Source of the DNA: Acidobacteriota bacterium
GTDB taxonomy: Bacteria; Acidobacteriota; Terriglobia; Terriglobales; SCQP01
Length of the DNA: 64,000 bases
Reading direction: 5' to 3'
Assembly: GCA_021818955.1 (NCBI GenBank)
Contig: JAKASR010000001.1
Coordinates: forward strand, 124,001 to 188,000
The notes below the pieces were generated by a model. It was not told where the DNA came from. It searched no databases and worked only from the letters and a program-made list of their open reading frames with translations. A program made the position numbers and the translations under genes. Below, one piece after another: positions 1 to 64,000 of the stretch (position 1 is the first letter of the stretch; every line of letters begins with the position of its first letter).

Positions 1-2783
1 ACGGCATGTATAAATCCACCGACGGCGGCAAGACCTGGGAACGCATCGGGTTGCGCGACAGCGAACAGATTCCGGCGATCGCGGTGGACCCTACCGATCC
101 CGACCGGGTATTCGTGGCGGCGCTGGGGCATCCGTACGGGCCCAATGCGCAGCGCGGTATTTTCCGCACGACCGACGGCGGACGCACCTGGCAAAAGGTG
201 TTGTACGTCAATGCAAACACCGGCGGCTCGGATGTGGAGATCAATCCCCAAAATCCGCAAATCGTTTATGCCGGGTTATGGGAAGCGCGCGAGGGGCCGT
301 GGGAAAACGGCGCCTGGCAGGGCACGCACGGAGGGTTGTTCGAATCCACCGACGGCGGCACGCATTGGCGCAAGCTGACCCAGGGCTTGCCGAAAAATCT
401 GGTACAGGTCGCGGTGGCGATCGCGCCCAGCAAACCGAGTCGCATTTATGCTTCCGTGGCGTCGTTGCCGCATGGGCTGGGGATATACCGCTCCGACAAT
501 AGCGGCCAAAGCTGGCGCAAAATCACCAGCGATCCGCGACCCGCCGCGCGCATCGGCGGCGGCGACCTGCCCTTGCTGGCGGTGGATCCCAAGAACCCCG
601 ACGTGGTGTATAGCGACAGCGTAGTGACCTGGAAATCCAGCGATGGCGGCAAAACCTGGAAGGGGATCCGCGGCGCCCCCGGGGGCGACGATTACCAGCA
701 CATCTGGATCAACCCCAACCATCCACGCATCATGCTGGTATGCAGCGACCAGGGCGCGATTGTTACCGTCAACGGCGGCAAGACCTGGAGTTCGTGGTAC
801 AACCAACCGACGGCGCAGCTTTATCACGTTGCCGCCGACAACGATTTTCCCTATCACCTTTGCAGCGGCCAGCAGGATAGCGGTTCGGTCTGCATCGCCT
901 CGCGCGGCAACGGCGGCGAGATTACCTTCCGCGACTGGCATCCGGTGGGAGCGGAAGAATACGCCGATATCGTGCCCGATCCGCTGAACCCGAACTACAT
1001 TGTCGGCGGCAAATTGACGCTCTACAACCGCCGGACCACGCAAGCCGCCGACATCGCGCCCGCACTCAGCCGCAGCCAATACAATCGCGTGGTGCGCACC
1101 GCGCCGATCGCGTTTTCGCCGGTCAACCCGCGGCTGCTGTTCTACGGCACCAACGTGGTGTGGGAAAGCGCCAACCTGGGGCATAGCTGGCGCCGCATCA
1201 GCCCCGACCTGACGCGAAAGACCTGGACGACGCCGGCCAATGTCGGCGTGTACCGCAACCGGCTCACCGCCAAACCGACCCGGCGCGGGGTGGTCTATGC
1301 GATTTCACCCTCGCCCTTGAGCGCCGGCATGATCTGGGCCGGCACGGACGACGGTCAGATTCAACTCACCACCGACGGCGGCCAAATCTGGAAAAACGTG
1401 ACGCCGCCACAGTTGCGTCCCTGGGCCAAGGTTTCGTCACTCGATGCCGGACATTTCAATCGCCTGACGGCCTATGCCGCGATTAATACGTTCCGGCTCG
1501 ACGATCTCCGGCCGCACATTTACCGTACGCACGATGGCGGCCGAACCTGGACCGAAATCGTCCAGGGACTACCGGATGATGCGCCCGTCAATGTCGTCCG
1601 GGAAGACCCGAAGCGGCCGGGACTGCTATTTTGCGGCACCGAGCGCCAGGTCTTCGTCTCTTTCGACGACGGCAATCACTGGCAATCGTTGCGGCTGAAT
1701 ATGCCGGCCAGTTCCGTGCGCGACCTGCTGGTTAAAAATGACGATCTGGTGGCGGCGACCCACGGCCGCGGCTTCTGGATTTTGGACGACATCACGCCCC
1801 TGCGCCAAGTGCAGCATCGGATGCTCAGCCAGACCGCGCATTTATTCCGTCCGGAAACCGCCTGGCGAGTGCGCTGGGATACGAATACCGATACGCCGCT
1901 GCCGCCGGATACGCCTGCGGGACAGAATCCGCCCGACGGCGCGGTGATTAACTATTATCTTGGCCAAGCGCCGCAAGGCCCGGTCACCTTGGGCATCTAT
2001 GATGCCGCCGGCAAGCTGGTGCGGCAATATGCCAGCAACGCGCCCCTGCGCCAGGTAAATCCGGCCAAGCTGGATATTCCCGTGTATTGGGTGCGGTCGC
2101 CGCGCCGGCTGCCCGCCACGGTTGGGCTGCATCGCTGGGTTTGGGACCTGCACTATACGCCTCTGCCGGGCACACCCGGTTACCCCATGCAGGCGGTTCC
2201 GCACGATACTCCTCCTGCCTATAATTCGCCTTATGCCCAGCCCGGCCGTTATACCGTTCGCCTGACCGTCAACGGGCACAGTAGCAGCCAGCCGCTCGTT
2301 CTTCGCATGGATCCAAGGGTGAAAACGCCGGCGGCAGGTTTGGCCGAACAGTTTCGTCTTTCCATGGCCATGTACCGCGGCCTGCAGACGCTACAACCCG
2401 ACGTACGCGAACTGCTCGCCTTGCGGACGGCTCTGAAGAAACTACCCGCGAGCGCTCGGCAGGGGACCCTGGGCCAAACTGTCCAATCCGCCAGCCGGCA
2501 AGCGACGGCGCTGGCGGGCGCGCGCATGAGCCTGTTTCAGATGCTGTTTGGGGCGGGTGAACCGACCACCTTAACCGCGATGCAGTTTCAATTAGGCGGC
2601 CTGCTGGGCAGCTTGCAAGCCGCCGATGTCACGCCGACGGTGGCGCAAGCCGAATCGGCAAGCCGCCGGCAGCAAAGGCTGGCTACTCTGCTAGGTAAAT
2701 GGAGTAGCCTGAAAGAACAAACGTTGCCTCGACTGAATCGCGAACTGCGGCAGGCGGGCTTGGCACCAATTCAACTTCGGTGA
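1..2783 (+). CDS. VPS10/sortilin-type BNR-repeat protein (5' end outside window)
   Basis: The frame is already open at the window edge, so the N-terminus is missing; 925 residues are visible from the first ATG at 6. Repeated Asp-box motifs of the type S/T-x-D-G-G-x-T/H-W (STDGGKTW, TTDGGRTW, STDGGTHW, SSDGGKTW, THDGGRTW) run through the first 550 or so residues, the signature of BNR/sortilin beta-propeller blades. The last 350 residues lack the motif and hold a beta-rich segment followed by a helical, Ala/Gln/Leu-rich tail. Large proteins of this class are common in Acidobacteriota and are usually exported; their substrates are mostly unknown, and annotation as glycosyl hydrolase rests on the propeller fold only. 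No catalytic residues can be assigned. Confidence is high for the fold, low for function. Confidence 0.8.
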   Translation, partial: GMYKSTDGGKTWERIGLRDSEQIPAIAVDPTDPDRVFVAALGHPYGPNAQRGIFRTTDGGRTWQKVLYVNANTGGSDVEINPQNPQIVYAGLWEAREGPWENGAWQGTHGGLFESTDGGTHWRKLTQGLPKNLVQVAVAIAPSKPSRIYASVASLPHGLGIYRSDNSGQSWRKITSDPRPAARIGGGDLPLLAVDPKNPDVVYSDSVVTWKSSDGGKTWKGIRGAPGGDDYQHIWINPNHPRIMLVCSDQGAIVTVNGGKTWSSWYNQPTAQLYHVAADNDFPYHLCSGQQDSGSVCIASRGNGGEITFRDWHPVGAEEYADIVPDPLNPNYIVGGKLTLYNRRTTQAADIAPALSRSQYNRVVRTAPIAFSPVNPRLLFYGTNVVWESANLGHSWRRISPDLTRKTWTTPANVGVYRNRLTAKPTRRGVVYAISPSPLSAGMIWAGTDDGQIQLTTDGGQIWKNVTPPQLRPWAKVSSLDAGHFNRLTAYAAINTFRLDDLRPHIYRTHDGGRTWTEIVQGLPDDAPVNVVREDPKRPGLLFCGTERQVFVSFDDGNHWQSLRLNMPASSVRDLLVKNDDLVAATHGRGFWILDDITPLRQVQHRMLSQTAHLFRPETAWRVRWDTNTDTPLPPDTPAGQNPPDGAVINYYLGQAPQGPVTLGIYDAAGKLVRQYASNAPLRQVNPAKLDIPVYWVRSPRRLPATVGLHRWVWDLHYTPLPGTPGYPMQAVPHDTPPAYNSPYAQPGRYTVRLTVNGHSSSQPLVLRMDPRVKTPAAGLAEQFRLSMAMYRGLQTLQPDVRELLALRTALKKLPASARQGTLGQTVQSASRQATALAGARMSLFQMLFGAGEPTTLTAMQFQLGGLLGSLQAADVTPTVAQAESASRRQQRLATLLGKWSSLKEQTLPRLNRELRQAGLAPIQLR

Positions 2784-2836
2784 CGGGGATTTCGTCTATT
2801 GGCGCGCGCCTGGCTTCGGGCATCTAATTGGGCTGT

Positions 2837-3658
2837 ATGCCGAAGCGCGTTCTGGTTGTGGACGACGAGGCGGAGATTGCCCAGTTCAATATCGAACTGC
2901 TGCGCCGGACCGGTTACCAGGCGGAAGCCTGCCAGGATACAGGAACGGCTTTACGCCAAATAGCTCAAAGCGATTTTGATCTTCTATTGACCGATCTGAA
3001 TCTGGGCTGCCGCGCCGATGGGTTCGTACTGGCGGGCGCGCTTAAGCTGATGCACCCGCAAGCACGCGTGCTGCTCGTGACCGGCAATCCGGATTTAGCC
3101 GGCGCCTGGAAAACGATTCAGGAGTTTGTCGACGGGGTGTTGATGAAACCGGTGAGCGGCGCCGTGATGCGGGCAGCGGTGGAGTGGGTGGAGAAACCTA
3201 AGTCGGCGCGCGCGGAGCCGGTGGATCTATCGACCTTGATTGAACGGTATTGCGCGGAAATTATGGATGATTGGCTGGAGAATGTGGAGGCCGATCCGAT
3301 CGTGAACCGGGTCGGGTTGGAGCGCCATGAGCGACTGGACGATTTACATGCGGTCTTGAAAGATGTCGCGCTGCACATGCGCCAGCCGGATAAAATGACC
3401 CTGCTGGAATGCACCGAAAATGCCCGCCGGCACGGACGGCTGCGGCGCCAGGAGGGCTACGCCATTCCGGCGTTGTTGCGCGAGGCCAGCCATATCCGGC
3501 AGGCGATTACCCGCTTGCTCTCCCGCCATTTTCTCGAACTCAATCCCGACCGGCTGCTGCCCGATTTGTTTAGCATGAACGCCAGCGTGGATGAAAACTT
3601 ACTGCAATCGCTGTGCGCCTTTAGCGAGGCCGCCCCGCGCAATTCCCAGGCCGCCTAA
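2837..3658 (+). CDS. Response regulator with RsbRD-N-like output domain
   Basis: Residues 1-115 form a CheY-like receiver: acidic pair D9/D10, phospho-acceptor D53 (LLTDLNLG) and K104 (LMKP). The remaining 155 residues are helical and include H-x-R and HG-x-L-R-R-Q-E-G motifs resembling the N-terminal sensor domain of RsbRD-type and related histidine-kinase proteins. No DNA-binding domain is visible, so it probably acts through protein contacts. A TTG start at 2828 would add three residues; ATG 2837 is preferred because it leads directly into the receiver (MPKRVLVVDDE). It starts 53 bp after the VPS10-type gene, on the same strand. No cognate kinase is nearby. Confidence 0.72.
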   Translation: MPKRVLVVDDEAEIAQFNIELLRRTGYQAEACQDTGTALRQIAQSDFDLLLTDLNLGCRADGFVLAGALKLMHPQARVLLVTGNPDLAGAWKTIQEFVDGVLMKPVSGAVMRAAVEWVEKPKSARAEPVDLSTLIERYCAEIMDDWLENVEADPIVNRVGLERHERLDDLHAVLKDVALHMRQPDKMTLLECTENARRHGRLRRQEGYAIPALLREASHIRQAITRLLSRHFLELNPDRLLPDLFSMNASVDENLLQSLCAFSEAAPRNSQAA

Positions 3659-3697
3659 TCCAAATTAACGCGCGGTTTTCCATTATCCTGTGGTCAT

Positions 3698-3937
3698 ATG
3701 AGCGAAACTCGCATCACTATCCGCCGCAACGGCTCGTATTTTGTCGAGGGGCCGATCACCATCATTGACTCGAACGGGCAGCCGATGAAGATTGACAAAC
3801 CGGCGTTCTCGCTGTGCCGCTGCGGCCAATCGGCCAACAAGCCCTTCTGCGACGGCACGCATAAGACCTGCGGCTTTCAGGGCGCCGAAGCCCACATTTT
3901 GAAAGCCGAGGCCACTGCCACAGACCAGACAACGTAA
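3698..3937 (+). CDS. CDGSH iron-sulfur domain protein
   Basis: A 79-residue protein with the [2Fe-2S] ligand motif C-x-C-x2-S-x3-P-x-C-D-G-T-H (CRCGQSANKPFCDGTH), that is three Cys and one His, in the C-terminal half. The N-terminal half (ITIRRNGSYFVEGPITIID) matches the short beta extension seen in small bacterial CDGSH proteins. Such proteins bind a redox-active, acid-labile 2Fe-2S cluster; the physiological partner is generally unknown. It converges on cydB across a 27-bp gap that can form a hairpin. The ATG at 3698 is the only sensible start. Confidence 0.88.
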   Translation: MSETRITIRRNGSYFVEGPITIIDSNGQPMKIDKPAFSLCRCGQSANKPFCDGTHKTCGFQGAEAHILKAEATATDQTT

Positions 3938-3966
3938 AAGGCGGCCAATTGCGGCGGCCCTGCCTT
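3938..3966. terminator. Possible bidirectional terminator between CDGSH gene and cydB
   Basis: The short gap between the convergent stop codons can fold AAGG-C-GGCC against GGCC-CTG-CCTT with a small bulge. The stem is flanked by A residues on one side and TT on the other, but there is no long T-tract. Weak evidence, supported mainly by the convergent arrangement. Confidence 0.3.
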
Positions 3967-4969
3967 AAGGGTGATAGCCGGGGGTGCTGACCTTGCCGCG
4001 AAAAATGCGATGGATGTAGTAGGTATAGGCAATTACCGCCAGCAAGCCAATGGCATTGGCAATGAAGGCCGCCTTCAACGCCAAGGGCGACGAGGCGGCG
4101 TTAGAAATGGTTAAGCTGTAAGCCGGATTCAAGGTCGAGCGCAGCAGATTGGGGTAGAGCGAGGCGGCCGCGGAGCCGAGCAGGCCGGCGATCACCAGCA
4201 TGGAGCCGTAAAAGGCCGGCAGGTCGCGCTCGCGTCCGGCAGCGATGAACAGCCCCAGTCCGGCCAGGGTCAGCAGCGGGAAGACCAGCAAAAGCGGGTG
4301 CAGCCAGACGCTAGCCATGGTGCCGGTTGCCGCGGTATAAACCGTCACGATGACAATCATCGCCAGCGTGCTCAGATAGAGCCGGCGCGAGTATTCCCGG
4401 ACCCGGTTTTGCAGCGGGGGATTGGTTTTGACGCGGAGATAGTTGGCGCCATGCCAGGCCAGCAGCGACAGGCTGAGCCAGCCTACCGCCAGCGCATAGG
4501 GGTTGAGCAGCAGCCTGAAGGTGCCCTGAAAATTTTCATTTGCGCCGATGGGCAGGCCGCGCACCAGATTACCCAAGGCCACTCCGAACAGCAGCGCCAG
4601 CAACAGGCTGGCGCTGCCGAAGCCGGCATCCCAGAAGTCTTTCCAGAGCGGGTGTCCGAGTTGCCCGCGAAATTCGATCGCCACGCCGCGCAGAATCAGA
4701 AACCAGAGCACTAGGATCAGGGCCAGATAAAACCCGCTGAAGCCGAGCGCATAGACGCGCGGGAAAGAGACGACCAGCAGTCCGCCGGCGGCCAGCAGCC
4801 AGACTTCGTTGCCGTTCCAGACCGGGCCGATGGCGGCGAGGGCGATACCGCGGCTCTCGTCGTTTCTCGGCAGCCAGAAATAAAGGGCGCCCACGCCGAG
4901 GTCGTAACCATCAAGCAGGGCATATACGGTAAACATGCCCGCCAGCCACCAGAACCAGAGTTGGCTCAT
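3965..4969 (-). CDS. cydB: Cytochrome bd ubiquinol oxidase subunit II
   Basis: A 334-residue, strongly hydrophobic protein with about eight to nine predicted membrane helices. The N-terminal segment (FWWLAGMFTVYALLDGYDLG) contains the G-x-D-L-G motif diagnostic of CydB, followed by GPVWNGNEVWLLAAGG, another hallmark. Together with CydA it forms the quinol-oxidising terminal oxidase with high O2 affinity in the cytoplasmic membrane. The gene starts 20 bp after the cydA stop and has an AGGAGA ribosome-binding site in the gap, so the pair is one operon. No small CydX/YbgT frame was found after it; the next gene is convergent. Confidence 0.95.
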   Translation of the reverse strand: MSQLWFWWLAGMFTVYALLDGYDLGVGALYFWLPRNDESRGIALAAIGPVWNGNEVWLLAAGGLLVVSFPRVYALGFSGFYLALILVLWFLILRGVAIEFRGQLGHPLWKDFWDAGFGSASLLLALLFGVALGNLVRGLPIGANENFQGTFRLLLNPYALAVGWLSLSLLAWHGANYLRVKTNPPLQNRVREYSRRLYLSTLAMIVIVTVYTAATGTMASVWLHPLLLVFPLLTLAGLGLFIAAGRERDLPAFYGSMLVIAGLLGSAAASLYPNLLRSTLNPAYSLTISNAASSPLALKAAFIANAIGLLAVIAYTYYIHRIFRGKVSTPGYHP

Positions 4970-4989
4970 CGGGTTTTCTCCTGAACCCC

Positions 4990-6318
4990 CTAAGGGGACT
5001 GGACGCCGGGCGCGGTTTCGGGGCCGGCGCCGATAATGCGGGCGGTGAGAAAAAGATAGAGCAGCGCCAGCATGGCGTAAATGCCCATAAAGCCGAGCAA
5101 GGTAAAAATGGTTTCGCCGGCGGCGACGTTAGGCGAGACGCCTTGCGCGGTGCGTAACAGGCCGTACACCAGCCAGGGTTGGCGCCCGACCTCGGTCGCC
5201 ATCCAACCGGCCTCATTGGCGATAAAGGGGAAGGGCAGCGACAGCATCAGGATCCAGAGGAACCCGCGGCAGGAAAACAGGCGGCGGCGCCAGAGCAGAA
5301 AAGCGCCGACCACCATGATGACGATGAAGATCGTTCCAAGACCCACCATGATGTGATAGGCGTAATAAGTCAGCGCCACCGGCGGCCAGTCATTGCGCGG
5401 ATAAGCCGCCAGCCCGACCACGCGCGCGCGGAAGCTGCCATAGGCCAGAAAACTGAGAATCCGCGGCACGTACACCGGATCGAGCAGCCTTTGCTGGCGG
5501 ACGCTGGGCATGCCCAGGATGGCCAGCGGCGCTCCAGCCTCGGTTTTGAACAGGCCTTCCATGGCGGCCAGCTTGGCCGGTTGCCAGCCGGCAACATGGC
5601 GGCCTTCCAGATCGCCGGTGGGGAAAAGCTGGGTAAGCGAGAGCAAACAGCCGGCGATTACCGCCATCCGTAGCGAAAAGCGGGCGAATTCCTGATGCCG
5701 GTGGCCGAGCAGGTAAAAGGACGAAATCGAAGCGATCACGAAGGCCGCGGCCAACAACGCGCCATTAATGACATGGGCAAACTGCCAACCGGCGAAAGGA
5801 TTGAATAAGACCTGCCAGAAGGAGACCAGATGCGGCTTGCCATCAGAGCCCAGTTGATATCCCACCGGATGCTGCATCCAGGCGTTGGCGGCCGTAATGA
5901 AATATCCGGATAACAGCGAGCCCGCGCCCACACCCACTCCGGCGATCCAATGCAGCCATTTTCCGACGCGGTTGCGGCCGAAAAGAAACAGGCCGAGAAA
6001 CCCGGATTCGAGAAAGAAGGCATACACGCCTTCCATCGGCAGCATTTGACCGAAGAGGCTGCCGCCGTAGGCGGAAAAGGCGCTCCAATTGGAGCCAAAC
6101 TCGAATTCCAGGGGAATGCCGGTGACCACGCCTACGACGAAGCCGATAGCGAAGATGCGCGCCCAGAAGCGCGCGGCGTCATCCCAGCGGCGGTCGCCGG
6201 TGGCCAGATGCAGCGTGGCCATTAAGGCAATAAAAAAACCCAATCCCATGGTCAAGATGGGAAACAGGTAATGAAACATTACCGTGAAGGCGAACTGGAT
6301 GCGCGCCGCAATGACCAC
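4990..6318 (-). CDS. cydA: Cytochrome bd ubiquinol oxidase subunit I
   Basis: 442 residues, polytopic. Recognisable CydA segments: N-terminal RIQFAFTVMFHYLFPILTMG with the conserved His, GIPLEFEFGSNW, FLESGFLGLFLFG, and GRQPWLVYGLLRT near the C-terminus. At 442 residues it is shorter than the E. coli enzyme (about 520), consistent with a short quinol-binding Q-loop as in many bd oxidases outside enterobacteria. Catalyses quinol oxidation coupled to O2 reduction without proton pumping. The start is GTG (6316-6318); no in-frame ATG lies close upstream. First gene of cydAB; an inverted repeat lies 34 bp upstream of its start. Confidence 0.95.
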   Translation of the reverse strand: MVIAARIQFAFTVMFHYLFPILTMGLGFFIALMATLHLATGDRRWDDAARFWARIFAIGFVVGVVTGIPLEFEFGSNWSAFSAYGGSLFGQMLPMEGVYAFFLESGFLGLFLFGRNRVGKWLHWIAGVGVGAGSLLSGYFITAANAWMQHPVGYQLGSDGKPHLVSFWQVLFNPFAGWQFAHVINGALLAAAFVIASISSFYLLGHRHQEFARFSLRMAVIAGCLLSLTQLFPTGDLEGRHVAGWQPAKLAAMEGLFKTEAGAPLAILGMPSVRQQRLLDPVYVPRILSFLAYGSFRARVVGLAAYPRNDWPPVALTYYAYHIMVGLGTIFIVIMVVGAFLLWRRRLFSCRGFLWILMLSLPFPFIANEAGWMATEVGRQPWLVYGLLRTAQGVSPNVAAGETIFTLLGFMGIYAMLALLYLFLTARIIGAGPETAPGVQSP

Positions 6319-6351
6319 AAGCCGCCTCGTTTAATACCATACTAACCATTT

Positions 6352-6375
6352 ATAGCCAGAATGAAATCCGGCTAT
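6352..6375 (-). promoter_or_regulatory. Inverted repeat in cydAB upstream region
   Basis: ATAGCC at 6352-6357 is mirrored by GGCTAT at 6370-6375, with the stem extendable to eight pairs with one mismatch. On the cydA strand a TATAAA-like hexamer overlaps the cydA-proximal arm, so this could be an operator over a promoter. It does not match the textbook Fnr, ArcA or Rex boxes. Position and symmetry are seen; the regulatory role is inferred. Confidence 0.3.
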
Positions 6376-6478
6376 GATCAGCATCACGCCAATTTTTGCC
6401 GGCGGGAATGAGATGAGCTGGACCGACGAAGGCGCAGACCTGGCCCCCGCAAGATAATGAGGAGAGTGAAAGGAACGC

Positions 6479-7426
6479 ATGGAACTGCGGCAATTAGGCA
6501 ATAGCGATCTGCGGATTACTCCGCTGGGCTTCGGCACCTGGACGATCAGCGGCAGCGGATGGGAGTACGGCTGGGGCGGTACCGATGACCGGGAGTCCAT
6601 CACCGCGATCCAAACGGCGCTCGATTTGGGCATGAACTGGATTGATACGGCGGCGGTCTATGGCGCCGGGCATTCGGAAGAGCTGGTCGGGCAGGCGCTT
6701 GCCGGCCGGCGCGAGCAGCCGTACGTATTTACCAAATGCGGGCGGCAGGTCAATACCCAGGGTAAAGTCTACGGCTCACTGCGCGCCGATTCCATACGCC
6801 GCGAGTTGGAGGGCAGCCTGCGCCGGCTGCGGCGCGAAGCCGTGGATTTATACCAGATCCACTGGCCGGACCCGGAGGCGGAAATTGAAGAAGGCTGGAG
6901 CGAACTGGCCAAGTTGCAGCGCGAAGGCAAAGTGCGCTGGATCGGAGTTTCGAACTTCAATCACGAGCAACTCGAACGCGTTCGACCGATCGCGCCCATT
7001 ACCTCGCTGCAGCCGCCGTATTCGATGTTGCGGCGGGGCATCGAGAGCGCAGTCTTGCCCTATTGCCGCCAGCATGGCATCGGGGTGATTGCCTACTCGC
7101 CACTGCTTTCCGGCATGCTCTCCGGAGGCATGACGCGCGCGCGCGCGCAGCATTTGCCGGCCGACGATTGGCGCAGCCGCAATCTGGAGTTCCAGGAACC
7201 GCGGCTCAGCCGTAACCTCGAACTGGTGGAGCATTTACGCCAAATCGGCGCCCGCCACGGCCGCTCGCCCGCCGAGGTTGCGCTGGCCTGGGTGCTGCGC
7301 CGGCCGGAGGTGACGGGCGCGATCGTCGGCGCGCGGCGCGCGGGACAACTGCAAGACGTAATTGGCGCGATGGCCTTCCGGCTGGAACCGCCGGAAGTGG
7401 AGGAAGTCGAGGCTGCGCTCGGCTAA
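6479..7426 (+). CDS. Aldo/keto reductase
   Basis: 315 residues with the complete AKR catalytic tetrad: D56 and Y61 (WIDTAAVYG), K86 (FTKCG) and H128 (YQIHWPDP). The N-terminus (MELRQLGNSDLRITPLGFGT) and the C-terminal NADPH-phosphate region (TGAIVGARRAGQLQD) are typical of the AKR11/12-like bacterial group. Expected to reduce aldehydes or ketones, or oxidise polyols, with NADP(H) in the cytoplasm; the substrate cannot be read from sequence. An AAGGAA ribosome-binding site sits just before ATG. Monocistronic: cydA is divergent and mscS convergent. Confidence 0.92.
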   Translation: MELRQLGNSDLRITPLGFGTWTISGSGWEYGWGGTDDRESITAIQTALDLGMNWIDTAAVYGAGHSEELVGQALAGRREQPYVFTKCGRQVNTQGKVYGSLRADSIRRELEGSLRRLRREAVDLYQIHWPDPEAEIEEGWSELAKLQREGKVRWIGVSNFNHEQLERVRPIAPITSLQPPYSMLRRGIESAVLPYCRQHGIGVIAYSPLLSGMLSGGMTRARAQHLPADDWRSRNLEFQEPRLSRNLELVEHLRQIGARHGRSPAEVALAWVLRRPEVTGAIVGARRAGQLQDVIGAMAFRLEPPEVEEVEAALG

Positions 7427-7445
7427 AAGGCCGCCGCCGTTTTTA

Positions 7446-8702
7446 TCATCGGGACGGGCCGGAAACATTGCCGGGATCTTTCGAGCCTTTGCCGGATTCA
7501 TCCGCCACCGGTTTGAGCTCGCGTTCCAGTTGCGCTTCGCCTTTTGCTTGCTGGCTGGGGACCGGACGCGGGCGCGACCCATTCGGTTCCGGGGCGGCGC
7601 TGGTAGCCTGCGGCTCGGGCCGGCCGTTTTCCAGTTGCAATTGCTCTATCTCCGCCCGCATCCGCGGCAGCGCGCGAGGGTATTGCTGTTGCAGCCAGGT
7701 GACCAACTGCTCGCGCACATAGCAGCGCAGATCCCAAGCCTTGCCGGAATCGGCAGCGCTCATCAAGGCGCGCACTTTCAAGGCCCGATCGGTCGCTTCT
7801 TCCACCTGCAGGTTCCAGACTTTGCCGTCCCAGAGCGGCGTGCTCTGCAGCACTTGCCGCAACTGGGCGCGCAGCGCGTCGATGGGCACGCTGTAATCCA
7901 CATAAAGGTGCACGGCGCCGAGCAGGTCGGCGCTGCGCCGGGTCCAGTTCTGGAAGGGTTTTTCAATGAAATAGGAGATCGGCACGACCAGCCGGCGCAG
8001 ATCCCAGATGCGGACCACCACGAAGGTGGTGTGGATTTCTTCAATCCAGCCCCACTCGTTTTCCACGATCACCACGTCTTCGATGCGGATGGGTTCGCTG
8101 AGCGCGATTTGAATGCCGGCAATCAGGTTGGAAAGCGTCGGGCGCGCGGCCATGCCGGCCACCAGCCCGATCAGGCCGGCGGAAGCGAATAATCCGGTGC
8201 CGACCGACCGCACCCCGGGAATGGTCAGCAACGCCATGGCCGCGGCCAAAAAGATGATGACGACGGCGGTGATGCGGCGCAGTATCTGGATTTGCGTGCG
8301 CAATCTGCGGGCGCGGAGATTATCCTGCACCTCAATCCGGTAGCGATGATTGAAAAATTCTTCAAAGGCCAGGAGCAGGGCAATGATCGACCAGGCAAAC
8401 AAGCCAATGGTGGCCACGCCCAGCACGTGGCCGCCCAACGACATCACTTTGTCGGGCAGGGGCAACGTCGGCCAGACGGAGGACAACGCCAGGACCGGCA
8501 ACAGCCATCGCAACGGCAGGCGCATATGGCGCAGGCTGTAATGTGCCGGATCGCCATGCCGGCGCCGGACCAGCCTTCCCAGGATCACAAACAAGACCGC
8601 GTGCACCACCAACGCCAGCGCGATCGCGCCGGCGAGCGCCACGGCAATGCGCAGCCAGACAGGCAATGCAATGAATTGTTGGAGATAGCCGAGGTGCGGC
8701 AT
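7446..8702 (-). CDS. MscS-family mechanosensitive channel
   Basis: 418 residues. Four hydrophobic helices in the first 190 residues, then the MscS pore-lining and beta-domain signature (GLIGLVAGMAARPTLSNLIA, followed by IRIEDVVIVENEWGWIEEI). Residues 250-340 match the mixed alpha/beta vestibule. The last 70 residues are Pro/Gln/Glu-rich and probably disordered. Acts as a tension-gated channel releasing solutes on osmotic downshock, or as a small-conductance transporter. It converges on the aldo/keto reductase with 19 bp between the stops. Confidence 0.9.
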   Translation of the reverse strand: MPHLGYLQQFIALPVWLRIAVALAGAIALALVVHAVLFVILGRLVRRRHGDPAHYSLRHMRLPLRWLLPVLALSSVWPTLPLPDKVMSLGGHVLGVATIGLFAWSIIALLLAFEEFFNHRYRIEVQDNLRARRLRTQIQILRRITAVVIIFLAAAMALLTIPGVRSVGTGLFASAGLIGLVAGMAARPTLSNLIAGIQIALSEPIRIEDVVIVENEWGWIEEIHTTFVVVRIWDLRRLVVPISYFIEKPFQNWTRRSADLLGAVHLYVDYSVPIDALRAQLRQVLQSTPLWDGKVWNLQVEEATDRALKVRALMSAADSGKAWDLRCYVREQLVTWLQQQYPRALPRMRAEIEQLQLENGRPEPQATSAAPEPNGSRPRPVPSQQAKGEAQLERELKPVADESGKGSKDPGNVSGPSR

Positions 8703-8824
8703 AAAGTCAGTTAGATTGCCAAAATACCAATTCCGTTTTATGCATTCAAATGCCGGGCGCCCACAGGGCGCGCAGGCACGCCGAAGCCGGGAGATGCATA
8801 CAAGCGTCGCAGGAACGGCGCGGG

Positions 8825-9274
8825 TTAGAACTGCCGGCGGCTGTCGAGCAGGATCGTGACGGGGCCGTCGTTGACCAACTCCAATTCCATATGCGCGCCG
8901 AACACCCCGCAGGCAAGCGGCAGTCCGGTGGCGCGCAGCGCGGCCAGGCAGGCCTCATACAGCGGTTCGGCCACTTCCGCCGGCGCGGCTTGATCCCAGG
9001 AAGGGCGCAAGCCGCGGCGCAGATCGCCCAGCAGGGTGAATTGCGAGATGGCCAGCACCCCGCCGCCGATCTCGGCCAGGCCGCGGCTCATGCGGCCGCT
9101 TTCATCCTGCCAAACGCGCAGGCCGGAAATTTTCGCGGCCAGGTATTGCGCATCGTGCAAGGCATCTCCGCGTTCGACGCCGATCAGCGCCACCAGGCCG
9201 CGGGCGATGGCGCCGGCGGCGCGCCCGCCGGCGCGCACTTCCGCCCGGCTTACACGCTGCAGCACGGCGCGCAT
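8825..9274 (-). CDS. dtd: D-aminoacyl-tRNA deacylase
   Basis: 149 residues starting MRAVLQRVSRAEV, the classic Dtd N-terminus. The active-site motifs are present: SQFTLLGDLRRGLRPSWDQA (S-Q-F-T) and the Gly-cisPro-type loop near the C-terminus. Hydrolyses D-aminoacyl-tRNA (and mischarged Gly-tRNA-Ala), recycling tRNA. A longer open frame extends to 9415, but the ATG at 9272-9274 is chosen because it gives the family N-terminus and lies 1 bp after the stop of the upstream DUF2203 gene, implying translational coupling. Confidence 0.95.
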   Translation of the reverse strand: MRAVLQRVSRAEVRAGGRAAGAIARGLVALIGVERGDALHDAQYLAAKISGLRVWQDESGRMSRGLAEIGGGVLAISQFTLLGDLRRGLRPSWDQAAPAEVAEPLYEACLAALRATGLPLACGVFGAHMELELVNDGPVTILLDSRRQF

Positions 9275-9275
9275 G

Positions 9276-9716
9276 TTAATTCGGCTTGCCCGGGCGGGAA
9301 GTGGTAAAGCGGCTGGGATCGATTTTCTTTCGCTTGGCGTACCCTTCATCGGGACCATGCCAATGTTCGATGGCCGGCTCGCCCAGTTTCCAGCAAAGCA
9401 GGATGGAGCGGCCATTGAGCAAGCAGGGAAAATCCAACAGTCCCATATCCAGATCTTTCACCTGAGCGCCGGTGGCTTCGATTTCGGTCACCACGGCTTC
9501 CAATTTATGGCCGGCGGCGTCTTTGTTGGCGCGCAGGGTAGCATGGCGCAGCGGGTCGAGCTGAATGCCGCCCAGCATGATGATGCGGGTCAATGTCTGC
9601 TGCATCTCCTGCTCGATCTCCTCCAGCCGCCGGCGCGCTTCGATAGCCTGGCGCAGCAGGCGTTCCAGCTCGGGCAGCAGGCGCTGGGCTTCGCTCAAGC
9701 TGAAGTTTTTAGTCAT
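9276..9716 (-). CDS. DUF2203 family protein
   Basis: 146 residues, start chosen at MTKNFSLSEAQRLLPELERL, which matches the usual beginning of DUF2203 (an xxFsxxEAxxLLPxL pattern). A helical first half with a coiled-coil segment (about residues 20-45) is followed by G-x-QVKDLDMGLLDFPCLLNG and a C-terminal CWKLGEPAIEHWHG-x-DEG motif, the family signature. Function unknown. Co-directional between moaA and dtd: 53 bp after the moaA stop and 1 bp before the dtd start. Confidence 0.85.
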   Translation of the reverse strand: MTKNFSLSEAQRLLPELERLLRQAIEARRRLEEIEQEMQQTLTRIIMLGGIQLDPLRHATLRANKDAAGHKLEAVVTEIEATGAQVKDLDMGLLDFPCLLNGRSILLCWKLGEPAIEHWHGPDEGYAKRKKIDPSRFTTSRPGKPN

Positions 9717-9769
9717 GCCGGTTCCACTGTGACGCAGAAGTTGCGGTCGCGCAAGGGCCAAAACCCGCC

Positions 9770-10807
9770 TCAACCGCCAATGTGCACCATCGTACGCGAA
9801 GGGCGCTGAAAGCCCGGCTCGCCGATATGATGGCGCTCTTCCTTATGCGCCACGGCGCGGCGGACGAGCGCCTCCAGTTCCTCCCCGCCGGCGCGCAGCG
9901 CCGCCGCCAACGGCCACTCGCGCAGCGAAAACAGGCAGGTGCGCAGCTTGCCATCGGCGGTCAGGCGGATGCGGCTGCAGTGGCCGCAGAAGGGCTGGGT
10001 GACGGGGGCGATGATGCCAATTTCGCCCGGAGACCCGTCGGCAAAGCGAAAGCGGCGGGCGGTTTCGCCGCCTTCGACGGGCAGCGATTCCAGCCGGTAA
10101 CGCGCCTGGAGCCGCTCCAGAATTTCGCGCATGGTGACGACGATTTCCGGCGTCCACAGCCGGCCTTCTTCCAGCGGCATGAATTCGATGAAGCGCACCA
10201 CCACCCGCTGGCGCCGGGCGAATTCGGCAAAGGCTTCAATCTCATCGTCGTTGAAGCCGCGCAGCAGCACGGCATTAATTTTGACCGGCTCGAGTCCGGC
10301 GGTCTGGGCGGCGGCGATGCCATCGCGCACCCGCTCCCAGGCGCCGGGCACGCGGGCGATGCGGGCGAATTTTTCCGGCTGCACGCTATCCAGGCTGACG
10401 GTGATACGTTGCAGGCCGGCGCGACGCAATTCGGCAGCCTGAGCCGCGAGCAGGTGGCCGTTCGTCGTCAGCGCCAAATCTTCAAAGCCGAGCGGGGCGA
10501 GCGAAGCGATGAACTCGATTAAGCCGCGGCGCAACAGCGGCTCGCCGCCGGTGAAACGCAATTTGCGGATGCCCAGACGGCGCAGCACCAGCAGTACCTG
10601 CCGCCAATCGTCCCAGGAAAGTTCCCGGCCGGCTTGGCCCGCTTCCTCGCCTCCTTCGCGGCAGTACACGCAGCGGTAGTTGCAGCGGTCGGTGATGGAA
10701 ATGCGCGTGTCGGTAATGATGCGTCCGAAGCGGTCGCGCAACGGCCCTGGCGCGGCGGAAAAGCCGGAAGCGGGAGGTCGAGCGGCAGTGGCCGAGGGTA
10801 CAGGCAT
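9770..10807 (-). CDS. moaA: GTP 3',8-cyclase (molybdenum cofactor biosynthesis)
   Basis: 345 residues. The radical-SAM cluster motif C-x3-C-x2-C is at C42/C46/C49 (CNYRCVYC). The second 4Fe-4S site is supplied by the C-terminal FCGHCSRIRLTADGKLRTCLF block. KLRFTGGEPLLR and TTNG further identify MoaA. Catalyses the first step of molybdopterin synthesis, GTP to 3',8-cyclo-7,8-dihydro-GTP. No other moa gene is in the window. The C-terminus ends with GG, as expected for MoaA. First gene of a moaA-DUF2203-dtd run. Confidence 0.95.
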   Translation of the reverse strand: MPVPSATAARPPASGFSAAPGPLRDRFGRIITDTRISITDRCNYRCVYCREGGEEAGQAGRELSWDDWRQVLLVLRRLGIRKLRFTGGEPLLRRGLIEFIASLAPLGFEDLALTTNGHLLAAQAAELRRAGLQRITVSLDSVQPEKFARIARVPGAWERVRDGIAAAQTAGLEPVKINAVLLRGFNDDEIEAFAEFARRQRVVVRFIEFMPLEEGRLWTPEIVVTMREILERLQARYRLESLPVEGGETARRFRFADGSPGEIGIIAPVTQPFCGHCSRIRLTADGKLRTCLFSLREWPLAAALRAGGEELEALVRRAVAHKEERHHIGEPGFQRPSRTMVHIGG

Positions 10808-10910
10808 GAAGGCGATGTTATGATGAGCGACGTTAGCTTAGTCTAGCGCAGAGGGGAGTTCCAAGGCGGAGGCGAACACTTCCCCCGGCGCGCGCCCGAA
10901 AATCAAGCTC

Positions 10911-11105
10911 ATGTTGCCGCCCACCTGGTTTACCGCTTTGCTTTTCGCGCTGGCGGCGGTCTTGCTGCTGGCCGGAATGGTTTGCGGCATGCAATGGCTG
11001 CTGGCGCGGATCTATCATGAACCCCTGCGGGGGCATGAACCCCTGCGGGGGCATGAACCCCTGCGCGCGGAAGATGCGGGGAAGCGCCAAACCGGTCCGC
11101 GGTAA
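10911..11105 (+). CDS. Small single-span membrane protein with C-terminal tandem repeat
   Basis: 64 residues: a hydrophobic helix at about residues 6-32 followed by a basic tail. The tail contains three copies of a six-residue unit (HEPLRG, HEPLRG, HEPLRA), encoded by the 18-bp tandem repeat at 11016-11069. Start is the ATG at 10911. No family recognised. It sits alone between divergent moaA and convergent tldD. It could be spurious, but the well-formed membrane helix immediately after the start argues for a real gene. Confidence 0.45.
   Translation: MLPPTWFTALLFALAAVLLLAGMVCGMQWLLARIYHEPLRGHEPLRGHEPLRAEDAGKRQTGPR
11016..11069. repeat. 18-bp tandem repeat, three units
   Basis: Three head-to-tail copies of CATGAACCCCTGCGGGGG (11016-11033, 11034-11051, and 11052-11069 with changes in the last four bases). 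Each complete unit can form a small hairpin (CCCC-TGC-GGGG). The length is a multiple of three, so copy-number change keeps the small ORF in frame. Confidence 0.9.
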
Positions 11106-11123
11106 GCGATCCCGGCGCCCGCC

Positions 11124-12563
11124 TTAGGATTCCGTGCCGCCCACGGTGAGCCGATCGATTTTAATCGTGGGCAGGCCGACACCGACCGGCACACTTTGCC
11201 CGTCTTTACCGCAGGTGCCGATGCCCAGATCGAGCTGCAGGTCATGACCGACGCGGGAAACGTGAGTCAGCACCTCGGGGCCGCTGCCGATCAGGGTGGC
11301 GCCGCGGAGCGGGGCGGTAATTTTGCCGTCTTCGATTAAATAGCTTTCCGAGGCGGAAAAGACAAACTTACCGCTGGTGATATCCACCTGGCCGCCGCCG
11401 AAGTTCGCGGCATAAATGCCGTGCCGGACGCTACGCAGGATTTCCCCGGGGTCGTCTTCCCCGGCCAGCATGTAAGTGTTGGTCATGCGCGGCATGGGCA
11501 TATGGGCGTAGCTTTCGCGGCGTCCATTGCCGGTGCGGGCCGCGCCCAGCAGGCGGGAGTTGAGCCGGTCTTGCAGGTAGGCGCGGAGAATGCCTTTCTC
11601 GATCAGCACCGTCTGTTCGGAAGGCTCGCCCTCATCGTCGAGGTTGATGGAGCCGCGGCGGCCGGGCAGGGTGCCGTCATCCACCACGGTGCAATGCTCG
11701 CTGGCAACGCGCTGGCCCAGCCTTCCGGTAAAGGCGGAAGTGCGCTTGCGGATGAAGTCGGCTTCAAGTCCATGGCCGACCGCCTCGTGCAACAGGATGC
11801 CGGGCCAGCCGGGGCCCAGCACCACCTCCATCTCGCCCGCCGGACAGGGCCGGGCGGAGAGTTGGCGGATGGCTTCTTCCGCGGCATGGCGGGCCAGGGC
11901 TTCGGGCGATTTCTCTGCGGCAAACTGCTCCAGGCCGGCGCGGCCGCCGCCGCCGGCGCTGCCGCGCTCGCTGCGTCCATTCTCGCCGGCCAGGCAAAAA
12001 ATATGCAGCCTGGCCAGCGGCTGCGTATCGGCGGCGAGCGTGCCGTCGCTGGAGGCGATCAGGATCTGCTTGAGCTCGTCAGCGAAGCTGACGCGCACCT
12101 GCCGGATGCGGGGATCATAGGCGCGGGCGGCGGCGTCGGCGCGCTGCACCAGTTCCAGCCGCAATTGCAGGTCGGGCGTGGCCGGCGCCGCCAGGGGGTA
12201 TAGATTGGGGCGCGGCGGCGCAAGCTGGCGCAAGCCAACAATGTGCGTTCGCGCCGGGCCGCTGGCAATATGCGCGGCGGTGCGCGCGGCGCGCAACAGC
12301 TTTTCGGGAGTGAACTCGTCGCTATAGGCGTAGCCGGTGCGCTCGCCGGCGAGCACCCGGACCCCCATGCCGGCGGAAATGCCCTGGCTGGCGCTCTTGA
12401 TCAGACTTTCATCCAGCAGCAACGAGCTGCCGGTCTGGTGTTCGAAATAAAGATCGGCATAATCGCCGCCGCGTTCGAGCGCCGCCGCCAGGTAGCGCCC
12501 GATATCGGCCGCGGTGACGCCAAAGTGCCGCTGAAAATATTGCAATGTCGCCGGCTCGGGCAT
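11124..12563 (-). CDS. tldD: Metalloprotease TldD
   Basis: 479 residues, the family's usual length. The zinc motif H-E-x-x-x-H is at H259-E260-H264 (LLHEAVGHGLEADF), followed by the RKRTSAFTGRLG segment typical of TldD. With TldE it forms a heterodimeric protease that degrades small unfolded or modified peptides (microcin B17 maturation, CcdA turnover in E. coli). The start ATG has a GAGAGGA ribosome-binding site. It diverges from tldE across a 164-bp region that must hold both promoters; more often the two genes are co-directional. Confidence 0.95.
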   Translation of the reverse strand: MPEPATLQYFQRHFGVTAADIGRYLAAALERGGDYADLYFEHQTGSSLLLDESLIKSASQGISAGMGVRVLAGERTGYAYSDEFTPEKLLRAARTAAHIASGPARTHIVGLRQLAPPRPNLYPLAAPATPDLQLRLELVQRADAAARAYDPRIRQVRVSFADELKQILIASSDGTLAADTQPLARLHIFCLAGENGRSERGSAGGGGRAGLEQFAAEKSPEALARHAAEEAIRQLSARPCPAGEMEVVLGPGWPGILLHEAVGHGLEADFIRKRTSAFTGRLGQRVASEHCTVVDDGTLPGRRGSINLDDEGEPSEQTVLIEKGILRAYLQDRLNSRLLGAARTGNGRRESYAHMPMPRMTNTYMLAGEDDPGEILRSVRHGIYAANFGGGQVDITSGKFVFSASESYLIEDGKITAPLRGATLIGSGPEVLTHVSRVGHDLQLDLGIGTCGKDGQSVPVGVGLPTIKIDRLTVGGTES

Positions 12564-12727
12564 AGGAATCCTCTCAACTTTTTATTGTGCGACAAAAACA
12601 GACTGGAAGCCGCAAGATGCGGCCGCAGCCGGGGACGCGCGTCCCGAAGGAGCCACCGCGACAAGGAGTTGCCGGGTAAGCTGGATATATCCATGATGAA
12701 AACAGGGGAACAGAGGAAGGGGATCCC

Positions 12728-14089
12728 ATGAGCCGGGAATTAGAAGAATTGGCCATGCGGGTCGTGGAAGAAGCGCGCCGGCAGGGGGCGCAAGAGGCCG
12801 AGTGCGTCATTCAGTACGGGCGCGAGTTTTCCGCCACCGTCCGCATGGGAGAGATTGAGGCTTTGAAAGAAGCCGATAGCCGTAACCTGGGCGTGCGGGT
12901 GTTTCTTGGCCGGCGCGCAGCCAGCGCCTATAGCAATGACTTGGGTTGGCCGGCGCTGGAGGCAACCGTGAGCGCCGCGCTGGCCATGGCGCGCGCGGCC
13001 TCGGAAGATCCGCATGCCGGGCTGCCGGAACAGGAAGAACAAGGCGATTTGAACACGGCGCTGAAGGATGGTTTGCGGATTTATTTTCCCGGCACCGCGC
13101 AACTGGAGCCGGAGGCGGGCATCGAGCTGGCGCGCGCCTGCGAGCGTGCCGCGCTGGAAACCGACGATCGCATCCGCAATTCCGAGGGCGCCAGCTTCGA
13201 GGCCGGCGAGAGCCATCGCATTCTGGCCAACTCGCGAAATTTTCTCGGCGACTGGTCGCAATCGGTTTGCTCGCTCAGCGCCGCGCCCATCGCCGAGCAG
13301 GACGGCTGCATGCAGCGCGACTTCTGGTATACCCTGTCGCATCAGCGCGCTGGCTTAGAGCCGGCCGAGATGGTGGGCCACACCGCCGCGCAACGAGCCC
13401 TGCGCCGGCTGGGCGCGCGCAAGCCCGCGACCGCGCGCGTGCCGGTCCTGTTCGATCCGCTCACCGCGCGTTCGCTCCTGGAGCATATCTTTCAGGCAGC
13501 CCAGGGTGACGCCATTTATCGCGGCGCCAGTTTCCTGGCGGGCAAGCTGGGCGAGAAAATCGCCGCCCCCGAGATTACGCTGGTCGATGATGCGCGGCTC
13601 CCATGCGGTTACGGCAGCCGCCCTTTCGATGCCGAAGGCGTGGCCAGCCGGCGCACGATCGTGATCGAAAACGGCATTTTGCGCCGCTACCTGCACAACT
13701 GCTACAGCGCCCGCAAGCTGGGGCAGACGACCACCGGCAATGCCGCGCGCGGGCTGGCGGGCACGCCCGGCATCGCGCCCAGCAATTTGTTTCTGCTGCC
13801 GGGCAAGCGTACGCCGGCGGCGATGCTTGCCGATGTCCGGCAGGGGCTGCTGGTGACCGAGTTGATCGGCTTTGGCTATAACCCGGTCACCGGCGATTAC
13901 TCGCGCGGCGCCTGCGGGTTGTGGATTGAAAATGGCGAGCTCGCCTATCCGGTCGAGGAAATCACGATTGCCGGCAACCTGAAAGACATGTTGCAGCAGA
14001 TTGTGGAAATCGGCAGCGATCTCGAATTTCGAGGCGCCATCGCCTCGCCCACGCTGCGGGTCGAGGGCATGACCGTAGCCGGGGGCTGA
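12728..14089 (+). CDS. tldE: TldE/PmbA-family protease partner
   Basis: 453 residues with the TldE/PmbA layout: N-terminal alpha/beta domain (residues 1-200), then the C-terminal domain including VLFDPLTARSLLEHIF where TldD carries HExxxH, so it lacks the zinc motif as TldE does. The motifs RRTIVIENGILRRYLHNCYS and GACGLWIENGELAYPVEEIT are diagnostic. Non-catalytic partner of TldD. The ribosome-binding site AGGAAGGGG precedes ATG. Divergent from tldD; lysA converges on it 26 bp downstream. Confidence 0.93.
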   Translation: MSRELEELAMRVVEEARRQGAQEAECVIQYGREFSATVRMGEIEALKEADSRNLGVRVFLGRRAASAYSNDLGWPALEATVSAALAMARAASEDPHAGLPEQEEQGDLNTALKDGLRIYFPGTAQLEPEAGIELARACERAALETDDRIRNSEGASFEAGESHRILANSRNFLGDWSQSVCSLSAAPIAEQDGCMQRDFWYTLSHQRAGLEPAEMVGHTAAQRALRRLGARKPATARVPVLFDPLTARSLLEHIFQAAQGDAIYRGASFLAGKLGEKIAAPEITLVDDARLPCGYGSRPFDAEGVASRRTIVIENGILRRYLHNCYSARKLGQTTTGNAARGLAGTPGIAPSNLFLLPGKRTPAAMLADVRQGLLVTELIGFGYNPVTGDYSRGACGLWIENGELAYPVEEITIAGNLKDMLQQIVEIGSDLEFRGAIASPTLRVEGMTVAGG

Positions 14090-14115
14090 TTCTTGCCGGC
14101 GTCCGGCTTTCCGAT

Positions 14116-15411
14116 TTAAGCCGACCTGACCTGCCGTTCCAGCCGCAATAAATCGTCAATGGTTTCGCGCCGCCGGATCAGGCGCGCGCGGCCGCCCGCG
14201 ACCAGCACCTCGGCCGGGCGGGGGCGGGCATTGTAATTGGAGGCGAGCACATAACCGTAGGCGCCGGCGTCGAGGATGGCCAGCAGTTCGCCCGGCGCGA
14301 CCGGCGGCAGGCGGCGGTCGCGGGCGAAAAAGTCGGCGGTTTCGCACACCGGTCCGACCACGTCCACCGGCCGGGCGCGCGCGCCCGGCTTTGGCCGGCG
14401 CGCCGGCAAGATCCGGTGATAGGCGTCGTAGAGCACCGGGCGGATGAGATCGTTGTGGCCGGCATCGACGATCAGGAATTCGCGGCCGCCATTGCGCTTG
14501 CGGTAGAGGGCGCGGGTGAGCAGCACGCCGGCGGGGGCCAGCAGGCGGCGTCCAGGCTCGAGCAGCAGGGTGAAGCCGGCGCCGGCGAGACGGCGGCGAA
14601 GCGGCGTCAGGTAAGCGGCAATCGAAGGGGCGCGTTCGCCCTCGCGGTAGGCGATGCCCAGGCCGCCGCCAATATCGAGCCAGCGCGGGCGCGCCGGCAG
14701 CTTGTCCACAATTTTCAGAATGCGATCGAGGGCGGCGCCAAACGGTTCGGGATCGAGAATTTGCGAGCCGATGTGGAAGCTGATGCCGGCGGCCTCGAGC
14801 CAGGAAAAGCCGGCGGCGCGGCGATAAAGCGCCACGGCGGCGGCAGTTTCCAGGCCGAATTTGTGCCGGCGCAGCCCGGTCGAAATATGGGGGTGGGTCG
14901 CGGCGGCGATATTGGGATTCACGCGCAGGCCAAAGCGCGCCCGGCGGCGGGCGGCGGCGGCGCGGGCGGCAAGCAGCTCCAACTCGCCTTCCGATTCCAC
15001 ATTGAAGAGCAGGATGCCCGCGGCCAGGGCAGCATCCATTTCGGCGGCCGTTTTGCCGACGCCGGAAAAGACCACCTTGCCGGGGTCGCCGCCGGCGCGC
15101 CGCACGCGCTGCAGTTCGCCGCCGGAAACGATATCGAAGCCCGAGCCCAGCCGCGCCAAGCGCTGCAGCAGCGCCAGGTTGCCATTGGCCTTGACCGCGG
15201 CGCAGATCAGGTGCGGCTGGCCGGCGAGCGCGGCTTCATAGGCACCGTAAGCGGCGGCAATGGCCTCCCAGCGATAGACGTACAAGGGCGTGCCGAAGCG
15301 GCGCGCCAGCGTTTCCAAGGCGATGGGGCCGGCGTAGAGGCTGCCGCGGCGGTAGGCAAAGGCCGGGATTTCTTCCGGTTTCTTCTTCTGGGGCAAAGGC
15401 TCGTACTCCAA
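14116..15411 (-). CDS. lysA: Diaminopimelate decarboxylase
   Basis: 431 residues, fold-type III PLP enzyme. The PLP lysine is K74 (CAAVKANGN); the phosphate-binding IGGGLGIAY and the catalytic Cys loop GPVCETADFF are present. Converts meso-2,6-diaminopimelate to L-lysine, the last step of lysine synthesis. The open frame begins at a TTG (15409-15411) with MEYEPLPQKK; family members often start near here, but an alternative start within the next 20 codons cannot be ruled out. The coding strand is exceptionally GC-rich. No other lysine gene is adjacent. Confidence 0.93.
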   Translation of the reverse strand: MEYEPLPQKKKPEEIPAFAYRRGSLYAGPIALETLARRFGTPLYVYRWEAIAAAYGAYEAALAGQPHLICAAVKANGNLALLQRLARLGSGFDIVSGGELQRVRRAGGDPGKVVFSGVGKTAAEMDAALAAGILLFNVESEGELELLAARAAAARRRARFGLRVNPNIAAATHPHISTGLRRHKFGLETAAAVALYRRAAGFSWLEAAGISFHIGSQILDPEPFGAALDRILKIVDKLPARPRWLDIGGGLGIAYREGERAPSIAAYLTPLRRRLAGAGFTLLLEPGRRLLAPAGVLLTRALYRKRNGGREFLIVDAGHNDLIRPVLYDAYHRILPARRPKPGARARPVDVVGPVCETADFFARDRRLPPVAPGELLAILDAGAYGYVLASNYNARPRPAEVLVAGGRARLIRRRETIDDLLRLERQVRSA

Positions 15412-15509
15412 GTGAATTCCGATACTGACACAGAACCGGCAATTCGCGGAAGGACCACGCAGGGATGCTTGATTGGCGGCAGTTATTCGCTGAGGAGAGT
15501 AGTCATGGA

Positions 15510-16091
15510 CTAGAGCTGCCGCGGCGTTGGATTCGTATGAAGGGGCGAAGGTGGTTTTGGCCCCGATGACCGATAAATCATGCGGTAAGGCGATGGATGA
15601 ATGATGAGATGAAAGCCAGCGAGAAAGAGCCCAACCAGCGCTCCGCCAGCGGCTCCAAGGAAGCTATCGATTACCCACCCTGAGCCATTCCTGGTAGATT
15701 TCTTGGCTTTATCCACGATAATGGCGGCAACGCCGCCGATGAGCGCGCCCAGACCCATCCATTTCCCTTGGTTGAGCGGTTGATACGATCGTATCCGGTC
15801 AATCCGCCGGATCTGTTGGCGTGAAAATACTTGCCGACCGTGTGGTCCATAGCCGGAGTTGATCACAATCGCAGATGTCGAAACCTTCCATAAAGTTCCC
15901 TCTACAGTTTGACCGTTAAAGAGTAAAAGGCGGAGTCTCGATAGCGGCTGCAAAGCTTCTACGCGAATCCATCCGTTGCCGCGCGCCACCGCCGTTATAC
16001 AAAGCCAGATCGGCAAAAGACCCAGGATGATTTTTTTGCATTGAGCCTGGCTGGGCCTAGCGAAGGATTCATAGCGCACGAGCTTGCGCAT
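15510..16091 (-). CDS. Hypothetical secreted/membrane protein with glycine-zipper segments
   Basis: 193 residues, no family recognised. A hydrophobic segment at residues 20-36 could be a signal anchor. A small beta domain follows (RLRLLLFNGQTVEGTLWKVS), reminiscent of SH3/LSm-like modules. Two Gly/Ala-rich hydrophobic segments (GLGALIGGVAAIIV and FLGAAGGALVGLFLAGF) resemble glycine-zipper membrane hairpins. The tail is Pro-rich. Base composition is visibly lower in GC than the flanking lysA and deoC, so recent acquisition is possible. Divergent from deoC with 17 bp between the starts. Confidence 0.6.
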   Translation of the reverse strand: MRKLVRYESFARPSQAQCKKIILGLLPIWLCITAVARGNGWIRVEALQPLSRLRLLLFNGQTVEGTLWKVSTSAIVINSGYGPHGRQVFSRQQIRRIDRIRSYQPLNQGKWMGLGALIGGVAAIIVDKAKKSTRNGSGWVIDSFLGAAGGALVGLFLAGFHLIIHPSPYRMIYRSSGPKPPSPLHTNPTPRQL

Positions 16092-16108
16092 GATCGTACA
16101 ATACCACC

Positions 16109-17005
16109 ATGCAAGCGGCGGAATACGACGAGCTGGTGGGCCAGATCACCGAGGCGATCTGGCAGCGGGTGCGCGCGCCGTTGCCGGCGGGGGGGGGAGC
16201 ATGCGCTGCCTGCGGGGGGGCGTGCCGGGGGAGCTGCGGCCGCGGGCTAATCGATTCCGGCGCCTGCCGGCTATCGGTCTGCCCTCCGGCGCCGCGCCTG
16301 GAAGACGGCATTGCCGCCTTCATTGACCACACCCTGCTCAAGCCGGAAGCCACCCGCGAGCAGATCGAGCAGGTTTGCGCGGAAGCGCGCGAATACGGTT
16401 TCGCCAGCGTCTGCGTGAATCCCTGCTGGCTGGCGGTGGTGACGCATGAGCTGCGCGGCACGCCGGTGCTGGCCTGCGCGGTGGTCGGCTTTCCCCTGGG
16501 CGCGACCACGGCCTCGGCCAAGCGCGCCGAGGCGGCGGAAGCGTTGAAGCTGGGCGCCGACGAGCTGGACATGGTCATGAACATCGGCGCGCTGAAAAGC
16601 GGCATGGACGCCGAAGTCGAAGCCGACATTCGCGGGGTGGTGGAGCTGGCGCACTCGAGTTGCGCCCGGGTGAAGGTGATTCTCGAAACCGCGCTGCTGG
16701 CGGAGGAGGAGAAGGTTCGCGCCTGCCGACTGGCGCAGCGCGCGGGCGCGGATTTCGTCAAAACTTCGACCGGCTTCGGGCCGGGCGGCGCCACTCCCGC
16801 GGACGTGGCGCTGATGCGCGCGACCGTGGGCGACTGCATGGGGGTCAAGGCCGCCGGCGGGGTGCGCACCTATGAGGATTTGCTCAAAATGGTGGGCGCC
16901 GGCGCCAGCCGGGTGGGGGCCAGCGCCAGCGTGAAAATCCTGGCCGGGCAGAGCGCTCCGGCGTCCCCGGGGGCGGCCGCGCCGGCGAAGGCCAGCGGCT
17001 ATTAA
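16109..17005 (+). CDS. deoC: Deoxyribose-phosphate aldolase with N-terminal targeting-like, Cys-rich extension
   Basis: 298 residues, about 65 longer than ordinary DeoC. The core begins near residue 66 ([11 protein letters not shown]). Catalytic residues are intact: Schiff-base K218 (FVKTSTGFG), K247 (GVKAAGGVR) and D154 (ELDMVMNIG). The enzyme cleaves 2-deoxyribose 5-phosphate to acetaldehyde and glyceraldehyde 3-phosphate. The extra N-terminus has an amphipathic helix (residues 5-21, [17 protein letters not shown]) like bacterial-microcompartment encapsulation peptides, then a linker with six cysteines (32, 35, 39, 43, 53, 58), four of them spaced C-x2-C-x3-C-x3-C. Runs of 9 and 7 G encode the linker. 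Followed by hpt and rpiB on the same strand. Confidence 0.93.
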
Positions 17006-17107
17006 CGCGAACGGAACCCCGCGCGCGAAGCGCCGGCGATTTTATTTTCGCTGCGCGCAGGGGCGCGGTTTCCTCCCCGCCCGCGGTTTTGCTATTCTGC
17101 TGCTCTC

Positions 17108-17668
17108 ATGGCCGCACCCGTGACTGTTCCCCCTGCCGCTACCGGATTGGAGATCCTGATCCCGCGCCAGCGTATAGCCGCGCGAATCGAGGAATTGGGC
17201 GCCGCCATTGCCCGCGACTTCGCCGGGCAATCGTTGCTGCTGGTGGGCATTTTGAAAGGGGCGGCGATATTTCTGGCCGATCTGGCGCGCGCCCTGCCGC
17301 TGGATGCCAGTTTCGACTTCATGGCGGTTTCCAGTTACGGGCGCAGCAGCCGCAGCTCGGGCGTGGTGCGCCTGCTCAAAGACTTGAACGAAGATATTGC
17401 CGGGCGCAACGTGTTGCTGGTGGAAGACATTCTCGATACCGGGTTGACGCTGGCCTACCTGCGCGGGCTGCTGGAAGACCGGTCGCCGCAACAGCTAAAG
17501 ATCGTGGCCCTGCTGGATAAAGTGTCGCGCCGCCAATCGCCGATCCGAGCCGATTATGTCGGGTTTGAGATTCCCGACCGTTTCGTGGTCGGCTATGGGC
17601 TGGATTACCAGGAACGCTACCGCAATCTCGCCGACATCCGCATCCTGCCCGATCCGAGCGGAAAGTAA
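17108..17668 (+). CDS. hpt: Hypoxanthine phosphoribosyltransferase
   Basis: 186 residues. The PRPP-binding motif VLLVEDILDTGLTL, the flexible-loop segment SSYGRSS, and LLVGILKGAAIFLADL identify a type I purine phosphoribosyltransferase of the HPRT group; the FVVGYGLDYQERYRNLADI block near the C-terminus is typical of bacterial Hpt. Salvages hypoxanthine and guanine to IMP and GMP. It lies 102 bp after deoC and 12 bp before rpiB, so hpt-rpiB are probably cotranscribed and deoC may join them. All three handle pentose-phosphate or nucleoside-derived metabolites. Confidence 0.93.
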   Translation: MAAPVTVPPAATGLEILIPRQRIAARIEELGAAIARDFAGQSLLLVGILKGAAIFLADLARALPLDASFDFMAVSSYGRSSRSSGVVRLLKDLNEDIAGRNVLLVEDILDTGLTLAYLRGLLEDRSPQQLKIVALLDKVSRRQSPIRADYVGFEIPDRFVVGYGLDYQERYRNLADIRILPDPSGK

Positions 17669-17680
17669 TACCAGGTCAAT

Positions 17681-18301
17681 ATGCCGCGCCGTTTTCTGAC
17701 TGTTGCCGATCTGGAAGGCCTGGAAGAGGGGGCGGAGCTGGCGTTGGGCGCCGATTGCGAGCTTACCGACTGGGCGCGGGAAGAGGCGGAGCGGCGCGGG
17801 TTGCGGATCAAGCGGGTGGCGGCGGGCGCGCCGCCGCCGCAACTTCCCCGGCCGCGGCTGGCCATCGCCAGCGATCATGGCGGCTGGGAGTTGAAGCAGG
17901 CGCTCGTTCCCTGGCTGCGCGACCAGGGTTACGCGGTAGCGGACCTGGGGCCGGAGGAGTCGCGCCCGCTCGATTACCCCGACCAGGCGCTGCGGGTGGC
18001 CGAAGCGGTGCGCGCCCGCCAAGCCGATTTGGGCATCATGATTGACGCCGCCGGCATCGGCTCGGCGATGGCGGCCAACAAAGTGCCGGGCATTCGCGCC
18101 GCGCTCTGCTATGACCGTGCCACGGCGCGCAACAGCCGCGAACATAATCACGCCAACCTGCTGACCTTGGGCGGACGAATGCTGTCGCCGGAACTGGCGC
18201 GCGAAATTGTCTGGACCTGGCTGACAACCGCGCCCGCCGGCGGCCGCCACGCGGCGCGCGTGGAGAAAATCAACGCCATTGAGAAGAAAAGCTATACCTG
18301 A
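17681..18301 (+). CDS. rpiB: RpiB-like sugar-phosphate isomerase with N-terminal extension and Cys-to-Asp change
   Basis: 206 residues. The RpiB/LacAB core starts at about residue 58 (RLAIASDHGGWELK, with D65 and H66) and includes NKVPGIRAALCYD and REHNHANLLTLGGR. The 57-residue N-terminal extension (LTVADLEGLEEGAELALG, then ELTDWAREEAERRGLRI) resembles the short module seen at the start of several microcompartment-associated enzymes. At the position of the E. coli catalytic Cys66 (CGTGIG) this protein has D122 (IDAAGIG). Ribose-5-phosphate/ribulose-5-phosphate isomerisation is expected from the family but the altered base means activity or substrate may differ. Starts 12 bp after hpt. Confidence 0.85.
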   Translation: MPRRFLTVADLEGLEEGAELALGADCELTDWAREEAERRGLRIKRVAAGAPPPQLPRPRLAIASDHGGWELKQALVPWLRDQGYAVADLGPEESRPLDYPDQALRVAEAVRARQADLGIMIDAAGIGSAMAANKVPGIRAALCYDRATARNSREHNHANLLTLGGRMLSPELAREIVWTWLTTAPAGGRHAARVEKINAIEKKSYT

Positions 18302-18304
18302 AAA

Positions 18305-18320
18305 GTCAAAATATTTTGAC
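18305..18320. promoter_or_regulatory. Perfect 16-bp palindrome after rpiB
   Basis: GTCAAAATATTTTGAC is a perfect palindrome starting 4 bp after the rpiB stop. It is AT-rich in a GC-rich genome. It could be a protein-binding site or a remnant of a terminator stem; no loop is available for a stable RNA hairpin. Confidence 0.35.
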
Positions 18321-18364
18321 CATTTTGGGCCGGTTTGCACAGGATAAACTATTGAAAATAAAGC

Positions 18365-18489
18365 GTTATTCCACGGAAACGGCGGTTATTCCAAAATTCC
18401 GGCCGTTGTCTCAAGCTTGGAATAACGGGAATGGCTTTTAGATTCAATTATTTAAGCCGGTTATTCCAAATTTTCGCACTTGGAATAAC
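18365..18489. repeat. Cluster of GTTATTCCAA motifs in two inverted pairs
   Basis: The convergent rpiB/LOG gap holds two inverted pairs of GTTATTCCAA/TTGGAATAAC (18385-18394 with 18417-18426; 18460-18469 with 18480-18489), each a perfect 10-bp stem with loops of 22 and 10 nt. A fifth half-site (GTTATTCCA) is at 18365-18373. The same 10-mer recurs at 23212-23221. The arrangement could serve as operators, a bidirectional terminator, or a small dispersed repeat. Confidence 0.75.
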
Positions 18490-18522
18490 GGGATTTACCT
18501 GCGTGAATTCACGCAGCCGGGT

Positions 18523-19113
18523 TTAGTTTGCCGGGGTGACACGCTCGCACCATTTTTCCACTCTGGGAGCCGGTTGCCATGCCTCCAGTGCCGAGAGCAT
18601 AGCGGCCGGCGTAGCGCGAGCCAGCACCAGGCGGCGGTTTTCCGGCTTTAAAAATTTTTCCGTCACGGCATGGTCGAACATGGCCAACAGCGGGGTGAAG
18701 TAGCCGCGGACATTGATCAACCCGCAAGGCTTACAATGCAGGCCCAACTGGCTCCAGGTAAGGATTTCGCAAAATTCCTCGAGCGTGCCGAAGCCGCCGG
18801 GCAAAGCGATAAAGGCGTCGGCCAGCTCGGCCATGAGCGTCTTGCGCTCGTGCATGGTGCCCACGACATGCAAGCGGGAGAGGCCGTCATGGCCGACATC
18901 GCGCGCGTGCAGATGTCCGGGAATGACGCCGATGACTTCGCCGCCACCGGCCAGCATGGCATCGGCGAGCACGCCCATCAGGCCGACGTTTCCCCCGCCA
19001 TAGACCAGGCCGATACGGCGCCGCAGCAGTTCAGCGGCCAGCGCTCGCGCCGCGCCGGCGTATTCGGGATTTTTCCCGGAACTGGAACCGCAAAAAACAC
19101 AGACGCGCCGCAT
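18523..19113 (-). CDS. LOG-family (TIGR00730) nucleotide phosphoribohydrolase
   Basis: 196 residues with the LOG signature PGGFGTLEE at residues 105-113 and the Rossmann-like start VCVFCGSSSGKNPEY, plus GLVYGGGNVGLMG. Family members cleave nucleoside 5'-monophosphates to base and ribose 5-phosphate, originally described for cytokinin activation; many bacterial members act on AMP or general purine monophosphates. Converges with rpiB, another ribose-phosphate enzyme, across the repeat-filled gap. Cytokinin production should not be assumed. Confidence 0.9.
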   Translation of the reverse strand: MRRVCVFCGSSSGKNPEYAGAARALAAELLRRRIGLVYGGGNVGLMGVLADAMLAGGGEVIGVIPGHLHARDVGHDGLSRLHVVGTMHERKTLMAELADAFIALPGGFGTLEEFCEILTWSQLGLHCKPCGLINVRGYFTPLLAMFDHAVTEKFLKPENRRLVLARATPAAMLSALEAWQPAPRVEKWCERVTPAN

Positions 19114-19272
19114 AGAAGTGGTTCCATTCTACTGCCCGGCGGCAGAGAATACATCGCCGTTGTGGAGGATTAAAAGAACCACCTCGGTAGGAAAGGCAAG
19201 CAATCGCCCGAAGAGCGAACGGCCGCGAAACGTGGAAAATGCCGGCAGCCGGGCAAGACGCAAACTGGAGCG

Positions 19273-20610
19273 ATGCGGCAGAATGGACCCATGCCGGATG
19301 AGGCTACGCTAACCCTGGATGCCCGCGCGGTGTGGCATCCTTACACCCAAATGCTGACGGCGGCGCCGCCGCTGGCGATTGCCCGCGGTAGCGGCGCCTG
19401 GCTGATAGCCGAAGATGGCCGCCGTTATCTGGACGCCATCTCTTCCTGGTGGGTAACACTGCACGGGCATGCCGAGCCGCGCATTGCCGCCGCCATTGGG
19501 CGCCAGGCGGCGGAATTGGAGCAGGTCATTTTTGCCGGGTGCGCGCATCGTCCGGCGGCGTTGCTGGCCGAGCGGCTGCGCTCACGGCTGCCGCGCGGGC
19601 TGGAGCGCATCTTTTTTTCCGATAACGGTTCGACCGCGGTCGAGGTGGCCATCAAGCTGGCGCTGCAATACTGGCACAACCTGGGCCAGCCGCAGCGCCA
19701 AAAAATCGTTACCCTGGAACATGCCTACCATGGCGATACCTTCGCCGCCATGTCAGCCAGCGCGGAGTCGCACTTTACCGCGCCCTTTGCCGCCTGGCGG
19801 CTGCCGGTGGAGCGCGCGCACGCGGCCTATTGCTATCGCTGTCCGGCAGGCTTAAAGCGCGAACACTGCGCGCTCGAATGCCTCAGCCGGCTGGAAACTT
19901 TATTGGCGGCAACCGGCGAAGACGTAGCGGCCGTGCTGGTTGAGCCGCTGTTGCAGGGCGCCGGAGGCATGATTGTCCATCCGGTGGAGTTTTTACAGGG
20001 GGTAAAGCGGCTTTGCGATCGCCAAGGAGTGCTGCTGATCGCGGATGAAGTGCTGACCGGCTTCGGGCGCACCGGCGCCATGTTTGCCTGCGAGCTGGCC
20101 GGCGTCGCTCCCGACCTGCTCTGCCTCTCCAAAGGCCTGACCGGAGGCTTTTTGCCGATGGCCGTCACCGCCGCGAGCGCGAAGATCTACGACGCCTTTT
20201 TGAGCCGCGACCGGCGCAAAACTTTTTTCCACGGCCACTCATATACCGCCAACCCGCTCGGCTGCGCGGCCGCTCTCGCCAGCCTGGATATATTCGACAG
20301 CGAACCGGTTTTCGAGCGGATTGCACGCATCGCCGCCGTACACGCCGAGCGCCTGCCGGCGCTGGCCGCGCATCCCCGCGCCGGCGATGCGCGCCAGATC
20401 GGCACCATGGCCGCCCTCGAGTTGGCCGAAGGCGAAGGCGATTACCTGGCCGGGATTGGCCCGCGCCTACAGGCGTTTTACCTGGAACGGGGGATTCTGC
20501 TGCGTCCGCTGGGCGGCGTGATTTACGTGCTACCGCCCTATTGCATCACGCCGGAGGAACTGCATCGCGTCTGGGACGCGATAGCGGAATCGCTGGAACG
20601 GGTAGCTTAG
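19273..20610 (+). CDS. bioA: Adenosylmethionine-8-amino-7-oxononanoate aminotransferase
   Basis: 445 residues from ATG 19273; ATG 19291 (six residues shorter, MPDEATLTLDARAVWHPYTQM) is equally plausible since neither has a strong ribosome-binding site. WHPYTQM and SSWWVTLHGHAEPRI are BioA-specific. The PLP lysine is K287 (LCLSKGLTGG), with the cofactor Asp in ADEVLTGFGRTG. Transfers the amino group from S-adenosylmethionine to KAPA, giving DAPA in biotin synthesis. No bioB, bioD or bioF is in the window. The gene is monocistronic and divergent from the LOG gene. Confidence 0.93.
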   Translation: MRQNGPMPDEATLTLDARAVWHPYTQMLTAAPPLAIARGSGAWLIAEDGRRYLDAISSWWVTLHGHAEPRIAAAIGRQAAELEQVIFAGCAHRPAALLAERLRSRLPRGLERIFFSDNGSTAVEVAIKLALQYWHNLGQPQRQKIVTLEHAYHGDTFAAMSASAESHFTAPFAAWRLPVERAHAAYCYRCPAGLKREHCALECLSRLETLLAATGEDVAAVLVEPLLQGAGGMIVHPVEFLQGVKRLCDRQGVLLIADEVLTGFGRTGAMFACELAGVAPDLLCLSKGLTGGFLPMAVTAASAKIYDAFLSRDRRKTFFHGHSYTANPLGCAAALASLDIFDSEPVFERIARIAAVHAERLPALAAHPRAGDARQIGTMAALELAEGEGDYLAGIGPRLQAFYLERGILLRPLGGVIYVLPPYCITPEELHRVWDAIAESLERVA

Positions 20611-20685
20611 ACCTATTCAGGCCCTTGACCTGAACGCGGCAAAAACCGATACCTTCCGGCCCCAGCTTATTGCCATTGCCGGGCA

Positions 20686-20783
20686 CAATTCCCGCGGAAT
20701 TGCCGGCTGGCTTGATGCAATTCCTGCGGAATTGCTTGGTTTTATCGTCACCAGGCGCGGAACCGAACCGGAACCCCGCGCCT
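20686..20783. repeat. Dispersed repeat, middle module (two hairpins)
   Basis: Contains a CAATTCC-CGC-GGAATTG hairpin (20686-20702), then GCAATTCC-TGC-GGAATTGC (20717-20735) and an AGGCGCGG/CCGCGCCT stem (20753-20760 with 20776-20783). From 20717 on it aligns over about 67 nt with 26248-26314, with about 11 mismatches by hand. Located in the 255-bp gap between bioA and the flavoprotein gene, which otherwise shows nothing recognisable. Confidence 0.8.
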
Positions 20784-20865
20784 AACCTCCGCGCAATATT
20801 CCGACGCCTGACCGCCGAGTTCTGTATTCTGTTTTCTACCAGACGCACGCTGGCAACGGGAGCAC

Positions 20866-22215
20866 GTGGCGGAACGGATACTCATCCTGGGGGGGGAAGC
20901 GGCGGGGCTGAGCGCGGCCAGCCAGGCGCGCCGGGCGGCGCCGGGGGCAGAGATTTGCGTATTGGAAGCCGGGCCGGTGGCTTCCTATGGCGCCTGCGGC
21001 ATTCCGTTTGTGCTTTCCGGCGAAGTCGCGGCGATGGAGCAGTTGGTGATATACAGCCGCGAGCGGCTGCGCCAGGAACGCCGGTTGGAGGTGTTGACCG
21101 GGCACGCCGCGGTGGAGATTGCGCTAGCGGAGCGGCGGGTGCGGGCGGCGACGCCCGCGGGCGAGCGTTGGTTTGGCTTCGATCGCCTGGTCATCGCGAC
21201 CGGGGCGCGCCCGCGCGGCGCCTTTCCCGGAATCACGCCGGGCGAGCGCATCGTGCAGCCTTATGCCTGGGCGGAAGCGGCGCGGTTGGCGAACTGGCTG
21301 GGGACGGCTAACGCGCCCCGGCGCGCCCTGATCATCGGCGGCGGCTATATCGGGCTGGAAATGGCCGACGCGCTGCGGCAGCGGGGGCTGGAGGTCACGC
21401 TGGCGGAAAGCGGGGAGCATCTGCTGAGCGGGCTGGATGCGGAACTGAGCCTGGGGCTGGAGGAAGCGGCGCAGGCGGCGGGAGTGCAACTGCGGCTGGG
21501 CGCGCGGGTGAGCGCGATAGAGACGGGGCGAAGCGAGTTGCGCGCCGCCACGTCGCTGGGCGAGATGGCGGCGGAACTGGCGCTCGATTGCAGCGGTCTC
21601 GAGCCGCGCATCGAGTTGGCGGAAGCGGCGGGGGTAGGGCGCGGGCGCAGCGGGGCGCTGGAAGTGGACGAACGCCAGCAGACCACGCGGGCGGAGGTGT
21701 ATGCCGCCGGCGATTGCGCCGAAAGCCGGCACCGGGTCAGCGGGGCGGCGGTGTGGCTGCCCTTAGGCGGGGTAGCCAATCAGCAGGGCCGCATCGCCGG
21801 GCAAAACGCCGCCGGCGGGCGGCCGGCGCGCTTCCCCGGCGTGCTGGGCAGTTTCGCAGTGCGCGTTTTTGGGTTGGAGGCGGGCCGCACCGGGTTGAAC
21901 AGCCGCGAAGCGCGCGCCGCCGGCTTTCGTCCCGCCGCCGTCGAGGTCGAGGCGGCAACCCAGGCCGGCTATCTCGGCCAACAACGCATGCGCCTGCGGC
22001 TGGTTTACGAGGCCGGCTCGGAAAAAATACTGGGCTGCCAGGCGCTGGGCGCGCCCGGCACGATACTGCCGCGCCTGCATGCCGCCGCCGCCGCCTTAGC
22101 TTTCGGCATGCGGCTGGAAGAAGTGGAGATGCTCGACCTGGCCTACGCGCCGCCCCTGTCGCCGGTATACGATCCGCTGCGGATTGCGGCGCATAAAGCC
22201 CGGAAAGTTTTTTAA
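20866..22215 (+). CDS. CoA-disulfide reductase/NADH oxidase-family flavoprotein
   Basis: 449 residues, pyridine nucleotide-disulfide oxidoreductase of the single-cysteine group. N-terminal FAD site ILILGGEAAGLSAASQARR; redox-active C44 in SYGACGIPF, matching the S-x3-C-x2-P/F active site of CoA-disulfide reductase and Nox; NAD site ALIIGGGYIGLEMADAL; second FAD motif EVYAAGDCAE. It could reduce CoA disulfide or polysulfide, or act as an NAD(P)H oxidase or peroxidase. No rhodanese domain is fused at the C-terminus. The start is GTG (20866). The GNAT gene follows 40 bp later. Confidence 0.85.
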   Translation: MAERILILGGEAAGLSAASQARRAAPGAEICVLEAGPVASYGACGIPFVLSGEVAAMEQLVIYSRERLRQERRLEVLTGHAAVEIALAERRVRAATPAGERWFGFDRLVIATGARPRGAFPGITPGERIVQPYAWAEAARLANWLGTANAPRRALIIGGGYIGLEMADALRQRGLEVTLAESGEHLLSGLDAELSLGLEEAAQAAGVQLRLGARVSAIETGRSELRAATSLGEMAAELALDCSGLEPRIELAEAAGVGRGRSGALEVDERQQTTRAEVYAAGDCAESRHRVSGAAVWLPLGGVANQQGRIAGQNAAGGRPARFPGVLGSFAVRVFGLEAGRTGLNSREARAAGFRPAAVEVEAATQAGYLGQQRMRLRLVYEAGSEKILGCQALGAPGTILPRLHAAAAALAFGMRLEEVEMLDLAYAPPLSPVYDPLRIAAHKARKVF

Positions 22216-22255
22216 TGACTGCAACTCCGTTTGCGCTTGCCAGTTAAGATTGAAG

Positions 22256-22783
22256 ATGATGAACGAACCGGCAATGCAGATTAAGGCATCGACCGCGGCC
22301 GATGCGGCCGCCATCCAAGCCGTAGCCCGAGCCGCCTGGGATGCCACTTACCGCGATTTGATTCCGGCGGAAGCGCGCGCGGAATATCTGCGCCGCGCCT
22401 ACGATCCCGGCTGGTTGGCGCAACTGCATGCGCGCGACAATGTGCGTGGCTTCATCGTCTGGCGCGGCGCGCAGGCGGTGGGGTTCGCCATGTTGTCGCT
22501 GGGCTCTCCGGAAGAGGATCCGCCGGGAGCGGTGCTGCGCAGCCTCTATTTATTGCCGGAGGCGCAAAAGCTGGGCTATGGACGCAAATTGCTGGAGGCG
22601 GCGCGCGAAGCGGCGCGGGCGAGCGGGGCCCCATTTTTATGGGTAGCGGTGCATAGCGGGTTGAGCGCGGCGCGCCGCTGGTACGAACAGCAGGGATTTA
22701 TCTACGACGGCCCGGCCGATACGCAGATTGGCGGCGCCAACGTCAACCAGGCGGTGTACCGCATGCCGCTGGGAAGGGATTAG
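22256..22783 (+). CDS. GNAT-family N-acetyltransferase
   Basis: 175 residues from the first of two adjacent ATG codons. Motif A of the GNAT fold is visible (LRSLYLLPEAQKLGYGRKLLEAA, where Q-K-L-G-Y-G-R is the acetyl-CoA pyrophosphate loop), as is the C-terminal AARRWYEQQGFIYDG. Acetylates an amino group on an unknown small molecule or protein. The open frame extends upstream to 22184 but would overlap the flavoprotein gene. An intrinsic-terminator-like repeat begins 8 bp after its stop. Confidence 0.85.
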   Translation: MMNEPAMQIKASTAADAAAIQAVARAAWDATYRDLIPAEARAEYLRRAYDPGWLAQLHARDNVRGFIVWRGAQAVGFAMLSLGSPEEDPPGAVLRSLYLLPEAQKLGYGRKLLEAAREAARASGAPFLWVAVHSGLSAARRWYEQQGFIYDGPADTQIGGANVNQAVYRMPLGRD

Positions 22784-22790
22784 CAGCCCG

Positions 22791-22820
22791 GCGGCACGGC
22801 CGCTTTTACTTTTAGACGCT
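22791..22820 (+). terminator. Terminator-like repeat module A, copy 1
   Basis: GCGGC-ACG-GCCGC stem-loop followed by TTTTACTTTT, 8 bp after the GNAT stop. The same module recurs at 25149, 26147, 27166, 30177, 34275 and, reversed, near 36142. Stem plus T-rich tract and position fit an intrinsic terminator. Confidence 0.65.
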
Positions 22821-22830
22821 TAAAACATTT

Positions 22831-22855
22831 GTCCGACCCGGGCCGTTAACGCTTT
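22831..22855 (+). repeat. Dispersed repeat module B, copy 1
   Basis: GTCCGACCCGGGCCGTTAAC followed by GCTTT, a copy of the B module (core CGGCCGTTAACGCTTT). It lies 10 bp after module A copy 1, so A and B are joined here with almost no spacer. Confidence 0.75.
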
Positions 22856-22915
22856 CTGACGGTCTGTTAGCCGAGCAGTTAAGCCCGCTATATACAGCAC
22901 CAGCGCGAGTTAGTC

Positions 22916-23146
22916 TTATGCCGACCAGAGGCGGCGCAGTTGCAGGCGGACGCTCAAGGGCGGCTGATAGGGCCCCGGATCGGAGCGAATCCGCGCCCGC
23001 GCGGAGGCCAGCTCAGCGGGGGAATAGAGATGGCTGTGATGGCAGCGTTCGCAATTGACCTCAACCAGACCGAATCGCGGCGCGACGATCTGAGAAAAAT
23101 CCAGCCGCCGTCCGCAGTTGCGACAATCAGAGAGTTGAATCGCCAT
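22916..23146 (-). CDS. Small zinc-ribbon-like protein
   Basis: 76 residues starting MAIQLSDCRNCGRRLDF. Two C-x2-C pairs (DCRNC-G and NCERC-H, 24 residues apart) form a likely zinc ribbon; a His-rich HHSHLYSP segment follows the second pair. Start selected because GAGGT lies 4 nt upstream on the coding strand; the frame also extends to 23200. Single-ribbon proteins of this size usually bind nucleic acid or act as adaptors, but no function can be assigned. Flanked by dispersed repeats on both sides. Confidence 0.55.
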   Translation of the reverse strand: MAIQLSDCRNCGRRLDFSQIVAPRFGLVEVNCERCHHSHLYSPAELASARARIRSDPGPYQPPLSVRLQLRRLWSA

Positions 23147-23557
23147 GGAGACCTCGACAGTAATCCGTTGCGGGCATTGATTATGCATGTTAACGGCCAA
23201 AAAATGCCCCGGTTATTCCAAATTGGCAATGATGCAGAACTCCTGCCGAATGAGGCGCATGTGGAGCGGGAATTGCCGGCCGGAGAAAAAGCAACAAGCC
23301 GGGGAATTTGGCCGGACATGACAAATTGAGTCAACCGGATGGACGGGAATTGTCAAGCAATGCGGCCGTTAACGCTTTACGCCCGAATCAGGCAATTCCT
23401 GCCCCGGAGATGGGGAAATTTTTACCCAATTTAGCTAATGAAGGTAGGGGAAAGCCTTAAGCAGTAAGCGGCAGGCGGAGACGCGGGGCTCTTTTAGGTT
23501 CCGCGCCCATGGCGGCTCGACCGTGCCGTTAATATGGAATAAGGAGAAGAAAACCCT
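23147..23557. other. 411-bp intergenic region with repeat fragments
   Basis: Holds a GGCCGTTAAC core (reverse strand) at about 23190, one GTTATTCCAA motif at 23212-23221, a module B copy (GCGGCCGTTAACGCTTTAC from 23362), and a half GCAATTCCTGC arm near 23392. The 3' end carries the AAGGAG ribosome-binding site of the P5C dehydrogenase gene. No ORF with coding character was seen. Confidence 0.6.
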
Positions 23558-25141
23558 ATGCCGGCTATTGAAGCCCCCGCCAGCGAACTCACTCGCCTGA
23601 GCGAATTTCACAACGAGCCTTACGCCGATTTCAGCCGCCCGCAGGTGCGGGAGCACTATCAAGAGGCGCTGGCGCGAGTGCGCAGCCGCCTGGGCCGGGA
23701 ATATGCCTGCCGGATTGGCCACGAGGACCGGCATGCGTCCAAGACTTTCGCCTCGCTCAACCCATCCAACCCGCAGGAGGTGATCGCGCGGCACCAGGAA
23801 GCGGGGCCGGAACTGGCGGCGGAGGCGGTGGCGGCGGCGGCAAAAATGTTCGAATGCTGGCGGCTGAGCGCGGCGGAAAAACGCGCCGGGATTTTGTTGC
23901 GCGCCGCAGAGCTGCTGCGCCAGCGCAAGGCCGAATTCGCGGCCCTGATGGCGCTGGAGACGGGCAAGACCTGGCCGGAAGGGGAGGCGGATGCCAGCGA
24001 GGCCATCGATTTTTGCGAATATTACGCCCGGCTGGCGCTAAAGCTGGCGGGGCCGCAGCCGGTCACGCAACTGGCGGGCGAGCGCGATGAGCTGATGTAT
24101 TTACCGCTGGGCGTGGTGGTGGTGATTCCGCCCTGGAATTTTCCGCTGGCCATCATGGCCGGAATGACCACCGCCGCCTGGGTGGCGGGGAATACGGTGG
24201 TGTTGAAGCCGTCGAGCGATTCGGCCACGATCGCGGCCGAGTTTGTGGCGCTTTTGCGCGAAGCCGGTTTGCCGGACGGGGTGGTCAACCTGATCACCGG
24301 CGGCGGCACGGTGGCAGGGCGGGCGCTGGTGGAAGACCCGCGGGTGGCGATGATCGCCTTTACCGGCTCGAAGGGCGCCGGGCTGGATATCCAGCAGCGC
24401 GCGGCGGCGCCACGTGCGGGACAGCAGGTGGTCAAGCGCGTGATTCTGGAGCTGGGCGGCAAAGACGCGATTTTAGTGGACGAGGAGGCCGATTTCGAAG
24501 CCGCGGTGGAAGGCGTGGCGGTTTCCGCCTTCGGCTACCAGGGGCAGAAATGCTCCGCCTGCTCGCGCGCCATCGTGCACGAAAAAATCTACGATCGCTT
24601 TCTCGAAGCGCTGGTGGCGCGCGCCGGACGCATCCGGACCGGGGCGGCGGAAGATTTTTCGCATACCATGGGGCCGGTCATTAACGAACGGGCGATGAAG
24701 GGCATTTTGGGTTACATCGATATCGGCAAAAAAGAAGGCCGGCTGCTGCTGGGCGGCAAGCGCCTGGGGGAAAGCGGCTACTTCATCGAGCCGACGATCA
24801 TTGCCGACATTGCGCCGCGGGCGCGCATCGCCCAGGAAGAGATTTTCGGGCCGGTGCTGGCGGTGATTTCCTGCCGCAGCTTCGAGCATGGGCTGGAGAT
24901 CGCCAACGATACCGAGTATGGGCTCACGGGGGCGGTGTATAGCCGCAACCGGGAGAAGATCGAGCGCGCCAAGCGCGAATTTCACGTCGGCAATCTCTAT
25001 ATCAACCGCAAGTGCACCGGGGCCATGGTGGGAGCCCATCCGTTCGGCGGGTTTAAGATGTCAGGCACCAACTCGAAGGCCGGCGGCCCGGATTATCTGC
25101 TGCTGTTTACCCAGGCGAAGTCGGTGGCGGAGAAGGTGTAG
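23558..25141 (+). CDS. rocA: L-glutamate gamma-semialdehyde (P5C) dehydrogenase
   Basis: 527 residues, the length of stand-alone P5C dehydrogenases. The catalytic Cys is C332 (GQKCSACSRAIV, the P5CDH-specific form), general base E298 (ILELGGKD) and NAD-binding K217 (VVLKPSS). The N-terminal 50 residues (FHNEPYADF, then EALARVRSRLGREY) match this family and not other aldehyde dehydrogenases. Oxidises glutamate semialdehyde to glutamate in proline and arginine catabolism. No proline dehydrogenase gene is nearby. The gene ends 8 bp before a terminator-like repeat. Confidence 0.93.
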   Translation: MPAIEAPASELTRLSEFHNEPYADFSRPQVREHYQEALARVRSRLGREYACRIGHEDRHASKTFASLNPSNPQEVIARHQEAGPELAAEAVAAAAKMFECWRLSAAEKRAGILLRAAELLRQRKAEFAALMALETGKTWPEGEADASEAIDFCEYYARLALKLAGPQPVTQLAGERDELMYLPLGVVVVIPPWNFPLAIMAGMTTAAWVAGNTVVLKPSSDSATIAAEFVALLREAGLPDGVVNLITGGGTVAGRALVEDPRVAMIAFTGSKGAGLDIQQRAAAPRAGQQVVKRVILELGGKDAILVDEEADFEAAVEGVAVSAFGYQGQKCSACSRAIVHEKIYDRFLEALVARAGRIRTGAAEDFSHTMGPVINERAMKGILGYIDIGKKEGRLLLGGKRLGESGYFIEPTIIADIAPRARIAQEEIFGPVLAVISCRSFEHGLEIANDTEYGLTGAVYSRNREKIERAKREFHVGNLYINRKCTGAMVGAHPFGGFKMSGTNSKAGGPDYLLLFTQAKSVAEKV

Positions 25142-25148
25142 CCGGCAA

Positions 25149-25212
25149 GCGGCACGGCCGCTTTTACTTTTCGGCGCGGACGTTTGCGCAAAGATCCGGA
25201 CGAAGCCGGCCG
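25149..25212 (+). terminator. Terminator-like repeat module A, copy 2
   Basis: GCGGC-ACG-GCCGC (25149-25161) followed directly by TTTTACTTTT, 8 bp after the P5C dehydrogenase stop. The remainder (GGCGCGGACGTTTGCGCAAA, then a degraded CCGG stem) continues the module. The position mirrors copy 1 exactly. Confidence 0.65.
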
Positions 25213-25217
25213 CCCAA

Positions 25218-26090
25218 TCAAGATTTGGGGCTGGCAGCCAGTTGGGCAAAGGCCGACCAGTCGCGCTCACCCCAGCCGCGGGCCAAGGCGGCCTGGATCT
25301 GAGTTTGAATCAAATCCGCCAGCGGCATGGGCAATTGCAGTTCGGCCGCCGCCGCGGTGGCCAGCGAGGCGTCTTTTAAGCCCAGACGCAGGCTGAAGCC
25401 GGCGGGCTCGAAACGGCGCTGAGCGACGATGGCGCCATAGTTGCGATAAACCGGGGATTGATAGAGCTTATTGAGCACGTCCATCAGCCGGGCGGGAGCG
25501 ATGCCGGCGGCGGCGGCCAAAGCCTGCGCTTCGCCGAGCGCTTCCAGCATGGCGGCGAGGGTGAAATTGCCGGCAATTTTGACGGCATTGGCCATGGCCG
25601 GCTGCTCGCCGACGACTAACACCTCTTGTCCCAACGCGGCGAGGGCCGGGCGGGCGCGGTCGAGCAAGGGGGCGGCGCCGGCGGCCAGCACCCAAAGCTG
25701 GCCGGCGGCGATGGCGTCGGGGCGTCCGAAGACGGGAGCGGAGACGAAGCCGTGGCCGGCGGCGGCGTGGGCGGCGGCAAGGCGGCGCGCCAGGGCCAGG
25801 CTAATGGTGGAATGCGAGAGATGCAGCGCGCCGCGGGACAAGGCGGGCAACAAGCCCGATTCCCCCCAAACCACCTGCTCGACGGCGGCATCATCGGCGA
25901 GCATGGTCATGGCCAGCTCGGCGCCGCGAACGGCTTCGGCGGGCGAAGCGGCCAGGCGGGCGCCGGCGGCGTGTAAGCCGGCAGCGCGTTCGGGCGTGCG
26001 ATTGTAAACCGCCAGCTCGAAGCCGGCCTCGAGCAGGCGGCGAGCCATCGGCTCGCCCATGCGGCCCAGACCAAGGAATGCGATGCGCAT
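25218..26090 (-). CDS. NAD(P)-dependent beta-hydroxyacid dehydrogenase (3-HIBADH family)
   Basis: 290 residues. Rossmann motif GLGRMGEPMARRL (residues 7-19), substrate-binding segment with H-S-T-I-S (HLSHSTISLALAR), and catalytic K171 in NAVKIAGNFTLAAMLEALGEA. The family includes 3-hydroxyisobutyrate, tartronate semialdehyde and succinic-semialdehyde/glyoxylate (GLYR) reductases; the usual DAPVSGG segment is replaced by FVSAPVFGRPDAIAAG, which points to the GLYR/SSA-reductase subgroup. Converges with the P5C dehydrogenase gene, with 76 bp between the stops. Confidence 0.88.
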   Translation of the reverse strand: MRIAFLGLGRMGEPMARRLLEAGFELAVYNRTPERAAGLHAAGARLAASPAEAVRGAELAMTMLADDAAVEQVVWGESGLLPALSRGALHLSHSTISLALARRLAAAHAAAGHGFVSAPVFGRPDAIAAGQLWVLAAGAAPLLDRARPALAALGQEVLVVGEQPAMANAVKIAGNFTLAAMLEALGEAQALAAAAGIAPARLMDVLNKLYQSPVYRNYGAIVAQRRFEPAGFSLRLGLKDASLATAAAAELQLPMPLADLIQTQIQAALARGWGERDWSAFAQLAASPKS

Positions 26091-26146
26091 ACGAGTTTTC
26101 AGTGATCAGTTTTCAGTTTTTCGTTGCCCGCGGCAAGCCATAAAAT

Positions 26147-26365
26147 GCGGCTCGGCCGCTTTTACTTTCAGGCGCTGACGCTTTCGCAAACATCCGGCCG
26201 AAGCCGGACGCATGGCGAAAACTCATGGCTGCCGGGCATTGCCAGGCGCAATTCCTGCGGAATTGCTTGGTATTGTCGTTCATAGGCGCGGGACCTAATA
26301 GGAACCCCGCGCTTCGGCCTGCGATTTCTGACGAAAACTTCTGTCCGACTCGGCCGTTAACGCTT
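26147..26365 (+). repeat. Composite dispersed repeat: modules A, middle and B
   Basis: The most complete A-to-B copy in the window, about 219 bp. Order: terminator-like GCGGC-TCG-GCCGC plus TTTTACTTTC (26147-26169); TCCGGC-CGAA-GCCGGA hairpin (26193-26208); GCAATTCC-TGC-GGAATTGC (26248-26266); GCGCGGG/CCCGCGC stem (26286-26312); module B GTCCGACTCGGCCGTTAACG (from 26343). It fills most of a 353-bp gap between genes that both read leftward, so it is not a terminator for either. Nothing else recognisable lies in the gap apart from a short duplicated TTTTCAG. Confidence 0.8.
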
Positions 26366-26443
26366 CCAGCCCTGAAATAAAAAAACTTTTGGGGCCTTAT
26401 AAAATGTCCCCGGAACACTGGCCGGATAAACTGCGCCAATAAA

Positions 26444-26656
26444 TTACTTTTCGCGATAGACGCGCTCGCCGGTGCGGGGGTCTTCGAGAACCTCGGTCAG
26501 GCGTCCGGTCGCGGGGTCGCGAAAGACCTCGCCGGTCGGGCGCAAATCGCCGGTGGCGCGCGGTTCCGCGTCCTGCCGCCGGCCGCGATAGCGGCGGTCG
26601 AAAAACCACCAGAGCAGCAGGAAGAGGGGCAGCAGCAGGAGAAAGAGAAACGGCAT
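26444..26656 (-). CDS. Small membrane-anchored protein with DPxTG repeats
   Basis: 70 residues. The first 20 are a very hydrophobic Leu/Phe/Trp helix (residues 2-19). The soluble tail repeats a short unit around D-P-x-T-G-R/E (RDPATGRLTEVLEDPRTGER). No family recognised, but the pattern of membrane anchor plus short repeat, and the clean ATG start, suggest a real small protein. Same direction as ybjQ upstream (74-bp gap), possibly cotranscribed with it. Confidence 0.55.
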   Translation of the reverse strand: MPFLFLLLLPLFLLLWWFFDRRYRGRRQDAEPRATGDLRPTGEVFRDPATGRLTEVLEDPRTGERVYREK

Positions 26657-26730
26657 AAAGGCAAGCGGCCTGACGCTTAAGATGCTTGGCCCAGCGGGAT
26701 GGATGGGATTCCCGTCTTCCGTTATGCCGG

Positions 26731-27060
26731 TTACGGCAGCGGTTCGGGGTCGAGCACGACGGCGGTGCCGTAGGCGACGACCTCGGACATGGTTTGCCCC
26801 ATTTCCGAGGAATCGAAGCGCATCATCAGCACGGCATTGGCGCCCATCAAGCGGGCGTTTTCGACCATGCGATCGATGGCATGGCGGCGGGTGTCCTCGA
26901 CCAGGCTGGTGTACTGCTTGATCTCGCCGCCGGCGAGCGAGCGCAGGCCGGCGGCGACATTGCCGACCAGGCTGCGGCTGCGCACCACCACGCCAAACAC
27001 CTGTCCTAAAACTTTTTGGGTCCGATAGCCTTCCGGCTTTTCAATGGTCGTCACCAGCAT
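26731..27060 (-). CDS. YbjQ family protein
   Basis: 109 residues from ATG (27058-27060), the family's usual size. Typical segments: VFGVVVRSRSLVGNVAAGLRS, GGEIKQYTSLVEDTRRHAIDRM, GANAVLMMRFDSSEMGQTMSEVVAYGTAV. YbjQ proteins form pentamers; the older name heavy-metal-binding domain lacks firm functional support. The open frame extends upstream to 27210, but those 50 residues have no family match and overlap a repeat. Confidence 0.88.
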   Translation of the reverse strand: MLVTTIEKPEGYRTQKVLGQVFGVVVRSRSLVGNVAAGLRSLAGGEIKQYTSLVEDTRRHAIDRMVENARLMGANAVLMMRFDSSEMGQTMSEVVAYGTAVVLDPEPLP

Positions 27061-27152
27061 GGCGATTTGGCCCCCGATTGGAACCAAGCAGAATAACAGA
27101 AAGCGGACGCAAGAATGGGAGTGAAGCTTTGCCAGGCACTGGATCGAGGACA

Positions 27153-27183
27153 CGGCACGGCCGCTGCGGCACGGCCGCTTTTT
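27153..27183 (+). repeat. Terminator-like repeat module A, copy 4 (partial, doubled)
   Basis: Two abutting half-copies: CGGCACGGCCGC (27153-27164) and GCGGC-ACG-GCCGC followed by TTTTT (27166-27183). Both flanking genes read leftward while the T-tract faces right, so this copy is not positioned to end either. Confidence 0.6.
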
Positions 27184-27240
27184 GCCGGCTGGCTGCGCAT
27201 ACACGCTCACATGCGAGAAGAAAACCCGACGGCGGCCAGG

Positions 27241-28029
27241 CTACAGACCTTTGTAGAAGCCGCCATCGACGACTAACGTCTGGCCGGTGATATAGCTGGC
27301 GCGCTCGGAACAGAGAAAGACGGCGGCGTCGGCAAACTCTTTAGGGTCGGCGAGGCGGCCCAGGGCGGTGGCGCGCGACCATTCCATTTCGGCCTGCTCG
27401 GGCAGGCAGCCGGCGGCGCGGGCGCGGGCCTGAGCCAACTCGCGCAGGCGCTGGGTCAAGGTATAACCGGGGGCAATGTTGTTGACCAGGATATTATCGC
27501 GGCCGTACTCATTGGCCAGGCTGCGGGTGAGTCCGAGCACTCCGGCGCGGATGACATTGGAGAGCACCAGGCCATCAATCGGCTGGCGGACGCTGACGGA
27601 AGAAACCATGAGGAAGCGTCCCCACTGGCGGGGCTGCATCGCAGGCAGGGCGGCGCGGGCGAAGGCGACGTGGGCGAGCAGGTTGAGTTCGGCGGCGTCG
27701 CGCCAGTCCCGCATGCTGGTTTGGGCGAAGGGGCGGGCGGGCGGGCCGCCGGCGTTGGAGACGCAGATATCCAACTCGCCGTATTCGGCCACCACGGCGG
27801 CGACGAAGCGCTCGACGGCGGCGGAGTCGGTGACATCGAGGGCGCGGGCAAAGACTTTAGCGCCGCGAGTTTGAGCCAGTTCGCTCGCGGTCTGTTCCAG
27901 GCGCTCGGCATTGCGGGCGCAGATGGCCAGGCGAGCTCCCTCGGCGGCCAAGCCCTCGGCCACGGCGCGTCCCAGCCCGGTCGAAGCGGCGGCGACCAGG
28001 GCGACCCGGTTTTTAATGCCTAAATCCAT
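27241..28029 (-). CDS. SDR-family protein lacking the Tyr/Lys catalytic pair
   Basis: 262 residues, Rossmann fold with cofactor loop AASTGLGRAVAEGL (residues 15-28) and the SNAGGPP segment at 91-97. Catalytic Ser is present (MVSSVS), but where classical SDRs have Y-x3-K this protein reads S157-N-V-I-R161 (LVLSNVIRAG). The substitution to Ser and Arg is shared by a known subgroup of bacterial SDRs that begin with a fused-looking MDLGIKNRVALV. It may still bind NAD(P) but the standard proton relay is missing. Likely monocistronic. Function unknown. Confidence 0.85.
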   Translation of the reverse strand: MDLGIKNRVALVAAASTGLGRAVAEGLAAEGARLAICARNAERLEQTASELAQTRGAKVFARALDVTDSAAVERFVAAVVAEYGELDICVSNAGGPPARPFAQTSMRDWRDAAELNLLAHVAFARAALPAMQPRQWGRFLMVSSVSVRQPIDGLVLSNVIRAGVLGLTRSLANEYGRDNILVNNIAPGYTLTQRLRELAQARARAAGCLPEQAEMEWSRATALGRLADPKEFADAAVFLCSERASYITGQTLVVDGGFYKGL

Positions 28030-28315
28030 AATTCGCCTCCGACAAACCCAGCGAACTTAAATAGACATCCACAGCCGGAATAGACTTGCGCGGCCGGCAA
28101 TGCGGCCATCGCCTGTCCGCATTATTGCCGATTCTCCGAATAGAATAGCAATCCATCTTACGCGCAAGCGGCCGAGCCGCCTCCAACATTCGAAAGGTCA
28201 CAAAGAAACCGCGAGTCCAAATTTTTTACGGCGCGGTCCAGTGCGGGTTCAAGCGGAGCCGAGTGACGGCAGAACAGATCAGAGCATCTCTATATCCGGA
28301 GCGGAGAGATTCAAC

Positions 28316-29998
28316 ATGCCTCCCATGGAAACCGGAAAGCCGGGAGCGGGCGCGCGGCGGCGGCTGGGCCAACGCTGGATGCGCGTGCTGGCGGCGGTTG
28401 TCGTGGTGCTGGCGGCCATCGTCGTGATCACGCCTTTCCTGGTCAACGCGGAGACTTTCCGGCCGCTGCTGGAGCGGGAAATCTCCGGCGCGGTGGGGCG
28501 GCAAGTCACGCTCGGCCATTTGAGCTTTTCGCTCTTATCGGGCAGCCTGACGGCCAAAGCCATCCGGGTGGCCGACAATCCAGCCTTCCAATCCGGCCCG
28601 TTTCTTCAGGCCAAGGCGTTCAAGATCAGCCTATCGGTGGGGGCTCTGCTGTTCCGGCGCAAACTCAACATCAAGAGCTTCGTGGCCGAATCGCCGGTGA
28701 TCCGCCTGGTGTCGAACCGGCAGGGGATATGGAATTTTTCCACCCTGGGCCAAGCGCGCCGCCAAGCGCCGGCAAACAGCAGTCGCGGCGGCAGTGCTTC
28801 GAATGCGGTCGTCGGCGATTTACGCATCCGGAACGGGACGGTGATAGTTTCTTCGGCGCCGGCGACGGGCGCGCCATTCGTTTACCGGAAGGTTAATGTT
28901 ACGGTTCAAAATCTTTCTTATCAGCAGCCGATGCCGTTTTCGATATCGGCCGATTTACCCGGCAGCGGCCGGCTGCGGCTAAGCGGCAGCGCCGGCCCGA
29001 TAAACCGGCAGAATGCGATGGCGACGCCGCTGAGCGCCAGCCTGGCGATCCAGCACTTCGATCCGGTGCGGGCCGGCGTGCTGCCAGCCAGCGAAGGGAT
29101 CACCATGATCATCGACGCCGCGGCGCAGGCGCATTCGGATGGCAAGCGGCTGACCGGCAGCGGACGGGCGAGCGCGGCGAACTGGCGGTTCGCGTCTGGG
29201 GGCACGCCGGCAGCCAAGCCGCTGCAGGTGCATTTTCAGGTGCGCGAAAACCTGCCGGCCGCGAACGCCACCGCGCCGGCGGTGATTCAAGTTCGGCAAT
29301 TGACGCTCAGCGCGGGAACGGCCCAAGCGCAGGTTACCGGCAGTCTGCGGGGCGGCGGGCAGGCGTACGAGTTGGAGTTGAATCTGGCCGCGCCGAATTT
29401 GCCGATCGAGCAACTGGAAGCCTTTCTGCCCGCGTTCGGCATCCGCCTGCCACGCGGCTCGTCGCTACAAGGCGGAACGCTGAATGCCAACCTGGCGATA
29501 GGAGGCACGACGACGGCTCCGGTCATCTCGGGGCCGGTCGCCGTGGCCAACACGCGCCTGGCGGGCTTCGATCTGGGGGCGAAGATTCAAGGCTTGCAAT
29601 TGCTGCGCAGCATGAGCCCCGCCACGCAAATCCGCGCGCTGCGAGCCAATGTGCAGTCGAATTTATCGGTCACGCGGCTGACCAACCTGGTGGCCGACAT
29701 GCCGGCAATCGGGACGATGACGGGCAGCGGCACCATGAGCTCGTCCGGAGCGCTAAATTTTCATCTCGTCGCCAAGCTCGCGCAAAGCAGCCGGGCGGAA
29801 ACCGCGGCGAGCCAGGCAGCCACCCGGCTGGGCGGTATTGCCGGCAGCCTGCTGCATACGGTGATCAGCGGCGGAGTGCCGCTGATCGTCACGGGAAACG
29901 CCAGCGATCCGCAAATTCGCGCGGATGTGAAGGCGCTCGCGCCCGGCGGGAAAAAGTCCAACCCATTCGGTGGGCTCAAAGGCCTGCTGAAACACTGA
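28316..29998 (+). CDS. AsmA family protein
   Basis: 560 residues. A single N-terminal membrane helix (residues 21-43, VLAAVVVVLAAIVVITPFLV) is followed by the AsmA N-terminal pattern (FRPLLEREISGAVGRQVTLGHLS, then ESPVIRLVSNRQGIWNFSTLG). The C-terminus has the AsmA-like repeat with TGSGTMSSSGALNFHL. AsmA proteins are periplasmic, inner-membrane-anchored bridge-like proteins thought to move phospholipids toward the outer membrane. The frame opens at 28100, but ATG 28316 is preferred: a GGAGAG ribosome-binding site precedes it and it gives a short cytosolic tail before the helix. Stands alone. Confidence 0.85.
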   Translation: MPPMETGKPGAGARRRLGQRWMRVLAAVVVVLAAIVVITPFLVNAETFRPLLEREISGAVGRQVTLGHLSFSLLSGSLTAKAIRVADNPAFQSGPFLQAKAFKISLSVGALLFRRKLNIKSFVAESPVIRLVSNRQGIWNFSTLGQARRQAPANSSRGGSASNAVVGDLRIRNGTVIVSSAPATGAPFVYRKVNVTVQNLSYQQPMPFSISADLPGSGRLRLSGSAGPINRQNAMATPLSASLAIQHFDPVRAGVLPASEGITMIIDAAAQAHSDGKRLTGSGRASAANWRFASGGTPAAKPLQVHFQVRENLPAANATAPAVIQVRQLTLSAGTAQAQVTGSLRGGGQAYELELNLAAPNLPIEQLEAFLPAFGIRLPRGSSLQGGTLNANLAIGGTTTAPVISGPVAVANTRLAGFDLGAKIQGLQLLRSMSPATQIRALRANVQSNLSVTRLTNLVADMPAIGTMTGSGTMSSSGALNFHLVAKLAQSSRAETAASQAATRLGGIAGSLLHTVISGGVPLIVTGNASDPQIRADVKALAPGGKKSNPFGGLKGLLKH

Positions 29999-30010
29999 CC
30001 AAGCCCGCAG

Positions 30011-30240
30011 AAAGCGTTCACGGCCGAGCCGGACAGTAGAGCATGACCGGAGTTCATGGTCCGGGTAATTTCGAAGAAATTACCGGAAGAATGCGCTCTT
30101 TCGAAGAATTATCTTCCGGAAGCCCAGGTCCGCAGGCCGGGCTGGCGCGGGGCGCCTGTGAGGGCCCGCGCCTAAGGCGGCTCGGCCGCTTTTACTTTTA
30201 GGCGCTGACGCTCTCGCAAACGTCCGGCCGAAGCCGGACG
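30011..30240. repeat. Composite dispersed repeat: reversed B, palindromes, stem, module A
   Basis: Within the 328-bp AsmA-guaB gap: reversed module B (AAAGCGTTCACGGCCGAGCC from 30011, 13 bp after the AsmA stop); a TAATTTC-GAA-GAAATTA palindrome inside CCGG arms (30061-30086); a GGCGCGGG/CCCGCGCC stem (30144-30151 with 30165-30172); and module A with GCGGC-TCG-GCCGC, TTTTACTTTT (30177-30200) and a GTCCGGC-CGAA-GCCGGAC hairpin (30222-30239). Beyond it lies a CCGCTC/GAGCGG hairpin (30275-30290) in front of guaB. Confidence 0.8.
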
Positions 30241-30326
30241 CTTTGTGAAAACTCTCGGTTTAGAAGCATTCGAACCGCTCCTGGGAGCGGCATGGAAATT
30301 TTCCGCTAAAATACTTGGTTACCCTC

Positions 30327-31817
<1,491 letters not shown>

Positions 31818-31820
31818 ACT

Positions 31821-32636
31821 TTATTTGAATTTGCCGGCTTTAATTTTTTGGATCAACGCCAACGCTTCCGGCAGGCTGTAGCCGCATTTAGGGTCCTGGA
31901 CGCGGCAGGTCGCCAGCGACCAGCGGCAGCCGCAATCGCATTGCACCCGATTGAGATTTTTCAAGGCTTCTTCGCGCTGCGCCGGGGTGAGCCGGAGCAA
32001 GGCGGCATGCAGGCCGGGAATATTGATGGTCGAAACCTTGCCGCTGGGCGACAACTCGTTGACGCGCACGATATGGCCGGCGAAAGGCAGCTTCAGCAAG
32101 GCGCGGATATCGGTGTTGAACTCGTTATAAGAACGCATGCCTTCGAGCACCTGCTCAATTCTTCCCCGGGGATCGATCAATACGCTGGTCGGGGTATAAC
32201 GGATGCCGCCGTAACGGCGCTGCAAGGCATCGGAGGCGATGGCCAGGGGATAGTTGATGCCCATGTGGCGCCCGAATTGGGCGACCAGACGGTGAACGCC
32301 GTCGCCGATATCCACCGACAGCCCCAAAATCTGCAACTTGCCGGCGTACTGGCGCTGCAGGCGGATCAATTCGGGAATTTCCATGCGGCAGGGACCGCAC
32401 CAGGTTGCCCAAAAATTGAGCAGCACGACCTTGCCGCGTAACTGGCGCAAGCGCAGCGGCTGTCCAGTCACGGATATCGTATTGAGCGCCGGCGCCGGAC
32501 GAGGATGCACGAAGAGCACCGCATTGGCGCTCCAGGCAGAAGGGGCCAGCAGGGCGATTCCCAATAGCAGGGGCAAGGCCAGGCGATTCCAGCATCGACC
32601 CGGAAAATTGAAAGCAGGCATAAGTGATTTTAACAA
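31821..32636 (-). CDS. TlpA-like thioredoxin-fold protein with C-terminal Cys-rich domain
   Basis: 271 residues. N-terminal signal sequence (hydrophobic stretch at residues 19-36, cleavage near AWSANA), then a TlpA/ResA-type thioredoxin domain with W-C-G-P-C at 79-83 (FWATWCGPCRMEIPEL) and the cis-Pro region YTPTSVLID. From about residue 225 a separate module carries C-x-C-x-C and two more Cys (VQCDCGCRWSLATCR, then DPKCGYS). Probably a periplasmic thiol-disulfide oxidoreductase. The Cys-rich module resembles one found with other Acidobacterial thioredoxin-fold proteins; its role is not known to me. An internal ATG at residue 6 is an alternative start. Confidence 0.82.
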   Translation of the reverse strand: MLKSLMPAFNFPGRCWNRLALPLLLGIALLAPSAWSANAVLFVHPRPAPALNTISVTGQPLRLRQLRGKVVLLNFWATWCGPCRMEIPELIRLQRQYAGKLQILGLSVDIGDGVHRLVAQFGRHMGINYPLAIASDALQRRYGGIRYTPTSVLIDPRGRIEQVLEGMRSYNEFNTDIRALLKLPFAGHIVRVNELSPSGKVSTINIPGLHAALLRLTPAQREEALKNLNRVQCDCGCRWSLATCRVQDPKCGYSLPEALALIQKIKAGKFK

Positions 32637-32724
32637 GGATTCATGAAGGCCACGCTTTTCCCAAGGGCATGCGCACTTGGACTAAACCTGAAGGCAAGCT
32701 GAATGGCGCAAACATCCATTTCGC

Positions 32725-32756
32725 TTGACATCCAATTGAAGAGCGAGAAGATAAAT
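32725..32756 (+). promoter_or_regulatory. Possible sigma-70 promoter of the FecR-domain gene
   Basis: TTGACA at 32725-32730 is a consensus -35 box. The downstream -10 is less clear: AAGATA (17-bp spacing) or GATAAA (19-bp) around 32748-32755. It lies 47 bp before the start codon. The exact -35 match in a GC-rich region supports it. Confidence 0.35.
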
Positions 32757-32802
32757 GCAGCAGTCTTCTTAGAAAGGGCGCATCCGCCGGAGGCAGTTTC
32801 TC

Positions 32803-34263
32803 ATGGAAACCCAACGCTTGCTCGCCTGGGCTAAAGCAGCCGGAGCGCTGTTGTTGGCCGGCACGATTTTACCCTCGCCAGCTTGGGGAAAGAAGTTACC
32901 GAAACCCGCCGCGGCGGAGACCGTATCGCATGTGCGCATTGTGCGACTGAGCCTGGTGAGCGGGCCGGTGCAAGTACGCTACCCCGGCGGCGCATGGCGG
33001 CGCGGGTTGTTAAACGCGCCGGTAACGGAGGGAGAAACGATTCGCACCGGCGCCAACGCGCGCGCCGAAATCGAGTTGGAAGACGGCTCGACGGTGCGCC
33101 TGATCCCGAATTCCGAGGCCAGGTTCAGCCGGCTGGCGCTGCGCGACAAGGTGCGGCTCACGACCATCGCGGGCAAGAAAGGCACGCTGTTTTTCAACCT
33201 GCTGCGCAAGCACACCACCCGCGGGTTTGAACTGCGGCTGCAAAACGGCGAGGTCACCACGCCCTACGGCAAAGGCGAATTCCGGGCCGAAATCAATCAC
33301 GGCGCCGCCGACGTGCTGGTGCTGAAGGGCCATATCAATCTGGTTTCCGGCGGGCTGCCCTACAAACTGCACAAAAACGACCGGCTGTCGCTAGTGCCGG
33401 ATACGGCCGCTTCGCTGGCGAGCGACAAGGTGCGTGGCCGTTGGGACCACTGGAATCATCAGCGCAATCAGGCGCTGGTGGCGCGCAATCTGCACGGCTT
33501 CAATGCTCCTTTCGAGTTCGGGCTGGCGGAGCTGGCCAACTACGGCAGTTGGAACGGCAGTTGCTGGATGCCGATGGGGATGGGCCTGGGCTGGAATCCT
33601 TACATGAACGGCAACTGGTATTTCGATCCAGCGATGGGTTACGTCTGGGATTCGTTTTATCCCTGGGGCTGGCTGCCGTACCATTTTGGCGCCTGGATGA
33701 TGGGGGCGGGCGGCTGGTGCTGGTCTCCCTATAACAATTTTTGGGGTTTCGCGGCGATGCCGGTATGGTATTCCACGCCGGGTGGAGCAGTGCTGAATCC
33801 GCCCAAGCCGCCGCTCAAGCCGCCGCCGCCGCCACCGCCGCCGGTCTCGCCTATACATAAGCGGGTGATCACGGCCAGCGCGGGCGGAAAAGTTGGCGCC
33901 AAAACTGGAGCACGCGCGGGCGCGAGCCGCAAAACCGTGCTGGCGCGCAATTCCCATAATGCGACGCAGACGCGGCCGCACATACCCACACGCCAGGAAG
34001 TGAGCCGGATGACGCAGGCTCAACGCGCCGCCTGGAATCGCGCCCGCTCCACGGTTTGGCAGATGCAACAGGAGCAAAGCTGGCGCATGGGACAGCAAAA
34101 CCGCGGACGCTGGGACCCGTATCGCGCGGGAGGCAACCGCATCACGCCCTACCGTGGCGGGGTTGCGAGAAGCGACGGGGCCAGTCTGCCGGCGCCCAGT
34201 GCGATGCCCTCGCCCATGGCGGCGCCGGCCGCCCGAGGGGGCGGCGGACGGATACCGCATTAA
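32803..34263 (+). CDS. FecR-domain protein with Trp-rich and Pro-rich tail
   Basis: 486 residues. Signal peptide (residues 1-29, ending SPAWG), then a FecR domain (about 45-200) with NAPVTEGETIRTGANARAEIEL and LEDGSTVRLIPNSEARF. Residues 225-335 are extraordinarily rich in Trp, Gly, Tyr and Met (WNGSCWMPMGMGLGWNPYMN), a pattern that accompanies FecR domains in Acidobacterial surface proteins. A polyproline run follows near 345-357, then a basic, low-complexity C-terminus. No sigma factor or TonB receptor is adjacent, so a classical FecIR role is unlikely. GGAGG precedes the ATG. A terminator-like repeat starts 12 bp after the stop. Confidence 0.8.
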   Translation: METQRLLAWAKAAGALLLAGTILPSPAWGKKLPKPAAAETVSHVRIVRLSLVSGPVQVRYPGGAWRRGLLNAPVTEGETIRTGANARAEIELEDGSTVRLIPNSEARFSRLALRDKVRLTTIAGKKGTLFFNLLRKHTTRGFELRLQNGEVTTPYGKGEFRAEINHGAADVLVLKGHINLVSGGLPYKLHKNDRLSLVPDTAASLASDKVRGRWDHWNHQRNQALVARNLHGFNAPFEFGLAELANYGSWNGSCWMPMGMGLGWNPYMNGNWYFDPAMGYVWDSFYPWGWLPYHFGAWMMGAGGWCWSPYNNFWGFAAMPVWYSTPGGAVLNPPKPPLKPPPPPPPPVSPIHKRVITASAGGKVGAKTGARAGASRKTVLARNSHNATQTRPHIPTRQEVSRMTQAQRAAWNRARSTVWQMQQEQSWRMGQQNRGRWDPYRAGGNRITPYRGGVARSDGASLPAPSAMPSPMAAPAARGGGGRIPH

Positions 34264-34274
34264 AATTTTTGGAT

Positions 34275-34373
34275 GCGGCACGGCCGCATTGACTTTTAGG
34301 CGCTGACGCTTTCGCAAAGGTCCCGGCCGAAAGGCCGGACGCGGGGCGAATACTGCAATTCCTGCGGAATTGC
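34275..34373 (+). terminator. Terminator-like repeat module A (copy 6) plus middle hairpin
   Basis: GCGGC-ACG-GCCGC (34275-34287), here followed by ATTGACTTTT, 12 bp after the FecR-gene stop. The second hairpin is CCGGCC-GAAA-GGCCGG (34323-34338); compared with copies at 26193 and 30222 both arms have changed together while pairing is kept. GCAATTCC-TGC-GGAATTGC follows at 34355-34373. Confidence 0.6.
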
Positions 34374-34394
34374 CGGCTTGCCGGGCGCAATTTT

Positions 34395-35183
34395 CTATTC
34401 GCCGCGGATTTCGATGCGGCGGATGGCGGTGGCGTGCCCGGCCGAATCCAGTTCCAGGGCGACGCCGCAGAGCCGCAAATCCTCGCGGGCGGGCGCCAGG
34501 CGGCCGACGCGGGCGGTCAAAAAGCGTGAGAGGACGTCTTCGGGGCGGCAGCCGATCACGCCGGCATAAGGGCCGGTCATGCCCACATCGGTTTGAAAGG
34601 CGGTGCCCTTCGGCAGCAGGCGTTCATCGGCGGTGGGCACGTGCGTATGGGTGCCGAGCACGGCGCTGACGCGGCCATCGAGGTACCAGCCCAGGGCCTG
34701 TTTTTCACTGGTCGCTTCGGCGTGAAAATCCACCAAAATGGCGCGGCAGTCGGCGGGCAAGGCTTGCAGCAGTTCATCGGCCTTGCGAAAAGGACAATCA
34801 ATCGCGGGCAAAAAGACGCGGCCTTGCAGATTGATGATGGCGTAGGCTTCGCCGGCCGCGGTGCGTCCCTGATAAACTCCGGCGCCGGGCAGGCCGGGAG
34901 GAAAATTCGCGGGGCGCAGCACGCGGGCCGCGGGCTCGGGAAAATCGCGATAATAAGCGAATAATTCTTTGCGGTCCCAGACATGGTTGCCGGTGGTGAT
35001 GACCTGAATGCCGAGCTCGAAGAACTCTTCGGCCAGTTCGCCGGTCAACCCAAAGCCGCCGGCGGCGTTTTCGCCATTGGCAATGACCAGATCGTAATGC
35101 GGCAGGAGGGCGGGCAGGCTGCGGCGGAGAATCTCACGCCCCGGGCTGCCAAAAATATCGCCGATGAAAAGGATGCGCATCAT
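34395..35183 (-). CDS. ymdB: YmdB-family metallophosphoesterase (2',3'-cyclic nucleotide phosphodiesterase type)
   Basis: 262 residues, TIGR00282 family length. Metal-binding motifs in order: FIGDIFGSPGRE (D8 region), IANGENAAGG (N-G-E-N), TTGNHVWD, VDFHAEATSEK and GTHTHVPTADE, all characteristic. Bacillus YmdB is a phosphodiesterase for cyclic nucleotides that affects biofilm and sporulation decisions. In many genomes it neighbours rny and zapA-like genes; here zapA lies upstream on the same strand, separated by a large palindrome. Confidence 0.92.
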   Translation of the reverse strand: MMRILFIGDIFGSPGREILRRSLPALLPHYDLVIANGENAAGGFGLTGELAEEFFELGIQVITTGNHVWDRKELFAYYRDFPEPAARVLRPANFPPGLPGAGVYQGRTAAGEAYAIINLQGRVFLPAIDCPFRKADELLQALPADCRAILVDFHAEATSEKQALGWYLDGRVSAVLGTHTHVPTADERLLPKGTAFQTDVGMTGPYAGVIGCRPEDVLSRFLTARVGRLAPAREDLRLCGVALELDSAGHATAIRRIEIRGE

Positions 35184-35195
35184 TCAGTTTACAAG

Positions 35196-35283
35196 AAGCG
35201 TAAACGGCCGAGTTTTCGTCCCAGGCAATTTCGCGGAAATTGCTTCGAACGAAAACGGCTGTCCGACTCGGCCGTTAACGCTT
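35196..35283. repeat. 88-bp nested palindrome built of two module B copies
   Basis: Outer arms AAGCGTAAACGGCCGAG (35196-35212) and CTCGGCCGTTAACGCTT (35267-35283) pair with one mismatch in 17. Inside them TTTTCGT (35213-35219) pairs with ACGAAAA (35249-35255), and the centre is GCAATTTC-GCG-GAAATTGC (35225-35243). It occupies most of the 120-bp gap between the co-directional zapA and ymdB genes. It could attenuate transcription or be a mobile palindromic element. Confidence 0.85.
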
Positions 35284-35303
35284 TAAGAGCGAAGCAGGAA
35301 TTC

Positions 35304-35597
35304 TCAGCCGGTGCGGGAGAGGGCGCGGTCGAGGATGGCATTGCAGGCGGCGGTTTTTTCATGAATGGCGCGCTCGAGCCGCTCCTGGCGGGCCTGGGCG
35401 GCCTCCAGTTCATCAGCCAGATTCATGGCGGTCAGGATGGCGACGCGAAGCGAATCCACCACTTTGGCCTGACGGGCGACCTGGCGCATGCGGGCGTCGA
35501 GGTGGGCGGCGAGGCGGCGCACGTATTCGGTGTCATTGTCGCCGGCGATGCTATAGGACTGATCGTAAATCTCGACCCGGGTCAGTGTTTTCACCAT
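35304..35597 (-). CDS. zapA: Cell division protein ZapA
   Basis: 97 residues. N-terminal beta-strand motif TRVEIYDQSYSIAGDNDTEYVRRLAAHLD is the ZapA signature; the rest is a long coiled coil (about residues 40-95). ZapA bundles FtsZ filaments at the Z ring. It follows a short coiled-coil gene with the same orientation by 50 bp, forming a likely zapB-like/zapA pair. I looked for a 6S RNA next to it, as in proteobacteria, and saw none. Confidence 0.9.
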   Translation of the reverse strand: MVKTLTRVEIYDQSYSIAGDNDTEYVRRLAAHLDARMRQVARQAKVVDSLRVAILTAMNLADELEAAQARQERLERAIHEKTAACNAILDRALSRTG

Positions 35598-35647
35598 ATC
35601 CGTGCCGCTTTCGTGGAGTCCGCGCCGGGCCTCGAGGCCGAGGCCGT

Positions 35648-35926
35648 TCAGGCGAGGGCGTCAATCAGCCCCATAACTTTTTCAACCCGCCGATGGATTT
35701 CCTCGCGCTCTTTCCGCAAGGCGATGGTTTCCTTTTCCAGTTTTCCGAACTGCTCTTTAAGCTCGCTAAACCGGGTTTTCCAGGCATTGAGCTCATTTTC
35801 GGCGCGCTGGCGCGTTTCGCGCGCCTGGCGCAATTCCTCCGCAACACGCTCGATTTTGGTTTCGAGCTGGCGAAAATCATCCATTTCTTGCGGAGCAGGG
35901 GGAAGGGTTTGCAGATCGGTGGCCAT
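35648..35926 (-). CDS. ZapB-like coiled-coil protein
   Basis: 92 residues from the ATG at 35924-35926 (MATDLQTLPPAPQEMDDF); an upstream in-frame start would add three residues. From about residue 15 to the end it is one continuous coiled coil rich in Glu, Arg and Leu, ending EEIHRRVEKVMGLIDALA. Its position directly before zapA and its size suggest a division-associated coiled-coil protein comparable to ZapB, but the assignment rests on architecture and neighbourhood only. Confidence 0.7.
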   Translation of the reverse strand: MATDLQTLPPAPQEMDDFRQLETKIERVAEELRQARETRQRAENELNAWKTRFSELKEQFGKLEKETIALRKEREEIHRRVEKVMGLIDALA

Positions 35927-36064
35927 GATGAACATGCCTGACTGAAGAGCAGGCTAGGTGGAGTATAAAACGCGGCGCGGCGCGGCGCAATGCCGGCGCG
36001 CATTTTCTCAGGCAATTTACTGATGATGAACCAGTGACCCGGAGCTGGATTTTTGAGATCCATG

Positions 36065-36142
36065 AGATTTCGCCCCGCGGGCGGTTGCGGCCGGAGCGGC
36101 GCGAAAGCGCCCGCGCCAAAAAGTAAAAGCGGCCGAGCCCCC
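36065..36142 (-). terminator. Terminator-like repeat module A, reversed copy after mpg
   Basis: On the minus strand: GGGGGCTCGGCCGC followed by TTTTACTTTTT, beginning 23 nt after the mpg stop, then a degraded continuation that still aligns with the module (GGCGCGGGCGCTTTCGCGCC). Orientation and distance fit termination of mpg. The rest of the 238-bp gap shows nothing recognisable. Confidence 0.55.
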
Positions 36143-36164
36143 GGCGCGCCGTTTGACTTCGTGC

Positions 36165-36785
36165 TTAAAGCGGACGCGGGCCGGAGACGGCCGGCGAGGC
36201 GGGCAGGAAAAAGCGCGCCGGCAACGCGCGCGCGCGGGTAATGCCGATGCGGCGGCTAACGCGGATTTCCGGTCCGGCGCGGCGGGCGCGCGCCGGCAAG
36301 CCGCACGGCCAATCGTCGGCGGCGAGGCAGAGGCGGCCAGGGCGCGTGAGATCGCAGCCGTTGAGTGCGCGGCCAATGTGCAGGGTGCGGGTCAGGCGGC
36401 CCGGTCCGGACATGGCGCGGAGGGGGGAGGCGGCGGCGCCGGCCGCCAGCGGCTCGAGCGCGCGGAAGAGCACGCATCCGGCGTTGCCCGCGGGCTGGAT
36501 GGAAACATTCAGGCAGGTATGCAGGCCGTAGATTAAATAGACGTAGGCATGGCCGGCGGGGCCAAACAACACGCGATTCCGCGGGGTGGGCCCGCGCCAG
36601 GCATGGGCGGCCGGATCTTCACGGCCGAGATAAGCTTCCACTTCGACGATGCGCCCGGCCAGCCAGGCTCCGCGCCAGCGACGTAACAACAGTTTGCCCA
36701 GCAGATCGGGGGCGACTTCCAAGGGAGGCCGCTCGAAAAAAACACGCGGCAGCGGCGCCAGATTCGAGGGCAAGAGACGATGCAT
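36165..36785 (-). CDS. mpg: 3-methyladenine (alkylpurine) DNA glycosylase, AAG/MPG type
   Basis: 206 residues from ATG 36783-36785. Family motifs: LGKLLLRRW, catalytic Glu in VEVEAYLGREDPAAHAWRG, the T-P-R-N-R motif and HAYVYLIYGLHTCLNVS, where Tyr residues stack in the DNA. Excises alkylated purines in base-excision repair. The frame continues to a TTG at 36842, 4 bp from the galU stop, but the ATG fits the family. Co-directional with galU. The C-terminal 20 residues are variable and Arg/Pro-rich. Confidence 0.92.
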   Translation of the reverse strand: MHRLLPSNLAPLPRVFFERPPLEVAPDLLGKLLLRRWRGAWLAGRIVEVEAYLGREDPAAHAWRGPTPRNRVLFGPAGHAYVYLIYGLHTCLNVSIQPAGNAGCVLFRALEPLAAGAAASPLRAMSGPGRLTRTLHIGRALNGCDLTRPGRLCLAADDWPCGLPARARRAGPEIRVSRRIGITRARALPARFFLPASPAVSGPRPL

Positions 36786-36845
36786 GATCAAGACCGGCGC
36801 GGCGAGCAGCGGTTCGGCCGAAATGCCGCGGCGCGGCGACAAGCA

Positions 36846-37748
36846 TTATAAGGGCAAATTTTGTAAATACTGGCGAAAGGCGGCGCCGAGGTCGGCGCGC
36901 TTCAGCGCCAACTCGACGGTGGCTTTCAAAAAGCCCAACTTATCGCCGGTATCATGCCGGCGACCCTGAAAACGCAAGGCATAGATCGGCTCGTGCCGCG
37001 CCAACCCGCGCAACGCGTCGGTGAGTTGGATTTCGCCGCCGGCGCCGCGCGGCGTGGTTTCCAGAAATTCGAAAATGCCGGGCGTGAGGATGTACCGTCC
37101 GACGACGGCCAGATCGGAAGGGGCTTCGCGAGGACGAGGCTTTTCCACCAGATCGAGCACGCGAAAGACGGGGCCGGAAAATCGAGTTTCATCCCAGGGC
37201 TCAACCCGCACCACGCCATAGCTGGAAATGGCCTCGCCCGGGATTTGCTCCACCGCGATGACGGAATGCCCGGTCGCGGCATAGACTTCCAGCATCTGCC
37301 GAAGCACGGGCACCGCGGCGTCAATCACGTCATCGGCCAACAGCACCGCGAAAGGTTCCTGGCCGACCAATTCGCGCACGGTCAACACGGCGTGGCCCAG
37401 CCCGAGGGCCTCTTTTTGGCGCACATAGGCGATGTGCAGCATGTCGGAGATTTCCCGCACCACGGCCAGCAGCTCGTTTTTTCCCTTTTCGGCCAGGATG
37501 CGCTCCAATTCGAAGCTCACGTCGAAGTGGTCTTCGATGGAGTTTTTGCCGCGGCCGGTGATCATGATGATGTTATCGAGGCCGGATTCCAGCACTTCTT
37601 CCACGCCGTATTGAATGATGGGTTTATCCACCAGCGGCAACATTTCTTTCGGCTGGGCCTTGGTAGCGGGTAGAAAACGGGTGCCCAGTCCGGCGGCGGG
37701 GAAAACAGCCTTGCGCACCATGGGTAAAGCGGGATTTGAAATCGCCAT
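36846..37748 (-). CDS. galU: UTP-glucose-1-phosphate uridylyltransferase
   Basis: 300 residues. Nucleotide-binding FPAAGLGTRFLPATKAQPKEMLPLVDKP, then VLLADDVID and the sugar-binding VEKPRPREAPSDLAVVGRYIL block, and a terminal RRHDTGDKLGFLKA. Makes UDP-glucose for polysaccharide and trehalose metabolism, which links loosely to the maltokinase gene at 55 kb. Start at ATG 37746-37748 has AGGAG three bases upstream; the frame itself runs to 37796. First gene of a galU-mpg pair. Confidence 0.94.
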   Translation of the reverse strand: MAISNPALPMVRKAVFPAAGLGTRFLPATKAQPKEMLPLVDKPIIQYGVEEVLESGLDNIIMITGRGKNSIEDHFDVSFELERILAEKGKNELLAVVREISDMLHIAYVRQKEALGLGHAVLTVRELVGQEPFAVLLADDVIDAAVPVLRQMLEVYAATGHSVIAVEQIPGEAISSYGVVRVEPWDETRFSGPVFRVLDLVEKPRPREAPSDLAVVGRYILTPGIFEFLETTPRGAGGEIQLTDALRGLARHEPIYALRFQGRRHDTGDKLGFLKATVELALKRADLGAAFRQYLQNLPL

Positions 37749-37885
37749 GGGTCTCCTGGAGCCAAGGTAATAAGATGGGCTGGACGACGCCTCCATTTGC
37801 CCAGGCTTCCACTTTGGCCGTAGGATGATTTTGCCAGCCGCCGCCGGGCCAAACGGCAGCGAGCCACTACGACAATTCTAGCGGA

Positions 37886-40282
37886 ATGGAAAATATGCCA
37901 CGCGCAAGCCAGCTGCTTTTCTCCTTTTGCCTCGTTGCCGGCCTTTGTTATCGCGCCTCTTGCCAACTGCCCAAGCGGCTGGATTTGGCGGCGGATATCG
38001 CTCATCCACGGCTGCAACGCACGCTGCACCAGCCGTTGCCGGAGCACTATATCTGGACGGCGGGCAAGGCGGCGAAAGGCGCGGAACATGATTTTTTACG
38101 GATTTTCCGGCTGCAGTCGTTGCCGGCGCAAGCGATGCTCTATGTCGCCGGACCGCGGCAATTTACCGTTTGGGTCAATGGCCTACGCGCCGGGGCGGTC
38201 CAGCCGAAGCGCGGGAACCTGCGCCCGCAGGTCATGAGTGCAGCGGTGAAACTCCAGTCCGGGGAAAACCGGCTGGCGGTGGCCGCCCGCGGCGGTGACC
38301 GGCTGGTGGTGAAGATCGTGCCGGCAGCGTATGGCGAGAACGCGACGCCGGTGCTGATCAGCGATGCGCGCTGGCGCGGCGCGATCAACGCCGCCGCCGG
38401 TTGGCGGAGGGCCGGGTCGGCGGCCTCCGGATGGCAACCGGTCAAAGACCTGGGCGGGATCGAAAGCCATATTGACAACTTTCAGTGGAACGCGGATTCC
38501 GGCCTGTACGCCTGGCCGGGCTATGACGGCATATCACCTTTTCTGGCGCGGATGCCGGTGCTGGCGCGGCGAGTGCTGCAAATCCAGGCGGGCAGAGGCA
38601 AGTTTCAGGGCCTGCAGGCCTTGGCCTCAGCCCGCCAATTGCAGGCGGCGGGGCGGGGGTTTGCGGTGCGGGTTCCGGTGGGAACGCCCCAGGCGAAGCA
38701 GCCCAGCCTGGTGCTGGATTTCGGGCGGGAAATGGATGGCCGGATCGCGCTGGAATCGGCCGCCCGCCAGCCCTTCATCGTCGTCGCCAGCTATGGCGAG
38801 TCGCTGGGAGAGACCCGGCATCCTTATCTGGGCGCAACGCCGATCTATGTTTTACCCGGCCGGGTAAGCTATGGCCCCAAGAGCGCGTTCCGCTACGTGC
38901 GCTTGCAGTTTCCCGCGAATTTTCCGGGCTGGGAGCGCTTTCGAGCGGTGCGGCTCGACAATATTTATTACCCGGTGCAATATCGCGGCAGCTTCAGCTC
39001 GTCCGACCCGCTGCTCAATCGCATATGGGCGACGGGCGCTTATACCGCGCATTTATGCATGCTCGATGATATCTGGGACGCGCCAAAACGCGACCGCGGC
39101 CGCTGGATGGGCGATCTGGACGTTAGCGGCCGGGTGATTGACACCGTCTTCGCCGATCATTTCCTGATGCAGGACACCCTGAACCGGCTGGCCGGGGATG
39201 CGCAGCACCCGGCGCAGCACGACGTCAACGGCATTCCCGGCTATTCGGCCTTTTGGGTGATGGGCGAGCACGATTATTACCTGCACACGGGCGACCTCGC
39301 CTACCTGCGCTCGCTGCATGCCCAGTTGTTGGCGCTGCTGGCATACATGAGAACGGAGATGCCGGCGGCGCGGTTCGTGAACCCGCACCATGCCTGGCCC
39401 TTTGTGGATTGGTCGCCCGGGCTTTTCGGCGACAATGCGGCCACGCGCCGGGCGACGCAACTGGAGTTTTACCGCGCCTTCCAAAACGGCGCCTGGATGT
39501 TGCGCCAGATGGGCGACCAGGCGTCCGCGCGGAAGTGGGCCGATTATGCCCGCCGGGTGCGCCAGGTTGCGCAAGGCCAACTGCGCACCGGCAATACTTT
39601 TGGGCGGCGCTGGCAGACTAACGCCATGGCGGTATTTTCCGGGGTTGCCAGCCCGGCCGAGCGGCAGGCGATCTGGAGCCAGGTGCTGTCGCGCCCGAAA
39701 ACCGCGATGATTACGCCCTACTACAATTTTTATGTAATTGAGGCGATGGCGAAGCTGGGCCATCGCCGGCATGCGCTCGATTGGATACGGCAATACTGGG
39801 GAGGCATGATCCGGGAGGGCGCCACCAGCTTTTGGGAAGCCTACGATCCGGCCTGGCCGAAACAGAACTTCCATAAATACCTGCAAGCCGACAACGGCAT
39901 GGGCTATTTCGTCAGCCTCGCGCACGGCTGGTCCAGCGGTCCCACCGCCTGGCTGACCGAGCAGGTTTTGGGGCTGAAGCCGCTGACCCCAGGCTTCCGG
40001 CAGATGCAGATTCGACCCGACCTGCTGGGATTGCGCCGGGCCCAAGGCAGCGAGCCCACGCCGGGCGGGGTGGTGAAGGTCCGCTATCATGCGCTCGGCG
40101 GCGGGCGGCTGCGGGCGCGCATCCTGCTGCCCGCGGGCGTGGAGGCGCGCGTGCTCATGCCGGCGCCGGCGGGAGCCGGCGTGAAGGTCAATGGAAAGCC
40201 GATGGCCGCGCGGCGCGTCGAGCAAGGCCAGCGCCTGCGCGTATGGTTAAAGCACGCCGGCAGCTATACCCTCACCAACTGA
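37886..40282 (+). CDS. GH78-like alpha-L-rhamnosidase, secreted
   Basis: 798 residues. Signal peptide (residues 1-26, hydrophobic FSFCLVAGLCYRASC). A carbohydrate-binding-like beta domain precedes an (alpha/alpha)6 catalytic barrel (about 345-700) with DDIWDAPKRDRGRWMGDLDVSG, where acidic residues match the GH78 catalytic loop, and the C-terminal ATSFWEAYDP and LAHGWSSGPTAWL motifs typical of rhamnosidases. Expected to remove terminal L-rhamnose from plant or bacterial glycans in the periplasm or outside. It diverges from galU; selD begins 61 bp after it. Substrate specificity is an inference from family. Confidence 0.82.
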   Translation: MENMPRASQLLFSFCLVAGLCYRASCQLPKRLDLAADIAHPRLQRTLHQPLPEHYIWTAGKAAKGAEHDFLRIFRLQSLPAQAMLYVAGPRQFTVWVNGLRAGAVQPKRGNLRPQVMSAAVKLQSGENRLAVAARGGDRLVVKIVPAAYGENATPVLISDARWRGAINAAAGWRRAGSAASGWQPVKDLGGIESHIDNFQWNADSGLYAWPGYDGISPFLARMPVLARRVLQIQAGRGKFQGLQALASARQLQAAGRGFAVRVPVGTPQAKQPSLVLDFGREMDGRIALESAARQPFIVVASYGESLGETRHPYLGATPIYVLPGRVSYGPKSAFRYVRLQFPANFPGWERFRAVRLDNIYYPVQYRGSFSSSDPLLNRIWATGAYTAHLCMLDDIWDAPKRDRGRWMGDLDVSGRVIDTVFADHFLMQDTLNRLAGDAQHPAQHDVNGIPGYSAFWVMGEHDYYLHTGDLAYLRSLHAQLLALLAYMRTEMPAARFVNPHHAWPFVDWSPGLFGDNAATRRATQLEFYRAFQNGAWMLRQMGDQASARKWADYARRVRQVAQGQLRTGNTFGRRWQTNAMAVFSGVASPAERQAIWSQVLSRPKTAMITPYYNFYVIEAMAKLGHRRHALDWIRQYWGGMIREGATSFWEAYDPAWPKQNFHKYLQADNGMGYFVSLAHGWSSGPTAWLTEQVLGLKPLTPGFRQMQIRPDLLGLRRAQGSEPTPGGVVKVRYHALGGGRLRARILLPAGVEARVLMPAPAGAGVKVNGKPMAARRVEQGQRLRVWLKHAGSYTLTN

Positions 40283-40343
40283 TAACATCATAATTAAAGC
40301 GATCGGAGCCGCATGGCGGCCGCCGGTCCAGGCAAGGAGGCCC

Positions 40344-41387
40344 ATGACGGAAGTGGCGACGCGGCGGCTGACGGAGATGGCCAAAGCCGCGGGTTGAGCG
40401 GGCAAATTGAGTCCAACGGCGTTGGACGCGGTTTTGGGCAAGCTGCAACGCTCGCCCGACCCTAATCTGCTGGTCGGCTTTGAAAAAGCCGATGACGCCG
40501 GCGTGTACCGTTTGTCGGACGAGCTGGCGCTGGTGCAGACGGTGGATTTTTTCTCGCCCATTGTGGACGATCCGCGCAGCTTCGGCCAAATTGCCGCCGC
40601 CAACGCGCTGAGCGATATTTACGCCATGGGCGGACGGCCGCTGACCGCGCTCTCGATCGTCGGCTTTCCGGAAAATGAAAATTGGGAACTGCTGGAAGAC
40701 ATCCTCGCCGGCGGGCAAGAGAAGCTGCAGGAGGCCGGCTGCACGCTGGCGGGCGGGCATAGCGTCAAAGACGACGAGATCAAATTCGGCTATGCCATTA
40801 CCGGCTTGATCGATCCGCGCCGCATTCTGCCCAACAGCGGAGCCCAACCGGGAGACGCGCTGCTGCTGACCAAGCCGCTGGGCACGGGCGTGATCAGCAC
40901 CGCGCTGAAGCGCGGCGCCTGCCGCAAAGAGCATGCCGCCGCCGCCGTCGCCAGCATGAGCCGGCTCAACCGCCGGGCCTGCGAGCTGATGCTCGAATAT
41001 CATCCCCACTCGGCCACCGACATCACCGGCTTTGGGCTGGCGGGCCACGCGCGCGAGATGGCGCTGGCCAGCGCGGTCACGCTGCGCCTCGCCTGCAGTC
41101 AACTGCCGCTGCTGCCCGGCGCCCTCGACTACGCCTTGCAATACCAGCCGCAAGGGTTGAAAAACAACCAGGCGTTTGCCGAATGCGCCGTGGCTTATGA
41201 TGCCGAACTGCCGCCGGAAATCCGGGCGCTGCTCTACGATCCGCAGACTTCGGGCGGGCTGTTGATTGCGCTGCCGGAAGCCGAGAGCGGGGCGCTGCTG
41301 GAAAAAATGCTGGCCGAGGGGATCGTGGCGGTCCGGATCGGCACGGCGGAAGTTAAAGGCGATTGCCCGCTGCGGGTGGGCCTTTAA
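40344..41387 (+). CDS. selD: Selenide, water dikinase; selenocysteine-containing (in-frame TGA)
   Basis: Read through TGA 40395-40397 the protein has 347 residues. AAGGAGG sits 3 nt before ATG 40344. The first 22 residues read MTEVATRRLTEMAKAAGUAG then KL, which aligns with the E. coli SelD active site: U18 replaces Cys17 and K21 equals Lys20; the second Cys of the E. coli C-G-C is Gly20 here. The remainder is standard SelD: VQTVDFFSPIVDDPRSFGQIAA, LAGGHSVKDDEIKFGYAITG, ATDITGFGLAGHAREM. It makes selenophosphate from selenide and ATP for selenocysteine and selenouridine synthesis. Ordinary gene calling would start at the TTG 40407 and lose the active site. selA, selB and selC must lie elsewhere. 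Confidence 0.94.
40411..40427 (+). promoter_or_regulatory. Bacterial SECIS-like hairpin in selD
   Basis: GTCCAAC-GGC-GTTGGAC is a perfect 7-bp stem with a three-base loop beginning GG. The loop lies 21-23 nt after the TGA, within the 16-37 nt window reported for bacterial SECIS apical loops, which typically have G among the first loop bases. It would recruit SelB. Confidence 0.8.
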
Positions 41388-41510
41388 CCTTCCGGAATTC
41401 GGGAGCGGATGCCCGCCAGAACAGGCAACGCGCCCGCGAGCCCAGAGCATGAGCAATTCCGAGCCAGCGCGGCTGGCATTGCACAAGGCAGAGGCGGTAA
41501 ACTCGCTGCT

Positions 41511-42326
41511 GTGACTTTGCGCATACGGATCGCAGGCGAATGGCCGGAGGCGGCGCGGGCAGGCGAATGGACGCTCGAGCTGGATAGCGCGGCGGCGGCG
41601 CCCGAGGGGCGGCGGCTGGCGGCCTGGCAGCGTTTGCTGCGCGAGCGCCGGGCCGCGCGCGGCTGGGACGAAATCGCGGCGGCGCGGGCGTTGCAAGCGC
41701 CCGGCATCCGCGCCATAGCCGCGCTGCTCAACCGCGATTGCGATGCGGCTTTGCTGGCTTTGCCCGAAACCGAATGCCGTCCGGCGCTGGCGTTGCTCGA
41801 GCCGCAAGGCAGCGGGCGCGCCGCCGTGCCGGCGCATTTTGCCACGCCCGCGGGAGAAGACTTCACTGCACCGCGGGCGGCGGCCAGCTATGCCTGGCTG
41901 TCGCCGCCGCGCGCGGCCACCGTGGGCGAAATCGCAGACACGCTGGCTAGCGCCGCAGCCTGGATGGGAGCGCGCGCGGGCTGCGCGGCGACGGCGGTGG
42001 TGGTGCAATTTGCCGCCGGGAAGAATCCTGCCGCGCGGCAGGCGCGGGCGGTGGGCGAGCACGTCAAGAGCCGCGCCCAGGCGGCGCAAGTCGAAATTTA
42101 TAGCGGATTGTTTTACCGGCATGGCCAGTTGGAAGCTTCCCGGCTGTTGTCGGCGATCCGCGCCGCACTGCCTTCCGGAGCGCAAGCCTCACTGCCGGTC
42201 TGCTGGTCGCCTCAACTCGATCTGGCGGCGCTGGGACACGGCTTAAATGAGGAAGGCGGCGGCTGGAGCGGAGCGATTTTGGCCGGCGCCGAGGCGGTGG
42301 CGGCGATGCTGCCTCCGCCCACTTGA
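41511..42326 (+). CDS. Hypothetical protein downstream of selD
   Basis: 271 residues if started at GTG 41511 (MTLRIRIAGEWPEAARAGEW); the open frame extends up to 41409 but lacks coding character there. Highly Ala/Arg-rich with several segments likely to be helical. No motif or family recognised; no signal peptide or membrane helix seen. It begins 123 bp after selD in the same direction, so it may share its transcript, but nothing links it to selenium metabolism. Codon usage is consistent with a real gene. A stop TGA is followed by another 26 open codons, which I attribute to chance. Confidence 0.55.
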   Translation: MTLRIRIAGEWPEAARAGEWTLELDSAAAAPEGRRLAAWQRLLRERRAARGWDEIAAARALQAPGIRAIAALLNRDCDAALLALPETECRPALALLEPQGSGRAAVPAHFATPAGEDFTAPRAAASYAWLSPPRAATVGEIADTLASAAAWMGARAGCAATAVVVQFAAGKNPAARQARAVGEHVKSRAQAAQVEIYSGLFYRHGQLEASRLLSAIRAALPSGAQASLPVCWSPQLDLAALGHGLNEEGGGWSGAILAGAEAVAAMLPPPT

Positions 42327-42386
42327 ACCTCCGCGCGCCGGACGACGCTGGGCTGGCTGGCCCGGCTGGCCCGTCCGGTGCATAAA

Positions 42387-42539
42387 GCCGCCGGTGGCGG
42401 CGAATAAGCAGTCCCGCCGAGCCTGGAACCTGTGTAAAAGACGCAGCTCGACCGCTAGCGCCAAATCCGAAAATTTGGCGGCAGGGATTGAAATATATAA
42501 ATCTAAAGGCCGCTAGCCAAGCTGAGCGAAAAGGCCTTT
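42387..42539. other. Gene-free 293-bp gap with three hairpins
   Basis: In the convergent gap (42327-42619): GCCGCC-GGT-GGCGGC at 42387-42401; CGCCAAAT/ATTTGGCG at 42459-42480 with a six-base loop; AAAGGCC (42505-42511) pairing with GGCCTTT (42533-42539). The last has A and T flanks and may terminate transcription from both sides. No tRNA fold was found, including a search for selC. Confidence 0.45.
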
Positions 42540-42619
42540 GACCTGGCGAAATGGGGCAAATGGCAAATCGTGGAGAGCGGTTTGGTTTTCTACAACTTAA
42601 GGCAGCTTTAGCGCCGTGC

Positions 42620-43459
42620 TTAAGCCTGCGTGGCGGCGCGAACCGCAAGCGCAGGACGGCGGCTTTTCAGCGCCAGGATGGTGATGCCCAAGGCGATGGC
42701 GAAAAGACTGGTGAGCTGTCCGGCCGACATCCAGCCGCCGAACAGCAGCGCATGCGGCGAGATGCGGCGCAGGAAATCCACGAAAAACCGCACCAAGCCA
42801 TAGGCGATTAAATATACGGCCGTCAACTGGCCGACAAAGGCGCGGCGGCGCGCCAGTTGCCAGAGCAGCAGAAAAATGATCAGCTCACACGCCGACTCGA
42901 TTAATTGCGTCGGATAAAGCGGAATGTTCAAGGGCACGCTCACGGTGGCATGGGCGTAAGCGCTGGTGAAGGTCAGGCCCGGAGGAGTAATCGTGCCTAA
43001 CCAGGGAAGGTGTATCGGGTGGACGGGACGTCCCCAGCAGCAACCCGCGGAAAAACAGCCCAGCCGCCCGATAGCGTGACCGATGGCGACGCCGGGCACA
43101 ATCGCATCGCCCACCGCCAGCCAGTTCATTTTGAAATGCCGTACATATAAGATCATCACCAGCAGGGCGCCGACCACGCCGCCATAGAAAATGCCGGCGG
43201 ATTCCAGCAAGCTCAGGCTGAACAATTGACCGGGATGGTGCAGGTAAAAACGCCAGTCCTGCAGCACCAGGAAGAGCTTGGAGCCGATCATAGCGGCCAG
43301 CGCCAGGTAAATGGCCAGGTTAAAGATCTGTTCCGGGTTCAGGCCGAACTTACGGGCAAAGCGCTGCGCCATGTAGATACCGGCCAGAAAGCCGGCCGCC
43401 ACGAGCAATCCGTAGGTGTGCAGCGTGAAGTTGCCCAGGGTCAGCAGGCGGGGATACAT
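42620..43459 (-). CDS. lgt: Phosphatidylglycerol-prolipoprotein diacylglyceryl transferase
   Basis: 279 residues, seven membrane helices. Family motifs: HTYGLLVAAGFLAGIYMAQR near the N-terminus (with the conserved His and Tyr), AIGRLGCFSAGCCWGRP (the Arg-containing active-site signature) and YPTQLIES. Attaches diacylglycerol to the lipobox Cys of prolipoproteins. With lspA 63 bp upstream on the same strand and ileS before it, the three genes form the classical ileS-lspA-lgt run. Confidence 0.95.
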   Translation of the reverse strand: MYPRLLTLGNFTLHTYGLLVAAGFLAGIYMAQRFARKFGLNPEQIFNLAIYLALAAMIGSKLFLVLQDWRFYLHHPGQLFSLSLLESAGIFYGGVVGALLVMILYVRHFKMNWLAVGDAIVPGVAIGHAIGRLGCFSAGCCWGRPVHPIHLPWLGTITPPGLTFTSAYAHATVSVPLNIPLYPTQLIESACELIIFLLLWQLARRRAFVGQLTAVYLIAYGLVRFFVDFLRRISPHALLFGGWMSAGQLTSLFAIALGITILALKSRRPALAVRAATQA

Positions 43460-43522
43460 AGGGTTAAGTTCAGTTTAACAGATGAAATAGGGCTCTCCGC
43501 GCAGGGTGCAACCCGCCCTGTC

Positions 43523-44113
43523 TTATCGATGTGAGCCGGAGTGGGTGGTTTGAGGGCCGGCGGAAGGCATCGGCGCGGCGGCAACCTCGGCGGCCTGCGG
43601 CGACGCCGGATGGCGCTCGAAGGCGATCTCCCAGATCAGCAACGCGGCGCCGATCACAATGGCGCTATCGGCGACGTTAAACGCCGGCCATTCATAGCGG
43701 CCGATATAAAAAAGCAGGAAGTCGGTGACGCGCCCATGCAGGATGCGGTCGAACAGGTTGCCGCAGGCGCCGCCCAGAATCATGGCCAGCGCCCAGCCGC
43801 CGCGGCGCGACACGGAAGATTGCCAGAGCAGGGTAAAGACCACCGCCAAGGCGACGAATGATACCGCGATCAGGCTGCCCAGGGTGAGCGGGGAAGAGGA
43901 ATTTTGCAAAAAGCCGAAGGCGGCGCCGCGGTTATAAACCTGCACCAGGCGGAAAAAATGCGGGATAACGACAATATTGGCGCCGGCGGGCAGGCGTTCA
44001 ATCAAGCCCTTGGTGATCTGATCGAGCGTGAAAATGGCCAGCGCCAGCCAATACAGGCGAGCGCGCGAGGGGCGCAGCGGGAGCAGGGGCGGGTTGGCAG
44101 GCGGCAGGTTCAT
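43523..44113 (-). CDS. lspA: Lipoprotein signal peptidase (signal peptidase II)
   Basis: 196 residues with four membrane helices. Catalytic aspartates sit in the motifs [20 protein letters not shown] and [12 protein letters not shown]-terminal [14 protein letters not shown] also fits. Cleaves the signal peptide of lipid-modified prolipoproteins, the step after Lgt. Its ATG overlaps the ileS TGA by 2 bp (ATGA), so translation is coupled. The C-terminal 30 residues are Ala/Pro-rich and variable. Confidence 0.95.
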
Positions 44114-47034
44114 ACGGCGCTGCCCGCTTCAAGCGAGGCCAGCACCGGCTGGCAGCGTTCGCACAACGCCCAATCGCCTTCGGTTTTTTCAGAAAAATTC
44201 CAACAGCGGGCGCATTTCCGGCCGCGCGCCGGCTGCACTTCGATCCGCAGCGCGGGAGGTTCGGTGTCGCTGCCGCCAGCCGCCGCCGCGGGCGCGTCCA
44301 AACCGGCGATTTCGACCTGAGAAACGATCCAAAGCGCGGGAAGCTGTTTTTCCAGGTCGCGCAGCAAGCTTAAAGTTTCGCCCGCGGCAGCCACGCGCAC
44401 GCGCGCTTCCAGGCCGGCGCCAATCGTTTTCGCCTGGCGGGCGGCTTCCAGGGCTTTCATCACCTCTTCGCGGATGGCCCACAAGCGCTGCCAGCGGCGG
44501 TCGCGGGCCGCCGTTTCGGTATCGGCGGCGGCCGTGGCTGCGGCGGCGCCGATAAATTGCTCGAAGTGGACGCTTTCGCCTCGCGGCCTGCCCGCCGCAT
44601 CGCGCGCCGGCAGGTATGCCCAGACTTCCTCCATGGTGAAGGGCAGCAGGGGAGCGAAGAGGCGCACCAGCAATTCCGCCAGGCGCCAGAGCACGGTTTG
44701 CGCGCTGCGGCGTGCGGTGGCAGCCGCGGCGCTGGTGTAGAGCCGGTCCTTGAGAATGTCCAGATAGGTAGAGCTCAGGTCCACCACGCAAAAATCGTAG
44801 AGGCGGTGATAGGCGCGGTGGAAGGCGTAGTCGAGGTAGGCGCGGCGACACTCGCTTTCCAATGCGGCGGCGCGATCGAGCATGTGACGATCGAGTTCCC
44901 AGAGCTGGGAGTCGGCCAAGGAATCCCGCTGCGGGTCGAAGTCATAAAGATTGCCCAGGAGAAAACGGAAAGTGTTGCGGATTTTACGGTAGGCTTCGGC
45001 GAGGCGGGGAAGCATATCGTTGGAAATGCGCACATCCTCCTGGCCATTGGCGGCGGCCACCCAGAGCCGCAATACTTCCGCGCCGTATTGATGCACCACC
45101 GCTTGCGGTTCAATGATGTTGCCCAGCGACTTCGACATTGCCTGGCCTTCGGCGTCGAGCACCCAACCATGCGAGAGGACGGCGCGGTAGGGGGGCGCGC
45201 CCCGCGTGCCCAGGGCCACCAGCAGCGATGACTGAAACCAGCCGCGGTATTGATCGCCACCCTCCAGGTAGAGGTCGGCGGGCCAAGGCAAGCGGGGCTG
45301 GCGTCCCAGCACGGCGGCCTGGCTGGAGCCGGACTCGAACCAGACATCCACGATATTTTTTTCCTGCTCGAACTCGCCACCGCCGCAAGCGGGACACCTC
45401 GTGCCCGGGGGCAGGAAATCGGAAGCCGGGCGCTCGAACCAGGCATCGGAGCCGTGCTCGGCGAAGATGGCCAGGATGCGCGCATCCACCGCCGCATCGC
45501 GCAGCAGGCGGCGGCAGGCGCGGCAGGCCAGCACCGGAATGGGCACGCCCCAAACGCGCTGGCGCGAGATGCACCAATCGGGACGGTTGGCGACCATATT
45601 GCGAATGCGGTCGCGGCCCCAGGCGGGAATCCACTCGACCTGGTGTTCAATCGCCTCGAGCGCCCGCTGGCGCAGGGTGGGCACCGCCGGGTCGGAACTG
45701 AGGTCCATGCCGATGAACCACTGCTCGGTGGCGCGATAAATCAGCGGGTTATGGCAGCGCCAGCAATGCGGGTACGAGTGCGAAATGGAGGCAAAGCCGG
45801 CGAGAGCGCCTATCTGGCGCAGATGGTTGACAATGCGCGGATTCGCGGCAAACACCTGCAAGCCTTCGAAGGGCGCCGAATCGGGGCCGAAAAAGACGCC
45901 GGCATCGTCCACCGGGCACATCACCGGCAAGCCATACTTTTGTCCGGTGTAGAAATCTTCCAGACCATGCCCGGGGGCGGTATGCACGATGCCGGTGCCC
46001 TGTTCAGTCGTCACATAATCGGCCAGCACGGCGGGAAGGGTGCGCGGCCGGCGCGGCGCGGCCGCGCCGGAGGCTCCGGCCGGCTGCAGCGCCCAGGGAT
46101 GTTGAAAGAGCTCGCCTTCGATCTGAGCGCCGGAAAATCGGCCGAGAATTTTTTCGATTTTGAATTTGCACTGGCGGGCGGTCTCCTCGGCCAGCGCCTC
46201 GGCCAGAAGGTAGGTTTCGCCGGTGGCGACGGCGGCGGCCACATAGGTCAGCTCGGGGTGAAACGCCAAGGCCAGACTGGCGGGCAAGGTCCAGGGCGTG
46301 GTGGTCCAGATCAAGGCATGCAACCGCGGCCAGGCGGGCAATTCCGGCAGGCGGGTGGGCGAGTGCTCGCCGGGCACATGCGGGTACTTCACCCACACCG
46401 TGGGGCTTTCATGCTCTTCGTACTCGACTTCGGCTTCCGCCAAAGCGGTGCGATCCTGCAGGCACCAATATACCGGGCGTAAGCCTTTATAGGCGAGTCC
46501 GCCGGCGATGAAGGCCAGAATCTGGGCCGCGATTGCGGATTCAAAGCCGGGCGCCATGGTCAGGTAGGGATCTTCCCAGCGTCCAAAAATCCCCAGGCGC
46601 TTGAATTCCCTCCGGTGCAGGTCGACGAAACGGGAGGCGTATTCACGGCAGGCGCGGCGAATGGCCGGCGCCGGCATGCCGGCCTTTTTGGCGCCCAATT
46701 CCTGGTCCACCTTGATTTCAATCGGCAGGCCATGACAATCCCAGCCGGGCACGTAGGGCGCATCGTAGCCCGACATGGAGCGGGTCTTGACCACAAAATC
46801 TTTGAGAATCTTGTTGAGCGCTGTGCCTAAATGGATCGCGCCGTTGGCATAGGGCGGACCGTCGTGCAGGACGAAGACCGGCCGGTTCTCGCTTTCGGCG
46901 CGGCGGCGCAGTTCGGCGTAGAGCCGGCGCTCATCCCAGCGGGCCAGCATGCGGGGCTCCAGCTCGGCCAATTTGGCCTGCATCGGAAACTTCGTGCGCG
47001 GCAGATTGAGGGTGTCTTTCAGAGTTGCGGCCAC
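44110..47034 (-). CDS. ileS: Isoleucyl-tRNA synthetase
   Basis: 974 residues, class I synthetase. HIGH motif as H68-L-G-T ([17 protein letters not shown]), KMSKS motif as A-M-S-K-S (QAMSKSLGN), editing domain with the TDHGLED-type segment [13 protein letters not shown], and C-terminal zinc finger [22 protein letters not shown]-type with four Cys. Start is GTG (47032-47034) with AAGGA upstream. The A for K change in KMSKS still retains the catalytic Lys. First gene of ileS-lspA-lgt; a TATAAT box lies 29 bp upstream. Confidence 0.96.
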
Positions 47035-47062
47035 TGGCGATCCTTACTATCAGCGTTCTTCC

Positions 47063-47068
47063 ATTATA
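47063..47068 (-). promoter_or_regulatory. Probable -10 box of ileS-lspA-lgt
   Basis: TATAAT on the minus strand, 29 bp before the ileS GTG. No good -35 hexamer at 17 bp was found. The box and its distance from the start suit a short leader. I saw no T-box element, as expected outside Firmicutes. Confidence 0.4.
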
Positions 47069-47328
47069 AGTGCTCGATTTTGAGATTTCCCTTGCGCGCC
47101 GCGGAGGGGCGGGAATGGAGCTATGACAGCTACTCCGTCAAGGTATGTAGGTGCCTTAAGAATCAAGGCTTTAGCCAGACAGGGCTGGTTGCCGCATGAT
47201 ACACTGCTCGAAGCGTTTGGCTGCGGCCCCATTCCTTATAGCTATCGCGGCCGTCCGCCCAATTGGCAGGATTTCTGGCCAACGCCCGGCGCAAGACAAC
47301 GCCGCAAAACACAAAGAGGTAATTCATT

Positions 47329-49854
47329 TTGCAGTTTCGTTGCCAGCAATCCAATCATCGCCGGAACCGGGGATGGAAGATTATTGCCCTGCTTCTGGCG
47401 GCCAGTATGGGTTTGAGCGCAGACCCGGCGCAGCACGATTACCAATTAGGCTTGCAAGCGGAGCAGCACAAGCAGTACGACCAGGCCTTCGCCTACTTCC
47501 GCCAGGCGCTGGAGCTGCACCCGCGAAAGATTCGCTACATTCTCGCCTTTCAGCGCAGCCGATTCGAGGCGGCCTTGGCGCACCTGCATCAAGGCGACAC
47601 CCTGCGGCAAGCGCATCATTACAACCGCGCCCTGGCGCAATATCACCAGGCGTTAAGGATCGATCCCAGCAACTTCGTCGCGGCGCGCGAATACCGCCAA
47701 TTACGCCGGCAGTTGCTGCCGGCCGCGGCCCAGCCGGTCACTGCCCAGCAACAAAATGCCATCGCTCGGCGCCTGGCCCTGGCCGCCGGTCCGGAGGAAT
47801 TGGGCCCGGTTTCAGCTTCGCCCATCACGCTGCGGCTCAATGCCGACTCGCGCATCGCGTATCAAACGTTGGCGCGGTTGGCGAAGCCGGCGCTGAATGT
47901 GCTATTCGACCGCAATTACTCGCCGGCGCCGGTCAGCCTCAACCTGCGCCAGGTCTCGCTTTTAGAAGCGCTGCGGATCATTGGCTTGGAATCGCACAGC
48001 TTCTACACCGTGGTGACGCCCAACACCATTTACGTCGCCAGCGATAACGTTGCGAATCGCCAGCGGTTGCAGCAGCAGGTCGTCAAGACTTTCTATCTGC
48101 ACAATCTCACCGTTCCCGCCGACATCACCATGTTGGGGCAAACCTTGCGGTCGCTGTTGGGAATCACGCATCTGCAAGCCATCCCTGGCCAGATGGCGAT
48201 TGTTATGCGCGACACGCCCGACCGGGTCGCGGTCGCGCAACAAATCATCGACAGCCTGGACCAGCCTCCGCCGGAAGTGCTGGTGGATGTGCGGGTGCTG
48301 GAAGTCAGCCGCGATTTTATTCGCGATCTGGGCATTCAGCCGCCGACCAGCGTCACCGTCGGATTGCAATCCGCGAACGCGAATACCAGTTCTTCCTCAT
48401 CTACAGGCACTTCCACCACCAGCGGCACATCCAGCTCGGCGCCCCTGACCTTCAACGATCTGCGCCACCTGGCGGGCAGAAATTATTCCATCAGCATTGG
48501 CCAGGCCACGCTCAACATGCTGCTCAGCGACTCGCATACTCATACGCTGCAAGAGCCGCAGTTGCGCGCCATTCAGGGAGTGAAGGCGTCGGAAAAAATC
48601 GGCGAGCGCATTCCAGTGGCCACCGGCAGCTTCCAGCCGGGCATCGGCGGGGTGGGCATCAACCCGCTGGTCAACACCCAATTCAATTATCAGAGCGTGG
48701 GCGTCAACATGAGCATGACGCCGTTCATTCATCCGAATAACGATATTACGCTGAAGACCCACGTTGAAATTTCATCGGTGCTTTCGTACACCAACATCGG
48801 CGGTATCTCCGAACCGATCATCGGGCAAAGAATTTACCAGAGCACGATTGACTTGAAAAACGGCGAGAGCAACGTGCTCAGCGGCATTCTCACCACGCAA
48901 AACATTAAAAACCTGAATGGGATTCCCGGGCTGGGCCAGATTCCGCTATTGAAATACCTGTTTTCGACCACGCATATCGAACATCAGCGCGATGAAATCT
49001 TGATTGTGATGACGCCGCATATCATTCGTCCCTGGGAAATTTCCAGGCAGGCGGCGCGGGTGATCGACACCGGCACGCAAAATAATGTTTACCTGCACGT
49101 GTTGCCGGCCTCGAGCATGACCATGACCCCGCCCGGAACCCCCGGCAGCCGGGTAGCCGTGCCGCTGCCGAACGGCCAGCTGCCGCCAAACACGCCGCCG
49201 TCCGGCGCCGTTCCCCACGCTCCCCCGTCCACCGCCCCCGCACAGCCGCCGGCTCAATCCAATGCCGCCCATCTGATACTGCCGCAGGCGGAAGCGCAAC
49301 CGCCGTCAACGCCAGCCAAGCCGAATTTACAGGCTTCAGCTCAATCGGCGCCGCGCATGCCCGCCACCGGCCCATCCACGCCGGCGCCAGCACCGATGCC
49401 GGCTGCCTCGCCGGCCAATCCGGCCGCGCAGAACACCGGACAAGCGGCGCTCGCGGTTCTGCCGAGATACATTTCCACCGCCGCGGGCCAAACCTTTCCG
49501 ATGCAAATCGAACTGCAGCATGCGCCTCCGCTGTTTTCGCTGTCGTTCGAGCTGCACTACAATCCGAGCTTGTTTTCCGTTGTGCGTGTGCAGAACGGCA
49601 ATTTCTTCAGCCGTGACGGGCGGCAGGTGGCGCTGGCGCACCAGACGGCGGCTGGACTCGGCAGCATGTTCGTCAGCCTTAGCCGTCCCGATGGCTCGGG
49701 TGGCCTCGGCGGCGATGGCGCGGCGGTGACGGTAATGCTGCGCGCCAAGGCCGCGGGATCAGCGCAAATCACGCTCTCGCATGCGGTGGCCCGCAACGCC
49801 CAGGGCATTCCCGTTGCATTGCATTTAAGTCAGGCCACCGTGTCTAGCCGCTAA
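47329..49854 (+). CDS. Secretin with N-terminal TPR and C-terminal cohesin-like domain
   Basis: 841 residues. Signal sequence (IIALLLAASMGLSA), two TPR-like repeats (residues 35-115), a secretin N-domain (LRQVSLLEALRIIGLESHSFY) and an N1-type domain, then the secretin core (QPPPEVLVDVRVLEVSRDFIRDLG to YLFSTTHIEHQRDEILIVMTPHIIRP). After a Pro/Ala-rich linker (about 570-700) the last 140 residues form a cohesin-like beta sandwich (FPMQIELQHAPPLFSLSFELHYN). Such proteins form outer-membrane channels for type II secretion or type IV pili. TTG start with AGAGGT 8 nt upstream. No pil or gsp genes follow, so its system is encoded elsewhere. Confidence 0.88.
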   Translation: MQFRCQQSNHRRNRGWKIIALLLAASMGLSADPAQHDYQLGLQAEQHKQYDQAFAYFRQALELHPRKIRYILAFQRSRFEAALAHLHQGDTLRQAHHYNRALAQYHQALRIDPSNFVAAREYRQLRRQLLPAAAQPVTAQQQNAIARRLALAAGPEELGPVSASPITLRLNADSRIAYQTLARLAKPALNVLFDRNYSPAPVSLNLRQVSLLEALRIIGLESHSFYTVVTPNTIYVASDNVANRQRLQQQVVKTFYLHNLTVPADITMLGQTLRSLLGITHLQAIPGQMAIVMRDTPDRVAVAQQIIDSLDQPPPEVLVDVRVLEVSRDFIRDLGIQPPTSVTVGLQSANANTSSSSSTGTSTTSGTSSSAPLTFNDLRHLAGRNYSISIGQATLNMLLSDSHTHTLQEPQLRAIQGVKASEKIGERIPVATGSFQPGIGGVGINPLVNTQFNYQSVGVNMSMTPFIHPNNDITLKTHVEISSVLSYTNIGGISEPIIGQRIYQSTIDLKNGESNVLSGILTTQNIKNLNGIPGLGQIPLLKYLFSTTHIEHQRDEILIVMTPHIIRPWEISRQAARVIDTGTQNNVYLHVLPASSMTMTPPGTPGSRVAVPLPNGQLPPNTPPSGAVPHAPPSTAPAQPPAQSNAAHLILPQAEAQPPSTPAKPNLQASAQSAPRMPATGPSTPAPAPMPAASPANPAAQNTGQAALAVLPRYISTAAGQTFPMQIELQHAPPLFSLSFELHYNPSLFSVVRVQNGNFFSRDGRQVALAHQTAAGLGSMFVSLSRPDGSGGLGGDGAAVTVMLRAKAAGSAQITLSHAVARNAQGIPVALHLSQATVSSR

Positions 49855-49898
49855 CCGGTAATCCGCCGCCAACTCCTGACTTCATCTATAATTCGCAC

Positions 49899-50597
49899 AT
49901 GCCGACATCCATACTGGCTGTGGACGCGCACCCTGCGGATATGGAGTTCACATGCGGCGGGGCGCTGGCGCTGGCAGTCGAGGAAGGCGGCCATGCCACC
50001 TTGCTGCACCTGACCCTGGGGGAAAAAGGCTCGCCGACGCTGCCTCCCGCCGTATATGCCGTACAAAAGCGACGGGAAGCGATCGAGGCCGCGCGGCGGC
50101 TGGGCGCCGCAGTGCGTTTTTTTGATTACCCCGACGCTGAACTGCCCTACACCGAAGAGGCCGCGTTGCGCATCGCCGATGTCATTCGCGAAGTCAAACC
50201 GGAAGTGATGATTACGCATTGGGGCGGCAGCGATGAGCGCGATGACCAACATGCCCATTACCTGGTCAATGACGCCATTTTTTACGCCGCCTTGCCGGCC
50301 ATGCGGCGAGACTCCGGCCCTGCGCATTCGATCCGGGCGCTGTACTATGCCGACAGTTGGGAAGATCCGCTGCATTACGAGCCGGATACTTTCATGGATA
50401 TCAGCCGCACTTACCGCCGCTGGGTGCATGCCTGTTCCGCCTACCAGCTGTGGCGAGGCGGGGTGGAAACCTTCCCCTTTGCCAACTATTACCGCGCCTT
50501 GACCGTGACCCGCGGAGCTATAGCCGGATTTCGCCACGCGCAAGCCCTGCGCGCCGCCTCGCGGCAGAAAAACCTGCGTGCCTGGAGTGAGCGATGA
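49899..50597 (+). CDS. PIG-L/LmbE-like deacetylase family protein
   Basis: 232 residues. The metal-site motif is present as A-H-P-A-D (residues 10-14) where the family usually has A-H-P-D-D: the zinc ligands H11 and D14 remain but the general-base Asp is Ala13. The third ligand is likely in DDQHAHYL. Segments IREVKPEVMITHWGGSDERDDQH and ALYYADSWED are typical. Relatives deacetylate GlcNAc-linked compounds such as bacillithiol or mycothiol precursors. The altered motif casts doubt on catalysis. Starts 44 bp after the secretin gene. Confidence 0.8.
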   Translation: MPTSILAVDAHPADMEFTCGGALALAVEEGGHATLLHLTLGEKGSPTLPPAVYAVQKRREAIEAARRLGAAVRFFDYPDAELPYTEEAALRIADVIREVKPEVMITHWGGSDERDDQHAHYLVNDAIFYAALPAMRRDSGPAHSIRALYYADSWEDPLHYEPDTFMDISRTYRRWVHACSAYQLWRGGVETFPFANYYRALTVTRGAIAGFRHAQALRAASRQKNLRAWSER

Positions 50598-50836
50598 AGC
50601 GCCGGCATTTCGTCTGCCTGACCAGCGCCGCCGCCCTGGCTCGGCCCGTCCTGGAAACGGCTCTCCACGGATATTCGCAGCCTTTCTTGTCCCCGGCGCT
50701 GAAATCGAAAGTGGCGGGCAGCGGCGAAGCGTCGAGCGCGAGCCGGCGTGGGCATGCCCACCCGCTTGGGCGGCCTGCCGCCACGGCGGCCAGATGGCAC
50801 GTTTACCGGCACCGCTATCGCTGGCATGAGGATTAG
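50594..50836 (+). pseudogene. Short ORF with Tat-like start, probably a truncated remnant
   Basis: 80 residues overlapping the PIG-L stop by 4 bp (ATGA). It opens like a Tat signal (MKRRHFVCLTSAAALARP) with K-R-R, but the rest is a basic, low-complexity run without hydrophobic or domain structure and stops early. In related bacteria PIG-L genes are often followed by a Tat-exported oxidoreductase or hydrolase; this looks like the surviving start of such a gene. It could also be a small genuine protein. Confidence 0.45.
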
Positions 50837-50865
50837 GTCTTTTTAAGCTTTTCGGGCAGCTCAGG

Positions 50866-50894
50866 TTGAATCCCGGCACAGCTTCTTTTACACT
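50866..50894 (+). promoter_or_regulatory. Sigma-70-like promoter of the STAS gene
   Basis: TTGAAT (50866-50871), 17-bp spacer, TACACT (50889-50894). It lies 66 bp before the ATG at 50961, in a gap without genes. Spacing is ideal and each hexamer has two mismatches or fewer from consensus. Confidence 0.5.
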
Positions 50895-50960
50895 TTCCTT
50901 TCTGCCCGGATGCCCACCGAGGGCCTCGGCGCAAGAGGGGAATTACCTGAGGGGGGAAAG

Positions 50961-51305
50961 ATGGCACTGAAACTGACGAGCCGCAACGTGAATGGCGTCA
51001 CCGTTATCGAGGCCAGCGGCCGTATCGTGCTCGGCGAAGAAACGAATCAATTACGCGAGCGGGTCAAGCAAGTACTGGCTAGCGGCGCAAAAAAAATTGT
51101 GCTGAATCTGGGGCAGGTGGATTTCATTGACAGTAGCGGGCTGGGCGCGCTGGTGGGCCTGTACAGCACCGCCAATGCCCAAGGCGCCAAGATTCGCCTG
51201 GCCAATATCAGCAAGCGCTTTCATGAGCTGCTGCAGATTACCAAGCTCCTGACCGTTTTCGAGGTTTACGAAAACGAAGCCGCGGCGGTGAGCAGCTTCG
51301 CCTGA
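50961..51305 (+). CDS. STAS-domain anti-sigma factor antagonist
   Basis: 114 residues, a single SpoIIAA-like STAS domain. The phosphorylatable serine is in DFIDSSGLGALVGL, and ITKLLTVFEVYENEAAAV is the usual C-terminal helix. Antagonists of this kind release a sigma factor by binding an anti-sigma kinase in the unphosphorylated state. No RsbW-like kinase or sigma factor is in the window. GGGGGG-rich ribosome-binding site before ATG; the frame reaches back to 50910 but the family start is here. Confidence 0.92.
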   Translation: MALKLTSRNVNGVTVIEASGRIVLGEETNQLRERVKQVLASGAKKIVLNLGQVDFIDSSGLGALVGLYSTANAQGAKIRLANISKRFHELLQITKLLTVFEVYENEAAAVSSFA

Positions 51306-51370
51306 GCGGGCCGCCGATCGTCCCCATATTAGTCACGATTGGCGGTCCGCCCGCCTGAGGATGAGTGTGC

Positions 51371-53011
51371 TCAGGCGATAACGGTTTCGCGATATTCGCC
51401 GAACTCGCGCCTCAGGGCGGTGGCGATTTCGCCCACCGTGCCGCCGGCTTCGACCGCTTCCAGGATCGCCGGCATCAGATTGCCGCCGTCGCGGGCCGCA
51501 TGCTCTAAAGCCTCCAGCGCCAGCGCCACGCGGGCCGCATTCCGGCTGCGCCGCCAGGCGCGCAGCCGCTCGATTTGCGCCGCTTCCTGCTCCGGATCCA
51601 CCCGCAGCGGCGTGATCGGCGTTGCCTCGACCGGGCGAAAACAATTGACCCCCACCACCACGGCTTCACCCTGCTCCTGCGCCTGCTGCGCCTGATACGC
51701 GGCCTGCTGGATCTCGCGCTGCACCCAACCGGTTTCAATCGCCCGCAGCATGCCGCCCAGCGCGGCAATCCGCTCCAAATAGTCGCGCGCCGCGGCTTCG
51801 AGCGCGTCCGTGAGCGATTCCACGAAATACGAGCCGGCCAACGGGTCGGCGGTTGAGGCGGCGCCGGTCTCGAAGGCCAGAATCTGCTGGGTGCGCAAAG
51901 CCAACTGCGCCGCCTCTTCCGTGGGCAAGCCCAGCGCCTCGTCATAGGCGTTGGTGTGCAGCGATTGCGCGCCGCCCAGCACCGCGGCCAAGGCCTGATA
52001 GGCTGTGCGGGTGAGATTGTTGAAGGGTTGTTGTGCGGTCAGCGTGGATCCGGCGGTCTGAGCATGAAAGCGCAAGCGTTCGGAGCGAGGATCGCGCGCG
52101 CCATAACGCTCGCGCATCAGCCGCGCCCACAGCCGCCGCGCCGCCCGGAATTTGGCCGCTTCCTCGAATAACAGGTTATGTGAGTTGAAGAAGAACGATA
52201 GCCGCGGCGCAAACGTATCTACGGGCAGGCCGCGCGCCAGCGCGGCTTCCACATAGGCGCAACCATTGGCCAGGGTAAAGGCGATTTCCTGGGATGCGGT
52301 GCAGCCGGCCTCGCGGATGTGATAGCCGGAAATCGATATCGTGTTCCATTGCGGCAATTGTCCCGCGCCGAATTCAATGATGTCGGTGGCCAGCCGCATG
52401 GCCGGAGCGATGGGATAAATGTAGGCGCCGCGGGCAAGGTATTCTTTCAGGATGTCGTTTTGCACCGTGCCGCCGAGCTGTTTCCAGTCAATGCCGCGTT
52501 CGCGCGCCACCGCCAGGTAAAGCGCCAACAGGATGGGCGCGGTGGCGTTGATGGTCATCGAACAGGTCATCCGCTCGAGCGGCAAGCCAGCGAGCAATTG
52601 CCGCATGTCATCGAGCGTGTCAATCGCCACTCCCACCCGTCCCACCTCGCCGGCTGCCTGCGGATCGTCGCTATCCAGCCCCAATTGTGTCGGTAAATCG
52701 AAGGCGATCGAGAGCCCCGTGGTTCCCTGTTCCAGCAGGAAGCGGTAACGCCGGTTCGATTCCTCGGCGTTGGCATAGCCGGCATATTGCCGCATGGTCC
52801 ACAGCCGGCCGCGATACATATCCGGCTGCACTCCCCGGCAGTAGGGAAAATTGCCCGGATCCCCCAGATCGCGGGCGTAGTCCATGTCCTCGATATCGCC
52901 CGGCCGGTAAACCGGTTGGATCAGCTCGCCGGAACTGTACGCCGCGGGAGGTGCGGCGGGCGCTGAGGCAGCGGGCTTGTTTGCGGAAGCAGGCTTTTGC
53001 GGGCGGGCCAT
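51371..53011 (-). CDS. Methylmalonyl-CoA mutase, large (catalytic) subunit
   Basis: 546 residues from ATG 53009-53011 (a TTG two codons upstream is possible). It contains the TIM-barrel catalytic domain only, with no B12-binding domain, so the small subunit must be separate. Specificity residues fit methylmalonyl-CoA: Tyr76 (RQYAG, Tyr89 in the Propionibacterium enzyme) and Arg194 (LARGAYIYP, Arg207), both replaced in isobutyryl- and hydroxyisobutyryl-CoA mutases. Other signatures: [40 protein letters not shown]. Interconverts methylmalonyl-CoA and succinyl-CoA. The first 30 residues are Ala/Pro-rich. A small membrane-protein gene precedes it, with 2 bp between. Confidence 0.9.
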
Positions 53012-53013
53012 AC

Positions 53014-53370
53014 TCAATGGCGCTCAGCTTTTCCCTGAAGCGCGCGGAAAAAAGAACTCAGGCCGAAATAGGCGAAGACCAATCCGAGGCCCATCTCGAC
53101 CCAGGGCATGGTTGCGCCGGATTGCGGCGGCAGATGACGCCAGGCGGCGAAACCGTGATAACCAAAAACCATCGCAAATGTAAAAAACAACACGCCCATG
53201 ATGCGCAACCCGATTTGGCGCAGGGCGGCGGTAACATGCTCGAACACCTGGCGCGCCAGCGTGCCGCTGGCCTTCCCCCATCGTCCCAGGCGGCGGGCTT
53301 GCGGGTTCCTTCCCGCCAGTAACCGGCCTGCGGCCCGCCCCATGCGCGCGGGTATTGAAATTTGCGCCAT
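53014..53370 (-). CDS. Small two-helix membrane protein
   Basis: 118 residues. A basic, Arg-rich first 45 residues, then two hydrophobic helices (about 53-75, [19 protein letters not shown]; 86-108, [20 protein letters not shown]). No family recognised. Its stop lies 2 bp from the mutase ATG, so the two are probably cotranscribed, though no functional link is apparent. Confidence 0.65.
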
Positions 53371-53431
53371 TCAGGCTAAATTGTAGCAGGACCACTTCGT
53401 GCCGGACTTCTGCCCGCCGGAACGAGAACGC

Positions 53432-55042
53432 ATGCCATCGAGAATTTTATTGGCCGACGATAGCCCCCAAGCGCAACGCATGGGTAGCCGCATCCTTTCC
53501 GACCTGGGATACGCCGTGATCGCGGTCGGCAATGGTGACGCGGCCCTGCGCCAAATTGAAACGCAGCCTCCGCCCGATCTGCTGATCGCCGATAGCGATA
53601 TGCCCGGCTTGAACGGCTACGAGCTGTGCGCCGCATTGAGCCTGCATCCGCTCTGGCGCAGAATCCCGGTCATTCTCGCCCTGGGCGTATTCGAATCGAT
53701 CAATCCGGATGCGGAGCGCCAGGCGCATCCCCAGGGCATATTACGCAAGCCGTTTGAGGCCAGTTCGCTGGAAAAACTGGTTTCTGAACTGCTGGTACAG
53801 GCACGGAATGAAGCGGCGGAGGCGGAAATGCAGCCTCCTTCCGCGCCTCCAGTGGATGGGGCATGCGCAGACTCCAGCACGCCCGGCGAGTTTTCGGATG
53901 CCACCTCAACCGCTGCCATGAATACTGAAACGCGGCCGCTGAACCCGGCGGCCGATGTTGAACCTATAGCCGCAACCGAAGCTTCTGCTCCGGATATTGC
54001 GCAATCTCACATTGACGCCGGGCCAGAGGCGGCCACTGCGCAGCCGCGGGTGGAAGATCGTATTTCTCCTAATGCAGACGAGGTCGCTTTAACCGGGTCC
54101 GCCCTCATGGCTGAGCCTGAGCCCATCGAGGTGCCGGTATCCGGCAAGAACGCTGTATCGCGCTTCGCGAATGAAGCCGTCGCCCAAAGTGCCCGGAGTG
54201 AAGCCGTTAACCCGGAAGCCATAGTCGCCTGTGATGAGACGAAAGTTCCCAACGCAACCATAGCTGAAACCGGAACCGTTTCCACGCCGGAGCCGGCCAG
54301 CGGCCTCCCTGCCGCTGCAAAACCGGGGCACGAGACCGGGCATGCGGTAGCCGACCGGAACAGGCAGATATTCGCTTTCAGCGGGAACCCCGAAAAAAGC
54401 GCGAGACGGCTGATCGCATCGAGCTTGCGATTGTTATTACATTCCAAATTGCCGCGGCAGCTTCTATCCGCCCCTCCGCCGGCATCCGCCCCTCCGCCGG
54501 CCGCCGATGGCCGGGAAAAAGAAACAACTGGCAGTCAAGCGCCTGCGGATGGTATTCCTGCCGCCGCGCCGGTTTCTCTATCTCCCGAATCCATCTCTTC
54601 CGGCGCAATCTCATTTTCTGAAAGCCCTGACCGCATGCTCATGCACCGGGAGGAAGCGCCCGCAAGCACAGCCGGCTCATACGCGGATACGATTTCCGAG
54701 CCATCTCCCGCTCCTGAAGCGGCGACCGGCATGCCCGAAATCATGGACGAGTCGAATTCCGATATATTGCCGGAAACGCATGCCAATGAATTTTTGCCGC
54801 CGGCCACGGCCACCACAGCCATTAGCGACAGCGAGGGCGCGATTGCGGCGGTATCCGCCACGAACGAGGCCATGGCTACGGACGAGCCCTCGGCCTTGCC
54901 GCTTCAGGAAGACGGGAAATCCGCGAAAAACACGCTGCTTCGCGATGTGCTGGAAAGTTATTTGTCGCCTCGCCTAGCCGCGCGCATCGCGCAGGAGATC
55001 GAAACCAGGCTTGAAGAGGGTGACGAGAGCAAGCCGAAGTAA
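53432..55042 (+). CDS. Receiver-domain protein with long disordered linker and C-terminal helix
   Basis: 536 residues from ATG 53432; a GTG 33 bp upstream is in frame. Residues 1-125 are a receiver: D9/D10, phospho-acceptor D54 (IADSDMPG) and K106 (LRKPF). Residues 130-500 are low complexity, rich in Ala, Pro, Glu, Ser and Thr with no fold visible. The last 35 residues form an amphipathic helix pair (LLRDVLESYLSPRLAARIAQ, then EIETRLEEG). Likely a scaffold-type regulator rather than a transcription factor. The maltokinase gene follows on the same strand. Confidence 0.7.
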   Translation: MPSRILLADDSPQAQRMGSRILSDLGYAVIAVGNGDAALRQIETQPPPDLLIADSDMPGLNGYELCAALSLHPLWRRIPVILALGVFESINPDAERQAHPQGILRKPFEASSLEKLVSELLVQARNEAAEAEMQPPSAPPVDGACADSSTPGEFSDATSTAAMNTETRPLNPAADVEPIAATEASAPDIAQSHIDAGPEAATAQPRVEDRISPNADEVALTGSALMAEPEPIEVPVSGKNAVSRFANEAVAQSARSEAVNPEAIVACDETKVPNATIAETGTVSTPEPASGLPAAAKPGHETGHAVADRNRQIFAFSGNPEKSARRLIASSLRLLLHSKLPRQLLSAPPPASAPPPAADGREKETTGSQAPADGIPAAAPVSLSPESISSGAISFSESPDRMLMHREEAPASTAGSYADTISEPSPAPEAATGMPEIMDESNSDILPETHANEFLPPATATTAISDSEGAIAAVSATNEAMATDEPSALPLQEDGKSAKNTLLRDVLESYLSPRLAARIAQEIETRLEEGDESKPK

Positions 55043-55125
55043 AAAAGAAGCAGGAAGATAGAAAAACTGGCGTGGAGACCCGAGACACGGCATCTCCGTC
55101 CCGAAAAACTGATACCTATATAGTC

Positions 55126-56682
55126 ATGCCCACTTTTCGCGTGGAAGAGGGCGCGCCATGGCCGGAGATCCTGCCGGCGCGCTTGCCGGAATGGCTGGCT
55201 CGCGCCGGCCCCGATTTTCTGGTGCGGCAACGCTGGTATGGCGCCAAAGGCAGCCCCATCACCGAATTAACGCTGCTCGATGCCGCTCCTTTCCGGTTAC
55301 AGACTGAGACTGTGCCAGCGGCCGCCTTCTGCCTGGTGCAAACGCAGTCGGCCACCGGGAAAGATGTTTATTGCCTGCCGCTGGCGCTGGCCGGCGTGCG
55401 CGCGGCGCTGCCGGAATCCGCGGTCCTGGCCGGCATTGAGCGCGGCGACGAACGGCTGCGGCTGGCCGACGCGCTCCAGTTGCCGGCATTCCGCCAGGCT
55501 TGGCTGGACTGGCTGCGGAAGGGAACCACACTGGCGGGCCGAGCGGGTGTCTTTCAGGCCCACCATGCCGCCAGCGCATTGAAAATTAGCGGTGAATGCA
55601 GCCGTCTTGTCGGCGCCGAGCAGAGCAACTCTTCGATTATTTATAGTGATCCGCAGGAGACGCCGCGGCTGATTGTCAAACTCTATCGCCGCTTGAGCGC
55701 GGGCATCAATCCCGATTACGAAACCACGGCTTTTCTCGCCGCCAGCGGCCAATTTCCCTATCTTGCCGCCTGGCGTGGCGGCATGGAATACCGCCCTGAT
55801 GCCGCTTCATCGCCGGAAGCCATCCGCTCGCTGGCCATGGCGCAGGATTACGTTCCTAACCAGGGCGACGGCTGGAGCTGGCTGCTCGGGCAACTGGGCG
55901 CCGCCGCGAAAAATCCCCAGGCCCTCCCCTTGGCCGCGCTGCCGGACATCGCCCGTCTGGGCGAGATCACCGCGGCCATGCACCGCGCGCTCGCCGCCGG
56001 CCGCGACCATCCCGACTTTGCTCCCCAGCCCTTTTCCGCCGGGTACGCCGCGCGCTTCGAGCGGCAGCTCATCGCGCTTACCCGTGAGGTGGCCGCCGAG
56101 TTGCGGCTGCGCCTCTCGAGTCTCGATGCCGCCACGCGCCAATGGGCGCAAACCATCTTGCCGGCGCTGGAGCCGGGCCGCAGGCTGCCGGCGGAACTAG
56201 CCCATACGATCGAGTTGATTCGAATCCATGGCGATTATCACCTCGGACAGGTGTTGCGCACCGCCGGCGATTTTGTGGTGATTGATTTTGAAGGCGAGCC
56301 GGCTCGGCCGCCGGAAGAGCGGCGCTGGCGCGCCTGCGCGCTCAAGGATGCCGCCGGCATGCTGCGCTCGCTCGACTACGCCTCCATCACGCTGGAACGC
56401 CAATTGATCGCGGAAGCCGCGGCGCCTCAACCGCAACTCAAGGCGGCGCTGAGCGCCTGGAACCAGGCCGCGCGCGCGGCGTTTTGGAATGCTTACCGCC
56501 AAGCCCTCGCCGTAGTGCCGGCGCGCCTTCTGCCCGAGTCGCCGCAACTGGCGCAAGCCGCGCTCGAGGCTTTTGAGTGGGAAAAGGCCGTTTATGAGCT
56601 GGGCTACGAGCTGCGCCACCGTCCGGATTGGGTGGGCCTGCCGCTTGCCGGGCTGGCAAGATTAGCATCCAGCAGCACATAA
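55126..56682 (+). CDS. Maltokinase (Mak/Pep2 family)
   Basis: 518 residues from ATG 55126; a GTG at 55072 in the same frame would add 18 residues. N-terminal cap with FLVRQRWYGAKG (the usual W-F/Y-G-G/A-K-G) and the kinase lobe IRIHGDYHLGQVLRTAGDFV with H-G-D-x-H-L and VIDFEGEPARP as Mg site identify an aminoglycoside-phosphotransferase-like maltokinase. Phosphorylates maltose to maltose 1-phosphate, feeding the GlgE glucan pathway. Usually near treS and glgE/glgB; none is in this window. It begins 84 bp after the receiver gene. Confidence 0.87.
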   Translation: MPTFRVEEGAPWPEILPARLPEWLARAGPDFLVRQRWYGAKGSPITELTLLDAAPFRLQTETVPAAAFCLVQTQSATGKDVYCLPLALAGVRAALPESAVLAGIERGDERLRLADALQLPAFRQAWLDWLRKGTTLAGRAGVFQAHHAASALKISGECSRLVGAEQSNSSIIYSDPQETPRLIVKLYRRLSAGINPDYETTAFLAASGQFPYLAAWRGGMEYRPDAASSPEAIRSLAMAQDYVPNQGDGWSWLLGQLGAAAKNPQALPLAALPDIARLGEITAAMHRALAAGRDHPDFAPQPFSAGYAARFERQLIALTREVAAELRLRLSSLDAATRQWAQTILPALEPGRRLPAELAHTIELIRIHGDYHLGQVLRTAGDFVVIDFEGEPARPPEERRWRACALKDAAGMLRSLDYASITLERQLIAEAAAPQPQLKAALSAWNQAARAAFWNAYRQALAVVPARLLPESPQLAQAALEAFEWEKAVYELGYELRHRPDWVGLPLAGLARLASSST

Positions 56683-56713
56683 CTATTCGAAAATGTTAAT
56701 GGCTCTTCTTTTT

Positions 56714-57604
56714 CTAAAGCTGCACCGCGCCATCCGGCAAGATCAGAAAATTATCAATCAACCGGGTTGAGCCCACGCGCGCCGCCAGCGCCACCAGCGT
56801 ATTGGGGCCGAGTTGCGCCACCGGCAGCAAGCTGGCGAAGTCCACCGCCGAGAGATATTCCAACTGCACGCCGGGGCGGGATAGTTGGGCGCGCCCGGCG
56901 GCCAGCGCCAGCTCGCCTTCCCGTTCGCCGCGTTCATATGCCTCGGCGATGCGCCGCAAGGCTCGCGACAAGGCCAGCGCGTTTTGCCGCTCGGCGGGCG
57001 ACAGATAGGCGTTCCGGGAGCTGAGCGCCAGACCGTCGGCGTCGCGCACGGTCGGGACCGTCTGAATTTCGACTTCCAGGCCCAGATCTTCGACCATGCG
57101 GCGCAAAATGGCCACCTGCGCCGCGTCTTTGCGGCCGAGGTAGAGGGCGTCGGGCTGGCAGAGCAGTAAAAGTTTCAATACCACCGTGGTCACGCCGCGA
57201 AAGTGGCCCGGGCGGCTGGCGCCGCATAAACGCTCGCTCAAGCCTTCGACTTCGACCCGGGTGGCGAAGCCGGCGGGATACATGCCTGCGGGCTCGGGCG
57301 CGAACAGCGCGGCCACGCCCGCTTCGGCCAGCATGGCTTGATCGGCTTCCAGCCTGCGAGGGTAGCGTGCGAGGTCTTCTTGCTGGCCGAATTGCAGCGG
57401 GTTGACGAAGAGGCTGGCCACGGTGGCGGCGTCGCGCGCGCGGCTGGCCGCCACCAGCGCCATATGTCCGGCATGCAGCGCGCCCATGGTGGGAATGAAG
57501 CCCAGGCTGAATTTGGCTTCTCTTTTCTTCTCGCCGGGCTGCTCCGCCGGCCGCCATTGACGGCGCCAGGCGCGGAATTCCATGGGATCGCGCAGGGTTT
57601 TCAT
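56714..57604 (-). CDS. panC: Pantothenate synthetase
   Basis: 296 residues from ATG 57602-57604 (the frame opens to 57745). Class I-like ATP motif H-x-G-H in GFIPTMGALHAGHMAL, followed by VNPLQFGQQEDLARYPR and DALYLGRKDAAQ, with SSRNAYLSP (the flexible KMSKS-like loop). Joins pantoate and beta-alanine. It follows panB by 55 bp on the same strand, so panB-panC is an operon; panD is not in view. A short internal stretch (PAEQPGEKKREAKFS) is inserted before the active-site start. Confidence 0.94.
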   Translation of the reverse strand: MKTLRDPMEFRAWRRQWRPAEQPGEKKREAKFSLGFIPTMGALHAGHMALVAASRARDAATVASLFVNPLQFGQQEDLARYPRRLEADQAMLAEAGVAALFAPEPAGMYPAGFATRVEVEGLSERLCGASRPGHFRGVTTVVLKLLLLCQPDALYLGRKDAAQVAILRRMVEDLGLEVEIQTVPTVRDADGLALSSRNAYLSPAERQNALALSRALRRIAEAYERGEREGELALAAGRAQLSRPGVQLEYLSAVDFASLLPVAQLGPNTLVALAARVGSTRLIDNFLILPDGAVQL

Positions 57605-57659
57605 CAATACTCGCCGGCTTGACTGGCGCAATAGCTTGGGAATCGCCTTAAGCCGGCGC

Positions 57660-58520
57660 TCAACTGTTCGCCGCCCGGGCCGGCACCGGGGCATGATAAC
57701 TTTCTGCATCGCTGGGGAAGCCGCCGCGGCGCACCTCTGCGGCATAATTTTCCATGGCGCCGCGGACCAGCGCGGCGGCGTCGGCGAAGCGGCGCACGAA
57801 TTTCGGCTGGGGCGCGAAGCTGAGGTTCAACAGATCGTGCAATACCAGAATTTGCCCATCGCACTCCGGGCCGGCGCCGATGCCGATGGTGGGTATGGCA
57901 AGCTGGCGGGTAATGCGGCCGGCCAGCTCGCGCGGCATGCCTTCCAGCACCAGCGCGAACGCGCCCGCCCCGGCCAGGGCGCGGGCATCCGCCTGCAGTT
58001 GCAGCGCGGCCGCATGCTCGCGGCCCTGCACGTGATAGCCGCCCTGAGGCAGCAGCGATTGCGGCGTGAGCCCGATATGGCCGACGACGGGAATTTCCGC
58101 CTCGACCAGCGCCCGCAGCAACGGCGCGCGGCGGGCGCCGCCTTCCAGTTTGACCGCCGCGGCGCCGGCGCGTATCAGCCGCAGCGCGTTGGCGACCGTC
58201 TGGCGGCGGCCGAGGTGGTAGGAGCCATAAGGCATGTCGGCAACCAGCAACGCGCGGTGGACGCCGCGTCGCACCCAGCGCAGCGCGGTCACCATCTCGC
58301 GCATCGTAACCGTCAGCGTATTCTCGCGCCCGCCCATCACCATGCCCAGCGAATCGCCCACCAGCAACAGATCCACGCCGCTGTCATCGGCCAGGCGGGC
58401 AAAGGCGTAATCATAGGCGGTCAGACAGACCAGCTTTTCGCCGCGCTGCTTCTTTTCCAGGCACTCGGGGACGGTGATTGACGCGGTCGAGGAAGACGGC
58501 AAGCGGTTATCAGAGGTCAT
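57660..58520 (-). CDS. panB: 3-methyl-2-oxobutanoate hydroxymethyltransferase
   Basis: 286 residues. Metal and substrate motifs: CLTAYDYAFARLADDSGVDLLLVGDSLGMV, PYGSYHLG, AVKLEGG and GHIGLTPQS, IGIGAGPECDGQILVLHDLL. Transfers a hydroxymethyl group from methylene-THF to ketoisovalerate, the first committed step of pantothenate synthesis. The N-terminus is Ser/Thr-rich (MTSDNRLPSSSTASITVPE) before the core. First gene of panBC. The 250-bp region upstream contains a TATAAT box and two hairpins. Confidence 0.95.
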   Translation of the reverse strand: MTSDNRLPSSSTASITVPECLEKKQRGEKLVCLTAYDYAFARLADDSGVDLLLVGDSLGMVMGGRENTLTVTMREMVTALRWVRRGVHRALLVADMPYGSYHLGRRQTVANALRLIRAGAAAVKLEGGARRAPLLRALVEAEIPVVGHIGLTPQSLLPQGGYHVQGREHAAALQLQADARALAGAGAFALVLEGMPRELAGRITRQLAIPTIGIGAGPECDGQILVLHDLLNLSFAPQPKFVRRFADAAALVRGAMENYAAEVRRGGFPSDAESYHAPVPARAANS

Positions 58521-58626
58521 CGTGGGTGCCCGCCCCGGCTGGCCGGGATCGAGCCCTCCATGGTTGCCGCGTAATCCGGTAGAAGGCCAAACGCGGCGAG
58601 TGGAATTTACGGCTCCGGTGTACTGG

Positions 58627-58678
58627 TCCCGCCAGGCGGGATCCGGTCACGATTTGATTATAGGCCCGATGCCGGGCC
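58627..58678 (-). promoter_or_regulatory. Probable panBC promoter region with hairpins
   Basis: TATAAT on the minus strand at 58657-58662; no clear -35 box. Two hairpins surround it: TCCCGCC-A-GGCGGGA (58627-58641), which would be in the leader RNA, and GGCCCG/CGGGCC (58663-58678). The leader before panB would be about 130 nt. No known riboswitch is recognised. Confidence 0.35.
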
Positions 58679-58770
58679 GCTGCGTAAGCCGCGCCGCAAT
58701 TGGCGCAAACTATTGCAACAGCAACCATAATCGAATCGGGTAAAGGGCTAGATAAACGGCGGATTTCTCT

Positions 58771-59412
58771 TCATCCGCCCAGTGGCAGGAAATACTGCGT
58801 GCCCTGGATCGGCTCGGAAAGCCGGCGCAGCAGTTCCTGTAAATCTTCATTGCGGGCGACGAAGTCAATCTCGGATGTATCCACTACCAGCAGGTCGCTT
58901 TGGCTGTAGTGAAAGAAAAAGTGCTTATAGGCGGCGATCACTTCTTCCAGATATGCCGCCGAAAGATTGCGTTCGCTGGTCAGATTGCGTCTGCCCAGCC
59001 GCTTGCGGAGCACGTCCATGCTGGCCTGCAGATAAATCACCAGATCGGGCGTGCCGATGTTCGGCTGGAGAAGGTTGTAATAGGTGTTATAGACCCCCAA
59101 CTCGCTGTCGTTCAGGTTGATGCAGGCAAACAGCTTATCTTTCTCGAACAGGTAATCGGCCACCACCGGATCGTGCGGCCGCGGTCCCAGCGGCGCCAAT
59201 TGTTGATAGCGCTGGTACAGAAAGTACATCTGGACGCGGAAAGCCGCCCCGGGCTGGCCGGCGTAAAAGGCCTCGAGATGAGGATTGGCTTCCGGCTCCA
59301 GCAGCAGGCGGGCATGCATTTTTTCCGCCAGGATGCGGGCCAGCGTGCTTTTGCCCACGCGAATCGGGCCTTCAACGGCGATATAGCGAGGCGGCTGAAA
59401 AAAATCGGCCAT
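58771..59412 (-). CDS. Deoxynucleoside kinase (dGK/dCK type)
   Basis: 213 residues. P-loop in RYIAVEGPIRVGKSTLARIL; the ERS-like and DRY-type segments and a lid with KRLGRRNLTSERNLSAAYLE follow. Phosphorylates deoxynucleosides, probably deoxyguanosine or deoxyadenosine, for salvage. Similar genes lie beside folK in many Acidobacterial and Firmicute genomes. It starts 42 bp after folK on the same strand, making a ruvB-folK-dNK run. Confidence 0.88.
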   Translation of the reverse strand: MADFFQPPRYIAVEGPIRVGKSTLARILAEKMHARLLLEPEANPHLEAFYAGQPGAAFRVQMYFLYQRYQQLAPLGPRPHDPVVADYLFEKDKLFACINLNDSELGVYNTYYNLLQPNIGTPDLVIYLQASMDVLRKRLGRRNLTSERNLSAAYLEEVIAAYKHFFFHYSQSDLLVVDTSEIDFVARNEDLQELLRRLSEPIQGTQYFLPLGG

Positions 59413-59454
59413 GCGCTGACAATTCTACTCTGCCCTGAAGCGGGATGGAGCGGA

Positions 59455-59940
59455 TTACTTCAGCCGCCGCCAGGCCGAGGCATCGGGAAGCGGCGGAGTC
59501 CAGGCCAGACCGGCGGCAGCGGCCCGGCCGCGTGGAAATAATTCCGACATTAAGGCCAGCAGGAAAGGGCGCTCGCGCCAGCGTGGATGCGGCAGTGCCA
59601 GCACCGGCGAATTCCAGTGCAGGCGTCCATAGGCGATCAGATCGAGATCGAGCGTGCGCGCTTGCGCTCCGCGCCGCGGCGGCACCGGGCGGCCGGCTTG
59701 GCGTTCGAGATGTTGCAACCGGCGCAACAGGCGTACGGGATCGAGCGCGGTCTCGGCTTCCACCACCTGGTTCAAATACCAGGGTTGCGCTGCGGCGCCG
59801 GCTTCCGGCAGGGCGCGGGTCGCGTAGAGGGAAGAGAGGCGCCGCAGGCGCAGGCCTTCCGCGCGCAGCGCTCGCCGCGCCCAGGCCAGATGGCGCCTCC
59901 GCGGCCCCAGGTTGGAGCCCAGCAGCAAGTAGGCCAGCAT
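59455..59940 (-). CDS. folK: 2-amino-4-hydroxy-6-hydroxymethyldihydropteridine pyrophosphokinase
   Basis: 161 residues. LLLGSNLGPRRRHL at the N-terminus, NQVVEAETALDPVRLLRRLQHLE, the R-x-W-G-type region with GAQARTLDLDLIAYG (D-x-D Mg site) and LPHPRWRERPFLLALM. HPPK transfers pyrophosphate to the pterin in folate synthesis. Starts 2 bp after the ruvB stop, indicating coupling. No folP or folB is adjacent. Confidence 0.93.
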   Translation of the reverse strand: MLAYLLLGSNLGPRRRHLAWARRALRAEGLRLRRLSSLYATRALPEAGAAAQPWYLNQVVEAETALDPVRLLRRLQHLERQAGRPVPPRRGAQARTLDLDLIAYGRLHWNSPVLALPHPRWRERPFLLALMSELFPRGRAAAAGLAWTPPLPDASAWRRLK

Positions 59941-59942
59941 GG

Positions 59943-61010
59943 CTATTGGCCTTCGCCGGAAGAAAACAGCGGCGGCTGCAGCGTGGGCGCCAAAGCGCCA
60001 TTGGGCGGGGTCAGGCGGAAGTGCTGCCAGGCCAGCGGGGTGGCCACCCGGCCGCGCGGGGTGCGGTGCAGAAATCCCTGCTGGATCAGGAATGGCTCGT
60101 AAATTTCTTCAATCGCGCCCGCGTCCTCGGCAATCGAGGCGGCCAGGGTTTCCAGGCCGACCGGGCCGCCGCGGTATTTTTCCAGCACCGTCAGCAGCAA
60201 CCGGCGGTCGGCTTCGTCCAGGCCGTATTCGTCGATTTCCAGCATCGCCAGCGCCTGGCGGGCAATCTCCATGCCGATGCGGCCGTCGCCGCGCACCTGC
60301 GCGTAATCCCGCAGCCGGCGCAACAGGCGGTTGGCGATCCGCGGCGTGCCGCGGCTGCGCCGCGCCAGTTCTTCGGCCGCCGCTTCGGCCAGCTCGACAT
60401 CGAGAATTTTGGCCGAGCGGCGCAGGATCTGGCAAAGATGGCGCGGCTGGTAAAATTCCAGCCGCAAGATCAGGCCAAAACGCGAGCGCAGCGGCGCCGA
60501 AAGCAATCCGGCGCGCGTGGTGGCGGCCACGAAAGTAAACGGCTTCAGCTCGAGCGTATGCGTGCGCGCCGCCGGCCCCTGGCCGATCAGGATATCCAGG
60601 CGGTAGTCTTCCAGCGCGGAATAGAGAATTTCTTCCAGCTCCGGCTGCAGCCGGTGCACCTCGTCGAAAAACAGCACCTGGCGGGCTTGCAGATTGGTCA
60701 AGACCGCGGTCAGGTCGCCCTTGATCTGCAGCACCGGCCCCGCGGTAGGCGTAAACGCCACTCCCAGCTCGGCGGCGATGATGGCGGCCAGCGTGGTCTT
60801 GCCCAGCCCGGGCGGGCCATAGAGCAGCACATGATCGAGCGCCTCGCCGCGCCCGCGCGCGGCGGCAATCGCCAGTTCCAGCTGTTCCTTGACTTTCTCC
60901 TGGCCGACGAATTCCGGCAGGCGCTGCGGCCGTAGCCGCACCTCCTCGCCGCGGTCGTCTTCGGCCATTTCCGCGGCCAGCAGGCGCGAGCTGACGACAG
61001 GATCGGACAT
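59943..61010 (-). CDS. ruvB: Holliday junction branch-migration helicase RuvB
   Basis: 355 residues. Walker [11 protein letters not shown] (64-73), Walker [11 protein letters not shown], sensor and arginine-finger region [19 protein letters not shown], and the C-terminal winged helix ([33 protein letters not shown]). The [11 protein letters not shown] start segment is canonical. Drives branch migration with RuvA; ruvA and ruvC are not in the window. The last 20 residues are a variable tail. First gene of ruvB-folK-dNK. Confidence 0.96.
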
Positions 61011-61112
61011 GATGCTTCAGCATAACGGAAATCGCCGGACGAGGCGATGGGGGATTTGGCCACAGGCTGCATTCGATGCACGCGTGCAAATTGCAAGCCA
61101 AAACAGCTCGAT

Positions 61113-61132
61113 AAGCGTTAACGGCCGAGCCG
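61113..61132 (-). repeat. Dispersed repeat module B, reversed copy
   Basis: AAGCGTTAACGGCCGAGCCG, reverse complement of the module B core. It lies alone, without module A, between divergent ruvB and the Tat-exported protein gene. Confidence 0.75.
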
Positions 61133-61183
61133 CACTGGCAATATGGATTGACGAATTCTCGCCAATAGCTGTTAATTTGTACC

Positions 61184-63748
61184 ATGCTCTTTCGCCGCTC
61201 CTTCCTGCGCGGCGCCGCGCTCTTGCCGGCGCTGGGCAAGCTGAAATCCTGGCGCTTGGCGGGCAGCCCCGCTGGCCGCCTGCCGCGCGGCGGTTATCGT
61301 CCCGGGCGGATTGTCAACGACTACTGCGCCTGGCTTGCGGGCGAGCGCGAAGCGCTGGCAAACCCGCCGCGCGCCGCCGGCATTGCGGGCGACAGCGTGC
61401 TGCTGGCCGGAGGACGGCGGCTGGCTCCGGGCGAGTTCAGCGACGGCTGGCAATTGGTCGCGCTGCTGCCCTGGCTCAATGGCACGCCGACGGCGGTGTT
61501 TGAAAAACACGTATCCCACCAGGGCGCGATCGTTTATCTCACCGAGCAGGGGGAGATCGCCCGCATTCCCAAGGCCATCGGCCAACTCTCCAATATTCGT
61601 CCGCGCCCGGTGAACGATCCGCATGGCGTGCGCTTCACCCGGCCGGCGGCTTTTCCCGCGCAGCCCGACCGGCCCGGCTATTACATCCTCAATTCCACCG
61701 AAGATCCCTGTTACGAGAACGTGGCCGCGCTCGGACCGGAATTGATCGGCTGGACGCTGGTTGCCAATGAAGAAGCCGGCCCGCTGGGCTCGCTCTATCT
61801 GGAAGCCGATGGCCGCTCGCGCCAGCTCCAGGCCTCGCCCGCCGGTCAAACCATCGCTGCCCGGCTCGCCCCCGATATGGCCGGACCGGTCTTCGATCCG
61901 CATTGGCTGCTGCCCTCCGAATATCTCTATGATTTCGTTCCCGGCTACAGCAAACGCACTCTGTTGGGGGGCTTTTTGCCCGCCGCCGATATCGGCGTTT
62001 GGAATCCGCAGTATCGGACTGGCTATGAGGTGATGATGGTGCTGCCGCCGGGCGCCCAGGCGAAGCCCATTGCCCGCGTGCGCGCGCTGCTGCCGCCGGG
62101 CCGGCATCCGGTGGTTCCGGCCGGCGACAGCACCGGCGCCCCGGCCGCCGCCCAAGCCGAGCGCTGGGTCGAGCGCTTCTGGCAGGGCGACGCCAATGAT
62201 TTCTTTAGCGCTTTGGCCGGTGTCTGGAATCATTGGCGGAATTTTTTTTCGGCCGGCATGCAAGCCGACCTGCCCGACCCTTGGCTGGTGGATGCCGCCC
62301 GCGCCGGCATCACCCTCAGCCGCTGCAGCTATCGCGGCCTCGAACCCACTTACCAGATCGGGGAGGGCGCCTATACGAAAATTCCCGAACGCAGCCACGC
62401 CCTGTTTCCGGTGGCGCACTATGAATTCGTCTGGGCGCACCAGCTCTGGAATCTGACCGGGCAAGTCGACGCCTACTTCGAGCATTATCTCGAGCGCTAT
62501 ATCCTGCCCGACGGCAACTTTGTCTATAACACCCAGGATCAGGTCGAGGCGCCGCTCAATGCCGGCGTATTTCTCGAAAACTCCGCCCGCGCCTATGACT
62601 ACACCGGCGATGCGGCGGCGCTGCGGCGGCGGCTGCCCGCGCTGCGCCGCATGATGGCCTATGTCGAAGCGCGTTATCGCTATAGCCAGCGCGCCTTTCC
62701 CGCGGCCGATGCCCGGCATGGGCTGATCTGGGGATCGCCCGAGGCCGACCTGGGCGACCCGAATGACGACTATCCCCAATCGCATCCCTATTACTACCAG
62801 AACGCCAGCTGGATCTGGCGCGGCCTGGCCGAGCACGCGCGCGCGCTGCGGCGCGCCGCCGAGGCGGAACGTTCCGCCGGACTCGACGCCGAAGCCCGCG
62901 CCGCCGCCAGCCTGGCGCACGAGCTACGCGGGGATATCGAGCGCTCTTTGCACCGCACGCTGGCGGCGCAGGCGCCGGCGCTGCGCCGCGCCGGCATCAC
63001 GCCCTTTTTCGCCGGCGATATTCAACGCTCGCCGCGCCAGCTTTCCAGTTATGAAAATCATCGCTTCATGATGGATTGGTGGACCAGCGACTGGGGCGAC
63101 CCGCGGCTCGATGAAGGCCATTTCCGCCATCGCCAGTTGGCGGGCGAACAGTTGCTGGGCATGAACACCGACGGGCATTATCCCCGCACCTCGAATTTCA
63201 TGGAACACGGCACCCTGGCCGGCCGCATCCGCCAGGCCGACTATCGCCCTTTCCTGCTGGCGCTGTACGGCAACCTTTGTTACGCCATGGACAGCGGCAA
63301 TCGCTATGCCCCGGAAGATGCGCTGCTGCCCGGCAACTACCCCGGCGAGGGCAGTCCTTATGCCTGGTCGGCGGTGATCAACAGCACGCTGCAACCGGCG
63401 CTCGGTTTGCGCTGGCTGCTCTGCTACGAGGAACACGACCGCGACCTGGTGCACCTGCAAAAGGCCGCGCCCAAGCATTGGTTTGCCCCGGGCCAAATCA
63501 TTGCCGTGCGCCAGTGTCCTACCCGCTTCGGACAACTGGCCTGGACGACCCGCGCCCTGGCCGGACCCCAATGGCAGGTCGAACTGGAGTTGCCCGCCGG
63601 CTGGAAGGCGAGCCTGGCGGTGCATATTCACCCTCCCCAAGCTCAGGCGCTGCGGCAAGCCAGTTTGGGCGCCGTGGCGGGACAGCAGGTGACCCTGCCG
63701 GCGGCGGCGCTGGCCGGTAAAAAACGGGTGCTCCTGGAAATTGAATAA
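61184..63748 (+). CDS. Tat-exported six-hairpin glycosidase-like protein
   Basis: 854 residues. Twin-arginine signal MLFRRSFLRGAALLPALG. The middle (about 320-760) has the repeated helical hairpins of an (alpha/alpha)6 toroid with aromatic- and acid-rich loops (RCSYRGLEPTYQIGEGAYTK, GNFVYNTQDQVEAPLNAGVF, IWGSPEADLGDPNDDYPQSH, RFMMDWWTSDWGDPRLDEGH). A terminal beta domain follows. The folding pattern is that of glycosidases such as GH78, GH92 or GH127-like families, but I cannot assign a family or catalytic pair. Probably acts on a glycan in the periplasm. Monocistronic. Confidence 0.65.
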   Translation: MLFRRSFLRGAALLPALGKLKSWRLAGSPAGRLPRGGYRPGRIVNDYCAWLAGEREALANPPRAAGIAGDSVLLAGGRRLAPGEFSDGWQLVALLPWLNGTPTAVFEKHVSHQGAIVYLTEQGEIARIPKAIGQLSNIRPRPVNDPHGVRFTRPAAFPAQPDRPGYYILNSTEDPCYENVAALGPELIGWTLVANEEAGPLGSLYLEADGRSRQLQASPAGQTIAARLAPDMAGPVFDPHWLLPSEYLYDFVPGYSKRTLLGGFLPAADIGVWNPQYRTGYEVMMVLPPGAQAKPIARVRALLPPGRHPVVPAGDSTGAPAAAQAERWVERFWQGDANDFFSALAGVWNHWRNFFSAGMQADLPDPWLVDAARAGITLSRCSYRGLEPTYQIGEGAYTKIPERSHALFPVAHYEFVWAHQLWNLTGQVDAYFEHYLERYILPDGNFVYNTQDQVEAPLNAGVFLENSARAYDYTGDAAALRRRLPALRRMMAYVEARYRYSQRAFPAADARHGLIWGSPEADLGDPNDDYPQSHPYYYQNASWIWRGLAEHARALRRAAEAERSAGLDAEARAAASLAHELRGDIERSLHRTLAAQAPALRRAGITPFFAGDIQRSPRQLSSYENHRFMMDWWTSDWGDPRLDEGHFRHRQLAGEQLLGMNTDGHYPRTSNFMEHGTLAGRIRQADYRPFLLALYGNLCYAMDSGNRYAPEDALLPGNYPGEGSPYAWSAVINSTLQPALGLRWLLCYEEHDRDLVHLQKAAPKHWFAPGQIIAVRQCPTRFGQLAWTTRALAGPQWQVELELPAGWKASLAVHIHPPQAQALRQASLGAVAGQQVTLPAAALAGKKRVLLEIE

Positions 63749-63851
63749 GCGGCAAGCCCTTGACAATAGCCGATGTCTCAGGCACGTTCCTGACCGCTGC
63801 GGGCGGACATCTGCGTCGTCGTCGTCGGGAGTGAATTAAAAGCAGCCGCGT

Positions 63852-64000
63852 TTAATGCGGGCGGCGCTTGAGCGTGGGCCGCTTCGGCGCTTGGCCGTTC
63901 CGCTCCGGATGCCGTAGGCTGGGACGATTGGGCCCGTGCGGATTGGTCATGCTGTAGGCCTGCTCCAACCGCGCCAGCCGGGCTTTCATCCGCTCGAATT
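63852..64000 (-). CDS. C-terminus of an unidentified protein (start outside window)
   Basis: Only the last 48 codons and the TAA (63852-63854) are inside the window. The visible end (FERMKARLARLEQAYSMTNP, then a basic Pro/Arg-rich tail ending KRRPH) begins with a helix and looks coding. No identification is possible. Confidence 0.5.
   Translation of the reverse strand, partial: FERMKARLARLEQAYSMTNPHGPNRPSLRHPERNGQAPKRPTLKRRPH

Follow-up and report, generated by a model that had tools for sequence, protein, structure and literature searches.

The window, a stretch of 64,000 nucleotides from a Terriglobia genome (Acidobacteriota; 3.8 Mb in 47 contigs), contains zapA and ymdB as neighbours on the minus strand, with a ZapB-like gene upstream of them. 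The gap between zapA and ymdB measures 120 bp, of which 88 bp are taken up by a nested palindrome that starts 20 nt past the zapA stop codon and stops 12 nt short of the ymdB start. The remaining space on the ymdB side holds the hexamer TAAACT, the end of which is 2 nt from the first ATG. The features are given below in window coordinates, with the repeat modules named as explained further on.

34395 to 35183, minus strand: ymdB (Pfam YmdB, 8e-97)
35186 to 35191, minus strand: TAAACT, a -10-like box, starting 8 nt upstream of the first ymdB ATG and 11 nt upstream of the second
35192 to 35195, minus strand: left flank, CTTG when read outward, with G at +3, resembling a right-end junction
35196 to 35283, no strand assigned: 88-bp nested palindrome, B (reversed)-R2-B, from sequence, repeat and fold analysis
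35196 to 35219, minus strand: left arm, the right-end module B reversed, 24 nt, with the outward R2-B spacer C-CTGGG of the common 'CC' type
35225 to 35243, no strand assigned: a single self-complementary R2 hairpin, GCAATTTC-GCG-GAAATTGC
35249 to 35283, plus strand: right arm, the right-end module B, 35 nt, with the R2-B spacer C-TTCGA of the rarer 'CTTC' type
35284 to 35287, plus strand: right flank, TAAG, with G at +3, the target type of the family
35304 to 35597, minus strand: zapA (Pfam ZapA, 3e-19)
35648 to 35935, minus strand: ZapB-like coiled-coil gene, below the Pfam cut-off

A sequence-only reading had described the palindrome as two facing copies of module B around two further stems, and this architecture holds. 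The outer arms (35196-35213 and 35266-35283, 18 nt each) are 94% complementary, with 17 of 18 positions paired where the earlier count was 16 of 17. Inside them are a 7-bp stem of TTTTCGT (35213-35219) with ACGAAAA (35249-35255), base 35213 being common to the outer and middle stems, and a central 8-bp stem of GCAATTTC (35225-35232) with GAAATTGC (35236-35243) around the loop GCG. The very stable RNA hairpin proposed in that reading is borne out by folding: the predicted energy is -48.2 kcal/mol for plus-strand RNA (z -4.78) and -52 kcal/mol for RNA of the transcribed minus strand (z -3.71), and in each case none of 200 shuffles was equal. The right arm has one mismatch in 35 positions to the module B consensus, and the left arm corresponds to the last 18 nt of module B, also with one mismatch; as B modules, the arms differ in length by 11 nt.

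No terminator-like site was detected between 34200 and 36000 (0 sites), and the same scan located no sigma-70-type promoter there. An intrinsic terminator was rejected as an explanation of the palindrome because the stem is followed by no T-run and would lack a U-tract in RNA. 6S RNA is often found beside zapA elsewhere. This and other known RNAs were discarded as candidates since Rfam gave no match at the gathering score in the window; the corresponding loci of 15 relatives yielded one tRNA and nothing else. A permissive Rfam scan of 34200-36300 returned four weak matches, of which the one over the palindrome, mir-3613, is attributable to chance (18.4 bits, where the gathering score is 91).

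The palindrome is assembled from parts of a dispersed repeat. Used as a query against its own genome, it gave at least 58 matches, with 40 of 313 candidates scored, and the best of these are to its right two thirds; a pattern demanding the loop letters of the window copy returned that copy as its sole match. The places read in the genome reveal a modular family with the order A-A2-R1 (0 to n)-M-R2 (0 to n)-B, the modules of which are as follows.

Module A, left end: GCGGCWCGGCCGCTTTTACTTTTAGGCGCTGACGC
Module A2: hairpin with GTCCGGCCGAAACCGGAC
Module R1, none to several, hairpin: GCGCAATTCCTGCGGAATTGC
Module M: hairpin with GCGCGGGACCTAATAGGAACCCCGCGC
Module R2, none to several, hairpin: GGCAATTTCNNNGAAATTG
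Module B, right end: ACGAAAACTGCTGTCCGACTCGGCCGTTAACGCTT

Modules are sometimes missing or repeated, and the order is broken by nested or damaged copies and at 30066-30241 of the window. A pattern search of the whole genome, allowing up to three mismatches, counted 319 A, 285 B and 182 M modules, and 0 matches to a control pattern; the B pattern comprised 23 nt and is matched by the right arm of the palindrome. These counts uphold the earlier suggestion that the building blocks belong to a dispersed repeat of mobile character. The further suggestion, that the palindrome may represent the mobile element in full, is not borne out: complete copies run from A to B and span 98-465 bp (77 copies in the fetched sequence), and by sequence reading the palindrome contains no A, A2, R1 or M module.

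The relatives search covered 21 genomes; five of them, its own included, contain B matches, and none turned up in the other 16. One genome of the same genus has 16 B matches (control 1), and three of these places, read individually, have the arrangements A2-R2-B, A2-R2-B and A-A2-B, which are parts of the same order. Two genomes of another genus have two matches and one match, the two being at three mismatches with a control of 1, and a genome of another family has one match at three mismatches. An M-B arrangement was also read at a place in relative genome G008. Across 299 sampled genomes of the class, two of them from the same family, M was recovered in its own genome and as one further match at three mismatches. 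From this distribution, the family looks young and amplified in this genome.

How the two facing B ends came together is indicated mainly by their letters. An exact pattern for facing B ends around a single R2 (gap 36-66; real gap 52) has one match genome-wide, this place, in line with the earlier call to look for other head-to-head B pairs; the control pattern also gave one match per strand, so that the single exact match is within chance and it is the letters of the arms that carry the case for facing B ends. Among 140 B-end matches in the fetched sequence there is one other facing pair, on contig C29, which is 273 bp wide, includes an arm with three mismatches and is contained twice in that sequence. 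The spacer between R2 and B is informative here. Of 60 junctions readable by script, 51 begin with CC, eight with CTTC (the right arm of the palindrome among them) and one is CATATG. The palindrome has CTTCGA on the right and CCTGGG on the left, the latter read by eye since it is too altered for the script; CCTGGG also occurs in one other family copy. Because the arms differ both in spacer type and by 11 nt in length, they are probably the ends of two different elements and not an inverted duplication of one.

We therefore favour, with moderate confidence, the reading that the palindrome is a rearranged remnant of the non-autonomous modular mobile repeat A-A2-R1n-M-R2n-B, formed by the fusion of two inverted elements. 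The likeliest route is a deletion between the R2 hairpins of two oppositely oriented elements. The repeat has multiplied in this species, two oppositely oriented elements would have come to lie in the zapA-ymdB gap, and the whole sequence between their R2 hairpins would then have been lost by slippage or recombination. As R2 is self-complementary, inverted R2 modules double as direct repeats, so that a deletion from one to the other would leave exactly B'-R2-B. Both outer flanks of the palindrome carry the G at +3 that is typical of the family, although on the left flank a G is expected by chance about one time in four. No intermediate, in which two complete elements lie next to each other in inverted orientation, was present in the fetched sequence.

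A palindromic duplication of a single element end, by foldback synthesis at a replication fork, would account for the nearly perfect outer arms (17/18), yet it sits poorly with arms that differ in R2-B spacer and by 11 nt, and we give it little weight. We judge still more improbable that B-R2-B is the minimal transposing unit, a REPIN-like doublet from which the longer A-to-B elements derive. Two inverted right ends around a hairpin do have the form described for REP doublets (PMC3116915), and both flanks of the palindrome resemble right-end junctions. However, the unit was found at one place by exact pattern against hundreds of A and B modules, its arms are of different spacer types and unequal by the same 11 nt, and no Y1 transposase was found in the genome.

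Another explanation is that a hairpin built by chance from repeat sequence has been selected as a regulatory element of a zapA-ymdB operon, as an attenuator or processing site. The strong fold on the transcribed strand and the position, 20 nt past one gene and 12 nt before the next, speak for it. Against it, the neighbourhood lacks a terminator-like site and an Rfam match above the gathering score, and the relatives compared lack the palindrome. Comparison of the gap in related genomes had been named beforehand as a check. Of 18 relatives with a match to ymdB, nine were found to have zapA next to it, and the palindrome is absent from all nine (the same-genus relative and eight more), with gaps of 5-212 nt that contain no recognisable family module. 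We consider selection for such a role unlikely, and the palindrome is most likely mainly genomic litter, an insertion that in our reading was tolerated rather than selected. In the same-genus relative, zapA and ymdB are separated by 212 nt of other sequence. This gap (L048 / L180) contains GCGCAATTGCTACGGAATGC, which resembles an R1 hairpin with an indel and was left uncalled by the scan; an old repeat may have occupied this site too.

As a probable remnant of two fused elements, the palindrome may nevertheless shape the expression of zapA and ymdB, and the decoupling of the two genes proposed for it earlier is plausible. In our reading the zapA mRNA would end in, or read through, a strong hairpin, and ymdB would also be started on its own. 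Such a 3' hairpin on the zapA transcript could protect or attenuate it, in the manner of intercistronic REP/BIME or ERIC sequences. The TAAACT box suggests a putative near-leaderless promoter of ymdB just outside the insertion, from which the gene would probably also be transcribed; given that position, the insertion would have replaced the upstream region of the promoter and not part of its message. A TANNNT box that starts 8-18 nt before the ymdB start occurs in 24 of 92 distinct upstream regions, this one included, where 13.2 are expected, and is thus a feature of some homologues only; the survey covered non-duplicate loci with at least 45 nt upstream and a match that reaches the protein start. 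In a position histogram that was not de-duplicated, the box is commonest at 11-12 nt before the aligned ymdB start, which matches the position of the box in this genome.

Beyond the palindrome, we consider the most interesting part to be the parent family itself, a large family of modular repeats that insert free of duplication and cluster by strand. Downstream of the B end, G occupies position +3 in 97 of 106 copies and position +2 in 58 of 106; the left flank is weakly A-rich, with A at -2 in 62 of 124. There is no general target duplication, as flank words of at least 7 nt are shared in 5 of 77 complete elements against 2.1 in shuffled pairs. Nested copies allow the insertion point to be read directly. 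In one (L139), an element interrupts ...GCGGAATTGC / TTGGTATCG..., and in the other (L141), another interrupts ...GTCGTTAA / TAGGCGCGGG...; relative to intact copies, nothing is duplicated in either. In these two readable nested cases, the family inserts without target duplication before NNGG-like sites. A possible exception is a 12-bp flank match in a stack of truncated A modules, also in L141. On the L141 minus strand, at about 17110-17500, A-A2 pieces are stacked; every piece is cut at GGCGAA, with a fresh A coming next, a pattern of repeated insertion or truncation at one point.

In the window and 20 stretches chosen for their repeats, where a simple hexamer script served to predict the genes, 1 of 92 element groups lies inside a predicted gene. 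Occupied gaps number 44 of 182 between tandem genes, 18 of 61 between convergent and 18 of 53 between divergent genes, with no clear preference. Elements lie nearer to the 3' ends of genes (median 24 bp, n = 80) than to the 5' ends (138.5 bp, n = 80), and in tandem gaps 27 run along transcription and 19 against it.

Copies that are neighbours mostly lie on the same strand, with little regard to the direction of the genes. This was assessed on the first 200 perfect matches listed (100 A and 100 B), merged to 152 sites, with A matches listed up to contig C35. Strands agree in 101 of 120 adjacent pairs of listed elements where 61.4 are expected, and the maximum reached in 5000 permutation runs was 86. 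Among the listed matches, agreement declines with distance, from 51 of 54 pairs less than 5 kb apart to 10 of 17 at 20-60 kb. On contig C12 (complete), cumulative GC skew peaks at 245.9 kb, and the elements, when split at 240 kb, comprise 10 on the plus and 5 on the minus strand before this point, against 1 and 18, respectively, beyond it (Fisher p 0.0002, for neighbours that are not independent). Depending on window size, the element strand there matches the local skew sign in 23, 25 or 28 of 34 elements, and the three elements in the first 120 kb are exceptions to it. Over 21 stretches of many contigs, element strand and replication direction are not significantly correlated (Spearman 0.29, p 0.21), and for third-position skew, intergenic skew and coding strand no significant link was seen over the stretches, in an undercounted element set. 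A tie of element strand to replication is suggested. Listed perfect matches amount to 18.9 per 100 kb on contig C6 and 2.5 on C28; among listed matches, C6, C22, C26 and C35 each have all their sites on one strand, and sites are several times denser on some contigs of this group than on C12, C28 and C29.

The Y1 transposase family PF01797 gave 0 matches in this genome (96.31% complete); it was found in 14 of the 21 genomes of the relatives search, with one match in the same-genus genome. Matches to a Y2 (IS91-type) transposase also numbered 0, in a search in which the controls too gave 0, so that this count is not evidence of absence. The repeats matched none of the known families searched, with BOX and TIR compared by description and not by sequence. 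BOX elements of Streptococcus pneumoniae, in the description available, are likewise modular intergenic repeats whose ends are distinct and whose internal modules vary in number; they are inserted into one another and enriched away from gene starts (PMC3049150). That description includes target duplication and terminal inverted repeats (PMC3049150), whereas, on this descriptive comparison, the present family shows neither general target duplication nor matching terminal inverted repeats. The BOX-type plan of ordered end modules and variable internal ones is found in the parent family; the palindrome has only B-R2-B. ERIC, BIME and Correia elements are described as transcribed palindromes that can attenuate or destabilise operon mRNA (PMC3049150), a likeness to the palindrome that is again one of description.

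REPINs and GTAG REPs with RAYT, as characterised in the accounts consulted, are also intergenic palindromes in hundreds of copies (PMC3116915, PMC6006769, PMC12306157), and as inverted doublets they fold into long hairpins. In contrast to these, the present inverted doublet was found once, and the complete elements are composites of 98-465 bp. The tag GTAG/GTGG is present on neither strand of the palindrome and lies within 6-7 nt of an R2 hairpin in 3 of 138 cases; with no tag and no Y1 transposase found, we rejected membership of the RAYT/REPIN group as lacking evidence. TIR repeats of TIRYT tyrosine transposases occur in Acidobacteria such as Koribacter (PMC3733652), and by description they are inverted repeats, including one repeated family, with a link to Y1-type transposases; the genome studied here differs in that no Y1 transposase was found. 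CGTC-tagged REPs, for which the same description gives no known dedicated transposase, have CGTC directly before an 8-9 bp stem that starts with AT and a loop of 4-5 nt (PMC3733652). The R2 hairpin in reverse is also preceded by CGTC; unlike in that description, the tag is 3-4 nt from the stem, the loop has 3 nt and the stem start lacks the AT pairs, and we do not assign it to this group. Set against IS200/IS605-like single-strand transposition, the family offers its duplication-free nested cases, the one-sided NN(G)G and strand clustering, with the switch on C12 and the p of 0.21 over 21 stretches. In the open-access literature, the module letters appeared only in an unrelated context, and no such Acidobacteria repeat was found among the titles listed.

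Taken as a whole, the following picture is tentative, and we hold it as somewhat doubtful: the family would be a new modular mobile repeat of about 300 copies, inserted precisely and without duplication 2-3 nt before G or GG, on a strand that follows the replication fork (single-strand insertion) and not the genes, moved by something other than a recognisable Y1 transposase, and with inverted neighbours that collapse at R2 into palindromes. Read as a fusion, the palindrome itself is a readable fossil, its arms suggesting two repeats fused at a self-complementary module, and such fusion is a possible route by which bacterial repeats create long palindromes. The hundreds of copies of the parent family, together with nested empty sites, make its insertion and strand rules directly testable.

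Several other copies or fragments of the family lie in the window, at 20683-20781, 22791-22825 and 25149-25213. A complete A-to-B copy occupies 26147-26365, and the order-breaking place at 30066-30241 has A-A2 beside an oppositely oriented M. Near the palindrome, an A-R1 fragment (34275-34373) lies 12 bp past a stop codon, with 22 bp separating it from the ymdB 3' end, and a lone A is found on the minus strand at 36107-36141. Module A (e.g. 30177-30211) resembles a short hairpin with TTTTACTTTT after it, and several copies begin no more than some tens of bases from a stop codon; judged by its sequence, the module may work as a terminator.

Follow-up and report, generated by a model that had tools for sequence, protein, structure and literature searches.

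The window, the whole 64-kb stretch of DNA that was analysed, carries at positions 40344-41387 of the forward strand a selD gene, which encodes a selenide, water dikinase. Its start codon is the ATG at 40344-40346, preceded by the Shine-Dalgarno-like sequence AAGGAGG (40334-40340, forward strand, read from the sequence) at the somewhat short spacing of 3 nt. The frame is interrupted only once, by an in-frame TGA at 40395-40397 (forward strand), and beyond this codon it is open up to the TAA stop at 41385-41387. If the TGA is read as selenocysteine (Sec, U), the product is 347 residues long and has its Sec at position 18, in the motif KAAG-U-AGK. An earlier sequence-only reading of this DNA had described exactly this arrangement, from AAGGAGG and ATG through the TGA to an otherwise unbroken SelD, and re-reading of the sequence reproduced it without change. 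The 5' neighbour of selD (37886-40282, forward strand) is an alpha-L-rhamnosidase-like gene (Bac_rhamnosid6H) with apparently no connection to selenium, and directly 3' of selD lies an open reading frame of 305 aa (41409-42326, forward strand) without a Pfam match, which may or may not be a gene.

The identity of the protein is clear from profile and domain searches, in which it scored 375 bits against the selD profile TIGR00476 (cut-off 125; profile positions 1-309 of 311) and contained both the AIRS and the AIRS_C domain. When aligned with the solved SelD chains 3u0o and 2yye, the Sec residue stands opposite the Cys of the AGCGCK motif of 3u0o, which places the TGA at the catalytic Cys position, as had been proposed. 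The surrounding sequence, AAGUAGK, follows the UxxK pattern, Sec and then Lys in the N-terminal glycine-rich loop, and we infer a catalytic role for Sec18. The expectation that gene callers would truncate selD held for plain ORF calling, which yields a frame at 40407-41387 starting from TTG, with 326 aa and the Sec residue excluded, in agreement with the literature (PMC13188914).

Shortly after the TGA, a putative apical hairpin of a bacterial SECIS element is located at 40411-40427 (forward strand), formed by the arms GTCCAAC (40411-40417) and GTTGGAC (40421-40427) around the loop GGC (40418-40420). Its seven base pairs are perfect and its loop lies 21-23 nt beyond the TGA, just as the first reading had claimed. 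The 62-nt stretch folds with an MFE of -24.2 kcal/mol (z -2.2), and the hairpin agrees with all four published bSECIS rules (a 3-nt loop with a 7-bp stem, G in loop positions 1-2, 20 nt from UGA to loop, and MFE <= -7.5). Among 3946 distinct TGA contexts examined in the same genome, only five showed a perfect 7-bp/3-nt hairpin at exactly this spacing; such rarity argues that the selD hairpin is not due to chance. A GG-loop was found in only two of these five, selD and a candidate AhpD-like selenoprotein gene (see below). Conservation does not extend to the lower SECIS stem, where pairs 10-13/31-34 are formed in only 67-88%, and an Rfam search of the window at the gathering threshold gave no match.

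The machinery for Sec insertion was sought in the whole genome, a draft of 3.80 Mb in 47 contigs that is 96% complete. The absence of selA, selB and selC had been named as the observation that would speak against Sec insertion in this organism; all three were present, which supports the claim that it inserts Sec. A tRNA-Sec with the anticodon UCA scored 65.7 bits (cut-off 47) and was also called by ARAGORN, selA scored 523 bits, and selB reached 339 bits in all, with GTPase, beta-barrel and winged-helix domains, of which SelB-wing_2 fell slightly below the Pfam cut-off (21.7 vs 22.3) and wing_3 was clear at 60 bits. While selD and selB share one contig at a distance of about 98 kb, selA and tRNA-Sec are located on other contigs (three contigs in total). 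The sel genes are thus dispersed and form no operon, so that gene neighbourhood adds no support. Of 121 class genomes, 90 had both selD and selA, 24 had neither and 7 were discordant (agreement 114/121), where presence means a strong match and the lists were compiled by hand from two search outputs; five of the seven discordant genomes are only 81-88% complete.

The sequence-only reading had also predicted further selenoproteins, and two candidates emerged. The first is a TxxU peroxiredoxin with an in-frame TGA at the peroxidatic Cys (locus L115, positions 1771-1773, minus strand, contig C5 of this genome), about 6 kb from tRNA-Sec. Its motif FTSGUKHEL aligns with AFTGICQGEL of AhpE Rv2238c, and its TGA is followed by a perfect 8-bp hairpin with a GTC loop, GGCTATCA-GTC-TGATAGCC. 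The best 30 matches in the class contain one TGA each, at the same codon in all 26 for which the motif was placed; in the remaining four (L127-L130) the TGA was counted by the search, yet not placed by the motif search. The Sec form of this peroxiredoxin is kept across much of the class. The second candidate is an AhpD-like CMD protein (locus L150, positions 1384-1947, TGA at 1621-1623, contig C43) with the motif NHCEYULASH, in which CxxC has become CxxU. Its hairpin, CCGCCTT-GGC-AAGGCGG, is perfect and identical to that of selD in distance and loop. As selenoproteins were sought one family at a time in this genome, the three predicted ones (SelD, peroxiredoxin and AhpD-like protein) represent a minimum. 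For the formate dehydrogenase FdhA (TIGR01553), the genome gave only weak matches, none above the cut-off and none with an in-frame stop. Selenouridine synthase (TIGR03167) had no match in the genome and no TGA form of thioredoxin (PF00085) was found there; a search for the UGSC family gave no match, but neither did its controls, so this negative carries no weight.

Decoding of UGA as Cys or Trp by another tRNA, instead of as Sec, would also explain an open frame across the TGA, and recoding of UGA to other residues does occur in nature. This reading is very improbable here, as the genome encodes tRNA-Sec (UCA), SelA and SelB, the UGA is followed by a SECIS hairpin, and ordinary genes of this organism stop at TGA, the peroxiredoxin gene being one example.

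The comparison of selD across the class connects the hairpin to the TGA. One TGA was found in 112 of the 149 selD matches listed for the class, and the close comparison set of 90 SelD genes contains 60 with TGA, 25 with TGC and five with TGT at the catalytic position, the TGA occupying the same codon in 59 genes besides the one described here. The four core pairs of the hairpin (GTCC/GGAC) are Watson-Crick in all 60 Sec forms but in only 6 of 30 Cys forms (Fisher p 1.3e-16, not corrected for the tree). In one Sec form (L079), both arms are altered in compensation, giving the stem CGCC/GGCG in GCGCCAGG-GGT-CCTGGCGC. On an unrooted tree of the proteins, built with the trait residue masked, at least 13 changes between Sec and Cys are required, of which seven are forced by well-supported branches. 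Among independent pairs on this tree, wherever the hairpin differed it was always found with Sec (mean 5.5 to 0, median sign-test p 0.03). The encoded residues (Ser/Gly-Pro and Leu-Asp) already fix part of the hairpin core, but synonymous codons show selection beyond this: Asp in the 3' arm is encoded by GAC in 59/60 Sec forms, and the Cys forms have 11 GAC and 11 GAT. Some Cys forms keep the hairpin, among them the Cys-SelD gene L030 (TGT), whose whole SECIS hairpin, GTCCAAGTATTTTGGAC, is likely to be a fossil of a recent change from Sec to Cys. The Gly codon preceding the TGA is GGT in 59/60 Sec forms and 4/30 Cys forms, a preference that fell short of significance on independent pairs (median p 0.125) and that may stem either from common descent or from an influence of codon context on UGA recoding.

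These comparisons bear on the view that the TGA is a true stop and that a shorter SelD, devoid of the catalytic residue, is made from a start such as TTG 40407. Plain ORF calling yields precisely this frame, and termination at the UGA by some ribosomes is to be expected. However, the stretch RLTEMAKAAG that precedes the TGA is conserved in relatives and in the solved SelD chains, the good ribosome site lies 5' of the ATG at 40344 and not of the TTG, and the hairpin is present in every TGA form and mostly gone from Cys forms. On these grounds a truncated SelD was rejected, and we give it hardly any credence.

Similarly, a sequencing artefact, or a pseudogene that arose when an ordinary Cys-SelD gene recently acquired a nonsense mutation, has a negligible chance of accounting for the TGA: the assembly is a draft in 47 contigs, but a TGA shared by so many relatives is not a sequencing error, selA, selB and tRNA-Sec appear intact, and the conservation of TGA plus hairpin refutes both versions. 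A scan of named genomes with SelD revealed only two close relatives, Ca. Sulfopaludibacter SbA3 and a Bryobacteraceae MAG. Their SelD is 59-63% identical to the present one in the best segments, both carry the identical TGA codon and the hairpin, and they make an acidobacterium the most likely source of this DNA.

The gene at 40344-41387 therefore almost certainly encodes a Sec-containing selenophosphate synthetase that would be made by standard bacterial UGA recoding. In the proposed sequence of events, SelA would convert Ser-tRNA-Sec to Sec-tRNA-Sec, using selenophosphate made by SelD, and SelB together with Sec-tRNA-Sec (UCA) would bind the hairpin of the selD mRNA, 14-30 nt 3' of the UGA. 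Sec would then be inserted at UGA 40395-40397 without termination, and Sec18, which lies in the flexible N-terminal loop, would provide the selenol for catalysis by SelD. By this route, the synthesis of SelD would depend on selenophosphate that SelD itself makes, and SelD would also supply at least two other predicted selenoproteins, the AhpD-like protein and the peroxiredoxin. What is established at the level of sequence is the frame with its TGA, the conservation of the hairpin, the full set of Sec genes and the other genes with in-frame TGA, and from these we infer Sec insertion in vivo and binding of the hairpin by SelB. Judged in the same way, the gene combines three marks of a bacterial selenoprotein, namely a UGA at a redox-active residue that is Cys in homologues, a conserved SECIS element, and selA, selB and tRNA-Sec.

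A gene that plain annotation would shorten is hereby set right, and the organism can be credited with a selenocysteine trait that comprises at least three predicted selenoproteins, FdhA not having been found in its genome. Several genomes with Cys-SelD retain the Sec-peroxiredoxin (e.g., G044, G118, G076 and G037), so a genome with a Cys-containing SelD need not have lost the trait. Since Sec and Cys alternate often among relatives that retain the remaining machinery, the class offers a good natural setting in which to ask why SelD contains one or the other. A tentative and rather doubtful proposal is that the Sec machinery of the class is kept by a small peroxide-defence set (Sec-peroxiredoxin and Sec-AhpD-like protein) and not by formate dehydrogenase or selenouridine, while SelD switches frequently between Sec and Cys under the retained trait, some Cys forms, such as L030, carrying a fossil SECIS that is still intact.

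Sec-containing SelD, which the first reading had described as known in some bacteria, has been known for two decades, and it is the commonest form of SelD in this class. Among prokaryotic selenoprotein families, only one is more widespread than SelD (PMC13188914), and Sec was found in 19% of SelD genes of a prokaryote reference set, always at this catalytic position (PMC4561486). TxxU peroxiredoxins and AhpD-like proteins have both been listed as selenoproteins before (PMC13188914; PMC9312934). For Acidobacteria, a report of 2006 counted four selenoproteins, belonging to three families, and found no selenouridine trait; Sec organisms without FdhA were described there to have a Sec-SelD (PMC1794560), which fits the lack of detectable FdhA and selenouridine synthase in the genome studied here. 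Three known selenoprotein genes have been reported in Occallatibacter riparius (PMC12013277). These earlier acidobacterial selenoproteomes concern other genomes; the families found here are SelD, TxxU peroxiredoxin and CxxU AhpD-like protein. The published bSECIS model (PMC13188914) is broader than the single exact geometry that selD has in common with the AhpD-like gene here, namely a GGC triloop at +21 to +23. With the Sec-SelD/SPS2 family (TIGR00476), the present protein has in common the fold family, Sec at the catalytic position, the UxxK motif and a SECIS directly after the UGA, and it differs in nothing of principle, the Sec form being dominant in this class. The Sec-SelD described here is real but ordinary in kind, one of a group of genes that are known and, in this class, common.
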